Shown here: piece after piece, positions 1-64,000 of the stretch
Layout of the letters: each line of letters begins with the position of its first letter
Numbering within the stretch: the first letter of the stretch is position 1
Assembly: GCA_001606155.1 (NCBI GenBank)
Contig: LODT01000011.1
Location: 248,001 to 312,000 of the forward strand
Direction: 5' to 3'
From: Tieghemostelium lacteum
Taxonomy: Eukaryota > Evosea > Eumycetozoa > Dictyosteliales > Raperosteliaceae
Length of the DNA: 64,000 nt
The notes under the pieces: model-generated
Databases searched by the model: none
What the model was told of the DNA's origin: nothing
What the model saw: only the letters and a program-made list of their open reading frames with translations
Made by a program: the position numbers and the translations under genes

Positions 1-1749
1 CTAATACAAGCTGCACCATACTCTGTATGTTCCTACCTAAGATACAAGGCAAGACCCTTATTTAATGTTATATTAGCTTCTAATCTGGACATAGTGTTGG
101 GGCTTTCCAGAAGAATGTTCATTAGTAGATTCACATATGACTCTCTAAAAAACAATTCCACATCTCATGTGGAAGCTAGATTAACTTTACTCAGACATCT
201 CTCAAGTTTTTCAGTTGGACTTGATGGATATGAAATTCTCTGTAAAAACATTCCAAATATACAGTTACTAAAACTTGTATTTAAAGAGTATACTGATAAT
301 GGTCCACCTGATAAATTTCCACCATCTCTTTATGAATTTGCAGAGATTTCTCTTCGTGCTAATCTAGATTTACTATTACCTTCACCCACAGCATTACGCC
401 AATTCTATCAAGGTAAAAATAATGAATTTACACCATCAACACTCTATAGTAACTTCTTTCCATCTACTAGTAAATCAATGGATAGTCTCTATTATAAACT
501 GTCCACAAACTTGAATGACTTTCCATTTAAGTCACTCCACTTTAGAGAATGGTTTCAAAAGTTACCAATTCACTTTAAACTGTTACCAAATTCTCAATAT
601 TTTCTATATCAATATAGATCATATCTCATTGAACTACCACAACATCAACAACAACAACAACAAGAAGATTTACCTACATTGGTTGCTGTAGTTCCACAAC
701 TACCAAAGATTGTCTATCAACATATTCTGAATTTCATATTCATGGATATGTCAATACACAAATTGGAAAAACTAAAGTTTATAAAAGTATCTAAATTGTT
801 CTTGTCAGTGGTATCCAAGTTATTAGAAGTAGATTTTTCAATTAGTAATGGCTTTTTGAAATTTCCAGAAATTCATAAAGAACACTCTATATTGAAACGT
901 TGGCCAAATTCTATATTAAATCTAATTAGATTACGAGATATTCCATTAAGTGTGTTTAAGGATTATATGTATAATCAATGTAGATTTATATGTATGGATT
1001 TGAGTGTTTCTATACCAATATTCAATAATCAAACCAATTTGAAAAGTTTACATGTAAATGTAGTTTTTGAAATCAGAGAACCTATTTTAAATCTACTGAA
1101 ACACTGTCCATTATTGGAAAGTATAAAGTGTATTCCTTTAACTACTCAACAGGATTTCAATGAATTTGTAGGTGATATACTAAAACTACAATTACCAAAT
1201 CTTAAAAACCTGTCAATTGAATATAAGAAGATTTTAACAGTACCTAGACAAACACATTTACAGGCCTATAAAGACGAATTAAAGAATAAGAATATACCCA
1301 CTATAACAGGTATATTTTCAGATACAATATTAGATATCACAGGATTTGATATTTTTAGCATTGAAACTGACAATCTTGTAGAGACTATAGCTCCACCACT
1401 ACTCTTCAAAAGTACCTGTATGGAACATGTCAGAGAACTAAACTTGACTACTGCTATATTTTCTAACATAGAAGCAGTTTTAGAAATAATTCAACCACAT
1501 TCCATTCATTTACAGAGTATTACATTATATGTCAGCAATCTAAGTTCACCACCATTTGAAAGAGTTCAATCCATTTTTGAGAAACTCGCATCTTTTGAAT
1601 CACTAAATTCAATATACTTTTCATTTTATCTCTATTATAGAGTACCAATTTATGACTGTGATAAAAAATGGTCGAACATAGATCTCAAATCTTTTAAAAA
1701 ATCATATAATCATACCTATTTTTATAAAAATAATACTATAAATCAATAA
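1..1749 (+). CDS. F-box/LRR-like dictyostelid family protein, 5' end outside window
   Basis: The reading frame is open from the first base of the window (582 codons visible), so the start codon lies outside; no in-frame ATG near base 94 marks a true start. A mid-protein segment (LPKIVYQHILNFIF followed by a KVSKLFLSVVSKLL helix) looks like the F-box-like hinge of dictyostelid F-box/LRR proteins, preceded by a short Gln run and followed by degenerate leucine-rich sequence. The C-terminus (DLKSFKKSYNHTYFYKN) and an inner GPPDKFPPSLYEFAEISL segment match the next large gene (2404-5574), so the two are tandem paralogues. Function is not known; an adaptor role in ubiquitin ligation is inference from the F-box-like part only. 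Confidence 0.8.
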   Translation, partial: LIQAAPYSVCSYLRYKARPLFNVILASNLDIVLGLSRRMFISRFTYDSLKNNSTSHVEARLTLLRHLSSFSVGLDGYEILCKNIPNIQLLKLVFKEYTDNGPPDKFPPSLYEFAEISLRANLDLLLPSPTALRQFYQGKNNEFTPSTLYSNFFPSTSKSMDSLYYKLSTNLNDFPFKSLHFREWFQKLPIHFKLLPNSQYFLYQYRSYLIELPQHQQQQQQEDLPTLVAVVPQLPKIVYQHILNFIFMDMSIHKLEKLKFIKVSKLFLSVVSKLLEVDFSISNGFLKFPEIHKEHSILKRWPNSILNLIRLRDIPLSVFKDYMYNQCRFICMDLSVSIPIFNNQTNLKSLHVNVVFEIREPILNLLKHCPLLESIKCIPLTTQQDFNEFVGDILKLQLPNLKNLSIEYKKILTVPRQTHLQAYKDELKNKNIPTITGIFSDTILDITGFDIFSIETDNLVETIAPPLLFKSTCMEHVRELNLTTAIFSNIEAVLEIIQPHSIHLQSITLYVSNLSSPPFERVQSIFEKLASFESLNSIYFSFYLYYRVPIYDCDKKWSNIDLKSFKKSYNHTYFYKNNTINQ

Positions 1750-1874
1750 ACCACAACAGAGTTTTAATTGTACTTGGGAATATCAGAATTAAAACAGAAG
1801 ACTTCTCACCAAATGACTTTAAAATAAAATAAATTTTGAAAAATTGAATAATCTTAGAACCAATTTTTACAATA

Positions 1875-2285
1875 ATGAGAGATAGAGATATTTTGTATAG
1901 AGAATTCTATAGAAGGGTATACTATAGGCCTGTTCTGTTGAGTGGCGAACATTGTTTTTATTGTGGACAAACGATTTGTAATTGCAATCAAAAGAAATTA
2001 ATATTTCAAGAACTCATTGACAAATATAGCGATGAAGAGTTAATTGCAACTATAGAGATTTTCAATGAGTGGGCAACTGTATCTGATGAAAAGAGATTAG
2101 ATCTAATTCAATGTTATAATGTTGAATATAAAGGAATAGGATACAAATATCATTTTCCAACAATTGAAAATATTGATTACTCAATTAAACCAATCCCCAA
2201 TTCACTCATTCCTTCCATTTTAAAAAGGTTTATTAAAGATTATATTCAAAAGAATCTATTTACATATCATTGTAGGTTTCAATGA
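1875..2285 (+). CDS. hypothetical small Cys-containing protein
   Basis: Single-exon frame of 136 codons beginning with ATG in an A-rich context, 125 bp after the preceding gene. Near the N-terminus a CFYCGQTICNC stretch could form a small metal-binding knuckle, but only four cysteines lie close together. The rest is charged and amphipathic (KYSDEELIATIEIFNEW) with no family I recognise. It sits between two paralogous F-box-like genes on the same strand and could be a short relative or a remnant of that family. Codon use resembles the flanking genes. Whether it is translated is uncertain. Confidence 0.5.
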   Translation: MRDRDILYREFYRRVYYRPVLLSGEHCFYCGQTICNCNQKKLIFQELIDKYSDEELIATIEIFNEWATVSDEKRLDLIQCYNVEYKGIGYKYHFPTIENIDYSIKPIPNSLIPSILKRFIKDYIQKNLFTYHCRFQ

Positions 2286-2403
2286 AAATACCTCATTCTT
2301 ATAATTATTATTAATAACTATTTATTTCATTATAATAAATATAGATTACTATAATTGGATTCATTCAAAGAATCCAAGACAGAAAGCTATCGGATATATA
2401 GTA

Positions 2404-5400
2404 ATGACAGAGTGTAGGAATAAGATTGATTTTAACAACCTTTTCAGGAATGTAATTGAAGATCTCGATATGATTGTTTATTTGGTTTTAAAGTTTAATA
2501 TTACACTAAAGACTACTGATAGTCAATTGTTTGTAGAGACAATAGAGAAGATACATAACAAAGGTATGCCATTGGAAAAGTACTCCTTTTTATTCCCAAA
2601 TGCACCCTCAAACTTAAATTGGAAACCAAAATTCGTCTCCGATTTCATTTCTACCAATCTACAAACCAATGATACCTTAATTTTATTCAGTGCCATCTCT
2701 AATATTTGTCAGAAACAATATTTAGAGTCTAATGAATCACCTTTTCAAGATTATAAATCATTGGTTATCTCTTTATTTTATTTACAAATAGATGGAAAAA
2801 TGGTATGTCTATAATCTATTTATCAAGTATTAAGATGTACTAATTAGGTATCTCTCTTTATATATATATATATATATACAGTCAAATAATGAAAGTAACA
2901 AATATCTTCAGAATATATCTAACAGATATCCTGATGACTTTAAAGAATTTATAATACAATATCTTAGAGATAACATTTCAATTGATAGAGGTAAAGAGAT
3001 ATTGGTGTGTATAGGAATAATTAACTTTGTCTATAGACAATTCAAACTAAATCCATCAGTAGTAATTGATTATTCTATATTAGAGAATTTTATTCTTGAT
3101 ATACTTTCTCATCCTTCCACACTACATGATCCAACTGGTATTACATTGTTTTATCTTCTAGACCATATAATAGACATTGATAAACATTTCTTGGAATTAT
3201 CTAAACTCGCCGATACCAACTCATTTTCAAAATATTATATTTACAGTAAATTATCAAATGATTTTATAAAATCAGCAGTATGTATAAATATGTTTTAAAT
3301 TAAATAGAGTTTATATATTAATATATATAAAAGCTCCCTTCAGATTTATTTAAATGTTTTGTAGAGGAAGTATGTGATATATATACTATAAATCTTTATT
3401 TTAGATATAATGATTGTATTACTAGTGAAGATGTATGTAATTTGGCAGAGATATTTAAGGTAGCACAACTAAAAGATGTTGAAGGTAAAAAACAACATAG
3501 TAGATTGTATATGTATGCTGCTGATAGAATGAAAGAGTATACAACCATAGCTACTGAAAAGTCTTTAATAGGCCCACCCGAACTATTGTTAAAATTCTAT
3601 CAACAAATAATATACAACTATACTGACAATGATTATGAAATGTTGGTGTATCTAAAGAAAAATATCAATGAGATATTTAAATGTTTAGAGGAGACTAAAA
3701 AAACTAATTATGAACCCTATTATAACCCCATTTTGGAGTCAATTTCATACATGTTCAAGAACGAAGATATAAATAATTTTATATTTTCACAGCCTTCGGA
3801 GGCTACTAGATTTATAATTGATAAATATAGATCTGATAAACCATTTAGAGTCAATTGGTCACTAATGGAAGTACTGTCTAGACATAGTTTATCAATGTTA
3901 AAACCAGCGATACTAGATCAATTTAAAAGCTATCATGATAGTGGGAATATTATGGATAAAATGAAGATATTAAAAAGAATAGGGTCACTTTCAGATCAAA
4001 AGTTTAATGGTGTTGATATTCTATTATATATGCACTCTCAGTACCCATTGGTTGAAATGATATTTAAGAGGTATCATGAACTTGGTCCACCTGATGATTT
4101 GGAGCCTATTTTATACATGATTGCAGAGATTTCAATGTCACAAAAATTGAATACCTTTAGATTCCCAAACTCTGGTAATAATACATTTGAAAATCTATTC
4201 ATTTCTTGTTTTGATTCAAATGATAAATTTCAACCGGATCTTCTGTATAATGGTACTAGTATATATTCCAGTGAAGATCTAGATAAATTGAATAATCTTC
4301 TTACCAGTTACCCATATGTTATAAAATCACCAAGCTTTAGAAAATGGTATTTCAGTCTCTCTGTACATCATAAAAGAAAAGTTATTCAAAATCAAGCAAC
4401 ATGGAAACTAGAACAAATATATCAACAACAACAACATCAACAAGATCTATTGGTGTCATCTTGTGATTTAATGTTACCTAATATAGTGTATCAGAGAATC
4501 ATACATTGTATGTACCAAGACCAAACTGTTCACTATCAACACAAATTGAATTTAGCTAAAGTCTCTAAATTGTTCTTTCAGTTGGCTGTAAAAGTTAACT
4601 GTAAGTTCTATGTTGAAAGAACTTCTTCCTACTTTCTAGAGATTAAAAACTATAAATTGATCAATAGTGACAGCGAATATTCTCTATTGAGATTGCTCCC
4701 TAAATGTATAAATTTCTATAACCTCACTCAAATGGCTTCCAAAGATTTTGATAGGTATCTTTATGACCATTTAGAGAACTTGGTCATTAGATCTGGAGAA
4801 GGATTCAATCATTTGATGTTTCCTTATAGGTTCTTGTTGACTAGAGACACTCAATTAAAGTTTATCTCCATTTCCCTCACAAAAGACATGAAAAAGGATC
4901 AGATTCTAGGTATTATTAAAAGGTCACCAAAATTGGAGATTGTGACATTAACTGTGTATACCATGTGGTCTTCATTTATGGATTTGATTGAACAGATTAT
5001 TCTTCTAAAGTTATCTAATATCAGAGAGATTCATATAGGGTCTGGAGCATCTTCTGATCCAAACTTCTTATTTTTCGAACCAATGATTAAAAAAATAGAA
5101 CAAATGAATATCAAAATTCCACGTATATTTATAATGACACCTAGTGCAGTGTTATCAAGTGGATGTGATTCTCTATACCTTAGAACATCAGAAAGAGAGT
5201 TTAGCAACAATAGCAGTATTCCAAAGGCACTGGAATACTCTTGTATGAAGTCACTTACTAGTGTAGTATTTACCATCGAACACATGAAAGATGTACTACC
5301 TCTAATTGAAATCTGTAAAAACTATCCAAATATCACTAAACACACCTACCGTATAATGAAATTAACATACCCAAAATACTCTGTTGATACCAATCTAGTT

Positions 5401-5574
5401 CAACAAGTATTTGATCAATTAAATGATCTACCACATCTAAGTTATCTCTATCTCTACTACTGGATACAAATCTACACCATTCCCATCTACTTTGGTAATG
5501 ATGAACATCTTTGGTCACAAATTGATTTAAAACAATTTAAAAAACATTATCAAGAATCATTATTTTATAAATAA
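2404..5574 (+). CDS. F-box/LRR-like dictyostelid family protein, three exons
   Basis: I read three exons, 2404-2802, 2882-3277 and 3334-5574, giving 1011 residues. Intron 1 runs from GTATGT to ATACAG and holds a (TA)n run at about 2859-2878; intron 2 is only 56 bp, GTATGT to AAAAG. All joins are phase 0. The N-terminal third is helical and repeat-like. A middle GPPDDLEPILYMIAEISM segment and an F-box-like LPNIVYQRIIHCMYQD ... KVSKLFFQLAV segment are followed by degenerate leucine-rich repeats and the tail DLKQFKKHYQESLFYK. These are shared with the upstream gene (1-1749), which marks a local duplication. A substrate adaptor role is inferred from the F-box-like part; the target is unknown. The intron 2 acceptor is the least certain boundary. 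Confidence 0.8.
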
Positions 5575-5616
5575 ACCTAAACCCCCACACTTCTTACTCC
5601 TTTTCTTTCAACATCT

Positions 5617-6259
5617 TTAATTATCAAAATAATTTGTTATAAATCTTGAAAATGCAAATATCAATGCATTTGAATAAATTAAATCTCTATGTAATAAACC
5701 ATTTGTAAAAACTCCCATTGCACCTTCTTTACTTCTAATTTCAGATTTTCCAGTTAACTCATCCATAACCTGTGCCAATTCTTTTTTATTCACTAATATC
5801 TCGTGCATTACTGATTTTGGTAATTCAAATCTATCAGTACTTGCAATTCCTATAGATCCTTTTCTATCAACTACTACTATCCATCCACCTATATACATTA
5901 AATACCCTCTATAAGTACCTCTCATTCTACAACTTTACCATTCAAATTGAAATCACAACAAAACACTTACACTCAAAATATTTATCTATAAATTCAATAT
6001 GGTGAATACCACCTTCTAATCCTATAGCATAGGTTGCATCACTATGTAATTCCAAAGATGCTTTTGCTCTGTTTATAGCACCTTGAATAGTTTCCTCATC
6101 AGACAACGGTTGATCACTCACTTTTGATGAAACTTTACAAGGAATTAATTTAAATTCTGTATATTTATCAGGCCATATTGATTTTATTGCCAATTCAACT
6201 GCTCTTATCTTTGCTTGATTTTCACTCCCAATTGCAATACTAATCATGTCTTTTTCCAA
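5617..6259 (-). CDS. DUF84/YjjX-type inosine/xanthosine triphosphatase
   Basis: Two exons on the minus strand, 6259-5973 and 5926-5617, giving about 198 residues. The family removes non-canonical purine nucleotides (ITP, XTP) from the nucleotide pool. Visible family signatures are the N-terminal SENQAKIRAVELAI, a middle SDQPLSDEETIQGAINRA, GLEGGI, then GWIVVVD, DELTG and EGAMGVFTNGLLHRD in the second exon. Length matches the family (about 170-200). The intron is very short, about 46 bp, with a GTGTAAG donor. The acceptor could be either of two AGs six bases apart, so one or two residues at the junction are uncertain. The gene is divergent from the LARP1-like gene. Confidence 0.88.
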
Positions 6260-6587
6260 AACCGAATTATTTGAAAATTTTCATTTTATTTGAACTAATT
6301 AAATAATAAAGTACTTTATTTATAAAAATTTATGTAGTTACAAATATTTAATAAAATGAAATTCAAAATTAATAGATATCAATGGGAAATCGATTTCCGG
6401 ATTTCCGTTCCGCAACGCACTTTTTCAAATTTGATTTCATAATTAATTTTTTTTTTTTTTTTTTCCATTATTGTAAACCAAATCTTTTTTATTACTTATA
6501 AATATTAATATATATAACTATTTTAATAATATCAACATTGAATTAGGAAATACTATATTAATAGTAATATTTAATAAAAAATTAAAA
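6260..6587. promoter_or_regulatory. divergent promoter region, NTP phosphatase / LARP1
   Basis: This 328-bp gap separates two start codons on opposite strands. It holds a run of 16 T at about 6449-6464, typical of dictyostelid transcription start regions, and an unusually GC-rich patch at about 6390-6420 (CGATTTCCGGATTTCCGTTCCGC, split here by its two TTTCCG repeats) that stands out from the AT-rich surroundings. The patch is a candidate factor-binding site; that is inference. Confidence 0.5.
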
Positions 6588-8765
6588 ATGGTTGAAAAAA
6601 TAACAATAAACAGTGCTCACCAAAAGCCAAACCAACACCACACCAAATACATTGGAAAATATTTTAATCAAAAACCTGAAAAGGATCATCAACCAAAGAA
6701 ACAATTCAAAGATACTTCTTTTGTTGAATCAAACCCAGAATTAGTTAGACAATCTATCATCAATCAAATGTATGTATCTATTTATGTGAATTGTCGGAAT
6801 AATTATCGTATTTTTAAAATATATCCCACACCCACCCACACATACATTTTAAAATAACAAATATTAATATTTTAAACTATGCTAAATAGTAATTATTACT
6901 TTAGTATTGAAAATCTATGTAGAGATATATATTTACGTTGTAATATGGATCAGGAAGGATGGGTTTCTATCCCATTCTTGTGTTCATTTAATAGAATGAG
7001 ATCATATGATTACAAGACAACTTGTGATGCAATTCAACATTCAGATCATGTGGAACTCAATGCTGAGAATGACAAATTGAGAATTAGAAATAATGATAAT
7101 AGAAAAATGTGGATATTGACTGATGAAGTAAAGAATGGATTTTTAACAGCTAGATCACAACAGCAGGAGAGTAGTGAAGGTTGGGAGACTGTACATTCAA
7201 AGAACCATCATAATGGTCCAAAGAAATCACAGAGTACTGATAATGTATCTGGTACTACTACACTGGAACCAACAGTCTTTGAATTCAGTTCTGATGAAAG
7301 TGAAGAAGTTGATTTTTTCCAAAAAGAGAGAAGAAATTTTGATTTGAGAGTTGTAGATCAAAAGGATGATGAAAATGAATTCTATTCTTCTGATGAAGAT
7401 ATTAACTATAGTGATGGTGAAGGACTTCTAGATGATTACAGTGATGAAGAAGAGTTAATGAAGAAACTTATCATTGTAACTCAATCCCAACACAAGAAGA
7501 ATAAGATAAATTCTAGAAAGTACATTAGTAATGAAATTGCATCTATCATTAACGATGGTTTGTACTTTTATGAACAGGATCTCAAGAGAAAGAAACAACA
7601 TTTCAAACCACAATCTAATAGTTATTCAACTGTCATCATTGAACAACAACAACATTCTAAAAAACAGGAGAATACTAAAGATCAGTCATCTTCAACTCCT
7701 ATTACTACTAATGCTTGGAATGTTGGTAAGAGTAGTAGTACTAGTTCAACAACAACTCCAACAATGGCACAGAGATTAAAAGAACATCATTTGGGTATAC
7801 CAATTGAAGCTGAGGTTCCTAAAGCACCTACAAGACTTTATTCACCAAAACCCAAGTCTACTTCGGGATCTTCAACAGGAAGTGGAAAGAACTTTAACAG
7901 AAAACCAATTCAACCTATAGGTTGGGTTGTAAGTTCAGATTCAGTTCAATCATCACCTAGTTCATCACCAAAGACTACTATAGGAGGTGTAAGTGGTAGT
8001 CTAGGTAATGACGATATTCCATATTTTCAACATCCATCCTATGAACTATTGGAAGAGAACGGATTCGTTCAACAGAAATACGACAAGTACAAGAGTAAAT
8101 GTCTAAAAGAGAGAAAGAGATTGGGTATTGGAAACAGTTCAGAAATGAACACACTCTTTAGATTCTGGTCACATTTCTTACGTACACATTTTATTCAAAA
8201 AATCTATCAAGAATTTTTGGAAATTGCTATAGAGGATCAGAAACAGGGTGCAGGTTATGGTATGGAATGTGTCTTTAGATACTTTAGTTATGGATTAGAA
8301 AAGAAATTCCGTTCTGAAGTCTTTGAAGATTTCCAAACCTACACTCTACAAGATTACAAATCTGGTAGTGTCTACGCACTAGAGAAATTCTGGGCCTATC
8401 TAAAGTACCGTAAAGATCAAACACCTTTAGTCATTAACCAAGAACTACAAGACATTCTCAACAAGTTCAAAACTATCAATGATTTTAGAAATTTTCTAAA
8501 AAAATCAACTTCAACCACCAGCACAACTTCAAAACAAAATAATAATAGCAGCTATAAACAACACAACAACTACTCAAACAAAAAATATAATAACCAACCA
8601 TTATCATCATCACACACCACCAAACCATCATCATCATCATCTTCTTACCAATCTAAAAGTAATACTTATTCATCATCAATGAAAACCAAAACAACAATTT
8701 CTTCAAATACTTCATCAAGTTCAACTAATACTATGATGAACAATACTAAACATGGCTTTATGTAA
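6588..8765 (+). CDS. larp1: LARP1-type La-motif and DM15 protein
   Basis: Two exons, 6588-6769 and 6890-8765 (685 residues). The join restores a clean La motif: VRQSIINQI then NYYFSIENLCRDIYLRCNMD, ending near residue 130. The C-terminal half carries DM15-type repeats (YELLEENGFVQQKYDKYKSK, then LGIGNSSEMNTLFRFWSHFL and GMECVFRYFSYGLEKKF). That La motif plus DM15 order is diagnostic of LARP1, which binds the cap and 5'TOP end of ribosomal-protein mRNAs and works downstream of TOR. Between them is a long disordered acidic, Ser/Thr/Gln-rich linker with SDE clusters that could be CK2 sites. The C-terminal tail is Ser/Asn-rich. Start chosen at the first ATG after a T tract; the intron is GTATGT to TAG. 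Confidence 0.93.
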
Positions 8766-9138
8766 AGTTTTCATTGATGAAGATTATAAGAAGATGATTC
8801 ACCCACACACACAATTCACCACAAACACCACCACCACAAACACCACCACAAACACCACAAAAATTATAGATGCTACTATTATTATTAATTTGAAGAATTC
8901 ATTGAATTGCAATTATTGTTACCCAATTTTTAAAAGATTTTATCCTCACATTATATATTCAACTAATTTTACAGAAGAAGAAATTAACCCACTATTCAAA
9001 TTTGAATTGTCATTGACTGGAATCTATTTGAAAAATAAAGAGCACCTGTGGCTATTGTCAATGATAATATTTATCTTGATGTTCACTGTAAAAAAAAATA
9101 CTACCTCTCTTGGCATATACACCAATTATAAATATTAA
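8752..9138 (+). CDS. doubtful ORF overlapping the LARP1 3' end
   Basis: An ATG-started frame of 128 codons that overlaps the last 14 bases of the LARP1 frame. It begins with a Thr/Asn/His-rich stretch encoded by ACC/ACA repeats and ends in a hydrophobic WLLSMIIFILMFTV segment. No family is recognised. Because it starts inside another gene's stop region, has no promoter-like gap and contains simple repeats, it is most likely 3' UTR that happens to be open. The neighbouring frame over about 9040-9130 also reads protein-like, which may point to relict coding sequence. Confidence 0.2.
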   Translation: MALCKVFIDEDYKKMIHPHTQFTTNTTTTNTTTNTTKIIDATIIINLKNSLNCNYCYPIFKRFYPHIIYSTNFTEEEINPLFKFELSLTGIYLKNKEHLWLLSMIIFILMFTVKKNTTSLGIYTNYKY

Positions 9139-9540
9139 TTTTCAAACTTTAAAAATGGTGGGGGTTGTTTATAAAAGAGGTTATTAACTCACACTTTTGT
9201 GTTTTTTTTATTAATTAAATGTGGGAGGTGCAGGTGATACACCATTTGAATTTGGAAAATTTGTATATTTTCTATATTGTAAAATATAGATTAGATTTTC
9301 ATTTGTTATATATATTTAATTTATAATAAGATATCATATAAATTCAGATTCAATAATATAATTTACTTTTATAATTTTTAATTTATTTTAAAATTTCAGT
9401 TTAAACAACATAAAACTACCAATAGTTTTTCTTTTCATTTTCTGATAATTTTTTTGGTCAAAAACATATTAATTGGAAGAGAGAGTCTAAAAAAAGAGTG
9501 ATAAGCTAAACTAACACACATTTGTTATTTTTTAATAATA
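9139..9540. promoter_or_regulatory. upstream region of the P5B ATPase gene
   Basis: About 400 bp of AT-rich sequence with T runs and a G-rich GGTGGGGGTTG stretch near 9155. No coding potential or RNA gene is evident on either strand. The last 60 bp before the ATG are A-rich, as in other dictyostelid leaders. Confidence 0.4.
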
Positions 9541-12500
9541 ATGATTGAAAATGATCCTCATAGTAATATAATCACTAAAAAAATATCACCAATTCTATTG
9601 TCAAATCAAGAACAATTGAAATCCATTGAACCTTTTACACTATCACCTATACCACTAAATAATAATAATAATAATAATAGTAGTGATGAAGAAGATGATG
9701 AAAAGAGTGTAATTGTAAATAGCGTAACACAGGTTCAACTGCCGCCACATATAAAGTCCATATCGGGGCAACAACAACAACAACAAGATGATGATACAGA
9801 CGAAGTATTAGCGATATCATCTATTCAAGGATACACTCAATCAGTATACAAAGAGATTTTGTATTGGATTAGTGTAATATTGACATGTGGTATAGCTTTA
9901 CTAGTCTATTACTGGTTTCAGATATTTTATATCAATTGTAGATATAAAAAATGTGAACTCTCTCGTGCAAAATACTTGCTCATTGAGAGTAAAGATCAAA
10001 GATTTGAAATATGTCCTGTACAGACATCAACTGATAACATTTCTACCAATAGTAGTAGTTATGTATTATATAGATTTTCAAAGTTTTTCTATAACCCTGA
10101 TACCAATAACTTTGAGAAATCAAGGTATGTTTTAAACACACTTTTAATCTATTTATAAAAAATTCTAAAATTGGATTGTTCTCACACCACACACTCTCTT
10201 TTTGAATAGTATTCAGAATAGTCATAAAAAGAGTGATTTGATAACTTTAGTTAAACAGGGACTTGGAAATGAAGAGGTATCGGATTTAAAGAATCTATTT
10301 AATGAAAATGTTATAAAGATTCCATTGAAATCCATACCTAGGTTATTTTTAGAAGAGATTTTACATCCATTTTTTATATTTCAAATTTATAGTGTATGTT
10401 TATGGTTCTCTGAGGAATACTATTACTATGCAATTGCAATATTTATCATTGCATCTGTCAGTGCTATTCTAAATCTCAGAGAAATACGTCAAAATCTATT
10501 GTCACTGGAGAGAATTGCATATTTTTCCTGTCCTGTAGAGGTACTTCGTAATGGTCAATTTGAGACTGTATTCTCTATAGATTTGGTTCCTGGTGATATT
10601 ATTAAACTAAAACAATCATTTACACTCCCATGTGACTTGACACTACTCACTGGATCTGTGATTCTCAATGAAGCAATGTTAACTGGTGAATCTATACCAG
10701 TTACTAAATACTCTATTTTACCACCGGATTTATCTACAAGTGTACCTGAAGAGACATACAATTTCAAAGCGGAGAAGAGATCGTTACTTTTTGGTGGAAC
10801 TGTGATTGTAAAGTTACTATCTCATGGTTCGGATACAGAGGTTTTGGGTATGGTCAGAGAAACTGGGTTTCAGACAACAAAAGGTAAACTTATATTATCT
10901 ATAATGTATCCCAAGAAATCACATTTTAAGTTCTTGTCGGAGGCTATGAAATTCATTGGTGTTTTGTGTAGTATTGCAATGATTGGTTTTGCAATTTCAG
11001 TTTGGAGACTTTATAGTCTAGGCGAGGAAGGTAAAACCATTGCATTGAGAGCACTGGATTTAATAACCATAGTAATACCACCAGCTCTACCGATGGCAAT
11101 GTCAGTTGGAACTGGTTTCGCTTTAGGTCGTCTCAAAAAACAACAAGTTTTTTGTATAAGTCCCAATCGTTTGAATATGGGTGGAAAAATTCAAGTTTTT
11201 TGTTTTGACAAAACTGGTACTTTAACTGAAGAGGGTTTGGATCTTTTTGGTTTGTTACTTTCTAATGGTGGTAGTGTTGGAAACTGTCAATTTCAGTCTA
11301 TGCACAAGAGTGAGGATATAACTAATGAACAATGTCTAAATTCAAATCCATTGATGAAATTGGTAATGTCAAGTTGCCATTCTCTATCGAATATAGATGA
11401 AAAAGTCAGCGGAGATCCATTGGAAGTCAAAATCTTCCAAGTTACCAATTCTATAATTAGAGATGAATCCATCTCAGAAAACCACATTGAAATGGAAAAT
11501 AGAAAAAAAATATACTTTTTGGAGAGATTTGATTTTCAATCTAAACTTCAAAGAATGTCTGTTGTTATCAAAACGGAGGATGACAGTCATTATAGTTTGG
11601 TTAAAGGTTCACCAGAGATTATTAAACAACTCTGTTTAAATGAAACTATTCCATTGGACTATGATCAGAAACTTTCAGAATTTACAGAGAAGGGTTATAG
11701 AGTACTTTCATGTGCCTATAGATCAGTTACACCTTTAGAATTATCACAATACGCCAACAGAGACCAACTAAGATTGCAAACGGAACTGAATCTCCATTTT
11801 CTAGGATTTATAATCATGGAGAATAAAATGAAACCAGAGTCGCCTGGAATCATTGCAACTCTTCAGAAGGCGAATATAAAGACTGTTATGGTCACTGGTG
11901 ATAACCCACTAACTGCTCTGTCGGTAGCACACCAAAGTGGCATAATTAAAAAAGAACAGTCCATTTTGTTTATGGGGGTTGTTGAACAAGATTATATCAA
12001 TTGGGAACTGGTTAGTAAGGATAAAGGTGACTATCATAGACTAGATCCTTCAACTCTGTTATTAGATTCTGAAGAATTTTCAGATTATAATCTAATTGTA
12101 ACAGGTCCGGTTTTCAAAAAACTCTATCACAATTATTTACAAACGGGGTCACAAAAATTCAATAATATGCTAAAACGTGGTGTGGTTTATGCTAGAATGA
12201 CTCCAGATGAGAAACAAACACTCGTTGAGGAACTGGAACGTATTGGATTATATGTTGGAATGTGTGGTGATGGTGCAAATGATTGTGGAGCTTTGAAAGC
12301 TGCTCATGTAGGTATATCACTCTCAGAGACAGAAGCATCAATAGCAGCACCTTTTACATCGACTATAACCAATATATCATGTTGTCCAACTCTTATAAAA
12401 GAAGGTAGAGCATCTCTAGCTGTTTCCTTTAAACTCTTTCAATTCATGGGAATGTACAGTCTCATTCAATTCACATCGGTCATCTTCCTGTATTTCATTG

Positions 12501-13162
12501 GAAGTGTGCTAGGTAATTGGATGTACTTGTACCAGGATCTCTGGATAATATTCCCATTGGTTATATTCATGGGTATGACTAGACCTTCTACAAAGTTATC
12601 TATAAAAAGACCGTCAGGAAGACTAATTAGCGGTGCTATTGTAGGATCTCTTATAGTTCACATTCTAGTTTGTATATCATTTCAAATGGCTGTATTCTTC
12701 TTGATTCGGTCTAGACCATGGTACAATGACACCCAAATTGATGATGAGAATATATTTACCTATGTAACCACATCATTATTCATCTTTGGTTCTTTTCAAT
12801 ACCTCATAATGGCATTTACATTCTCTCATGGTAAACCATTCCTAAAACCACTATACACTAACAGGTTCCTATTTGGTACCTATCTCATTGCACTCTTCAC
12901 AACACTGCTACTCTTATTCCTACCCACTCAAAAGGTATGGACATTTGCACAACTCGTAATCCTACCAGTCAGTTTCCGACTAATCATGTTTGCAATGGTC
13001 ATTGCTAATCTCTTAGCCAACATTCTAGTAGAATTCCTGTTTTACTACTACAAAACTATCTCCAAAAAGAAAAAAGTTCAAAATCCAACTCTTATCTTTT
13101 CCAAAGACATTCCAAGAGACAATAGAATTACTGAACATACCGTTTTATTACCAATATCTTAA
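9541..13162 (+). CDS. P5B-type cation/polyamine-transporting ATPase (ATP13A2 family)
   Basis: Two exons, 9541-10124 and 10210-13162 (1178 residues), joined with GTATGT and TAG. P-type signatures are complete: VPGD and LTGES in the A domain, the P5B-specific PPALP in helix M4 near residue 485, the phosphorylation site DKTGTLT near 528, KGSPE in the N domain, TGDN, and GDGANDCGALKAA near 881. Several hydrophobic helices follow. The N-terminal part has a disordered acidic segment with Asn and Gln runs, then a hydrophobic hairpin (YWISVILTCGIALLVYYWF), as in P5B proteins. The family exports polyamines from lysosomes or endosomes; that the same substrate applies here is inference. All catalytic residues look intact. 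Confidence 0.95.
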
Positions 13163-13259
13163 GACAATAACAATAAAATCTATTGTTTATGCAGTTGTTC
13201 GTTTTTTTATTCTTACAAAATATAACCTGTTTCTCTTTCTCTCTCTTCTTATCTTTTAT

Positions 13260-13619
13260 TTATATATATTCATTAACTTTTTTCATTAAACTTATAACGG
13301 CTGATAATATTAAAATACTAAAAATTATATCTAAATAAGCATAACAATTTATAAGTGTTTTAATATGAATAGGAATCAAAGTGAGGTGGTGAGTGATAAC
13401 CAATGTCATTATCACCAATCAACTAAAAAACTTACAATAAATAAACTTTTCGACAGGACTACAAATCTCTAAACCTATTTCATTTTCAAACATTAAAATG
13501 GCATCTTGAAATTTCTCTTTTATTGACTTTCTTCTATTTTTGTCTACTCTAACTGTTCTTTTAATTCTAGCAATTTCAGCTTCAGCTTTCTTTGGGTCAT
13601 ATGAAAATATATTACTCAT
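13260..13619 (-). CDS. small hypothetical protein with C-terminal membrane helix
   Basis: Exon 1 (13619-13436) begins with an ATG and encodes a charged helical stretch (KKAEAEIARIKRTVRVDKNR and onward). A GTAAGT donor after FIYY-coding sequence can be joined to an acceptor TTTAG, giving exon 2 at 13330-13260 and 84 residues in total. The second exon adds IIFSILILSAVISLMKK, a good transmembrane helix, so the product would be tail-anchored. The intron would be 105 bp. Without this join the frame reads on for five residues and stops. The family is not recognised. The exon 2 assignment rests on phase and hydrophobicity only. Confidence 0.5.
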
Positions 13620-13670
13620 ATTTTGGTAAAAATGTAAAGTTGTTGGATATTTAGAAAATAAAATTTAAAA

Positions 13671-13980
13671 AAAAAATAAATTCTGAAAAATGTTAAGTTT
13701 AATTTATTTTTCAAATCAATATCTATAGATAACATGTTCATGAATGATAACATCAGGATATTGGAATGAATTGTGCAAAGCAATTAAGATCAAAACACAC
13801 AATTCATTACCATATCACCATTCAACTAATGGATTAGTTGAAAGGAATATTCAAGTGATTTCTACAATATTAAGAAAGATGTTATCTATGGAAAATAATG
13901 AATATTTAAACAGTATTGGTAACGATACAGAGAGAGTTGCAATGACAAAATTCATTAAGAAAAAATAAATTCTGAAAAAT
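13671..13980. repeat. 21-bp direct repeat pair around the integrase fossil
   Basis: The 21-mer AAAAAATAAATTCTGAAAAA plus a final T occurs at 13671-13691 and again at 13960-13980. The two copies bracket the better preserved part of the integrase fragment. They could be leftover target or element-end duplication, or a chance duplication in A-rich DNA. Confidence 0.6.
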
Positions 13981-14080
13981 CAGTATACTAGGCTATTACA
14001 GTATTCTTTGGTTACAAGGCACCAGATACATCTATAATGACAATTAGTTCAAGATTCAATGATCTGTTAATTAAAAAGAT
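13744..14080 (+). mobile_element. decayed LTR-retrotransposon integrase fragment (Ty3/gypsy-like)
   Basis: A short fossil with the integrase core signature of LTR retrotransposons (a PYHHSTNGLVER-type motif) near its middle. Only part of the integrase region is present; no reverse transcriptase, gag or terminal repeats are visible nearby. The element is broken and clearly old. Family assignment to Ty3/gypsy kin is by the NGLVER signature and is tentative. A short direct repeat brackets the better preserved part and a perfect inverted repeat follows directly. Confidence 0.7.
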
Positions 14081-14082
14081 AT

Positions 14083-14150
14083 CTACCTAGGAAATTGTTG
14101 TTTAAGAATTCTTATGAATTGTATACTTAAAAGAACAATTTCCTAGGTAG
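14083..14150. repeat. perfect 17-bp inverted repeat (hairpin, 34-nt loop)
   Basis: The arm CTACCTAGGAAATTGTT at 14083-14099 is matched exactly by its reverse complement at 14134-14150. The first ten bases of each arm also carry the CCTAGG palindrome. It lies just after the integrase fossil and 220 bp before the histone-fold gene. It could be a miniature inverted-repeat element, an element end, or a transcribed hairpin. Confidence 0.85.
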
Positions 14151-14370
14151 TAAGTAACTCAATAAAAACTTTCAAAATCAAATTACAACATACAGGAGTG
14201 GTGCTATAGATCTCTACGTATGTTTTTTAGATTGTCGCTGTTAATCCATCCATTCTTGGTGCTTTTCCATCTTTTATCTTTTGGATCGAGCAATATTACT
14301 TCTTCCAAGTAGAAAACCTTTATATTTATTTTTTTATTTTTTTGAGATTACCATATTTTGGCGCACTGAA
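14151..14370. promoter_or_regulatory. upstream region of the histone-fold gene
   Basis: About 220 bp between the inverted repeat and the chosen ATG. It contains T tracts at about 14330-14343 right before the start codon, as expected of a dictyostelid promoter. The frame is open upstream of the ATG from 14281, but that part is Leu/Phe-rich leader without family likeness, so I do not count it as coding. Confidence 0.4.
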
Positions 14371-14924
14371 ATGGCTAAAGATCAAGATATGAAAGATCAA
14401 GAGGAAATTGAAGATATAGAAGAGGAAGAAGAGGAGGTAGAGGAGGAGGTAGAAGAGGACGAGGAAGAAGAGGAAGATGAGGAAGAAAAGAAAACAAGTA
14501 CCACAACAACAACAAGCACATCAAAGAAAACCTCAAGTAAACCTACAGCTGCCACTAGTAAATCTAGTGCAACTACAAAGAAATCAAGATCAACTGTAAC
14601 ACAATTACCAATTGCCAGAGTTAAGAGAATTATGAAATCAGACAAAGACGTTAAATTAATTTCACAAGATGCCACATTTTTAGTTACAAAATCAACAGTA
14701 AGGAACTTTCACATTCATCATTTCTATAGAAATTAGTAAATAATAACCAGAATACAATATTATAGGAATTATTTTTAGAATATCTAGTTAAAGAAGCTTT
14801 TAAAAAGACAGTTGCAGAAAAGAGAAAAACTCTATCCTATAAAGACATTTCAACCACTGTAAAAGATACAGATCCTTTAGAATTTCTAGCTGATATCATA
14901 CCTGAGAAGGTGTTAAATCAATAA
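14371..14924 (+). CDS. histone-fold protein of the POLE4/DPB3-CHRAC type
   Basis: Exons 14371-14697 and 14766-14924 encode 161 residues. After an acidic N-terminus made almost only of Glu and Asp and a Ser/Thr/Lys linker comes a histone fold: LPIARVKRIMKSDKDVKLIS, then DATFLVTKSTELFLEYLVKE across the splice and KRKTLSYKDISTTVKD. This is the NF-YC-like fold of DNA polymerase epsilon subunit 4 and CHRAC-15, which pair with a POLE3/CHRAC-17 partner in replication and chromatin remodelling. The intron is GTAAGG to TATAG, 68 bp. Whether it belongs to polymerase epsilon, a CHRAC-like remodeller or both cannot be told. The acidic tail is N-terminal rather than C-terminal. Confidence 0.85.
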
Positions 14925-15325
14925 ACAGAAATATTAGGAATAATAATTATCCATTACAGCCTCATTTTTTTAAATATAAAGGATTGGTCAAGCAACCCAA
15001 AACTAGGTATGTTGAACGATTAATTCACCCCAATGGTGAATATTAATATTAACCTTTGACCCATATTAATTAAATACTATAGATGGTAAAAAATGATGAT
15101 TTTGGCTTTTTTTTAACCTTGAATGTGTGAGGTGGGGATTGTTATCGAAAACTAGTGGTGGGGTTTTTATCACACTGAATTTTTTTTTTTTCACTATTTT
15201 GTCAACAAGTTAGAACCTGTTATTATACATTTAATTCTTTTTTTTTTTTATTTAGATAATTTAGTACACTTCGAAGTCATATTTTATTTTTAATATTATT
15301 TATTTCATTTCCTATGTATTAGAGG
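14925..15325. other. intergenic, no gene seen
   Basis: About 400 bp. It holds a small inverted repeat TTCACC/GGTGAA near 15040-15060, a G-rich stretch near 15128-15165 and T runs at about 15180-15192 and 15239-15249. No coding frame or RNA gene is supported; the T runs probably belong to the promoter of the next gene. Confidence 0.4.
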
Positions 15326-16991
15326 ATGATAGAGAGAAAAGAATATTCAGATTTTAGTTCAGAGGATTCTGATGTTTTTGATAGTGAAGAGGAGGAGGAA
15401 GAAGATGAAGAAATTATTCATACCCTTAGAAAGACTAGAATGTCAAAGAATTTTAGTATATCCTCACCACCAACAGGTGCTGATATTCAAGGACATTTGA
15501 AAAGTCAAGAAACTTCACCAGAATTCTCAGAGAGAAATGATTCCAATAAAAATGGTAGTAATGGTAATGGAATATCGTCTCTATCAGACTATGAAGAAGA
15601 TGAAGCCTCTACCACTAGAGGTAAACCAATCCTAAATAACCTTTTTCAAAAATTTCTAAATAGAGAGATTATAAAGAAACTTCAACAGAGACAAAGTTAT
15701 ATCAACTCTAGACTAGAAAAACTAAAGAATGTAGTTGACCCTAACAAGATTCGTGGTCAATCTCTAAAGAGAGAAAAAGAAAGAATTCAAGAAGTGATTA
15801 AACTAAAAAAGAAACAGTTAAATGACCAAATGAATGCACCACCATTCATTAGACTAATGGATAAATGGTAAGACTTTTATAACTATATAAATGTATTGAA
15901 GGAATTAAAAATACTAATATATAAGGTTATATAGTGCATTTACTATAGGTTTAATTGTATTATTTATAAGTGAATTTATTCTATTAAGATCACCAAATTT
16001 GTTTTATCAATGGTATACATTGTTAATTGTTCCATTGATGGCATTTAGATTTATAATGTATCACAGGGCTAAATATCATTATTTTATGTTGGATTTCTGT
16101 TATCTCTGTCAGGTGCTACTACTGTTTTATTTGTTTGGACACACCTATGTTTTAGGAACTAATGTAACTGCCAATCTATTCAAATTGGTATTTGCATTGT
16201 GTAATGGACCATTATTGGCTGGTTGTTTAGTTTGGAGAAACAGTTTGGTTTTTCATGATGTTGATAAACTGACTTCAGTATTTATTCATTTATGTCCACC
16301 TATTGTCACCTATTGCCTTAGATGGTATCCACAATCACCTTATAGCGAGGAGTTGGCATGTGGTGGTTCAGAGTGCAGCTATACACTAAAGGAAGCCTAT
16401 TTTATCCCTATCCTTTTGTATATATTCTGGCAAGTGTTTTACTATGTAAAAACAGAGGTAGTTGATCAATCAAAATTGGCAAATGATAAAGATATTATGA
16501 CCAGTCTCAGATGGATGTCCATTAAACAACCTCATCCAGTGTACAAGTATCTCGTTAAAAAAGGTTTTACAGTTTCACCTTTGGTCATTCTAATGTTGGT
16601 ACAATTGTTATACACCCTTGGAACTCTATTAGCAGTTCCAATTATCATCAGATCTTTCTATTTACACACTGGTTTATTGATATTTGTATTTGTGGCAGTC
16701 AGTTGGAATGGTTCAAGTTTCTATTTTGAAGTATTCTCTGAAAACTATTCCAAAAGATTACTAAAAGAGGCTGCCGAGAAAGCATCTAGATCGTCATCTC
16801 CAACCAATACACCCTCAGATAGTAGTAACACCTCTCCTGGTTCAGATTCAAGTAATTCATCTACTTCCTCATCATCATCTTCCTCTAAAACACATCGTTT
16901 AAAAATCACCTCTATATATTCATTTTTAAAATTCTTGGTCATTTTCTTGGTTTCCCTATCATTTTACTTAAAATTGATTTTATCAATTTAA
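15326..16991 (+). CDS. gpc1: glycerophosphocholine acyltransferase 1 (GPC1/DUF2838)
   Basis: Exons 15326-15867 and 15926-16991 encode 535 residues. The enzyme acylates glycerophosphocholine to lysophosphatidylcholine, a step of phosphatidylcholine remodelling in the ER. The family core is clear: FYQWYTLLIVPLMAFRF, YHYFMLDFCYLCQVLLL, FALCNGPLLAGCLVWRNSLV, FHDVDKLTSVFIHLCPP and TYCLRWYPQ, with several membrane helices. The N-terminus is acidic and disordered and is followed by a short coiled coil, and the C-terminus is a Ser-rich tail plus a last helix. The intron is 58 bp (GTAAGA to ATAAG); an alternative acceptor nine bases downstream would drop three residues. Confidence 0.9.
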
Positions 16992-17206
16992 AATTAATAA
17001 AAATACAATCTGTACAATTTGAATAAAATAAAGCCTATATATAAATAGTATATTATAATATTATTTAAAACCTATTTAAACTAAAAGAAAACAACTCATC
17101 ATTTAAAATATTCAAATTGAGAATTGTGTGTGCTTGATGTTTGACTTTATTGTTGTAACTATTCTTTATTCTAGAAAGTACTTAATGTTGATCTTCATAT
17201 TGTTGT

Positions 17207-17420
17207 TTATTTGCATGTACATGGGCTGCATTTACAGGTAGTACATTTACATTCCTTAGTTTCTTTGTGTTCTGGTTTTTGTTCTGTTTGACCGCAGGTG
17301 CATGAGTCACCGCATTTGCAAGAGTCACCGCATTTACAAGAATGTGCCTATTAATTTGTGTGAAATTAATATTAAATATTTATTATATCTATATTATAAG
17401 TTTCAATGTAAAATTACCAT
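17207..17420 (-). CDS. metallothionein-like Cys-rich protein, 47 residues
   Basis: Exon 1 is just the ATG (17420-17418). A GTAATT donor follows at once, and a TTAATAG acceptor opens exon 2 (17347-17207). The product has 12 cysteines in two clusters of six, CKCGDSCKCGDSCTC near the N-terminus and CKCTTCKCSPCTC at the C-terminus, joined by a Gln/Glu/Lys linker, with no aromatic residues. CXC spacing and composition are those of metallothioneins, which bind Cu, Zn or Cd through thiolate clusters. GC content of exon 2 is well above that of its surroundings. Metal choice is not deducible. Such short genes are easily missed by gene finders. Confidence 0.85.
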
Positions 17421-17720
17421 TTTTATATATATATGTGTTGTTGAATTCAAATTTAATTAAAATTAAAAAAAAAAAAAATTATAAAAATAGTTCAAATTTT
17501 ACTTAGTTTAGTTGCTCATTATGGTCAATTTACAAATTAAGAAATTTAAATTAATTTGTGCAAGTAAAGGATTTTATTTCATTTTAGATTCTATTGAAAA
17601 GACAATCTTAAATTGATAACAATTGAATGGGTTTTTTATTTTTTTATTTACATTAACCTCTTTGTGAGCTGAACAAACCAAAAAAAATTAATCTTTGTGA
17701 TGTTTTCATTACCAAGTGGA
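17421..17720. promoter_or_regulatory. upstream region of the metallothionein-like gene
   Basis: This 300-bp gap lies between the ATG of the metallothionein-like gene and the 3' end of the WD40 gene on the same strand. It contains an A tract at 17466-17478 (T on the coding strand). I see no clear metal-response element of the animal TGCRCNC type. Confidence 0.4.
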
Positions 17721-18373
17721 TTATTCATGATTACGTTTATGATTATTTTTGGAAGGAGGTGTGCTGGTAGTATTATTATTATTATTAATATCGAGTCGAG
17801 AACTATCAAAAGGTCTTGTCCAAACTTTAATTGTGTGATCATCAGAAGCTGAACAAAATAAATAAGGTGAGATTGGTGACCAACAAACACAATTAACAGT
17901 TCCAGTGTGTCCAGGTAATGTTTCCAAAAGAGTACCAGATTGACGATGCCATACATAGATTTGATGATCTTCGGAACCAGATAGTACAAATGCTTCATCA
18001 GCACCACCAAAACATGATCGAATGACAAATCTACCTTGTTTCTGACCACGATATTTCTGAATAATAGTCTTTTTATCTAAATCCCACAAATGGATTTCCT
18101 GACTAGCGCTGATATTAATGAGTGCAGTATGACCATCGTTTGAGAGTTCCATACTGGTAATTGCATCGGTTTCAGGTATACAAATTGGACTGTTTCCAGA
18201 AGTGGTGTCGATATCATAGATTCTAATCTTTTTCTCTTGACAAATAACAATAAATTGACTGCCATCCCTGGTGACAGAGAGATCATTTACTCTGGCAATA
18301 CACCATGATGTCAGTGGTGAATTAATTACTATATTATTTATATGACTCTGTGCTATATTATTATTACCATTAC

Positions 18374-18404
<31 letters not shown>

Positions 18405-20068
18405 TAAATGATCTAAATCGCCAATACTCCAAAGATGTACATATCTATCCATACCACCGCTAAAGAATCGTTTTCCATCTGGATGCCATATACAAGATGA
18501 GATTGCTTCGGTGTGTTTAGAAAAAGTTCTTAGACATTGTCCATTCATATTCCAAAGTTTAATATTATGATCATAGCTGGCTGATAGTAAAAACTGATCA
18601 TCAGGTGACCATGCCAAATATGAAACCTCCTTAGTGTGACCTTGGAGAATATGTAATGGCTTAGGTTCAATTGGATTGGATTTATAAACACCAGACATAT
18701 CCCAAATGATAATAAGATTATCCTTTGAACAACTTGCCAATTTTAAACCATTATGTGAGAATTTAATAAACCATACCTCATCACGATGTTTATCCTTCAA
18801 TGTAAATCTGGCTTCTGAAGGCATCATTTGGTCTTTACTACAGACATGATCTTTAAATAAACTAATATATGGTTCATTGGTGTTGTGATATAGACATTTA
18901 CCAATTTGGTGTTGTATAGATTCCTTTATCAAATGTTCCAATCTTTTCTCAGGTAATAAAACTTCTGAGCTAACATATTCTATAGTAGTATCAATTTATA
19001 CATTGTGTTAGATGTGATTACAAATATTAATAATATCATAATTCTAAATCTAACAAAAACATACTTCTAATATTATTTAAAAGATCAACTCTCGATAGAG
19101 TCTTACTAGTACTATTATTATAAATGCAAATCTCTTTTTTCTTTGATTCAATCTGTTGAGCATTAGAGCACATGATTAAACTAGTGAGAGTTTGTAATTT
19201 ATGTGGATCTGTACTGATTGGTGTAATTTCACTTCTCAGACATACCAATGCCTCTTTTACATTCTTTTTATCTATTAATTCTAAATATTTTTGGCTATAA
19301 ATTAAAAATTTAACGCTCTGTGTGTATATTTAAAAATAAAGTTAATTGTCTGTTTCATTGGGTGCATTAATAAATGGATGTACATACATTTAAATCATCT
19401 TTACTCTGAAGATTTAAATAGGGTATTAAAGATTCAATTTTATTCCATTCACCACCCAATATACATTGAGAAAATTGTGCAATTTCTTTAGTTTGAAGTG
19501 ATACACCACTTTCTTTTTCTAATAGTTCTGCAGAGTTTCTAATTTCATCAAAATAGGTTAGAATTTATAATTTAGCAATGAAGATGAAAATACATACTTG
19601 TAGCCTAAACTATGTAAAGATTGTACTAATAATCTAACCATTTCATTCTTATTAAAATAGCATGAAACTAGATTATTTTCATCATCTACAGAGATTCTAT
19701 TATTTGATTTGGTGTAATCTAATACACCATTACTGTTTTCGTTACTATTTACGCTATTTTCCATTCTTTTAAACACAGGTATATAGATTTTTTCAGAGTT
19801 AATATTGCTATCAAATGTTTTTTCCTGTTTCTCTGGTTTGAATTTCTTTATTGGTCTAGATTCCTCAATATCCTCTTCTTGCTCTTCTTGTTCTATTTGT
19901 TCTTCTTGATCAAATGTAGTGGGAGGAGGTAGATTATTATTGTTATCACTATTGTTAATAGTTGATTGGGAAGTTGAATTTACCTCCGAAGTTATCAAAT
20001 TATTGTGATCCGTAATGTTTGATACAACGAACCCTAACTCTTTATAAACTTGTAAAGAGATAGAACTG
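17721..20068 (-). CDS. WDR26-like LisH/CTLH/WD40 protein
   Basis: Four exons, 20068-19598, 19538-19388, 19317-19065 and 18979-17721, about 711 residues plus an unresolved start. An acidic disordered N-terminus is followed by a LisH segment (NKNEMVRLLVQSLHSLGYK then NSAELLEKESGV), a CTLH-like stretch (SVKFLIYSQKYLELIDKKNV), LLPEKRLEHLIKESI, and seven or so WD repeats (for example LILWNMNGQ-like LWDL and IKVWTRPF ends). This order is WDR26, a subunit of the GID/CTLH ubiquitin ligase. No in-frame ATG precedes 19763. One possible first exon is ATGGGATA at 20214-20207 with a weak GTAGAA donor, which keeps phase but starts two bases after the neighbouring gene's stop. Confidence 0.88.
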
Positions 20069-20215
20069 CTAAAATATTAATTAAAGAAAATGTTGGTCTT
20101 TTTTAGTTTTATTAATAAAAAAAATTAAAAAAAAAAAAATTAAAAAAATTAAAACAATTAAATTATAATTATTATAATCTTTAATATCTCTACGTTTATA
20201 TTCTACTATCCCATC

Positions 20216-21129
20216 TTATTTATTCATTTCAATTGTATTTAAAATATCATCCAATTTTTGGGTTGGAACAGTTTTAGAAGGATTAAAATTTTTTGGGAAT
20301 TGAAAAATCAATTTATCTTGTTGCCTATTTATACATTTTACAATTATTGGGTATAGTTCACTAGATTCTGGTGTTTGTACCTTTTCAGAATTACTATCAG
20401 GTGGTAATGCTTCTTCTTCTTCACCACTTGTGGAGATTTTGTTTTTTTGGTGTAATTGATCAATAAAATTACTTAAATATAGAGTATCATGGTCAATTTC
20501 AGTTTGTTTGAGTAATAGGGTTTCTGTATCTTCGTTATAGTATGACTCCAACTCTCTTTTTAATTCAACTTCCTTGTAATGAAGTAAATCATGTAGAGTT
20601 GCAAAATAACTTTTTAGTCTAACACTTGCAGTTTCAAAAGGTTCTTGAACAGATTCTTGATAACTCTTATCATTACTTAATTTAATGTTTCCAAAGGTCT
20701 CTAACAGTTGGGATATAGTCTCATCAAATGATGGTAATGATCCAGATCTCGGATACTTATATTGATGTTCTCTAAAATGGTCATGAATATCTTTCCATGT
20801 ATGATGACTATGATCATTTAGACAATGACTACATATAACCTTCCTACACACTTGATCATAGAGTATCAGTGGTCTTACATGATGATTCTCACCATCCTGT
20901 AGACATTTTTCATAAGATCTAGGAACACCTTTAGCTTCATTCTCAAATTCCTCCAAATCCTTCAATTTATGAAATCTATGTTCAAGTACACAATGTATAC
21001 AAACACTCTTCTTACAATCTATACAATATATACAAACTAATTTTTGGTGTATTCCAAAAGGGCACTTTTCATTTACTGGTAATATCCTAGTATTTACAGG
21101 TGTTGGTACCACGTGATATTTCTGATTTC

Positions 21130-21165
<36 letters not shown>

Positions 21166-21533
21166 TATTTGTAACTTTATTTGTCTTTCTCTTTGAAATG
21201 ATTGAAAAAGTCTCTTTAATAAATTTATATTGATCTTTTGGTATCTTTTTCTTATTCTTTTCAAAACATCCACAAAATAACTTTCTATCAAAGAGAAAGT
21301 AAGTGTCAAAATCTACATTTAATGGACTGTTACATATTGAACCTGGTTAGATATGTTTGTTAGATATATATTGTAGTAATCATGATATTTTTAAAATGTT
21401 TAAATTTACATTTAAAACAAGCTCTGTGGGCACATTTAATATCACCAAATCCACTATCAAAAAACACCGTTTTGATATCTATGTAACCTTTAAAACAAAT
21501 ACTACATATGGAATCATAGTTTCTGGATCCCAT
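20216..21533 (-). CDS. RING-like and double B-box zinc finger protein
   Basis: Exons 21533-21410 and 21342-20216 encode 416 residues. Exon 1, easily overlooked, starts with ATG and gives a RING-like pattern C10-x2-C13, C34-x-H36-x2-C39-x2-C42-x2-C45 across a 67-bp intron (GTAAAT to CCAG with a CTAAC branch-like site). After a basic segment and an Asn run come two B-boxes, at about 135-170 (CPFGIHQKLVCIYC ... CVLEHRFHK) and 187-230 (HHVRPLILYDQVCRK ... CLNDHSHH), then helical, probably coiled-coil sequence. The TRIM-like order suggests a ubiquitin ligase or scaffold; the RING is imperfect, so ligase activity is inference. Confidence 0.8.
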
Positions 21534-21735
21534 TCGGAGGAAATAATATATAAAATACTATTTTCTTGACACCTGTCAATAATTTAATAAAAAAAAATTA
21601 TAACAAATATGAATTAAGATGGTGGGACATTGCTTGAATGAAATTTGTTATTATTTTTAAAAAAAAAATTTTGATTTTGATTAATTTGTGTGTTGATGAG
21701 TAATACTTTCTACAGTAATATTAATTAGTTAAATA
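21534..21735. promoter_or_regulatory. divergent promoter, B-box gene / UPF0548 gene
   Basis: About 200 bp between divergent start codons with A tracts near 21588-21595 and 21660-21668. It is the only sequence available to drive both genes. Confidence 0.45.
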
Positions 21736-22392
21736 ATGTTATGTTTACGTAAACCAAGTGATGCAGATATTAGACAATATTTAATGGAAAGAAAGGAAGA
21801 ACCTTTACAGTATCAGCATATATACGGAACTAAAGAATATGATCATAAGATTCAATATGAATCTGACCCAAAATACGCACAATATGATATAGATCAGAAC
21901 CGTATTAAATTAGGTACAGGTAGAGAATGCTTTGAACGTGCAGTTTCAGCTCTAAAGGCTTGGAAAGAGTTTGATTTGAATTGGGTAAACTTTTGTTTCA
22001 ATGATGTTCCTATAGCAGTTGGTGAGACTATAGGCATTCTATCTAAACAATTTGGGTTTTGGATACTGTCATTCTGCAAGATTAATTATATAATAGACGG
22101 TTTAGATGAAGACAGCTCCGTTATCAGATGGGGATTTGCATATGGTACTCTAAAGGAACACGTTGAAAAAGGTGAAGAAAGGTTCCTTATCGAATGGCAC
22201 CGTGACCCTAATTCCCAGTCTATGGATACTGGTGATGTATATTTTGAAATACTATCCTTTTCGGAACCTCAACATTGGATGACTCAACTAGGCTATCCCG
22301 TAGCAAGATTCATCCAACATAAATTCTGTCAAGAAGCTTGTGATGCCATGTTAAAATGTGTCTCTGGTAATGAGTCAATTAGAAATGTCTAA
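21736..22392 (+). CDS. UPF0548 (DUF1990) family protein
   Basis: Single exon, 218 residues, ATG after an A/T leader. The family core is visible: YDIDQNRIKLGTGRECFERA, SALKAWKEFDLNWV, FGFWILSFCKINYIID, RWGFAYGTLKEHVEKGEERF and EILSFSEPQHWMTQLGYPVA. DUF1990 proteins are common in bacteria and occur in plants; no reaction is established for the family as far as I know. The N-terminal 45 residues are an extension relative to typical bacterial members. Codon use is like the neighbours, so any transfer would be old. Confidence 0.85.
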   Translation: MLCLRKPSDADIRQYLMERKEEPLQYQHIYGTKEYDHKIQYESDPKYAQYDIDQNRIKLGTGRECFERAVSALKAWKEFDLNWVNFCFNDVPIAVGETIGILSKQFGFWILSFCKINYIIDGLDEDSSVIRWGFAYGTLKEHVEKGEERFLIEWHRDPNSQSMDTGDVYFEILSFSEPQHWMTQLGYPVARFIQHKFCQEACDAMLKCVSGNESIRNV

Positions 22393-22588
22393 CCAACCAG
22401 TAATAATACTCAAATATAATACAATAGTCATCTAGATGGATAATAAATACAATTTGTACATTGAAAAACTTTCCTCTAAAAAAAACCCTTCTCCTCAACT
22501 TAAATTAAAAATTTAATTTTCTTATTTTTTTTTTCCCTTTTTGATTGAAACTTTAAATTATTGATAAACAGTTAGAAATTGAATAATA
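22393..22588. promoter_or_regulatory. gap before the FHA-AAA gene
   Basis: About 200 bp with a run of T at 22523-22533 just upstream of the next ATG. No other feature seen. Confidence 0.35.
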
Positions 22589-25500
22589 ATGGAACCTTCT
22601 GGTGGTAATAACAATACAAATGATATCACCAAAAGGAGCAATGTAAATATGAATATACAAGAGACTAAAGAAAAGGAAGATGAAGGTATTGAGAAGCAAC
22701 AAACATGTACAGAGGAACCATCCAATATTATTGCTTCTTCCAATAGTCAAGTTACCATGTCCCAGAGTGGTGCTGGTGATGTAGGTGGTGTTGACAGTGT
22801 TTCTAATGTAAGTGGAGATAGTGGTCTGCCAATTACACCTCAACAAGTTGGTGGTTCAAATACACCTGTTAAAGACGGTATACAACCCATGATGGTTATA
22901 GATGATATGGATATTCTACCTTCTTCTAATACTCTAGAAGATGAAGTTGATGAAGATGATGAAGATGATATAAATGATGATTCTACAATACCATTTAAAT
23001 TATATCATCATGGAAGTGATGAAGCTGATGATACACCAATTGAAGATGATGATAACGATGAGGAAAATAGTAATAACAGTAATAATAATAGTAATAATAA
23101 CAATAATAACAATAGAAATAATCAAGAACATATTCTTTTCCTTTTAAAAAACTATAAAAAATATAAGAAATCATCAGGTAACACATCTTTATCACCAACT
23201 ACATTGTCTCAAGACAATAATAAAAAGAGAAAACTTCATTTGTCATCCAATTTAATCAGTAAGAAACTACAGGAATCTGCATTGAAAAAGTTTAAAAAAC
23301 TTAAAAATGACCTTTCCTCATCATCTCAAAAGGAATCTAATACAGCCACAGATTCTTTTATTGATCACCAAAATAAACCAATGTATATACCTTATTCAAT
23401 GCCTTCACACCCACCTCCACCTCCACCTCACCCAATATGGAATGGTGCATATTGGTCAACACAACAACCTCCACCACAAAATCACCAATTTCAATATATG
23501 CCCTACGAGCATTACTATAACTACTCCTATCCACCTCCTCCTCCCCCTCCACCATTACCACAACCACCACAGCCACAACCAAACTTTACAAACTTTGTTT
23601 TAAAATCACCATCAACACCAAGTAGTTCTACAACCTCAGTTGGTAGAATTATACCACCCTCACCAACTTTAACTACACCTCAAAGATTGCATTCATATTC
23701 CACTATCTCTCCAATTGGTACCAAAAATCATAATGATAGTAACAATAGTTCAACTATAGACCAACAGCAACAACCAAATTACAGTCAATTACTAAAAGAG
23801 AAACCATATATAAACAAAGGTAATAATTGTGTGATTTGGGGTGCATTTTTGAATATGGAACATGATACATTACACTTTGCAACTGGACACACATTTACCA
23901 TTGGTCAATATGGGTGTAGTTATATCATTGATAATGGATTAATTCAAGGTACATCTTGTAGAATCAGCTCATATGTATCCGATAGCTCATCAGTTATATT
24001 TGAAGCTTTTCAACCAGAACTATTCAAAATCAATGGTAAACAATTACAGTCCAATAGAAAAACTCTGATTCTAAAATCTCTAGATGAAATCAAAATCGCT
24101 ACCAAACCTAATGAAATTACATTAGTTTATATGTCATCTTTGGACCTAATTTCAAATAAGTTCAAAAAATCAAATAACTTTATTAATAGCAATAACAATA
24201 GCTGTAGCAGTAGTAGTGTTAGTAACAATAGTAATAACAATAGTAGTGCATTTCAATTACCATCATCAACATTATTTTCATCGCCTTTGAAAGGGTCAAC
24301 ATTATCTGATAGTAATAACAGTACATCTGTATCTTCATCTACATCACCAGTGTTAAGTGGATCAGAGAGTAATTCTTCATTTTTAAATATTAATCAGAAT
24401 ATAGATAACAAAGGTATACTAGTGCCATTACCACCTATAATGAGATCAACAAATTCCAATTCTGCTGAAGCTATACAAACCCAAGACCAAATTCAAAATG
24501 GTGATATCAAAAGAAGATCAAGAGTAGTCACACGAAATGCTCTTGACATTCTTTTAAATCCAATACAATCTAGTATTGGCAGTAATCAGACGAATACAAC
24601 AAATACAACAACTATCAATAACAACAATAACAATATTAATAATAATAATAATAATTGTGTTACAAAAGCAAACTGTGCATTTGATAAAGATCAATTGAAT
24701 AGTTATTTTAAATCCTTAGTTGTCAACCCTGATGATACTCAATTTAATTTAGATAATTTCCCATATTATTTAAGGTATGTTTATCATTTTAAAGAAATAT
24801 AATTAATACTAATTTAATATGTAACAAACAGTCAAGAGAATAAAGAAATTCTATCAAATACTGGAAATTTCTTTTTAAAGAATACTGAATTTACCAAATA
24901 TAGTAATGATATATCATCGTTAAATAAGAGAATACTTATTGATGGTCCACCTGGTTCTGATATATGTCAAAACACACTGATTAAAGCTATTGCAAAACAG
25001 TTTAACGCATACTTGTTTGTATTAGACAGTTCATGTTTTGAAGTAAAATTTAAAAATCCAAATTATGTACCATCAAGTAATAATATTATTAAAACACCAA
25101 CATCATCAAATACACCCACTACTGGTATATTAAATACACCAACATCATCAAACAACAATATTAATAATAATAGTAATAATAATATTAATGTTATTTTCAA
25201 AACACCAACAAATAATGTAAATAATCAATCAACTAGCAGTCAAACACCATCAACTATAGGGTCAACATCATTGGATGACTTGGAAATGAAACCACATTTA
25301 TATCCATATACTATAAAGAGTCATATCATTGCAAGTAGAAAGAAATTCCAACTTGGTGATAAAGTTAAGTTTTTACCAGCAAGTTCTACTGTTGGAACTG
25401 GTGTATCTCCCTATACTAGTGAGTATAGAAAGTTATTGGCTCCACCACAGTCTCTTAAAGGTCGTGTTGTAATTGCCAATGATCATCCAAATAACAAGGT

Positions 25501-27589
25501 TGGTGTAAAGTTTGAAAAAGGTTTTGTAGGTGCCAATAACCTAAATGGACACATTCAAGAGAACTTGGGTTACTTTGCCAACAGTTATGATTTGAAATTA
25601 GATGAGTACGAGTCTGAGACCTCCTACGACTATTTTATGGTTAGTAATCTTTTGGAATATCTACAGAAACTCAGTAACCCAACTATACTGTATTTGAAAG
25701 AACCTGAAAAAACTATATTGTCGAGTTATGACAGATATGTAATTTTCAAGAATGAATACTCCAAATTTCTAACTAAAGCACCAATTCTACTGATGAGTAG
25801 TACAGTAACTACTGATCTCTCTAATCGTAGAGATAAATCAAATAACATTGGTAGCATTCCAACTTTTATTTTGGGAAATGGTATTGGTGGAAGTGGACCT
25901 ATTGGTGGGTCAGCACCTTCGTCAAGTTCAATGAACAGTTCCAGATTTCTTAGATACCTTGATACACCACCTTCATTAGATGCGGCATCTTCTAATATCT
26001 TTCACTCTCCATCTGGATTTCCAAATAAATCCAATCTATTTGATATTGATAGAGTCAGTTTTAGAGGAGGTGTTGGTGGTGTCAATGGTATTGGTGGTAA
26101 TGGTACTGCTTTTGATAATGGTAATAGTCTGACATCAACATCTACATTTGCAACTCATGCACTTCCATCCAAGATTCTCAAAGTTCTCTACAAACTCTTT
26201 CCCAATAGAATTGTAATTCAACCACCTATGGACAAGACTCTATTAGAAGGTTGGAAAGCATCCATTGAAAGAGACACTGAAACACTTAGATATGAAACCA
26301 ATCTCTGCCACATTAAGAAAATCTTCCAAAAGAATAATCTAGCAGTTAAAGATGAAAAAGATCTAGAAAGTTTACCAACTCTCAAAAAACAAATTTATTC
26401 CATTCATCAATTAGATCAAATTATAGGTTGGTCTTTAACCTATACATTTAGTACCAACAATAACAGTAATAACAGTAGTAATAACAATGATATATCAATG
26501 ATTGAAATTATTCAAGATAGATTAATTATACCAACTAAATCATTACAATATGGTATATCTTTATTGGAGTTGGTTGAAAATAGTAATAATCCAAGTAAAC
26601 CTAAATTACAAGTTCTGAAAGATTTGGAACCTGATAATGAATTTGAAAAGAAACTCTTGCCAGAAGTAATCACTCCTGATGAGATTTCTGTAAAATTTGA
26701 TGATATAGGTGCTTTGGATAAGGCTAAAGAGATATTAAGGGAATTGGTAATGTTACCCCTACAGAGACCTGAACTATTTCGTAGAGGTAATCTGAGTAAA
26801 CCCAGTAAAGGTATACTTTTATTTGGTCCACCAGGTACAGGTAAGACACTCCTCGCCAAAGCAGTAGCCAACGAATCTGGTGCTAATTTTATCAATATAT
26901 CCATGTCAAGTCTTGGTAGTAAATGGTTTGGAGAAGGTGAGAAATTCGCAAGAGCTGTATTCACGTTGGCAAGTAAGATCTCACCTTGTGTTATATTCAT
27001 TGATGAAGTGGATAGTATCTTAGGTAAACGTGACAAGAATGAACATGAAGCCATGAGAAAAATCAAAAATGAATTTATGCAGATGTGGGATGGTTTGAAA
27101 ACCAAAGAAAATGAGAGGGTACTCATTTTAGCAGCCACCAACAGACCTTTTGATATTGATGATGCAGTTCTCAGAAGACTCTCTAGAAAACTTTTAATTG
27201 ATTTGCCAGATGAAGAAAATCGTGTAAAGATACTTTCAATCATCTTACAGAATGAATGTTTAAGCGAGGATTTTGATATTCGAGCTATTGCTAAAGCCAC
27301 GCCTGGATACTCTGGATCGGATCTAAAGAATCTATCCATTTCAGCTGCTTATCAACCTATTAGAGATTTGTTGAAATTGGAGAAGGAAAATCAGGTGAAA
27401 GGTATCTCAAATGAGGGGCTAACTCTCAGACCCATCAATAACCAAGATTTCCAAAAATCACTTAAAGATATATCATCATCAGTAAGTGAAGATTCTTCAT
27501 CTGTAGCTGAATTAAGAAAATGGGATGAAATGTATGGTGAATCTTCTAATGGTTCTAGAAAGTCAAATATACCATCGTATTATATGTAA
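22589..27589 (+). CDS. FHA-like and AAA ATPase protein, MSP1-like, plant type
   Basis: Exons 22589-24774 and 24832-27589 encode 1647 residues. Long Asn, Ser, Pro and acidic disordered tracts surround an FHA-like domain at about 414-510. Near 764 lies a P-loop-like ILIDGPPGSDICQNTLIKA that lacks the usual GKT, then a KVKFLPASS/GRVVIAND/KVGVKFEKGF segment. An active AAA module follows: Walker A GPPGTGKT near 1394, Walker B CVIFIDEVDS near 1450, AATNRPFDIDDAVLRR. This FHA, degenerate P-loop, AAA arrangement is the one in plant FHA-AAA proteins; the AAA module resembles MSP1/ATAD1 of organelle membranes. The cellular role here is unknown. The intron is GTATGT to ACAG, 57 bp. Confidence 0.88.
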
Positions 27590-27681
27590 ATAAACTTTTT
27601 TTTTTATATAATCTTTTTTGTACAAAATTACATTTTAGTGTTGAGGATGTTGTTTCTTTATTTATTAATCTTATCGCACAT

Positions 27682-29349
27682 TCAAACCATATAGTGTGGA
27701 CTATACGTAGATATTGAATTTCTTTGAATGATTTCTGAGATTCCTCCTGATGTTATGCCTAATGTCAATGATTTTATTGAGGTATTTCTTTTTAGTGAGT
27801 TTTCAAATTGATTTTGAACTAGTTCTGTAACGTTATTTGGAGATACACGAGAATTTGAAATGTTTATAAAGTTTAAGGAATCATTGGTATCTAGTATCTT
27901 TGAGATACAAATGACGAATGGGTTTATGGAGATGCTTGAGTTTGGTATAATACTGTTGATGGAAAGTGAATGGAGATATCTGTTCATTCCAAAATATTTT
28001 GGAAGCTCTTCACTATTCCATTCTGTAATATTATTAAATGACAGTAATTTTATATATTTATGGTTTAGTTGCAGTAAACTAGTTACCAATGACAATGGTA
28101 CTAGTGTGGAACTGAATCGAAGTGATGTTAAATTACAATTATTTGTGAGTGCATTAGTGAAGTTTTTCAATTCCATTTCAGTACTGGTAGAGTTATCGTA
28201 AATCTCTAAAGATGTAAACAAGAATTGAAATGTAATATGTTCAAGTGATGGTGGGTTTAGACCAATCAATTTGAAAATATTAGAATCTAATGAATTTACA
28301 TTTAGATATTGAATAGTTGAGAAATGGTATAATGTAATACCATTAAACATGGATGGATTATCTACAGGACTTGTATTGACTTTTATAGATGATTTAGACC
28401 TCCAATGAGAAAACAATTGAATTGGACATTGTATATTCTCTAATGTGTTATTAGTGATTATAAATTCAGAGTGGTCTATTAATGTCATTTGGAGCTTAAG
28501 TTTCCTTAACTTGTTATTTTGGTTTAAAAAGTTTGTAATGACTGAGAGTGGTAGTAGAGATCTAAGCATTGAAACCTCTAAACTCTCTAGTGTTTGGTTG
28601 GGTGCTAGTGTTACAAATATATGTTGAAGAGAACAATTAATGTCACAGTCAACAATTTTCAAAGTCTTTAGTGTCAGATAGTGACTATTAATAGTCTGTA
28701 ATATCGTTGGAGTATTTTGTTGTTCTAACTTAAAACCACATCTAAAAATAATTAGTTTTTTTAGAGACTGAAGCGGAACTGCTGGAATTTCAGTTATATT
28801 CGAAACTCTGGAAATTGTGAGTGTAAGACTATTATCTTTAACTATAGTATTTACAAGACTTAGTATAGAAAATGATATAGAATCCATGTGTCTAAAAAAT
28901 GTAATTTTCTTTAGATTTGGGATATTGAATGTTTCATCAAACATTTCGTTATCTATAGTGAGCGCTGATAAATTGGTGAGATGTGGTAAATGTTCATCTA
29001 GATTTGCTTCTATTACATATGGTTTCAAATGTGGATATTTATTCAGTGTCTGATACTGTGAGATATTAGCAGTAAAACGAATACCCAATTTAATATCATT
29101 CTTATGATAATTTAATACTTTGTCAATGTAACTTTGATTGTATACTGTGAATGTTAAGTTATCAAATGTAACATATTGTGATACTAGTGATCTCCATTCA
29201 TGACTAACCAAACCTAATCTCAAATAACTCTGAATGTATGGCAAAGAAATTTCTCTGTGACCTACGCTATCTCTTTTACTTGCTTTTAAAATTTCGAAAA
29301 AAAGAACTTTAAAAATTGATTTTAATATTGTATGTGGAAGTTTTACCAT
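27682..29349 (-). CDS. F-box/LRR-like protein
   Basis: Single exon, 555 residues. The N-terminus (LPHTILKSIFKVLF, then LRLGLVSHEWRSLVSQYVTF) fits an F-box. The rest is leucine-rich repeat-like (LKKLIIFRCGFKL, LESLEVSMLRSLLPLSVITN, LNFINISNSRVSPNNVTEL). Such proteins usually couple substrates to SCF ubiquitin ligases; the substrate is unknown. The gene is divergent from the ING-like gene. It is related in plan, but not closely in sequence, to the F-box-like genes at 1-5574 and 40085-41854. Confidence 0.8.
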   Translation of the reverse strand: MVKLPHTILKSIFKVLFFEILKASKRDSVGHREISLPYIQSYLRLGLVSHEWRSLVSQYVTFDNLTFTVYNQSYIDKVLNYHKNDIKLGIRFTANISQYQTLNKYPHLKPYVIEANLDEHLPHLTNLSALTIDNEMFDETFNIPNLKKITFFRHMDSISFSILSLVNTIVKDNSLTLTISRVSNITEIPAVPLQSLKKLIIFRCGFKLEQQNTPTILQTINSHYLTLKTLKIVDCDINCSLQHIFVTLAPNQTLESLEVSMLRSLLPLSVITNFLNQNNKLRKLKLQMTLIDHSEFIITNNTLENIQCPIQLFSHWRSKSSIKVNTSPVDNPSMFNGITLYHFSTIQYLNVNSLDSNIFKLIGLNPPSLEHITFQFLFTSLEIYDNSTSTEMELKNFTNALTNNCNLTSLRFSSTLVPLSLVTSLLQLNHKYIKLLSFNNITEWNSEELPKYFGMNRYLHSLSINSIIPNSSISINPFVICISKILDTNDSLNFINISNSRVSPNNVTELVQNQFENSLKRNTSIKSLTLGITSGGISEIIQRNSISTYSPHYMV

Positions 29350-29502
29350 ATTCAGTAAATTTTAAAAGAACTCAGAAGTCTAATGACAACAAAGTCCATA
29401 GGGTCTCTTCACTCTCAAAATCAAAACTACAAAAAATTTTTTTAATTTTTTTTCCATTTTTTTAGTTTTTCTTTTTAATTTATTTATATATAACTTTAAA
29501 AT
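29350..29502. promoter_or_regulatory. divergent promoter, F-box/LRR gene / ING gene
   Basis: About 150 bp between divergent ATGs, with T tracts at about 29429-29465. Shared by both genes. Confidence 0.45.
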
Positions 29503-30443
29503 ATGGCATATCAAGGTAAAGGAACATATTTAGAGAATTATTTAGAAAGTATGATCAAATTCAACATGTTTTATAACATATTTTTAGAATATTAATATTA
29601 ATAAAATGCTTATTTATAAATAAATTATAGGTATATCAACACTTCCAATTGAAGTAAATAGAAGTTTTGCATTAATTAAAGAATTAGATTTAAGAACCAA
29701 TGGTAAGTTTTGATATGAATATTGTGTATTATAAAGTGAAAATAAAAGATAGAGTCTAACCGTTAGAAATTTGAATTTTTAAAAATTGAAAAACTGTTCA
29801 AACAGAACTTGTGGAAAAATTGGAAAAGGCAAAAACCAATTTGGTAATGACAACTAATCAGACAAAGAGAACTGCTATGGAATATATAGATGAGAGAAAT
29901 ATAAAAAAGATACAAAATGATATAAAGAATGTATTGGAATATGCAGATGAGAAAGTAGAATTGGCGAACCAAACTTATGAATTAATTGACAGACATATTA
30001 GACGATTGGATATAGATCTCAAGAAATTTGAGAGTGAACTTGAGACTATGGAAGACGAAAAGAAGAAAAAGAAATCAAAGACAACATTAGAATCTAAAAA
30101 AGGTGCCTCTCGTAGTGAATCTTCAGGATCACTTAATTCAGAGGGTACACATCACCATCATCATCGTCCAATTACATCTACATCACATAGAAAGAATAAG
30201 ATATCATCCAGTACAGGTGGTGACGATAAACCACCTGAACAAGCTGACCTTGATATGGCCATTGATCCAAATGAGCCTACTTATTGTATATGTAATAGTG
30301 TCTCCTATGGTGAGATGGTGGGTTGTGAGAATGCCGATTGTAAAATTGAATGGTTTCACTTTGCATGTGTGGGTCTAACCTCTACACCTAAAGGTAAATG
30401 GTATTGTCCAGATTGCTCTAAAAAGAGAGGTCTAAAAACCTAA
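29503..30443 (+). CDS. ING-family PHD finger protein
   Basis: Exons 29503-29548, 29631-29702 and 29806-30443 encode 251 residues. The N-terminal ING motif (YLENYLES, then ISTLPIEVNRSFALIKELDL) is rebuilt by joining two short exons. A helical ING domain, a His run, and a C-terminal PHD finger (CICNSVSYGEMVGCEN, then CKIEWFHFACVGL and KGKWYCPDCSKK) follow. ING proteins read H3K4me3 with the PHD finger and recruit histone acetyltransferase or deacetylase complexes. The Cys4-His-Cys3 set is complete and the Tyr/Trp residues of the methyl-lysine cage are visible. Which complex it joins cannot be told. Confidence 0.93.
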
Positions 30444-31279
30444 AAATAAAGAATACTCTCGGCAATTATAATTATTTGTGTACATAGAAAAAAAACTCAA
30501 GTATAGGAATAACTTGAGAATATTTTAGAAATATTATTCGTTTAATACAATTAACGATATATTTCATTGACAAAATTTAAATTAAAAACTAATATATCAA
30601 TTAAAAATTTTCAAAGAACAATTTCTCTCTTGAATAATAACTCAAATTTTAATTTTTTTTTTTTTTTTTTATTTATTTTTTAGAGTTTGAATTTTCTCCC
30701 CTTCACTTCAATCCTCTTTTTTTTTGATTCAACAAAAAAGGTATCTTTTCAAATATTATTTTATTACCTGGTATAGTTATATAGTTTATTGGATAAATGT
30801 AGTAGCCACAACCTTATTCAATACAATTTACAATTTACCCACCAAAACAAATATTAGTAGATAAAATGTTAATTTTAAAAAAAAACACAGAGTGGATGGT
30901 TAAAGAAATATTATTTGACATTACCAATCAAATATCTATAGACATTTTATAAAAATCAATAATATTCAGCAAGTTAGGGAAAGAAGGATTTATAATTTTA
31001 TTTTCCCCTTTGATATTTATTTATTGCTTTTTAAAATATATACATTACACACCAACACTCTTAAAAATTTTTTTTTTTTAATAATATTATTATTGTTGTT
31101 GTTGTTATTTTTAAACATTGTTATTTGATAACTTAGTGTCATTTACTCAACCTACTACAATCCCAAGAAACTCAAACTTTGACTTTTTCTTTTTCTTCAA
31201 AGTTCAAAAATATTCTAACTTTTTTTTAAAATTATAAAAAACAGAATTAAACACAGATATATATAAACAGTACTAAAGA
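30444..31279. other. intergenic, AT-rich, no gene seen
   Basis: About 840 bp. A small inverted repeat CTCAAGT/ACTTGAG at about 30496-30518 follows the ING gene and may be a 3' UTR hairpin. T runs at about 30652-30670, 31070-31079 and 31220-31227 and CA-rich leader sequence precede rab1. No coding frame or RNA gene is supported. Confidence 0.45.
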
Positions 31280-32098
31280 ATGAATCCAGATTAGTAAGTT
31301 TTGAAAAAACAGAGAGACTACAAGCAGGTACACGATAAAATAGAACATTAAACTAACATGCAGTGCATTATAGTCATTATTTATTTAAATTATTATTAAT
31401 TGGCGACTCTGGTGTTGGTAAAAGTTGTTTATTATTAAGATTTGCAGATGATACATACGCAGAAAGCTTTATTTCAACCATTGGTGTTGATTTTGTAAGG
31501 ATCCTCTTATTTTATATTTTTTTAGATATTTAGAACCTTATGTATTAATATATATCAATTTTGCATACGTGTTAACTTATCAACCACACAAATACAAAAT
31601 ATATTTGTTTATATATAGAAAATTAGAACAATTGAATTAAATGGTAAAACTATTAAATTACAAATTTGGGATACTGCAGGTCAAGAAAGATTTAGAACCA
31701 TTACTAGTTCATACTATAGAGGAGCACATGGTATTATTGTTGTTTATGATGTTACAGATAAATTAACATTTGAAAATGTTAGACAATGGTTACAGGAAAT
31801 TGATAGATTTGCATGTGAAAATGTTAACAAACTTCTAGTAGGAAATAAGAGCGATCTTACCTCAAAGAAGGTTGTAGACTTCGCCACTGCCAAAGCATTT
31901 GCCGATTCTCTTCAAATTCCATTCTTAGAAACCTCTGCTAAACAATCAACCAATGTTGAACAAGCCTTTATGACAATGGCAGGTGAGATCAAATCTCGTT
32001 TGACAGCTTCTGCTCCAAACAGCAGTGCTGGCACTACTGCCAATAAAGTAGTCCCAGGTTCTTCAACTCCAATTCAAGCCAAAACCGGCTGTTGTTAA
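31280..32098 (+). CDS. rab1: Rab1-type small GTPase
   Basis: Exons 31280-31293 (only 14 bases), 31374-31494 and 31619-32098 encode 204 residues. The start reads [20 protein letters not shown], as in dictyostelid and animal Rab1. G motifs are all present: GDSGVGKS, the ISTIGVDF effector region, [14 protein letters not shown] and ETSAK; the end is GCC for double geranylgeranylation. Rab1 controls ER-to-Golgi traffic and autophagosome formation. The gene is preceded by a long leader region and followed by the MMADHC-like gene on the same strand. Confidence in the tiny first exon is high because it completes the conserved N-terminus in phase. Confidence 0.97.
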
Positions 32099-32454
32099 AT
32101 AGAAATACTCTTCCAATATGAAAAACCACTACACATTTTTTTTGTATACCTCTTCCCCCTTTAATTGATTCTCACAACCTCCAACTTTCAACTAAAAACC
32201 CACCCTTTCCAACTCGTGTTAGAATCTTTTACTTATTTTTTTTTATAGATTAAAATAAAAGCAAAGATTGGTAATGACACACACTCACACACTCCACCCA
32301 CCATCACATAAAAAAAAACACTTTATATATTATAACAATAGTAATAAAAAAAAAAGGAAAATATAATTTGATAATTAATCAATGGTTTGGAGTCTCTTTT
32401 TTTAATTTTTTTTTTGCATTATCCGATATCTTGACATGTCATAAACCCCTTCAA
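32099..32454. other. rab1 3' region and MMADHC leader
   Basis: About 355 bp, rich in CA and A tracts, for example CACACTCACACACTCCACCC near 32280. T runs at 32399-32415 precede the next start. No independent gene seen. Confidence 0.35.
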
Positions 32455-33139
32455 ATGAATTTTAATGAACCACTACTTAGAGAGGATTTAAATTGTGAAT
32501 TTACAATTCAAGAATGCACATCTGCATCACTTTTAACTAATTTTAAAACATTGTTTCCAAATGACATTAAAGACAGTGATAAATTAAAATTTGTAATAAC
32601 TTGGATACCAACAGTTTTGCCAATGTCGGGATTTTCATCAGCAACTGAAGATGAAAGAGAATCTCATTCTAATACTGTTTGTAATTTCCAATTATTTACA
32701 AAATATTAAATATGAAATTACATTTATTAATATATATATAATTAAATTTAGTTTATAGATTATGCATCACAATTTTGTAAATATATTCACAAGAAGGATG
32801 ATAAACTATGGGCAGATTTCATTGACCCACTTTCAGGTATACCTGTAATTATCTCAATGTTGAATCAATTTCATTGCACTAATAAGTCTACTAATTTGTT
32901 ATTGGATATTTATATTATAGTATTTAAAAAGAGATAATGCTAATGCTATTTTTATACCATCAGAATCATGTTCATTATTGAATATTAATATTGTTGATGT
33001 CGGATGTTGTCAAGTAACAGTTCATCCAAAATGGAAAGTTAGAGCATTCTTTGCATTAATGTGTACAACTGCTGATTTGAATACTATTGCAGATTCAATT
33101 CAACATATAAAAAATAATATCTATGTGAATAAAAAATAG
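32455..33139 (+). CDS. mmadhc: MMADHC (CblD) cobalamin-trafficking protein
   Basis: Exons 32455-about 32676, about 32752-32844 and 32921-33139, about 178 residues. The C-terminal core has LWADFIDPLSGIP, YLKRDNANAIFIPSES and VDVGCCQVTVHPKW, matching the WADFIDP...DDLGCC region of MMADHC, which channels vitamin B12 to methionine synthase and methylmalonyl-CoA mutase. I chose the ATG at 32455; the frame is open upstream without ATG. The first intron is ambiguous: GTTTGT joined to AATTTAG, or GTAATT four bases later joined to TATAG, both in frame. The protein is shorter at the N-terminus than the human one, so a mitochondrial presequence may be missing or on an unseen exon. Confidence 0.85.
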
Positions 33140-33278
33140 GAAATTACATCAACTGGTTATCTCTGGTTGGAAAAAAAAAACTTATTGAATCACAATTATG
33201 CATTCGGTCGTCTAGAGAACCGAAATTGTTAATTTTTTTTTTTTTTTTTATTTTATATAACATCACAAAACTCTCAAA

Positions 33279-34057
33279 ATGAATAAATTAATTAGACGTT
33301 CATTCTCAGTTTTTAACCAATATGTAAGTGTTTTTTTTTAATAAAAGAGATTAGATGTATTTCTTAATTAAAATGGTTATTGACATTGGTATATGTGTAT
33401 GAATATTTGTAGAAAAGTAATAGTTCAATTTCATTAGCTCAATCTGGAACTTTAAGAAATTTCAGATTTTATAGTACAGAAACAAACAATAACAACAATA
33501 ATAATACATCAAATAATACAAATACAAATGAAACTAAAGTAGAAGAGAAAAAAACAGAAGAAACTATTAAAGAAGATCCACTTTCAGAAATTGAAACTTT
33601 GAAAAAGGAATTGGATGAAACTAAAAAACAATTACAATATATAGCTGCTGACAGAGAAAATGTGCGTAACTTTGCTAAACAGGATGTTGAGAATGCTAAA
33701 AAGTTTGGTATTCAATCATTCACCAAAGATCTATTGGAGGTTGTCGATCAATTAGAGATGGCATTGCAGTCATGTAAAAATGAACAGTTGGAGATTAACA
33801 ACGAATTAAAGACACTACATGAAGGTGTGAAAATGACTGAAGGTTTGTTTCTTAAAATTATGGGTAACCAGGGTTTGACTCGTTTCAATCCAATAGGGGA
33901 GAAATTTGATTACAATCAACATCATGCAATCTATGAGATTCATGATACAACTAAAGAAGCTGGAACTGTTGGAAATGTAGTTAAACAAGGTTATAAACTA
34001 AATCAAAGATTAATCAGACCTGCTCAAGTTGGTGTTATAAAACATCCAAAGAAATAA
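33279..34057 (+). CDS. grpE: mitochondrial GrpE nucleotide exchange factor
   Basis: Exons 33279-33323 and 33413-34057 encode 229 residues. The N-terminus (MNKLIRRSFSVFNQY, then SLAQSGTLRNFRFYS) is Arg/Ser-rich without acidic residues, a good mitochondrial presequence. An Asn/Thr linker and a coiled coil (LKKELDETKKQLQYIAADRE) lead to the GrpE core: DLLEVVDQLEMAL, GLTRFNPIGEKFDYNQHHAI and the ending LNQRLIRPAQVGV. GrpE releases ADP from mitochondrial Hsp70 in protein import and folding. The intron is GTAAGT to TGTAG. It lies 140 bp after the MMADHC-like gene. Confidence 0.95.
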
Positions 34058-34098
34058 AAAGAAATTTCAAATAATATCAACCACACACACTTATTACT

Positions 34099-35769
34099 CT
34101 ATTTTATTTTAGTTTGTTTCGAATTGGGTCGTGAGTTTTCAGATGACTTAATAGTAAACATTTTATAAACAAAATAAAAGAGATTGGTTATAAAATGTGA
34201 GAATGAAAAGTTACAAACCAACAGTAACCACAGGTAAGGTAATGTTGTAGGTGGTTTGATAAATTGATAGATTATATGAATACCAACCATTGGTATAATT
34301 AAGCCTAGATAAAGGTACACTTTCTTTAATGTACTTTGATTCTCTTTTGTAGATTGTTCTTCTTGAACTTGTTGGTATCCAATAACTGTATACACAATCA
34401 TTATTGCAAGATATGGAATCACCAATCCATCTTTAAAAAGTAATGGAAACATACTAAATGTAGATACCAATCCAAAACTCCATGACATGAATGGGTGTTT
34501 TAGTATCAACAATGACACAGGCAATGTCACTAACAATATAGATTTCTCATGAACCTGGAATGAAAATAAAAAGAATGAAAATGAACTGTTTATCAGTGAA
34601 TAGATAAATACAGTTCTTTGATTTTCACTGACTTTATCAACATTCTTTTGAAATATACTGTTAGATCGCAATAGACTGTATATCATTGGTACCAATCCTG
34701 TTAATGTACATATAGTACTATAAATAAATTAATAACATTATAAAAACTACATGAGATATTAGATTGATGATAAACTTACCATAGTTTAATAATTTTATCA
34801 ACAGTTAATATATTCTTTAGATTGACTAATATTGAAATAAAACACCAAAAATTTGCAACTTTATCTTCATAGAGTCCTCTTGCAAATGGAAATAGTCTAA
34901 ATAATACCTGTGAACTTTGTTCAATACTTAAAAATGGTAACCAACAAATGATAAAACAAACCACCACTGTAAGTCCAATTTTTAATATTCTAATAATTGA
35001 TGTACCTCTGTATGTGTGTATAAATGTAAATTATGTGAATTAGAATGTGTTTGATAAAAGTAGAGATGGGGGGGGAGTTTTACAATGAAAAAACCTACAT
35101 TTGGTTAACTTTGAAATTTGAAAATAATAAAAAGAAAAAGAATGCAGGTGCATAGTATAATGACATTTGTTTGTAGTTGAGTGATAGTACAAAGAATAGA
35201 CTTCCAAGTAGATCCTGTTTTTTTAGTAGAAAAGTAATACCAAATAATGCAAGTCCTAAACTGATACCATTGTATTGAAAATGACCATGATCAATAAGTA
35301 ATAGTCCTGGTTGTAATGATATAAATAAAAGAGCTTGAATCTTTTTTCGAAGTGGTTGATGTTGATAAAATGTCTGAACAAAGAATACAACAGATGGTAT
35401 CCAAATAACGATATCAGATAGAATGACAGTCAATCTCATGAATAGTTTACTACTTTCTGATTGATATCCTCTTGAACTGTATAATTCCATTGACTGTGGT
35501 TCAATGTATTCACCAACTTTTCCAAATACCCAACTGATATATGCAGTCAATGGCGGGTAATCTAGTCCCCAATACATTAAATCATTGTCAGTACCATTAA
35601 AATACCACTGATGAACTGGTAGTTTAGTTGTTATCTCCATCCAATGTCTCTGTGCTTCGTAGTCTCCGTACATTGGAGGTTTTGATTGTCCTGAGTACGA
35701 ATGTAGCCCTACTAGATATCTAATCATTATAGATACCAATAAAAAAAGAGATATTACTAAATATTTCAT
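34099..35769 (-). CDS. alg6: ALG6-type alpha-1,3-glucosyltransferase
   Basis: Exons 35769-35099, 35007-34780 and 34717-34099 encode 505 residues. ALG6 adds the first glucose to Man9GlcNAc2-PP-dolichol in the ER membrane. Seen are the N-terminal membrane helix, YGDYEAQRHWMEITTKLPV, WGLDYPPLTAYISW, ISLQPGLLLIDHGHFQYNGI and LNYKQMSLYYAPAF, all family hallmarks of the ALG6/ALG8 GT57 group, and many hydrophobic helices. The HWMEIT and LDYPPLTAY forms favour ALG6 over ALG8. Introns are GTAGGT to ATACAG and GTAAGT to TATAG. It is convergent with the GrpE gene, whose stop is 41 bp away. Confidence 0.93.
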
Positions 35770-36468
35770 TTTATTGTTTCAAAATGGGCTCACCAAATAA
35801 AATTTTGATTTTTTTTTTCAAATCATTTCACTTTGAAGTTAGAGTGGAGAGTCATATTTCCGATAGGTTCAGATAATTTGTTTGCTTCCGTTTTATTTAA
35901 GAATTTATTGTAATATTAAATCCTTCTAATGCTCAATATTTTAAGCTACTTGTAATTCTTTAAATCTTAATTATTGAATTAGTGCTAAGAGGAATTGCTA
36001 TAACCCAAAGTTTAAACTTCAATATCATAAGTATATACTAATTTATCCTTATTTATTTCACAATTCATTATTTTTGGGAAATTGCGTTAGAATAGCAAAA
36101 TTATGATTTTTGCAAATTTCAGAGAAATTAGATGACAAATTATATCATGATGACAACTGCAATAACGAATTTTACTATAAATTAAAAAAAATTTTTCTTT
36201 TACTTCTAAGTTAACCCTCAACTCTTTATTTTAAACAACTAATTTTAATATAGGGTGTGGTGTGGGTGCAAAATTATTAATATTTTCAGATTTAGAAATA
36301 ACTCAAACACAAAAAGCTACTATTAAAATTTAATTTGTAATTTTAAAATACTCTATATTATTCCAAAGTTGTAGTAATACTAGCATTAGTACTACAATTA
36401 TATGCACCAGAATAACATAGTTTGAATACCACAATTCCATTTTACAAAAAAAAAACAAAGCAATTGCA
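35770..36468. other. divergent intergenic region, no gene seen
   Basis: About 700 bp between the ALG6 and P4 ATPase starts. It has T tracts near 35809-35817 and A tracts near 36184-36191 but no frame or RNA signature I can support. It should contain both promoters. Confidence 0.4.
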
Positions 36469-39400
36469 ATGAGAATAACCAATTTAGTAAAAAAGAGAAA
36501 AAAGAGATTTCATGATAGTTACCCACTAATTCATGTAAATCCATCTTCAATAGAGAATCCAAACCATCAACACCTATTTCACAAATCATTTTGTAAAAAT
36601 GAAATTACAACAACCAAATATACCCGATATAATTTTATATTTAAGAATTTATTTGAACAATTTAAAAGACTCACAAATGTATATTTTATTATTTGAAATT
36701 CTAGGAAATTGAACAATTGTTTTATTAATATAAATTAAAATAGATTTATTTTTTAGTAATATGTATTATAACATTTATTCCAGAAGTATCACCATTCGAT
36801 CAGACTACAACCATCATTCCATTAGTATTTGTATTGACAATTACAGCAATAAAAGAAGGTTATGAAGATTATCAGAGATATAAAGCAGATAATAAATCAA
36901 ACAAAAGAGAATTCCTAATTTATTCAGCTGAGAAAAAAGAATTTGAAAAGAAACAAAGTAAACACATTAAAGTTGGTGATTTGATAAAAGTAGAAAACAA
37001 TCAGCCATTTCCATCAGATTTAGTTTTTCTAAAATCTTCTTTGGAAGATGGATTGTGTTATGTAGAAACTAGTCAATTGGATGGCGAATCCAATTTAAAA
37101 ATATACAGAGCATCTAGTAAAACTTATGGTATGACTGACGAGGAAATCATAAATTTGAATGCAGGTATTCAATGTGAGATACCAAATCATAATCTATATA
37201 GGTTTCATGGAAGCATTCAGGTTGAAGGAGAAGATCTATCACCATTAGATGAAAAGAATTTATTACTTCGTGGAGCAGCTCTCAGAAATACAGGATATAT
37301 TCTAGGTGTGGTTATATATTGTGGTAAAGACACTAAATTGAGTCTTAATCAAAAGAACCCACCATCTAAATTCTCTAGTGTAGAAAAGAAAATATCAAAA
37401 TCTGTAATTGGAATATTTGCATTTAAGATGTGTTTGGTTGTTGTTTCCACCATTTTAGGAGCACTGTTTCAGAAAAATACTGCATCAAATTCATGGTATT
37501 TATGGAATCCTATTGATCCTGATATAGATTCTCTTGCAATATCAATAGTAAAGACATTCTTTACTTATTTTGCATTATTGTCGTTTCTAGTACCCATGTC
37601 TTTGATGGTCACTCTGGAAGTTGTTAAAGTCAGTCAAAGTAAATTTATGCAGTGGGATTTGAATATGAGTTATAAAGAAAAATTTAATGTTCCTATAGAT
37701 TATGAAACACAATCTCCAAAAGATAAAGAAGTAGAAATGGTGGATTTAAAACAATCCATTACACCAAATAGTGGCGAGGGGTCAAGTTCAAAGAATCCAG
37801 TGAAAGAAGAAGAACAACCAAAGAAGTATAAGGGACCTAAATATATGTCTGTAAATAATAGTAATTTAAACGATGAATTGGCACAAGTAAACTATGTCTT
37901 TAGTGATAAAACTGGTACTTTGACAGAGAATAGAATGGTATTTTCAAAATGTTCAATTAAAGGTCAGGTTTTCAATAGGGCAATGGAAGGTGAATTAAAT
38001 GAGTTTATCCAAAAAGTGGAGGATTCTCAACATGTTAAGGATTTTTTGATGGTTATGGGTCTTTGCCATATGGTAATATCAGAGACTAATCAAGAGACTA
38101 ATGTAATTAAATACCAGTCACAGTCACCTGATGAGATATCATTGTGTGATTGTGCAAGAGAGAATCAATATACTTTCCTAAATAGAACTACCAGTGGTCA
38201 TATGGAATTGCGTGTAAATGGAGAATTGAGGAGATATCAATTGCTATCAACTATGGATTTCAACAGTGAGAGAAGACGTATGTCAGTATTGGTGAGAGAT
38301 TTGGAAACTCTTAAAATCTTTTTATTTTCAAAAGGTGCAGATTCAGTAATGATTGATAGATTATGTGATAAAGATCGTGTTAGTGATATTTTAGAGAAAA
38401 CTAAACAAGATATTATGGAATTTGCTACGGAAGGTTTAAGAATTCTCATTTTGGGAATGAAGGAAGTTGATGAAGAAGAATTTCAACATTGGTATGAGGA
38501 ATTGAGAGTTGCTCAAGTACAAATAAATGATCGTCACCAAGAATTAGAAAGAGTTCACGATATAATGGAAAGGGATCTTCATTTGGTTGGGTGTACTGCA
38601 ATTGAGGATAAACTTCAAGATGGAGTTCCAGAGACTATTGAGTATCTGATAAATTCAAATATCAAAGTTTGGATTATTACTGGTGATAAACAAGAAACTG
38701 CAATTAATATTGGACATTCTTGTAGATTATTATCCCAGGGTGCTCCATTAATGATATTGAATGCACATGATATGGTAGGATGTAGGGAATCTTTAGAACA
38801 ACTGAAACAAATGTACAAGCAGATTGAAGCAGATCAAGTATCAATGGTTGTTGATGGTGTTACTCTAACCTATATATTTATGGGTTTACAAAATGAATTC
38901 CTTGAATTGGCAACAAAATGTCATTCAGTAATTTGCTGTAAAGCTACTCCACTACAAAAGGCATTGGTTGTAAATTTAGTAAAAAAGAGTACTGGTAAAA
39001 CTTGTTTGGCTATAGGAGATGGGGCAAATGATGTCAGTATGATTCAAGAGGCACAAATAGGCGTTGGTGTTTATGGTAATGAGGGAACACAAGCATCTAG
39101 AGCATCTGATTACGCTATTCTTAGATTTAGACATTTATCTAGACTCTTGGCAGTTCATGGTCGTTATTCAATATTAAGAAACACTCAATGTATCCAATAC
39201 AGTTTCTACAAGAACATGACATTCTTTTTTGTAGAATTTCTATATAGTTTCCATAATGGATTTAGTGCTCAGACACTTTATAGTCAATGGTTAATTACTG
39301 TATTTAATACCGTAGTAACAGCCACTCAACCATATTTAATGGCTCTATTTGAAAAAGATGTACATGAATCAGTTATTGAAAAGAATCCTCATTTGTATAA

Positions 39401-39923
39401 AGAAGTCCAAGAAGGATACTTCACTTATTGGACAATATGTAAATCGTTAATGGGATCACTATTCCAATCCATTTTAATGTATTTTGGATTGTATCTACTA
39501 TTTAGAGAAATTGACCTATTGGGTAGCGATGGTATAGTAGGTGGTAAATTAATAATGGGATCGATAGCAGGTGCCTATGGTATTTTGGCAATTCAATTTT
39601 TTGCAGCAATTGAAACTAAAACTTGGAATATTATTACACATATATTCTATTGGGCCAGTATGGTTGTTTATGTGTTAGTGGCTCTAGTTGAATGCTCCTT
39701 CCCAACTCTACCAAATTACTATGTATATCAATCTAATCTCCAAACCTTTCAATTCTATTTAATGGTGGTATTGATGATTGTTATGGTACTTGTACCACAT
39801 TATTCATTGAAATTCCTAAGAAGACAATTGTTCCCAATAGAATCTGAAATTCTACAAGAACAGTATCTTCAAAGACAGCTCGAAGCTAGAAAGTTAACTG
39901 AATCATCCAGTCGAATGGTATAA
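36469..39923 (+). CDS. P4-type phospholipid flippase
   Basis: Exons 36469-36678 and 36744-39923 encode 1129 residues. Joining GTATAT to AATAG gives RLTN then [18 protein letters not shown], the conserved M1 region. P4 signatures follow: [11 protein letters not shown] near 183, [12 protein letters not shown] in M4 (PISL type), phosphorylation site [11 protein letters not shown] near 458, [12 protein letters not shown] and [13 protein letters not shown], then the [18 protein letters not shown] region and about ten helices in all. The family moves aminophospholipids or other lipids to the cytosolic leaflet with a CDC50 partner. Substrate and membrane cannot be told. The N-terminus is short and basic. 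Confidence 0.95.
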
Positions 39924-40084
39924 CAAACCTATAAATTTATATATATTTAAGAATAATAATAAAGGATGATTTTGTATTATTTTTTATTACAATTTTTAGA
40001 AACTATTTTTATCTCGTCATAATAACAAAAATTATTTTTTTTTACATTATCCTTTTAATTTATATTTGATCAAAGAGATAAATC

Positions 40085-41854
40085 ATGTTGAACAGAACAT
40101 TAATAGTTTATATAATCAATTTATGGGTTAGTTATAGAAATAAATCCTATGATTTACATTATAGGTTTAAACATACAACCGATGTAATTTCAAAACTCAG
40201 ATTAATTTCAAAAGAATTTACAGCAACCATAATACCTTTAATAGATTGGGATAAAATTGAAATTAAAACAGAGAAAGATATGGAAATATTGAATAAGCTA
40301 TTCAACCCAAAACCTAAATTGGATAATATCTATTTATCATGTCTTGAAGAGATTGTTACCAAATACCCATCTTGGATTATTTATCTATCAGAAACAGAAC
40401 GAAATCAAGAGTTCCGTTACCCTATAACTGCAAACCAATTGATTAATATGGATAGATTGAAATCACTTCGTTGGGAGTATGCTATTAATAATTATATTGA
40501 TAATTATTCTAGTAACACTTTGAAAAAGTTAAAATATATAGTCGAAGATTATGGAATTATTACTGATCTATCTGATATTACAATGAATTTTAAAAAATTG
40601 GTTAAATTAGAAATAAGTAGCGGCTATCGTAATGTAATTAAGAACTTTAATTCATTGGGTCAACTTGAACATTTAAAAAAGGTATCATTAAATTCTGTAA
40701 CATGCAACATTGGTAGTTTCATTGAACTATTAGAAAGAAAAGAGTGCACTATAAAGACTATTAAATTGGAAAATTCAAGGTTTAATCAAGCTAGCGAGCT
40801 GCCTGATTTTAATGTTGTAGAGAATCAAAGAGAACATTATGATAATATTTTAGATGCATTGTCACGTAATAGCTATCTTAAAACATTTTCAATATACAAT
40901 TTTATTTTACCTGTTCCTTTCAGCAAACAAAATCTGATTCAGTTTTTAAATGGTAATAATACATTGACAAATCTCAAATTGGCCCCTTGTCAAATCATTG
41001 TTGATGATAGCATAATATATAAACCAATTACCAATACAACTCTAAAGTATTTTAATCACATGTGGCACAATGATATTCTTGGTCAAATTTTACTTAATGA
41101 ATGGATTGGACCATCAGCAATAATGAATCCAAGTTATTCACTTACCAACAATTTACCTTTAATCTCAAAAGGAAATCATCCAAATATCAATTCCTTTTAT
41201 TTCGATGGTTCAAAAGACTATCTAAATAATCTAATTGATATATTAAAACCTATCTACAAGGGTATAGACAATGTAATTCTTTATATTGAGGATAATGATA
41301 TGGTTGCAGAGGTTTTAGAAATACTGAAAGAATATTTACCATCTAATAATGAAATTAGTGCCTTTGAACTTATTGGAAATATATTAGAGATTTCTAAATA
41401 CCTTATTCAGTTAAATCATCCATCAATCAAAGATTTATCATTAGGTTTCAACCCTATAGATCAAGATATTGCTATAAATCTTCTAAAATCATTTTGTACC
41501 AATAGCAATCACATTCAAAACATTTCACCAAGATTTGAACTAAACTCACTAAATTTACCAGAGCTCATTGATACAATAACTGAGATTATTGAAAAGAATC
41601 ACAATATTTATAGTATAGATCTCTTTTTAAGAGTTCCAAAGGATTCAATAATCGACACTACCAATCTAAATCAAAGTTATGAAAGATTTGAAAAAACTGT
41701 TTCAAAATTTTATCACTATTTAGATTTAATAAACATTTTAATAGATAGAGGACCAATTGGATGTCATCAAAAAGATATGGATCTATTAAATCCATTTGTA
41801 AACATCTTATCAAAATATTCAATACTATATAATATAAAATATAAAGTTATGTAA
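40085..41854 (+). CDS. F-box/LRR-like protein
   Basis: Single exon, 589 residues, ATG 160 bp after the flippase. The N-terminus (LIVYIINLWVSYR, then ISKLRLISKEFTATIIPLID) resembles the degenerate F-box of dictyostelid F-box/LRR proteins. Leucine-rich segments follow (LEHLKKVSLNSVTCNIGSFI, LTNLKLAPCQI, LIQLNHPSIKDLSLGF). No other domain is seen. Substrate adaptor function is inference. Confidence 0.75.
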   Translation: MLNRTLIVYIINLWVSYRNKSYDLHYRFKHTTDVISKLRLISKEFTATIIPLIDWDKIEIKTEKDMEILNKLFNPKPKLDNIYLSCLEEIVTKYPSWIIYLSETERNQEFRYPITANQLINMDRLKSLRWEYAINNYIDNYSSNTLKKLKYIVEDYGIITDLSDITMNFKKLVKLEISSGYRNVIKNFNSLGQLEHLKKVSLNSVTCNIGSFIELLERKECTIKTIKLENSRFNQASELPDFNVVENQREHYDNILDALSRNSYLKTFSIYNFILPVPFSKQNLIQFLNGNNTLTNLKLAPCQIIVDDSIIYKPITNTTLKYFNHMWHNDILGQILLNEWIGPSAIMNPSYSLTNNLPLISKGNHPNINSFYFDGSKDYLNNLIDILKPIYKGIDNVILYIEDNDMVAEVLEILKEYLPSNNEISAFELIGNILEISKYLIQLNHPSIKDLSLGFNPIDQDIAINLLKSFCTNSNHIQNISPRFELNSLNLPELIDTITEIIEKNHNIYSIDLFLRVPKDSIIDTTNLNQSYERFEKTVSKFYHYLDLINILIDRGPIGCHQKDMDLLNPFVNILSKYSILYNIKYKVM

Positions 41855-42207
41855 AATTAATAAAGTCTTACAAACTGTGGTTAAATAATATAATATTAAT
41901 AATACTGCTTTTTGTAATTTCATAAAATCTCCCAATATTTGTTGTAGTTTGGAGAATGTTGTTGACCTCTTTAATATCATAGATAAGGAGAATCATTATA
42001 AATATTTCCTTTTAATGGTAATATGGGAGGTAATAAGTATGTGTCACGATTTCAAAGGCACAACTATTGTAGTGGATTGTAGAATACTTTTCTTATTACA
42101 AAAAAAAATAAATAGAACGTTTTGTACATTTTGGTTTATTTCCTATTATTATTATTTCTATTGATTGTTTATAAATTTATATATAATAATAAAAGAATGA
42201 TTTTGTA
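41855..42207. other. intergenic between convergent genes
   Basis: About 350 bp. A frame of 71 codons at 41949-42164 starts from TTG and has no ATG-led likeness to a known family; I do not call it a gene. AT-rich sequence elsewhere is probably 3' UTR of both neighbours. Confidence 0.4.
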
Positions 42208-45200
42208 TTATTTATTATTAGATATTAAATTGAGTAATAATTCATCATCAAAATGCTTATTAAAATTAACATCTTCAGAAAGACCTTTTCTTCTACGAGT
42301 TTTGATTAACAGCTCACGAGCCAAATGCTGAGATGGTGAAGGTTCCAGTGGTTTTAATTTAATATTTCTATCCAAGGGGTCACCTGGAACAATTCTCCAT
42401 TGATCAAATGTTGCTGTACAAAATGCTTGACCTTGAGTATGAGATCTCAAGTCTGTCTCAAATCCATAACTATCCAAAACAGGTAATAGTGCTTTGGTAA
42501 CATATAATGGAGTACCTGGTTTTGGTAGAGGTTGACTGATACGAGTACCTCTACGACGTTCCAATACTGCATCAATAGCAGGACCACAATCACCAGGAGC
42601 AATAATCTCAACCAAATAAATTGGTTCCATTAATCTTGGTGTAGCAGTTAAGAAACTACTGTGAGTTACAGCTCTACTAGCTGGAACAATGTGTCCTGAT
42701 GATCTTTGTATAGGTTCAGAAGTTATCTCTGCTCCTAGCAACTTGAATTTTACATTTCTAATTGGTTCGTCGACCAATGGACCTTCTTTAGTTGCCCATT
42801 GGAAACCACGTACTACTGAATCGGATATACCCATTAAGAGAGTTCTGTTTACCTCTTGAGGTAGGATATCATTAATCAGAACATTTGGACCGTTAAATTC
42901 AGGTCCAAAAGCCCATACATTATCAGCTGATAAACTATCCCAATCATACTTTTGTCTAAAGAATTCTGATCTCTTTTTCTTTGTCCATTCCATTGAGATG
43001 GCCCCAGATTCGATATCTGCAGCCAAATGGTTGTCGAGAGGTTCTGCAATCATAGAAAGTCTGTTCTTCTTATTCTGAGTATCTGCGTAGCATTTTAGTG
43101 ATGATGTTTCCACAACAGTTTCCATAAGACTTATAACAGGATCGTCTACTTTGATTTCAATGTCACTGTACATTGTTCGCAGATCATGCAGCATACAATC
43201 TAGATACAGTTCACCAGTACCCAGTAGAATATGTTCACCAGATTCCTCAGCCTTAGTTTGAGCTAATGGATAGGATTTATTAACTTTTCTTAGAGCTTCA
43301 AGCATTTTTGGAAGTTCAGTTGGATTAATAGGTTCAATTGCAACTTTACATACTGATCTATTGATAAATTGAAGTGGACGGAATATGTGAGCTTTCCATT
43401 GATCGTCATCATCGTCACTACTGTCTTGAGACTTCAAATCTCTTTCAGTAGTTATAGTAGCAGTTTTTATAATTGGGTTATCAATACCATCTATCAGTAC
43501 CCAGGAACCTGCAGGAACACTTTCAACTTCAATCTTATAACGAGCCTCACTTATATAAAGCCCATTGATTTGTTCTACAGACATATCTTCATCATTTAAT
43601 GGTGAATACTTTTCACCTAGAACTCTAACATCTGATTTGGTTTGAATAGTTCCACTCATAACCCTAGCCAAACAATCAAATCCAGACCCATCCTGTTTAG
43701 ATAGTAATTTAGTTACACTGACTAATAACGGTCCATTAGGATCACATTTTCTAAGAGCTTCTGCATAGGGTCCTATCATAGGACCTGTATAAAGTCTTTC
43801 TATTCTCTCTTTTTGAGCATCCCTTGGAGAGGGAATATTATCTACTAGTAAATCTACAAAACTACTGGCTTTTCCAAAAAATGCTGACATTACACAACGT
43901 AATAGTGGTTTGACATCCATATCCAGTACCTGTTTAGGTACCTGTACACCTAAATCCACTAGCATACCTTCCACTTTTTTCTTGTCCTCTCCAATAATGG
44001 TACTGATAATCTTGTACAATGGGTTGAGAATAAAATGAACAAATGAACGTGCAGGTGGTTCGCCATCAGGTGAAGGTGGTGGAGGTATCTTTCTAAATGC
44101 TCTTAGATCGCTGTGAAAATATAAATTACCCCACAATCTTTTTGCAAATTCTTTGAAATTGAAACCCCCACCAAAAGACTGTGAATAAATTTTTGAGAAG
44201 GAATCTAAACTGAAACACCATCCCATTTCAGAGCATGAAAACAGTACGTTTCCAAGTTCAGGTGAGATTCTAAGTGGTGTGTTTGTGGAATTTGGTCTTA
44301 CAGTAACAATCTTATCTAAAACTGCATTTACATCGTCTAGTGTATGTTTAATCTTTAGATAGGCATCGTTTGGTGGTAGTTTAAGTTCAAGTATCAGTCT
44401 ATCAATCTTATTTAAAACTACACAGATGGCTAAACCCTCTTGTACAGCTGTCTTTATAAGTTTCTCTGTATGTACCATAACACCTTCCAAAGCATCAATG
44501 ACAATAACAGCACCATCGCAAAGTCTCATTGAAGCTGATACCTCATCACTGAAATTTGGGTGCCCTGGTGTATCTAATATATTAATTAAATAACTTTTAT
44601 CATTTGCATTTGGTAATACCAATGACATTGGAGATGCTTTTATAGAAATTCCTCTTTCCTGTTCATCTTTTCTTGTATCTGTATATTTAATCTATATTAG
44701 AATATTTATAATAAATATCAATTCAATGAATTTATTAAAAATTCAATGAATAGTAAATTGAATTTAAAATTAGTATATAAATAAATTCTAAAAAATAGAT
44801 ATATTTAATACATACAGGTTTAGAAGTTATCCATTTCTTCTCATGAGTTTGAAGGTAGAGCATATCCATAAAAGTAGTTTTACCATGATGTATACTTCCT
44901 AACAAACAAACATTTCTAACCAATTGTGGATGATTCATAAGATCCATAAGGAACTGTTTGGTAAATGTTGTGTTTGGGTAGTCATCCTCAACAATGGTGA
45001 ATTTTTTAACTCTATGTGGATTGATAATAGGTTGGGTTAATGGTTGGGTGTCTTCATCCTGTACCATAACCTCAGCACCCTTATATACCTGTTCGGCATC
45101 TGGATAATAATTCTTATCCTCATGCAAAACAATTGCATTACTATTTATATCTGTCATTTCTTCATCTTCTTGTGTTTCTTCAATAGTTGGTTGATCACCA

Positions 45201-45328
45201 TTTATATGAACTCCATTTGTATATCCATTTTGACGATTTTCTTCCTCTACAACTTCCTCAACAACTTCTTCATCCTCTATATCTGACCCTATATAATTTC
45301 CAAATTCATCATATAAACTGTCACTCAT
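42208..45328 (-). CDS. snu114: U5 snRNP GTPase SNU114/EFTUD2
   Basis: Exons 45328-44816 and 44691-42208 encode 998 residues, close to the family's usual length. The start MSDSLYDEFGNYIGSD is the conserved opening; an in-frame TTG further up is ignored. After an acidic N-terminus comes an EF-2-like GTPase: P-loop GSIHHGKT near 144, KDEQERGISIKASP, DTPGHPNF, NKID, then EF-2 domains II-V ending in GDPLDRNIKLKPLEPSPSQH. SNU114 regulates Brr2 and spliceosome activation and disassembly. The intron is GTATGT to AATATAG, placed so that TSKP continues with IKYTDTRKDEQERG. It is divergent from AAR2, another U5 factor. Confidence 0.97.
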
Positions 45329-45501
45329 TCTATCTTCTATCTGTGATCTGTGTTGAGGAGGATTCTGATCAATACCCAATATATTAGTTGATGAAAAGAT
45401 GAAAAAAGAAAATGCGATTTTTTCAAATTTAAAAAAAACTGCTAAAAATTTTTTTATAGATTTATAGTTTGAATTTCAAAAAGGTCGAATGAATTACACC
45501 A
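45329..45501. promoter_or_regulatory. shared promoter of SNU114 and AAR2
   Basis: Only 173 bp lie between the divergent ATGs of two U5 snRNP genes. The stretch has A and T tracts (about 45429-45437 and 45448-45457). A shared bidirectional promoter is the simplest reading. Confidence 0.6.
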
Positions 45502-46836
45502 ATGGATAATGATAGAGCTAGAGAATTGACATTACACGGTGGAACATTACTATGTCTCGATGTACCTGAAGGAACACAAATAGGATTTGACAATAAACTT
45601 TGGACTAGTGGACCACTTTTCAAAGGCATTAAAATGATTCCACCTGGAATACACATGTTCTACACAATGACTTCAAACGCCTTTGACGAATCATCTCCAG
45701 TCAACAGTTATTTTCTTAGATTTGTTGAACCAAATCCAAAAAATACTCCAAATCCTGAAAATGAAGATGAACCTAAACTGGAATATGGTCAGGTTATACT
45801 CAAGAAATGGAATAGAGAATTAGAAGAATTTCACAGAGACGATGATATCTCTTCAGAGGAGCTATCAGCATACACTGAAGGTGTACATAGATTTGATTTT
45901 GATAAAAATCTCGCACCTTATCCATATGATGATCCTAGTACTCTTCTATGGAAAAAACTAACAAAACATGTGTCACCATCTTTACTCAAAAGAATATTAC
46001 CACTTTCCGGCGTAATCAATGGTGAAGCTTGTTCTTTTACCAATGAATCCACATCCATAGACAGACAAGAAAAAAAGTTACTTTCTGAACTCGACCTAAA
46101 ACTTAAACAATTCAACGACTCTAGAAAAAATATACCTTCTAAATCCATACCTGAAAGAATCTCTAAAAACCCTACCAATAGCAATAACAACAATAATTCC
46201 TCTACTTCCAATGGTAAACCTGAATCTTCTAATTGGGGTGTACCAAATTTCACAAAAATTCCAATTACCCCACCAAAAAGTTTAAATATAAAGAATATGA
46301 CAAAATGGAATATGGATAAGAGTCAGTGTTTAGAGTATCTTTTGAAAAAGCATTATAGTACAGATGAAGATATTATAGGTGAGATGGAGTTCTCCTATGT
46401 ACTATTTGTCTATGGTCTGACATGGAGTGGATTTCAACAATGGAAGGCACTAGTAAGTTTATTCCTACAATGTGATGATTTGGTACAACTCAAACCTACA
46501 CTGTTTACTGAATTCTTTCAGATGCTTTATAATCAAATCTCAGAGTCACCTGAAGACATGTTTCAGTCTGACCTAACATCCAATATCTTTTTAAAACCAC
46601 TTTTAAAATCATTTATAGAATCCAACTATTCGCAAACCTCAGAACCTAAACAAGATGAAAACCATGAAAAACTCTTTAAATCTGTAATTCAATTAAAAAA
46701 CCTCTTTGAATCTAAATTTAAATTAAATTTAAATCTATTCAATGAAGTTGGTAATTACCAAGACGACTACAATGATGATGACGATGAAGAAGATAAACCA
46801 ATGATTATATTGGATGTAAATAAATTCACTTATTAG
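45502..46836 (+). CDS. aar2: AAR2 U5 snRNP assembly factor
   Basis: Single exon, 444 residues. The N-terminal AAR2 domain is plain: GGTLLCLDVPEGTQIGFDNK, LWTSGPLFKGIKMIPPGIHM and NSYFLRFVEP, then WNRELEEF. The C-terminal helical domain includes EFSYVLFVYGLTWSGFQQWK. AAR2 holds Prp8 in the U5 snRNP precursor until Brr2 replaces it in the nucleus. A short Asn/Ser linker separates the domains; the C-terminus is acidic. Its SNU114 neighbour is part of the same particle. Confidence 0.94.
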   Translation: MDNDRARELTLHGGTLLCLDVPEGTQIGFDNKLWTSGPLFKGIKMIPPGIHMFYTMTSNAFDESSPVNSYFLRFVEPNPKNTPNPENEDEPKLEYGQVILKKWNRELEEFHRDDDISSEELSAYTEGVHRFDFDKNLAPYPYDDPSTLLWKKLTKHVSPSLLKRILPLSGVINGEACSFTNESTSIDRQEKKLLSELDLKLKQFNDSRKNIPSKSIPERISKNPTNSNNNNNSSTSNGKPESSNWGVPNFTKIPITPPKSLNIKNMTKWNMDKSQCLEYLLKKHYSTDEDIIGEMEFSYVLFVYGLTWSGFQQWKALVSLFLQCDDLVQLKPTLFTEFFQMLYNQISESPEDMFQSDLTSNIFLKPLLKSFIESNYSQTSEPKQDENHEKLFKSVIQLKNLFESKFKLNLNLFNEVGNYQDDYNDDDDEEDKPMIILDVNKFTY

Positions 46837-46909
46837 ATATATAAAGATATACAGATATAAATCTACAGAATTATAAATACTATACACACCAAAAACTGTG
46901 GTTTTTTTA
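46837..46909. terminator. convergent 3' ends of AAR2 and membrane protein genes
   Basis: Only 73 bp separate the two stop codons, so both 3' UTRs and polyadenylation sites must fit or overlap here. Confidence 0.35.
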
Positions 46910-48576
46910 TTAGAGATTTCTCATTTCAATTGCATTGTGATCTCTAGATTCTTCATCATTATCATCATCTTCACCATCTTCATTTTCATCGGTATTTGTA
47001 TTTTCGTTGTTGTGTATATTTCTAATTGGATTATCATGTTCGTTGAGATCTAATCTATAGTCTACAGGAATGAGTATATTCGATGATAAAGGTCTAGGTC
47101 TGAATATATATGAAATACCAACTAATAGAATTACATCTAGTAGTTCATAATCAGCAAATACAATCCAATTTTCTAATAGACCACCATAGTATAGGAACGA
47201 TATCAAAAATTCATAAATACACAGTATCACCCATGCCATAACCAGTCCCCTAAAATCTACAAATAACTTATACTTTCTAATCATTTGAATCTTTTGAGCT
47301 GGTGTCATTTGAGAATCCTCTCCATCTGGATTCCTAATCCTATACCCCAAAGTCTCAACCAGTGAATTTATATTAATCCACATATAAAAATACACAAATG
47401 CTTTGGCACTCTGATACAATATTTCAATAAATAACTAAAATCAATTTAGACATTAATATCAATTTGGTGGGTGGGTGTGTTTTAAGGTTTTTGTTTTAGA
47501 AAACTTACATAATAGGTAAGGGAATTTAAACTGACATAGTAGTATTTGAAAACTAGTATACACGAATAACCAAATACAATGGCAAAGATATTGTAGATTT
47601 CATGTGATAGACTGGTAGTTAGGAGTTTCCAACCATGACTGAACATTAGTAGTAGATAGGCTAGATAAGTTCTATAGAGTATCTGTAAGAAACTATAGAA
47701 AAACGATTCAATAGGTTTCATTTTTTCGTAGAGTGAATAAGTGAATATTCTATAACTGTAAGCTGATGAGAATAATTTGATAGCTGTATACCCAATTAGT
47801 AGTAAATGAATAGTTTTTAAAGATTTACCAGTACTAGTTGAACAACATAATATTCTCATCCAATACAGTGCTATAAATGACCACACAACAGTTGCAATTG
47901 CAAATACAAATGTCAATGGAATGAATTCACCACTCAATCCTGTATATCGTCCATTCCACAATGGATTCTTTAGTATTGTTTCATAGGTTACATTAACCAT
48001 CCCATCTGATTTTTGATCGCAATTTGATAGATTAATCATATATTTCCCATAATCAGTTACATTGGTATAGAATGATAATGTATCATTAAATGAAAACTGA
48101 TATAGACATTGTCTTTCTCTATCTTTAGAATCCCCTGATGTCTCTAATAAATATTTACAAAAATAGGTATCAAATGTCTCATAATTAAACATCTTTAATA
48201 AAATAGTATCTATCATTAGTCTCTATCACTCTGTATCTGTATATATCAAATAAAATCTAATTACTTTTCTCCATTGTTCAAATTCACAAAATGTAAATAC
48301 TAAATTTGCTGTTTGTGGCTATTTTGATAGAGAACATGTTAATATTGATATTTGTACATATAGATAATATCTCTAGGGTGTATATATATATACAAATGAT
48401 TCTATATAAAGTGATAAGGTTGCACCTGGAAGCATTATATATTGAGCAAGAACCTCTTGTGAAAAATTATAGGACTGAAATCTATGTCCTAATCCCAAAG
48501 TACTAGGAATACATTGAAGAATGTATAGGAATAGTAATAGTAGTGTAATACTATTAGTTTGAATTGATTTCATCAT
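46910..48576 (-). CDS. signal-peptide multi-pass membrane protein, GOST/lung 7TM-like
   Basis: Exons 48576-48394, 48222-47509 and 47434-46910 encode 473 residues. Exon 1 starts with a signal peptide (SITLLLLFLYILQCI) and a luminal region with N-glycosylation sites (NVT, NLS) follows. After GLSGEFIPLTFVFAIATVVW come about seven hydrophobic helices, then an acidic cytosolic tail rich in Asn, Asp and Glu. The layout, luminal domain then seven helices, resembles the GOST/lung 7TM superfamily (GPR107, TMEM87, GPR180 kin) that works in Golgi-endosome traffic. I do not see a decisive motif, so the exact family is open. All joins are phase 0. Confidence 0.75.
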
Positions 48577-48728
48577 TTCATTGGTTTTTTTAGACTCTAG
48601 ATATTTTTAGAAATTCCAAGTAATAAGTTTTTGTGTGGGAAGGGGGAGAGATTGTAAAAATAAGAAAATATTTTTTATAATTTTGAGTTGTTGCATATTT
48701 TGAAGTACTATAATTTTGAAAGGAAAAT
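48577..48728. promoter_or_regulatory. divergent promoter, membrane protein / disordered protein
   Basis: About 150 bp between divergent ATGs, with GGAAGGGGGAGAG near 48640 as the only GC-rich patch. Confidence 0.4.
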
Positions 48729-49520
48729 ATGGATTCGGAAAATCAAGATGAGGAAATGTCATTCAGCACACAACCTCTAGAAGACGATGACAGAGATAAT
48801 TTACACAAGTTTTTTAAAGATGACAACCCATTTAGAGATAAAAAGAGACAAAGTACATTAAAGAGACTAGGATCTCAAAGTTATCTAAATGAATGTTATA
48901 TCAATGGAATTTATATACCTCCAGTAGCCATTATAATCGAACCTATAAAAGATACTGATGAGATTACTCCACCTCTACCCTCCCCTTCCAAACGCTTAAA
49001 AACAAAAAAAACACATAAAGAACATAATAACAGCAGTAATAATGAAGAATATATGAATATAGATGAAGATAGTACTGATATAGAACAAGAAGATGAAGAA
49101 CCAAAAACACCAGAGGAAAATATTAAAATTTCATATAATCTTTTAATGAAAAGAGGAGGTAGTAGTGAGCAACTACAAAAACAAGAAAAAACAAGAGTTT
49201 TAGGAAAGAATGCAATGGCACCACCTAGTCATTTTAAGAGGGTAGATTTTTCACCTGAAAAACTTAAAGAATGTACATTTGAAATACCACAAAGTTTCTC
49301 ACAGGACAGCAATACACACATAAATATCAATGAGACCGTTAGTAATCTTGATCATTTTCTAAGAGATGAGATACAACGTCCAACTACAACATTTTTGAAA
49401 CCAAATTCTGGAAATTCATTTACAATCTCCAGAGCTGGAAGTAGTAACCTACACAAAAAATCAGTAAAACAATCTGCTGAATTTGAATACCAATATGTAT
49501 GTATTAGGGATATTGAATAA
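48729..49520 (+). CDS. hypothetical disordered acidic protein
   Basis: Frame of 263 codons starting MDSENQDEEMSFSTQPLEDD. The product is mostly disordered, with SP and TP sites (PPLPSPSKRLKTKK may be a nuclear localisation signal) and an FEIPQSFSQD segment. The family is not recognised; composition suggests a nuclear regulator, for example in cell cycle or DNA metabolism, but that is guesswork. Near the end a GTATGT (49497) could splice to TGTAG (49655) and replace the last residues by SQTDYYSIVNDS with a stop at 49694; which end is used is unknown. Confidence 0.6.
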   Translation: MDSENQDEEMSFSTQPLEDDDRDNLHKFFKDDNPFRDKKRQSTLKRLGSQSYLNECYINGIYIPPVAIIIEPIKDTDEITPPLPSPSKRLKTKKTHKEHNNSSNNEEYMNIDEDSTDIEQEDEEPKTPEENIKISYNLLMKRGGSSEQLQKQEKTRVLGKNAMAPPSHFKRVDFSPEKLKECTFEIPQSFSQDSNTHININETVSNLDHFLRDEIQRPTTTFLKPNSGNSFTISRAGSSNLHKKSVKQSAEFEYQYVCIRDIE

Positions 49521-50813
49521 TTTGATTTTATTCTTTTAATTAATTAATTGATTTCAAATAATATTAACAATATTTTCACATCTATTTTATCACACACTAT
49601 ATCCACAACCCCCACACACATTTTCACCCCTAAACATGTGTTAATTTGATTGTAGTCACAAACCGATTATTACTCTATAGTAAATGATTCATAGTATATA
49701 CCATATGATTTTATAATAATAAATCAAATTTCACAAGAAATGCTAATTTAGCTAGCACTTCATTCCCTGTAGCAACAACAATAACTTTTATGACTACTAA
49801 TGTGTAATCTAAAAAGAACGTTAAAAAAAACTAAAGATATTTTTAATTTTTTTTTTTTTATTTTTTCACTTTACTGATCAAGTTTAAGATTTTGGTTTTA
49901 GATACGAACATTAACATTTCTATACGGGTATTCCCAAAATTATAGTAAATTCAATATTGTAAATTATCTAAACCCTTACACCATCTTCCTCAAATATATA
50001 TTGCAACCAACTATCAATAACTGTGTGAGACATACATATAAACTAGTTTTACACATTTCTTCATCACATCTAAATAGTTGATGAAATAGAATAATTTATC
50101 TATATTCACATTACCACATAGACACATATCAAGACAACATTACTACATTTTCCTATATTTATTTTTAATACCCCAATTCACACCCCCACATTTTTTTTTT
50201 CTTTATAACAACACACCCACAATCCACCACTACCAACACCAACACAACCAAAAACCATATTTATAATGTCTGGTATCACTCACTACACAACACGCTATTT
50301 TATAACTCAGATATTAAAGCAGTGTTAAAAAAAAAAATAGAGACTTTTAAATTTCACTTTGTCAAATAGATAGAGTTATATATTGTAATTGTACACTTTT
50401 TTTTTTTGATTTTTTTAATTAATATTGTTGTTATTTCTCTATTGTTTTTCACCTATTCCCCAAAAATCAATATTTATAATAATATCAATTAACATAATAA
50501 TATATATAACATAATAAAATATACTCATTCAATTATTTATTAATTCCATGATATAGATAGAAAATATAATATAGAAACCCCGATTAATTCAAATCACTCA
50601 AAATTTAGAATTTATAATACCACCTTTTTAATATATTTATTAGTGAATTGATTGAAATTCTTGATAATATATATATAGAAATTGTATTTTTCTAAATTTA
50701 TTTTTTTTAAATTTATATAAATATATATTGTATTATATCTCAACAACAAACCTACACATCATAATCAGTAATAGTAGTATATTGTAACAGTAAAATAGAA
50801 ATTTCTAGACAAA
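49521..50813. other. 1.3-kb gene-free region upstream of the coiled-coil gene
   Basis: Very AT-rich with T runs at about 49849-49859 and 50400-50408 and CA-rich pieces at 49590-49630 and 50165-50255. A tiny ATG frame of 20 codons at about 50265-50327 is not convincing. No RNA gene is recognised. The length suggests a long 5' leader or a developmentally controlled promoter for the gene at 50814. Confidence 0.4.
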
Positions 50814-51866
50814 ATGACAACAGTACAACAACCACCAGCCAATACAGTGGAAGCTAAATTATTAAAAGTTTTAATAGCCTATTCCACACAAATCGAATCA
50901 TCATTAGAAGCTAATAGACAATCCATTAATGAGATTGAAAAGAGATTTGGAATTACACTTAGCAAGAATGAAACAAAACCTATAGATTACTCACAATTGG
51001 ATCCAAGTAATCACGGTTTATTTACAGTTCAAATAGTTAGAAATGTTATTAAAAGATCAGATGAGATATCGCATGATCTTAAAGAACTCACTCAAAATGT
51101 AAAATTAAATAGTAATAGTAATAGTAAAGTACAAACACCTCCACCACAACAACAACCAGCATCACAAACTAATGCAGAACATGAATTACAAATTCAAAAA
51201 TATAAAGATGAAATCGAATCACTAAAATTAAAAATTCAACAATTTGAGAAATCTCAACAGGCTGCTAGCAGTGGTGGTAGTTCATTATCACTGGCTAGCA
51301 CTCCACAGGCTACACCTTCGATGGTTGCCACAACTGAAGCAACTTCAACCAATAACACTTTAAGTAATGTTACCGATCATAATATAACATCGTATTCTAC
51401 AACTACAACAGAGACTAAACTGGGTGATTCCAGTTCAAGTGTAGGATCATCTATATCCAGTTCGTCATTGGCAGGTGGAGGAACATCAGCAAGTGCAATT
51501 GCATCCGATTGGGATACCAAATTGCAAACCGAGTTACAACTCAATGATATGTTGGCTGAGTTTTTGAAAGATGATTTTGAATTTACAAGCACTCTTGGAG
51601 GAGGAGGAGGTAGTGGTGATAGTACAACATCACTTCCTACAACACCTTCAAATTCATCACTCAGTGGTACCAATCCAATTTCATCTAGTGGTTCCTTTTC
51701 ACCATCTCTTACTCATACTTCATCTTCAATGTCTATAGATTCTCCATCCAAACAAAAGAAAGCAATGCTTACTGATTTACTCGATCAAATTGATTTAGAA
51801 AGCAAAGAATCCTCTAAAGATTCCAAAGATTCAAAATCTAAAAAAGGTAAATTTAAATTCTTCTAA
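50814..51866 (+). CDS. hypothetical coiled-coil, low-complexity protein
   Basis: Single exon, 350 residues. An N-terminal helical part (TVEAKLLKVLIAYSTQIESS, IEKRFGITLS, VQIVRNVIKRSDEISHDLKE) precedes a coiled coil (IQKYKDEIESLKLKIQQFEK). The second half is Ser/Thr/Gly-rich with a short acidic helix (LQTELQLNDMLAEFLKDDFE) and the basic end KKGKFKFF. The family is not recognised. A lysine-rich C-terminus and coiled coil would suit a cytoskeletal or vesicle adaptor, but that is inference. Confidence 0.7.
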   Translation: MTTVQQPPANTVEAKLLKVLIAYSTQIESSLEANRQSINEIEKRFGITLSKNETKPIDYSQLDPSNHGLFTVQIVRNVIKRSDEISHDLKELTQNVKLNSNSNSKVQTPPPQQQPASQTNAEHELQIQKYKDEIESLKLKIQQFEKSQQAASSGGSSLSLASTPQATPSMVATTEATSTNNTLSNVTDHNITSYSTTTTETKLGDSSSSVGSSISSSSLAGGGTSASAIASDWDTKLQTELQLNDMLAEFLKDDFEFTSTLGGGGGSGDSTTSLPTTPSNSSLSGTNPISSSGSFSPSLTHTSSSMSIDSPSKQKKAMLTDLLDQIDLESKESSKDSKDSKSKKGKFKFF

Positions 51867-52034
51867 CAATATATTCGTTAATATATATATATTATAAACC
51901 TGTAAGAAAAGTTAAAAACTCTGATAATACCCCCTCCCTTCCTCTCCATTTCAAATAAAATTAAATTTATTAATAAACAAATCCAATTTGAGGAGGTAAA
52001 AATAACAATGAAATAATCCATTCAAAGAATTTAT

Positions 52035-52487
52035 TTATTTAGTTCTCTTTATTCCTCTGTTACTTGATAATTGTTGATCTTTGAATCCATCAATATTTTC
52101 AATTTTCTTTTTTCTATTTAATTTAGACTTTTTCTGTAAATATTCTCTTTGATTTACTTTTAATCTCTCTAGTTCTTGTTGTTCATATTTTCTTTTATTC
52201 TCAACATTTTCTAGATGAGGAGTTAAAGGTCCTGATAAAAAGTGATATACTCCATTTCTGGAATCTTGGGGTATTGTGGATGGATATTCTTCACTAGCTT
52301 CACTGTCAGTCTTGGTATTTATTTCATTACCATTCATAGTACCTCCAGTTCCTATAGTATTACTATTAGGTTGATATGAATCATCATTTGTACTCTCACC
52401 TATTACCGATTCTTTTCCAACAACAAAATTAAAGTATAAACAATAATATGTAATTACTATTAAAATTAAAAATATATTAATCTTCAT
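52035..52487 (-). CDS. hypothetical small protein with signal peptide or anchor
   Basis: Single exon, 150 residues. It starts MKINIFLILIVITYYCLYF, a strong signal peptide or signal anchor, followed by a Ser/Thr/Asn-rich luminal part and a Lys/Glu-rich helical end (YEQQELERLKVNQREYLQKK). There are no cysteines past the signal region. The family is not recognised. It is convergent with the coiled-coil gene. Confidence 0.6.
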   Translation of the reverse strand: MKINIFLILIVITYYCLYFNFVVGKESVIGESTNDDSYQPNSNTIGTGGTMNGNEINTKTDSEASEEYPSTIPQDSRNGVYHFLSGPLTPHLENVENKRKYEQQELERLKVNQREYLQKKSKLNRKKKIENIDGFKDQQLSSNRGIKRTK

Positions 52488-53224
52488 ATCTAACCCAAAT
52501 TGAAACTACAAAACTAATGCTATGTAAATTAATTTTAATATATTAATTAAATCTACAAAATATTATTAGTTATAATAACAGTTTTTTCACTCAATATGAA
52601 ATATTTCATTGAACATTTCAAATGTATTTTTAAACCCCTTCTCACTGTGGATATATGAAAATAGTAAGAATGCAATACTGTTAATTACATATACACACTC
52701 AAGTTGTTATTTTTTTGATATTTTTAATCATCTTTACTTAATAAAACCCCCTTAATTTTATTTTTATTGTTCTAAAATTAAATAAGCTTATTGTAATATA
52801 TCTTTAGAATATTATCAAAAATCAATATAAAATACTGGGGAAATTTCACTTTATAAATATAGTCTATAAACTATTGATATTTTTTTATAATCAATATTTT
52901 TTATAAATATGTAGATTATAAATTAGATGATGGGATTTTTTTGGCAAAATTATATGTGGTAACAGAATGTTAAATTTAAAAATGGGTGGTGGTTCACTAA
53001 ATGATCTGTTTATAGTTAATTATTTTTTAATTAAAAAAAATACAAAATCTATTTTTTTTTTTACTTGTAAGATGAACCTGTATTCTGAAAGTTAAAATAA
53101 AAATGTTAACTCATCATTTTTCTTAATTAATTAACTCATTTCACAATTGTTGTTATTCAACGGCTATTACATATAATTTTCATTAATATATAATATTATA
53201 TTTATAATTTACTATAAAAATATT
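52488..53224. other. intergenic, AT-rich, no gene seen
   Basis: About 740 bp between divergent genes with many A and T runs (for example 53029-53040 and 53052-53062). I see no coding frame, RNA gene or repeat that stands out. Confidence 0.4.
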
Positions 53225-56200
53225 ATGAATTCAATAAAAAAAATTAAGTGTCTTCAATGTCAGGAGATTATAAATTATCAAGATTCTGGTGTTTATAGAT
53301 ACCAGTGTTGTGAATGTGATAGGTTTAATCTTTGTAGACAATGTTATGAAATGGAATGCATGTTTTATCATATTCCACAAACTCCCGAAAGACCTTACAA
53401 AATTATAAATTTGCCTATAGATTATAAACCAATTCAACATACATGTACTGCAATTGCATTACCTCACTATTATACCAGAGAAAAAGGTATGTTTTAGTAA
53501 ATTTTAAAATTAGATTTTTTTTGAAATATCTAATGTCATTATAAAATGTAGCACTTCAAAAAGATTTAGGATATCTAAGAGGATCATCTTCATTCAGAAC
53601 TATGAAAAATGCATTTAAATATTTTGAAGATAGATTATGTTTAGGTGTTAGATCTCCAGTTAAAGTGAGTGAATTCACACCATCTGGATTCTCAAAATAT
53701 CGTTGGTATACATTTAAAGAGATACATGTAATGTCAAATTACATTTCCAATGCATTGAGTTATTTTGTATCTCCACAAGAGTCAATATCTATATATTCTA
53801 ATAACTGTTTAGAGTGGTATATTGTGGATTTTGCATCACTTTGGAATAGATATGTAATGGTACCTATTCACAGCTCCTCCAATTCCATGTCTCTGCTAGA
53901 GATATTCCAAAACTCAGAATCCAAGGCTATACTATGTCAATCTAAAAATCTTGGAAATATAGTTCAATTATATATTGATAACCCTCATTTGGAACCACTC
54001 AGATTGATCATTCAGAGAGAAGATGATGTTGATGATCAACTAGTAAGACAATTACCTAAATCTACAAAATTCTTAACTTATAGTCAACTAATGCAATTTG
54101 GTATGAATAACCCAGCTACTTTTCCTCAAGGTCCTAGACAGCCTAATGATATAGCACAGATTAACTATACCTCTGGAAGCACTGGTGTTCCAAAAGGTGT
54201 ACTATTCAACGATGATATATTTCTTAAACAAATAACTCCATTTTGTTCCCATCACTATCCCTTTGCATTACACAATCTAGTTCCACTCTCACATGCTGAT
54301 AGAATTATAACATGGTCATTTTTAAGTGTAGGTTCAAGAGTTGGTATATTTTCAGGTGTGAATGAAACTATTTTTGAAGATGCAGCGCTCATTCAACCAC
54401 ACATATTCTATAATGTACCTAGACTCTTTAATCTCCTATTTTCTCAGTATAAAGATGGGTTGGAGGCAATTAGAAGAAATAATCCATTATTTTCTTTAGA
54501 AGAAGCTGACAATATGATTATACCAAAATTCAAGAAAATCTATGGAGAAAGAGTAAAGATTGTAGGTACTGCATCAGCACCCATAAGTCAAGATGTATTA
54601 GCATTCATTAAAAAGTGTTTTGGAAGTGATGTTCATTTCCTTTATGCCTATGGTCAAACAGAGGCTTTCTTTGTCAGTTTTAATGGACGTCTATTGGATG
54701 GTATAAAGTATCGTTTAGATCCAGTACCTGAACTAGACTATTTCCCTAGTGATAAACCTTATCCTAGAGGTGAGTTGCATATACAATCGCCATGGATGTC
54801 ACAAGGATACAACAAAAACACAACAGATATATCATTTGAAAATGGGTGGTTGAAAACTGGTGATATAGTTGAAGTTATAGCTGAGAATACTATTAATATA
54901 ATTGGTAGACGAAAAATGGCATTTAAATTGTCAAATGGTAAATTTGTAAGTCCTCATCTACTAGAGAATGCATTTGTCACTAGTAAATTGATTGACCAGA
55001 TATTTATCTATGGTGACAGTCTAAAAGAGTTCTTGGTGGCTATTGTCATTCCAAATCAAGCTACCATAAAGAAATACAAAGAATCTCATAGTGATATAAA
55101 ATCATGTCAAGTTTTGAAGAAATCTATTATGTCGGATTTTAAAGAAATTGCCAAAAAGAGGGTTTTGGCAAACTATGAGATTCCAAATGAAATTGAATTG
55201 GATGATACTATTTGGTCACCTTCTAATGGTTTGGTATTGTCAAGTGGTAAAGTTAGTAGAGCCAATATATACCAATTCTACAAAACTAGAATTCAACAAA
55301 TTTATGAAAGACTTGAAAAACTTGAACAATCCTTACGTGATCCATTATCACTTGACCAATTTATTAGAAAACTATTGAATATATCTGAGAATGATTCTAT
55401 TGATTTTGATAAAGTTTCATTTTCTCAGATAGGAGGTGACTCATTTAGTGCTGTAAGACTTTGTTCACTATTAAAAGATAATCATGATATTGAAATTTCA
55501 CCAACACTGTTACTTAACAAACATGTAATGATATCTTCTATCATTAAATTAATTGAACAAAATGGAATGTCTAGTAATGTTGAAAGTCTATTAAAAGTAG
55601 ATTGGAGATCAGAAATGAAGATTCCTCAAGACATAATTTCAGGTGTACAATCACTAGGTTTTAAATTGGTACATTGTGAAGATAAATTACAAAACAATGT
55701 ATTTCTTACTGGTTGCACTGGATTTTTAGGTTCATTTTTATTATATGAACTATTAAAAAACAATAGACAATTTGGAAAGATTTATTGTCTAACCAGACAA
55801 AATACACAATCTAAACAGCAGTCAAGAGAATATATTATCAATGTTCTAAAAAAGAACAAAATGAATCTTGGTGGAATGGATACCAATAGAATTGTACCTG
55901 TTCATGGTAATCTTGGGTCACCTAATCTTGGGTTATCTCATGTTGACCAAGTAATTCTAAATTCTGATGTAGATATAATCTTACACAATGGTGCCATAGT
56001 TAACATGGTTCTACCTTACCATAACCTTAAAGATGTAAATGTCGAATCTACCAAAGAAATAATAAGAATGGCACTTTCTGGAAGTAAATTAAAAAAACTA
56101 GCCTATGTTTCCACTTTGGGTATTTTTATGGAAAATGGTGAATTTCGACACCATGAAATCTCAGAAGGTACTGTACCAACTACTGATATTCTTAATGTAA

Positions 56201-56892
56201 ACTCTGGATATTCTTCAACAAAATTCATATCAGACAGTTTAGTAAGATCAGTGTCCAAAGAACTGGGTATTCCAACAATGATATTCAGACCAGGAACTAT
56301 ATTTGCACAATCTGAAAGTGGTTTTGATAATCAAAATGATTTTGTAGGGTTAAATATAAAATCAATATTAAACTCAAAATCCTATCCACAGTTAAGTGAT
56401 GATACTATAAATGACAATTCAACAAACTATTTTAATTTATCACCAGTAGATTGGGTCGCTAATTCCATTGTATCGTTAGTATCTCATCATGAGTATTGGC
56501 AACTTGACCAAACTATAGGTAAAATAGAATCAAAGATATTTAACATGTCAAATAATTATTCAATACATTTGAATGAGTTGTGCCAGTACATTGACAGTGT
56601 GTACCCTTTGACACCTGTTACATTGGATCAATGGAAACATCAACAATTTACATCACCAACCTCACCAATATATCCAATGAAACAAATGTTTTATAAATCT
56701 CTAGATTATATGGCGGTGGATGGTGCTGAATACAAATCTTCTTTCCCAGGATTCTATAAACATCAATTTTCATCTAAAATAACAAAAAATTATCTAGAAA
56801 AAATCAATAGAAAAGAGTGTGAACCTATTTCTCAGGACACTTTAACCAATAATATTCGTTATCTTTTATCTCTATTAGATATTAATAAATAA
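53225..56892 (+). CDS. ZZ finger, adenylation, carrier and thioester-reductase fusion (CAR-like)
   Basis: Exons 53225-53486 and 53552-56892 encode 1200 residues. Residues 1-60 form a ZZ-type zinc finger (CLQCQEI, then YQCCECDRFNLCRQCYE). An acyl-adenylating domain follows with YTSGSTGVPKG near 293 and YAYGQTEAF. A carrier domain holds GGDSFSAVRL near 715, where Ser718 would take phosphopantetheine. An NAD(P)-binding reductase has TGCTGFLGS near 807 and the YSSTK catalytic pair near 974. This adenylation-carrier-reductase order is that of carboxylic acid or fatty acyl reductases, which turn an acid into an aldehyde or alcohol. The substrate is unknown. All key motifs look intact; the N-terminal ZZ finger is the odd part. 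Confidence 0.92.
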
Positions 56893-57530
56893 TTTTTTTA
56901 TTTTCAATTATTTCTATTCACCAAGAATGGAAGAAAAGCATGCAGTTTTTGGAACTAGAAAATTTAGAATTATTTAAATATTTAAGTTAATTGATGTTTA
57001 TTAAAATAATTTTCAAAAACACCAATCATATGTCAAGTTTACAAAACTTAAAGATTTGAAAACAAAGGAAATTTGTATCATTTGTAAGATACTTCAATTT
57101 TACAAAAAACTTGGTAAAAAAAGAGTATTTTAATAAATCTTTTTATTTATATGTATGTTTGTTCAAAAGATTTTATTTTAACAATCTTTGGAAATTTAAA
57201 TTAAAATAATATTAATAATAATCATTTAGATATTCAATTAGTAACTATAGTATTACCCTGGGACATTACTTCTGATCAGTATAAAAATTTGTTGATTTAA
57301 ATCAACTACCAGCAGACAACTACCAAAAGAAGTTAATATTAATACCTATCGCAACTCACACTTTTCACTTCTTTTTACAAAAAATATACAAAATTTTTTA
57401 CCATTAATATTCATTTCGATCCACCAAATTGAGAAACTTAATAGAAAGACTCATCTAATTGAATATAAAGGTCCATACACCTCTGGGTTAGAGACATGCT
57501 GTTGTTGGACATCCAATTGGTTGTTTTGTG
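56893..57530. other. intergenic, no gene seen
   Basis: About 640 bp, AT-rich, with a perfect 16-bp palindrome GTTGATTTAAATCAAC at 57291-57306. The stretch 57460-57530 is GC-richer than the rest and leads into the hairpin. Confidence 0.4.
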
Positions 57531-57678
57531 AATGTGGATTGTATGATCGGACTTCAATAACGAACTGTGGAGGTCGGACACTGATATGTTTATTTGGATC
57601 CACCATTAACCCAAGATAACCATATCAGTGTCCATCCTCCTCAGTACGTTATTGAAGTCCGTTCTAACAATCCACATT
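57531..57678. ncRNA. long imperfect hairpin, candidate structured or miRNA-like RNA
   Basis: The 58-bp arm at 57531-57588 (starting AATGTGGATTGT, with GGACTTCAATAACG inside, ending GGACACTGATATG) is matched by the reverse complement at 57621-57678 with seven mismatches by my count, and a 32-base loop between. No length gap is needed. The sequence is richer in GC than its surroundings. Strand cannot be told. It could be a Dicer substrate, since dictyostelids make miRNAs from hairpins, or a small inverted-repeat element; I see no clear target-site duplication. Confidence 0.6.
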
Positions 57679-58234
57679 AATAAAATTTATCTACAAAAAA
57701 AAATTCTAAACAAACAAAAAAAACTGCATAATCTCTTAGGTCTATTTCAAGATAACATTCAAGGATTAAATACTGTATTGATTAAAGACCAACAGCACTA
57801 GTTCCTCTCCAATGGCCTCAAGTTTACTTCCAGAACAAGATTCCTGGGTACCCTGGAATATCCATTAGAACTATCCATCTCTCAAATCAGGCTCCTCAGA
57901 ACCATGGTCCAAACTTAATTGTATTGGTGAAAAAAATGGGTCGAAACTTAATCTTTCTACTGTTCCAATGTAAATAATCATTTCACTATAAATAATTTCA
58001 ATTCAATTATTACTCTTAAAAATTATAATAAATTCTCAAAATTATACTAAGCCTTATAAGAATGGGTTTTTTATAGTTTTGATATGTTCCTCATCTTTAT
58101 TTTTTTAGAACCTGGTGATATTAGAGGTAAAATAAAGCTCTTTAATATCTGTTATTACATCTGAAGAAATTTACTTGACATGTCTAGTAAATTTTAAAAA
58201 AATTTTTTTAATTTACTAATTTTAAAGGAACATA
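57679..58234. other. intergenic with GC-richer block of unknown origin
   Basis: Most is AT-rich, but 57786-57977 is open for 63 codons without an ATG and is markedly GC-richer (CCAATGGCCTCAAGTTTAC, CCTGGGTACCCTGG and similar). I recognise no family. It could be a relict exon or mobile-element remnant, or part of the same transcription unit as the hairpin. Confidence 0.4.
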
Positions 58235-59077
58235 ATGGATTTAGTTGTGGCATTTGGAAAATGTGCATTTGTCTGTGTATCATGGCTAAAAGCAGCAGAG
58301 TTTTTATCATATAAAAAGATTACAACCAATGCTCAGAGTAGAAAAGTTGTAAGTAATCTCAAATGAAAACAAGTTAGTAAATTTGATGATTAATTTGAAA
58401 TAAAAAGATTCACATTGGAACTGGTTTAATATTTTGCTTGACATGGTCATTGTTCCCACAAAACAACCATCTATCAAAATATGTTGCATCGATTATACCA
58501 GGTTTAGTAACAGTACTGTATACACTAATAGGATTAGGTTTAGTTAAAGACCAAAAAACTGTAAATTCAATGTCAAGATCAGGTAACCCAACTGAATTAT
58601 TATATGGACCTGCTAGTTATGGGTTCATTATTGTATTTTTAACAACATATTATTGGGTATATTCACCAATTGGTGTTACTGCAATATCATTTCTATGTAT
58701 AGGTGATGGTTTTGCTGGTTTGGTATGTAGAGATGATGATATCCATTGTATGTACTATAAATGTATTCTAATTAGAATTGAATGTATTTAATTAGATTGG
58801 ATATGAATTTGGCAGAAAACCACTGCCTTGGAACAAAAACAAAACTATTGTTGGATCGATTAGCTTTCTTTTATCATCAGTCATAGGTACGATTATAATG
58901 TTTAATCTGATGCAAAAGGTAGGTTTGTTTTTACAATTTTCAGTAATGTTATATATACCCTATCTGGTGACAGCAGCAGCTATATGTACTGCTATTGAAT
59001 CTCTACCTATGCATGATTGGGATAACATTACTGTATTTTTAACTTGTACTTTGCTATTCACCTATTTTGGTTACTAA
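58235..59077 (+). CDS. phytol/polyprenol kinase family membrane protein
   Basis: Exons 58235-58348, 58408-58722 and 58796-59077 encode 236 residues. After a first helix come RKVIHIGTGLIFCLTW, MSRSGNPTELLYGPASYGFI, SPIGVTAISFLCIGDGFAGL and, across the second splice, IGYEFGRKPLPWNKNKTIVG, all hallmarks of the CDP-diacylglycerol-like phytol/farnesol/dolichol kinase family (VTE5, FOLK). These use CTP to phosphorylate isoprenoid alcohols. A chloroplast role is excluded here, so farnesol or another polyprenol salvage is the likely use; that is inference. Introns are GTAAGT to AAAAG and GTATGT to ATTAG. Confidence 0.88.
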
Positions 59078-59763
59078 ATAAACTAAAATAATGCAACAAC
59101 AACCACCACTACCATAACAAATGCTACTTATTTGAGGATATCACCAACCAAGAGAATTCAAATACCAAATAGTGTCACATGTGTAAATTTGTAAACACAT
59201 CAGAGATGATTTACCAATCTTAAAACCAATGTACAAAATTTCCAATTCAAAGTGTAGATATTTATAATTTGTAGAATGATTGATTCAATACTACTAAATC
59301 TCCGGATATTATAAATTTAAATCCATTACAGGTTGTAAAGATGATGAATAGTAATTAAAAAAAAAAAAAATATCAAACAAGTATAACTAATTAATTGTGG
59401 GTGTGTTTATTATTAAAGTTTAAAATTAAATCAAAAAAGCAAAATATAGAATCTACTAACACCACCCCACATTCATTTAAAAACTAAATATCGGGACATA
59501 TTAATACACTATATTATCAAAAAGTTTATAAATTCAAAGATTATTATTTGAGAATATTTTATTATTAATTTACTACTAATGTACACCATTAGTGAAATTA
59601 ATAATTAATATCATCTATCCTTCTTTTTTTTTGAAGAGGTTAGATTGATACATTCAATTGATTATATAAATTCATGCTTTTTTTTTTATTTGATTATAAT
59701 ATTATAATAATCATTAGAAATTAACAATACTTAATATTGTTGTTAGTTATATATATTAAAATA
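59078..59763. other. intergenic, no gene seen
   Basis: About 690 bp with CA-rich sequence just after the kinase gene, A runs near 59358-59369 and T runs near 59625-59632 and 59680-59688. The ATG at 59764 is taken for the next gene although an in-frame TTG lies 27 bases upstream. Confidence 0.4.
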
Positions 59764-60286
59764 ATGAGATCAATAATTTTAATATTGTCATTTATATGTT
59801 TGATTTCATGTTGTTATTCAATGGAAATTTGTGGACCAAGAAGTTGTAGAAATGGATTTGTTTGTATTTCAGATTATACAGCAGCCAGATGTGTTCCTGT
59901 TGGTATGTTTTCATTTTCAATATATTTTAAATTTATAAAATATTAATATTAATATATTAATATTTTTCTATTATATAGCCCAGGTAAAGAATATAATTGA
60001 ATTTAATATTACTGCACAAGGTACATGGGCAGATTCAGCACAATTTCAAGGTTCAATTAAAAACCTTACCAATCAAAAATTTAGAAAAGTTGTCTTCCAT
60101 GCAGATCATTTTGAACTATTAAAACAATCTTCAATTTGGAATGCCAGAAGAGATTATGAACAAAATGAAATTTATATTCCAGATTACCAAGATGGTATTG
60201 CACCAGGTGCAATTTATCAATTTGGTTTCATTTTATCTAGAACTGAAAAACCACCACTTGTAATTAAAAGTATTCGTTATGCCTAA
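59764..60286 (+). CDS. small secreted CBM49 carbohydrate-binding protein
   Basis: Exons 59764-59902 and 59979-60286 encode 148 residues. A signal peptide (MRSIILILSFICLISCCYS) is followed by a short Cys-rich part (MEICGPRSCRNGFVCISDYT) and a CBM49 domain: FNITAQGTWADSAQFQGSIK, HFELLKQSSIWNA, YIPDYQDGIAPGAIYQFGF, then VIKSIRYA at the end. CBM49 binds crystalline cellulose; dictyostelids have many such small secreted proteins in their cellulose-containing stalk, spore and sheath. The intron is GTATGT to TATAG. Stage of expression is not visible. Confidence 0.9.
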
Positions 60287-60651
60287 AATCCATATCAACA
60301 CTAAAAATAGTGAGTAAATCACAAGTAAATTCGAATAAAAACTATAAAGATCCTGAGATCCTGTAGTTAACTAAATAAAATTGGGATTTCATGTAAAACA
60401 TTAAAAATTGTAAAACTAATATATTCTATGAAATTGAAAAGAAATTAATTTACATTTTATATAATATTTTTTGTTGTTTTTAATTTATTAAATTGATTAA
60501 ATTGTGGTTGTTGCAAGAGTTGAAAGATAATTTAGGAAGTGAGTCACTCAATGTGAGAAGTAGGTCACAAGAGTGTAAGGGGGATGATGTGATTTAAAGT
60601 TGTTGGGAGGAGGGGGTGAGATGAAGATATGTTGTGAGATTATGTTTTATC
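60287..60651. other. convergent 3' region with purine-rich stretch
   Basis: About 365 bp between two stop codons. Bases 60500-60640 are unusually G/A-rich on the plus strand (for example GGGAGGAGGGGGTGAG), thus C/T-rich in the mrfA transcript's 3' UTR. No gene is seen. Confidence 0.45.
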
Positions 60652-63161
60652 TTAGTGATGACGGTGTGAATGGTGAACATTAGTGAGGAAGTATATGAAA
60701 ATGATAAATAATAAAAATAATACAGAGGTTAAAATGATTGAAAATTGTGATCTGGTCTGGAGTTTTTTGATTTGATTTTGTTGATCAATTACAGTTTTTT
60801 GTAGATCATCAAGTTGTTTTGAAAGTTGTTGTGTGGCACCAATGTTCTCAAATATCAGAGATTCACTATTGATTACCAAGAGATTTTCAATTTCTCTATC
60901 ACCTAGTACTCTGTTACCAATAGTCTTTACAGAATTTGGTAGAATAGCTTGTAACTCTTGTGCCATTACACCTCTATCGGTGATATCTTGGTATGGGTCA
61001 CGACCATTCAGGTAAGCCCACTGTGGATTCAATTTGTAGTCATATATCTTTAGTTTTTGTACATTTCTTAGATTTACTTTAGTGTCTACTGATCTGAGGT
61101 CATGTTTAAGTCTCATATCAGATGGATGGTATACACCCTCACTTGCATAGATGGTACCTTGAACTGATAATGCAAAAGCAGGTGCTTCAACATTGATACC
61201 AACTTTACCGTTATAAGTTATAGTCTTTTCTTGGTCACCTCTTTGCCATTCACATCCGTGTCCCATTTTATTGGTATTCAGACTCGATGGAATTCCCAAA
61301 GATGTCAATGTATTTGATATTGGTTGTATATGTTGTGATTGAGTTTGTTGTTGTTGCTGTTGTTGTTGTTGTTGTTGATTATTATTTACAATTCTCGGAG
61401 AAATTGGACTATGTCCAGGTGATTGTAAACGCATTGATGAAAAATCTGGAAAAGTATTTAAATTACTTCCAAAAGTGTTGAATGGTGATGTTGGTGTATT
61501 TAAAGGTTGGTGTTGACTTGATGTTGTAGTTGTTGTAGTTGACGTATTATTATTGTTATTATTTGGTAAATGAGTATGAGTGTCTGGTGTGTGTACAGGT
61601 GATAAATCAGTGGCTGCTGGAGAGACTGATGGTGAACTAATAGCAGTTCTAACAATCAAAGGTGGAGAAACATAACTTACAATACAATACTCCTGTGCCA
61701 TACAACGACCATACAATGAAACAACCAATTGGTTATACTCTTGATGTGGATTAGGTTGACCATTACGACGTGCATTGTTTAATGTTGCCTTTCTGAAATG
61801 TAGTCTCTGTACAGATACTAAAGTTCCAAATTGAATGGCAACAGGTTTGGGTGCGTGTTCACCTTGTTTCTCACGCTTAGAATTTGTCTGAAACAACTCT
61901 ACTTCATTTTCAGGTTGTGTCATATCAGTTCGGTTCTTTATACCCTTAATTGTCAATGTCAAACCATTTATTGGCATCTTGCTACCCTCAATCAATAGAT
62001 AACTAGGTGTCTGTGATGGATCAATATTTGAACTACTACTAGACAAATTAGACATGTAATCATTCTGAATCTTTGGATACACTGCTGTTATATCCAATTG
62101 GAAATGATTTCTTCTACAATAAACCCATGAATTATTTATAAATGAAAATCCTTTAGATGCAATAATATTCAATAATGGTGTTGGCCTAATTTGTTTGTTT
62201 AAAAAAATATGTAAATTATTAGTATTTTTGATTTATGTATCTGTATAATGAAAGAATATGAAACTTACATATCCTCACCATTGGCATTTAGAGTTGGGTA
62301 CCAAGTTTCAGATTTATAATTTGACCAAGTGAATGGAGGTGGTTCATTGTAACCATTGGAAGAAAGTGGGTCTGAATTTTCATTTTCTAATGATAAAAAG
62401 TTTTCAGAGGGCAACATTGGGGAGTGATGAGGTGATCCAATGGGAGTGTGATGTGGTGACCCATTTGGTGAATGTCTTGGTGAATAGGTGCCAGATGATG
62501 TCAATCCAACACGATTTGGTATTGGTAAATGTTGTGAATGGTCATGTGTTTGAGTTATTGATATACTTGGTATAGGGTACAATGATGCAGATGACAATGT
62601 TGAATTGCCTTGTTGTTGTGGTTGTTGTTGCTGTTGTTGTTGTTGTTGTTGGAATGGCTGTTGTTGTGGTATTTGTTGCGGTTGTGAATTCAATGAAGTG
62701 TATTGGCTGTTAAGTGAAGTTAACTGTTGTTGATGTTGTTGTAATTGTTGAAAGGTATCAGAAAGATTCAAAAAAGTACTACCAGACTGTGTCATGGTAG
62801 GTACATTACTATTTACATTTGAAGAGTGACTATAAGACATAGGTTGTTGCTGTTGCTGTTGTTGTTGCTGTTGTTGTTGTTGTTGGTTATTATTGTCATT
62901 TGAGAAACCTTCTTCAATCTTAATCTTTCTCTTTTTATTAGCATCGTCAACCATACTACTAAAACCAAATGAAGTATTCAATGCCTGTCCTTGAGATATA
63001 TTAATAGCTTGACTGACACCACTACTGTTTACATTTGGGAATCCACTTACATCCCCACCATCCATTCCTAAATTCAATAGCTGTTGAGTAGATGATGATA
63101 TATGTACATTATTACTATTGTTTAGACCATCATGGCTATGCTGTTGATAACCATTATCCAT
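60652..63161 (-). CDS. mrfA: MrfA, MYRF-like self-cleaving membrane-tethered transcription factor
   Basis: Exons 63161-62269 and 62185-60652 encode 808 residues. The N-terminal 300 are Gln/Asn/Ser-rich. The Ndt80/PhoG-like DNA-binding domain starts near 298 (MPTPLLNIIASKGFSFINNS, YCRRNHFQLDITAVYP, LYGRCMAQEYCIV). A peptidase S74 intramolecular chaperone domain follows with HPSDMRLKHD, where Ser653 and Lys658 have the spacing of the MYRF catalytic dyad. A coiled coil, one membrane helix (FSIILTSVLFLLFIIFIYFL) and a His-rich end complete it. The family trimerises, cleaves itself in the ER and frees the N-terminal factor to the nucleus. In D. discoideum MrfA drives prestalk genes. The intron is GTAAGT to ATTAG. 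Confidence 0.95.
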
Positions 63162-63780
63162 CCTTATTACGCACTGCTACTAACTAACTAACTAACTGAC
63201 TAAACTAACTACTACTAAACTTTGTTCACCAACTATTGAGTTTTTTACTAAAAAAAATAATAATTTTATATACACAAAAATATCCAATCCAAGTTGTCCT
63301 TTTTTGTATTACTTTGTTTTTTTTTTTGGGTTCTTTGTTCTAAAAAATACTTTATCGAAAAGTGATAATAACAATTGTTTTTTTTCTTTTAAAAAGGTTG
63401 ATTCAATATCAAATCTATTTTGTTGTTGTGAAAAGTGAATCAGTGTTTTAAAATAAAAATGGTTGATAAGAGGAAAAAAAAAATTTTTAATAAAAAAAAA
63501 AAAAACAAAAGGGGTACTGGATGTATTTTATAACTACTTTTTTTTAGCTATACATCTGAAAAGATTTGTCTATCATTGACATTAATGTTTTCCAATCCAT
63601 TATGTTTATTATTAATTTGAATTTATCTATAGATTTATTTAATAAATCATATAATTTTAATTTTTTTAATATATGACTTCAAATATATAATATATTTTTA
63701 AACTATCTCTATTTGCAAAAATATCTTTTTTTTTTGTTTTTTATTTGAAAATTTTTTGATTAACGAAAGTGTTTTATTCG
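63162..63780. promoter_or_regulatory. mrfA upstream region
   Basis: About 620 bp of AT-rich DNA with long A and T tracts (63316-63325, 63475-63504, 63726-63735) and a CTAA tetranucleotide run at about 63177-63197 close to the start. No coding frame is seen. Confidence 0.4.
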
Positions 63781-63865
63781 TTTATCAAATATACCTATTT
63801 TAGTTCCAAAATTGCACAATTAATTTGATTGTTTTTGTGGAACTAAAATAGATATATTTGATAAA
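63781..63865. repeat. 27-bp inverted repeat with 31-nt loop
   Basis: The arm TTTATCAAATATACCTATTT plus TAGTTCC at 63781-63807 is matched by the reverse complement at 63839-63865 with a single mismatch. The loop shows weak further pairing next to the arms. It may be a transcribed hairpin or a small inverted-repeat element. Confidence 0.8.
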
Positions 63866-63871
63866 ATTCCA

Positions 63872-64000
63872 CTAGATGTTTGCAAACTGAGTTGTGATTT
63901 TCCAAAGATTAATATGATATCGATTTAATAGAGGGGTCACTTGGGACGCTATAAAAGTGGAATACCATCCCAAGGGAGGCGTAAGGAGATCTAGATCGTA
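63872..64000 (-). CDS. possible 3' end of a gene running off the window
   Basis: On the minus strand the frame is open from the window edge for 42 codons to a TAG at 63874-63872, and the last 70 bases of the window are clearly GC-richer than neighbouring non-coding DNA. The peptide (for example LTPPLGWYSTFIASQV) matches no family I know. On the plus strand the same stretch has a TATA-like CTATAAAAG at about 63948-63956 and a small CTTGGGA/TCCCAAG stem. It may be a gene end, an RNA gene or a mobile element edge. Confidence 0.3.
   Translation of the reverse strand, partial: YDLDLLTPPLGWYSTFIASQVTPLLNRYHINLWKITTQFANI

Follow-up and report, generated by a model that had tools for sequence, protein, structure and literature searches.

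A putative metallothionein-like gene with a start-codon intron in a dictyostelid-like genome

Does a short gap between two protein-coding genes carry a further gene that open reading frame (ORF) scans overlook, and is its product a metallothionein? The question is raised by a Cys-rich frame within a 64-kb stretch of DNA, referred to below as the window. This minus-strand candidate is flanked by the gene for a DUF2838 protein (PF10998), whose plus-strand frame ends at 16991, and by a WD40 gene, whose minus-strand frame ends at 17721. To our knowledge, neither neighbour is a known metal-handling gene. Splice enumeration resolved positions 17207-17420 of the minus strand into an ATG, a GT...AG intron and a second exon, as follows:

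17418..17420, minus strand: exon 1, the start codon alone (ATG), from the sequence and splice enumeration
17348..17417, minus strand: phase-0 intron of 70 nt, GTAATT...TAATAG, 12.9% GC, from splice enumeration
17207..17347, minus strand: exon 2, codons 2-47 and a TAA stop, 141 nt, 41% GC, from splice enumeration

The predicted product has 47 residues, MAHSCKCGDSCKCGDSCTCGQTEQKPEHKETKECKCTTCKCSPCTCK. These coordinates, the split ATG and the product were all correct, base for base, in the initial annotation. The Cys frame has stop codons immediately 5' of the acceptor and does not appear in the list of ATG-started ORFs of at least 20 residues. The gene is missed by ATG-ORF scans because the intron directly follows the ATG, and the earlier proposal that short length and a split start codon conceal it from such scans is borne out by its absence from that list.

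To enumerate gene models, we required a single intron of 40-400 nt, an ATG between position 17900 and the Cys core and the retention of at least 12 Cys. Four one-intron models were retrieved, with a single acceptor common to all. Three of them were rejected, as their ATG falls inside the WD40 coding ORF (17721-18827) and their introns span 327-387 nt. Of the enumerated models, only the one with the ATG/GTAATT donor and the 70-nt intron starts outside the WD40 gene. Start-codon-intron models, defined by ATG followed by GT and an AT-rich intron upstream, were detected at three of the 575 AG sites of the window that open a frame of 30 codons or more lacking an early Met, sites that overlap and are not independent. 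One of the three is the metallothionein-like gene, and the other two precede frames without evident coding character. The size and GC content of the 70-nt intron are in line with 22 rough intron candidates of the window (median 87 nt), which are uncurated, some doubtless false, and subject to a 22% GC limit imposed by the script. Among these candidates, the donor GTAATT recurs at three distinct sites.

Introns of this kind form an established class, found in genes for short Lys-rich proteins, according to the relevant part of Nielsen and Wernersson (2006, PMC1626468). As in that class (PMC1626468, same part), the gene model has a phase-0 intron between codons 1 and 2 and a short Lys-rich product, with Lys at 8 of the 47 residues. 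We infer that the start-codon intron is spliced and that the gene is expressed.

A chance origin of the Cys frame is excluded, because none of 200 simulated windows approached it. In these first-order Markov sequences, modelled on the 64-kb window, the maximum was nine Cys per 46 residues (mean of maxima 6.3), compared with 12 in the real frame. No triple-CXC cluster occurred in any of the 200 simulations, and the real frame has two. Among the 805 open frames of at least 30 residues in the window, two others are equally rich in Cys, at 62593 (20 Cys) and 62845 (13 Cys), both on the plus strand. Neither was retained as a gene, both being poly-Cys readings opposite the poly-Gln codons of a minus-strand ORF (62265-63161). 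Searches for Cys-rich peptides can be misled by such frames. Exon 2 is distinct in composition, its 41% GC standing against the value for the intron, 16.5% in the 200 nt upstream and 21% in the 200 nt downstream. Overall codon usage does not single out the Cys frame, at 0.04 bits per codon, compared with 0.04 for one opposite-strand frame and -0.01 for one same-strand frame. In two-fold NNY codons, C-ending codons were chosen in 10 of 16 cases, compared with 596 of 2517 in 16 ORFs of the window (p = 0.0011, on small numbers). This over-use would fit a well-expressed gene.

All 12 Cys of the 47-residue product occur in CXC motifs, arranged in two clusters of three motifs each. Their spacing is Cx1Cx3Cx1Cx3Cx1C - x14 - Cx1Cx2Cx1Cx2Cx1C, and the first cluster overlaps a short tandem repeat:

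17294..17338, minus strand: cluster 1, C5-C19, CKCGDSCKCGDSCTC, six Cys in three CXC
17252..17293, minus strand: Cys-free linker of 14 residues, GQTEQKPEHKETKE
17213..17251, minus strand: cluster 2, C34-C46, CKCTTCKCSPCTC, six Cys in three CXC
17285..17338, minus strand: three tandem 18-nt units (CKCGDS, CKCGDS, CTCGQT), identities 16/18, 13/18 and 11/18

The product shares with metallothioneins in general a low mass (47 residues), a high Cys content (12) and CXC motifs (six). It contains no Phe, Trp or Tyr, in keeping with the absence or great scarcity of aromatic residues in metallothioneins, and has two His. Composition and Cys spacing, taken from the predicted product, support the metallothionein reading. 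The stretch very probably encodes a tiny Cys-rich, putatively metal-binding protein. Splice models, the chance simulation, composition and the AG-site background all make a metallothionein-like gene whose ATG is immediately followed by an intron, as originally proposed, the best reading of the sequence.

The three tandem 18-nt copies were also retrieved by a separate repeat search, in another register. Between units 1 and 2, 16 of 18 bases are identical; the initial annotation had taken the tandem units as a sign of recent internal duplication. That claim was not upheld, as independent draws encoding CKCGDS, taken from the codon usage of the 16 window ORFs, average 14.9/18 identical bases and reach at least 16/18 in 38% of cases (P = 0.38). 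An old internal duplication is plausible.

Candidate regulatory signals flank the gene on both sides:

17465..17489, minus strand: candidate core promoter upstream of the ATG, a TATA-like stretch and then 14 consecutive T, read by eye
17146..17170, minus strand: two polyadenylation-like AATAAA signals, which begin 37 nt (position 17170) and 56 nt (position 17151) after the stop

We take the TATA-like stretch and T-run to resemble Dictyostelium core promoters. The 300 nt upstream contain no metal-response motifs of the metazoan MRE, yeast ACE1 or GTAC type; the motifs sought come from other lineages (animals, yeast and algae), and their absence proves little here. A scan for sigma-type promoters and terminators, a method not meant for eukaryotes, gave nothing above shuffled sequences. 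Rfam and tRNA scans of the window returned no matches.

Pfam searches up to E = 10 retrieved three families only, all of them metallothioneins and all below their cut-offs. PF02068 (PEC) scored 16.7 bits against a curated threshold of 31.8, PF01439 9.4 against 23 and PF12749 7.4 against 22. The PEC match was dismissed as a sign of plant ancestry, since two of five shuffles with the Cys positions kept also matched PF02068, one of them better than the gene (E 0.0017 vs 0.0094). None of five full shuffles matched any Pfam family. Because Cys-kept shuffles match and full shuffles do not, the profile sees Cys spacing, not ancestry. A family assignment does not follow, given that all scores are sub-threshold and one Cys-kept shuffle outscores the gene. 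Equally, a sub-threshold score does not exclude the metallothionein class, because a provisional sequence of Arabidopsis MT1c, a short metallothionein, misses its own Pfam cut-off (15.9 vs 23 bits); a provisional pea metallothionein sequence passes it (65.3). NCBIfam and PDB sequence searches with the product gave no matches, and tblastn against phages and plasmids detected no relatives at E up to 1.

A degenerate CKCGD-pattern search of viral and prokaryotic collections returned six viral and seven prokaryotic stretches, of which 0 of 13 were full-length relatives and none had the 6+6 layout. Read frame by frame, they prove to be short frames that arose by chance, larger proteins, or Cys-rich proteins of other kinds. 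Since CKCGDSC recurs in such unrelated bacterial and viral contigs, the motif is weak evidence for descent, and its presence in 13 unrelated stretches makes convergence a live possibility. Three of the stretches deserve separate mention. In the viral contig IMGVR_UViG_3300033146_003022 (L005, about 2007-2033, minus strand), the retrieved stretch contains, close to its end, a frame of 22 residues, MKNCNCKICKCGDSCSCNCCNC, possibly a miniature metallothionein-like peptide. In Deltaproteobacteria UBA2409 (L012, about 6804-6830, minus strand), a frame of 61 residues begins much like a signal peptide and continues as a CXC-rich body that includes CKCGDSCKC, possibly a secreted bacterial metal-binding protein. 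An uncultured member of the Alphaproteobacteria (L010, about 7798-7824, minus strand) has a Cys-rich stretch with CKCGDSCSCGDNCKC before a hydrophobic segment, within a 319-residue frame.

Plant type 1 metallothioneins have two terminal domains with six Cys in each (MT1 definition as given in part of PMC8836122), an arrangement shared by the predicted product. The N-terminal spacing, CxCx3CxCx3CxC, is identical to that of the provisional Arabidopsis MT1c and pea sequences. Alignments to these two sequences exceed those of Cys-kept shuffles, of which 0/1000 and 1/1000 reach the score. However, the C-terminal spacing, Cx1Cx2Cx1Cx2Cx1C, differs from both, and the linker has 14 residues compared with 42 in the provisional pea sequence. 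At the family level, C-domain spacing and similarity do not place the product among plant type 1 proteins, and PF01439 stays below its cut-off. Common descent does not follow from these comparisons. Drosophila MtnA and the Neurospora copper metallothionein, also compared as provisional sequences, are short CXC-rich chains like the product. Their similarity to it does not clearly extend beyond Cys positions, with 62 and 107 of 1000 Cys-kept shuffles reaching the score.

In known clusters of six Cys, roughly two divalent or four Cu(I) ions are bound. We consider it highly likely, from sequence features, that the locus is a genuine gene, short and with two exons, in a dictyostelid-like genome and that it encodes a 47-residue protein, predicted to be a cytosolic metallothionein. 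We infer metal binding, metal preference and cytosolic location from the same features. The unstructured chain would fold around metal ions of the d10 type, and each of its two triple-CXC groups of six Cys would form a single metal-thiolate cluster. Judging from the known clusters, each could take up approximately two Zn or Cd ions or approximately four Cu(I) ions, and the charged 14-residue linker would join the two. Such a protein may act as a buffer for zinc and copper in the cytosol and lessen the effect of an overload of cadmium or copper.

The gene could instead be coding and its Cys-rich product no metal buffer at all, acting for example as a redox-active or structural zinc peptide or as a specialised copper-delivery peptide. 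Metal-buffer function is read from composition only, and CKCGDSC is also found inside larger proteins (L003, L010 and L013), so that the motif alone defines no function. Nevertheless, the chain consists of two triple-CXC clusters and a linker, leaving no room for another domain, and lacks aromatics, which makes this alternative improbable.

It is very improbable that the Cys-rich frame is a decaying gene copy, no longer expressed, or that its true start lies elsewhere and the ATG/intron model is accidental. Such models do arise by chance, as the start-codon intron models found at three of 575 comparable acceptors include two without evident coding character. Against this, the frame is intact with all 12 Cys kept, a donor, an acceptor, poly(A)-like signals and an upstream T-run are all present, and the other enumerated models need an ATG inside the WD40 gene. 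The codon statistics, being neutral, would also allow a chance open frame in AT-rich intergenic DNA, a reading that retains only a minute probability in view of a local GC content about twice that of both flanks and the fact that no simulated window came near.

GC content in the window ranges from 24.6 to 35.2% per 2 kb, Asn and Gln runs occur in its ORFs, and its introns are short and AT-rich. This low GC, the Asn/Gln runs, the introns and an NDT80/Peptidase_S74/MYRF-type protein fit the putative dictyostelid assignment made in the initial annotation. An ORF at 60652-62055 (minus strand) contains NDT80/PhoG DNA-binding, Peptidase_S74 and MYRF_ICA domains, and the Gln-rich ORF upstream of it (62265-63161) may be the first exon of the same gene, with a candidate junction between them. 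From its domains, the gene at 60652-63161 is apparently a homologue of myelin regulatory factor, of the sort known from Dictyostelium. Elsewhere in the window, a 1096-residue ORF (53602-56892, plus strand) combines AMP-binding, carrier and NAD_binding_4 reductase domains in a carboxylic-acid-reductase-like layout.

In Dictyostelium discoideum, DDB_G0288281 is annotated as a putative metallothionein, as stated in part of PMC3777012, and Table 1 of PMC7216689 records predicted metallothioneins for Cavenderia (two) and Dictyostelium (one) from GenBank as of November 2019. DDB_G0288281 and the two Cavenderia proteins are of the same annotated kind as our product, likened by annotation, and come from the same lineage if the window is dictyostelid. 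The initial annotation had considered a metal-buffering protein not previously described in this lineage, which was too strong, as putative metallothioneins are on record for both genera in those parts of PMC3777012 and PMC7216689. The kind of protein is not new, and the class of start-codon introns was already known. PMC3777012 cites Burlando et al. (2002) for a chemical assay that failed to detect metallothionein in D. discoideum, and the same section describes the nature of DDB_G0288281 and the existence of working metallothioneins in social amoebae as an open question. No paper among the literature matches listed, which took in a minority of subscription papers, studied a dictyostelid metallothionein gene experimentally.

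We suggest, tentatively and as a rather unlikely proposal when taken whole, that a lineage-specific metallothionein exists in dictyostelids, with a 6+6 CXC layout that resembles plant type 1 but evolved independently. Its start-codon intron would have concealed it from gene finders, and perhaps also from those asking how Dictyostelium can resist copper when an assay found no metallothionein. The gene illustrates how short genes with start-codon introns are lost from ORF-based annotation. Social amoebae live as phagocytes in soil and employ zinc and copper when dealing with bacteria. Given a compact candidate and its exact gene model, the question of a working metallothionein in these organisms can be tested directly.
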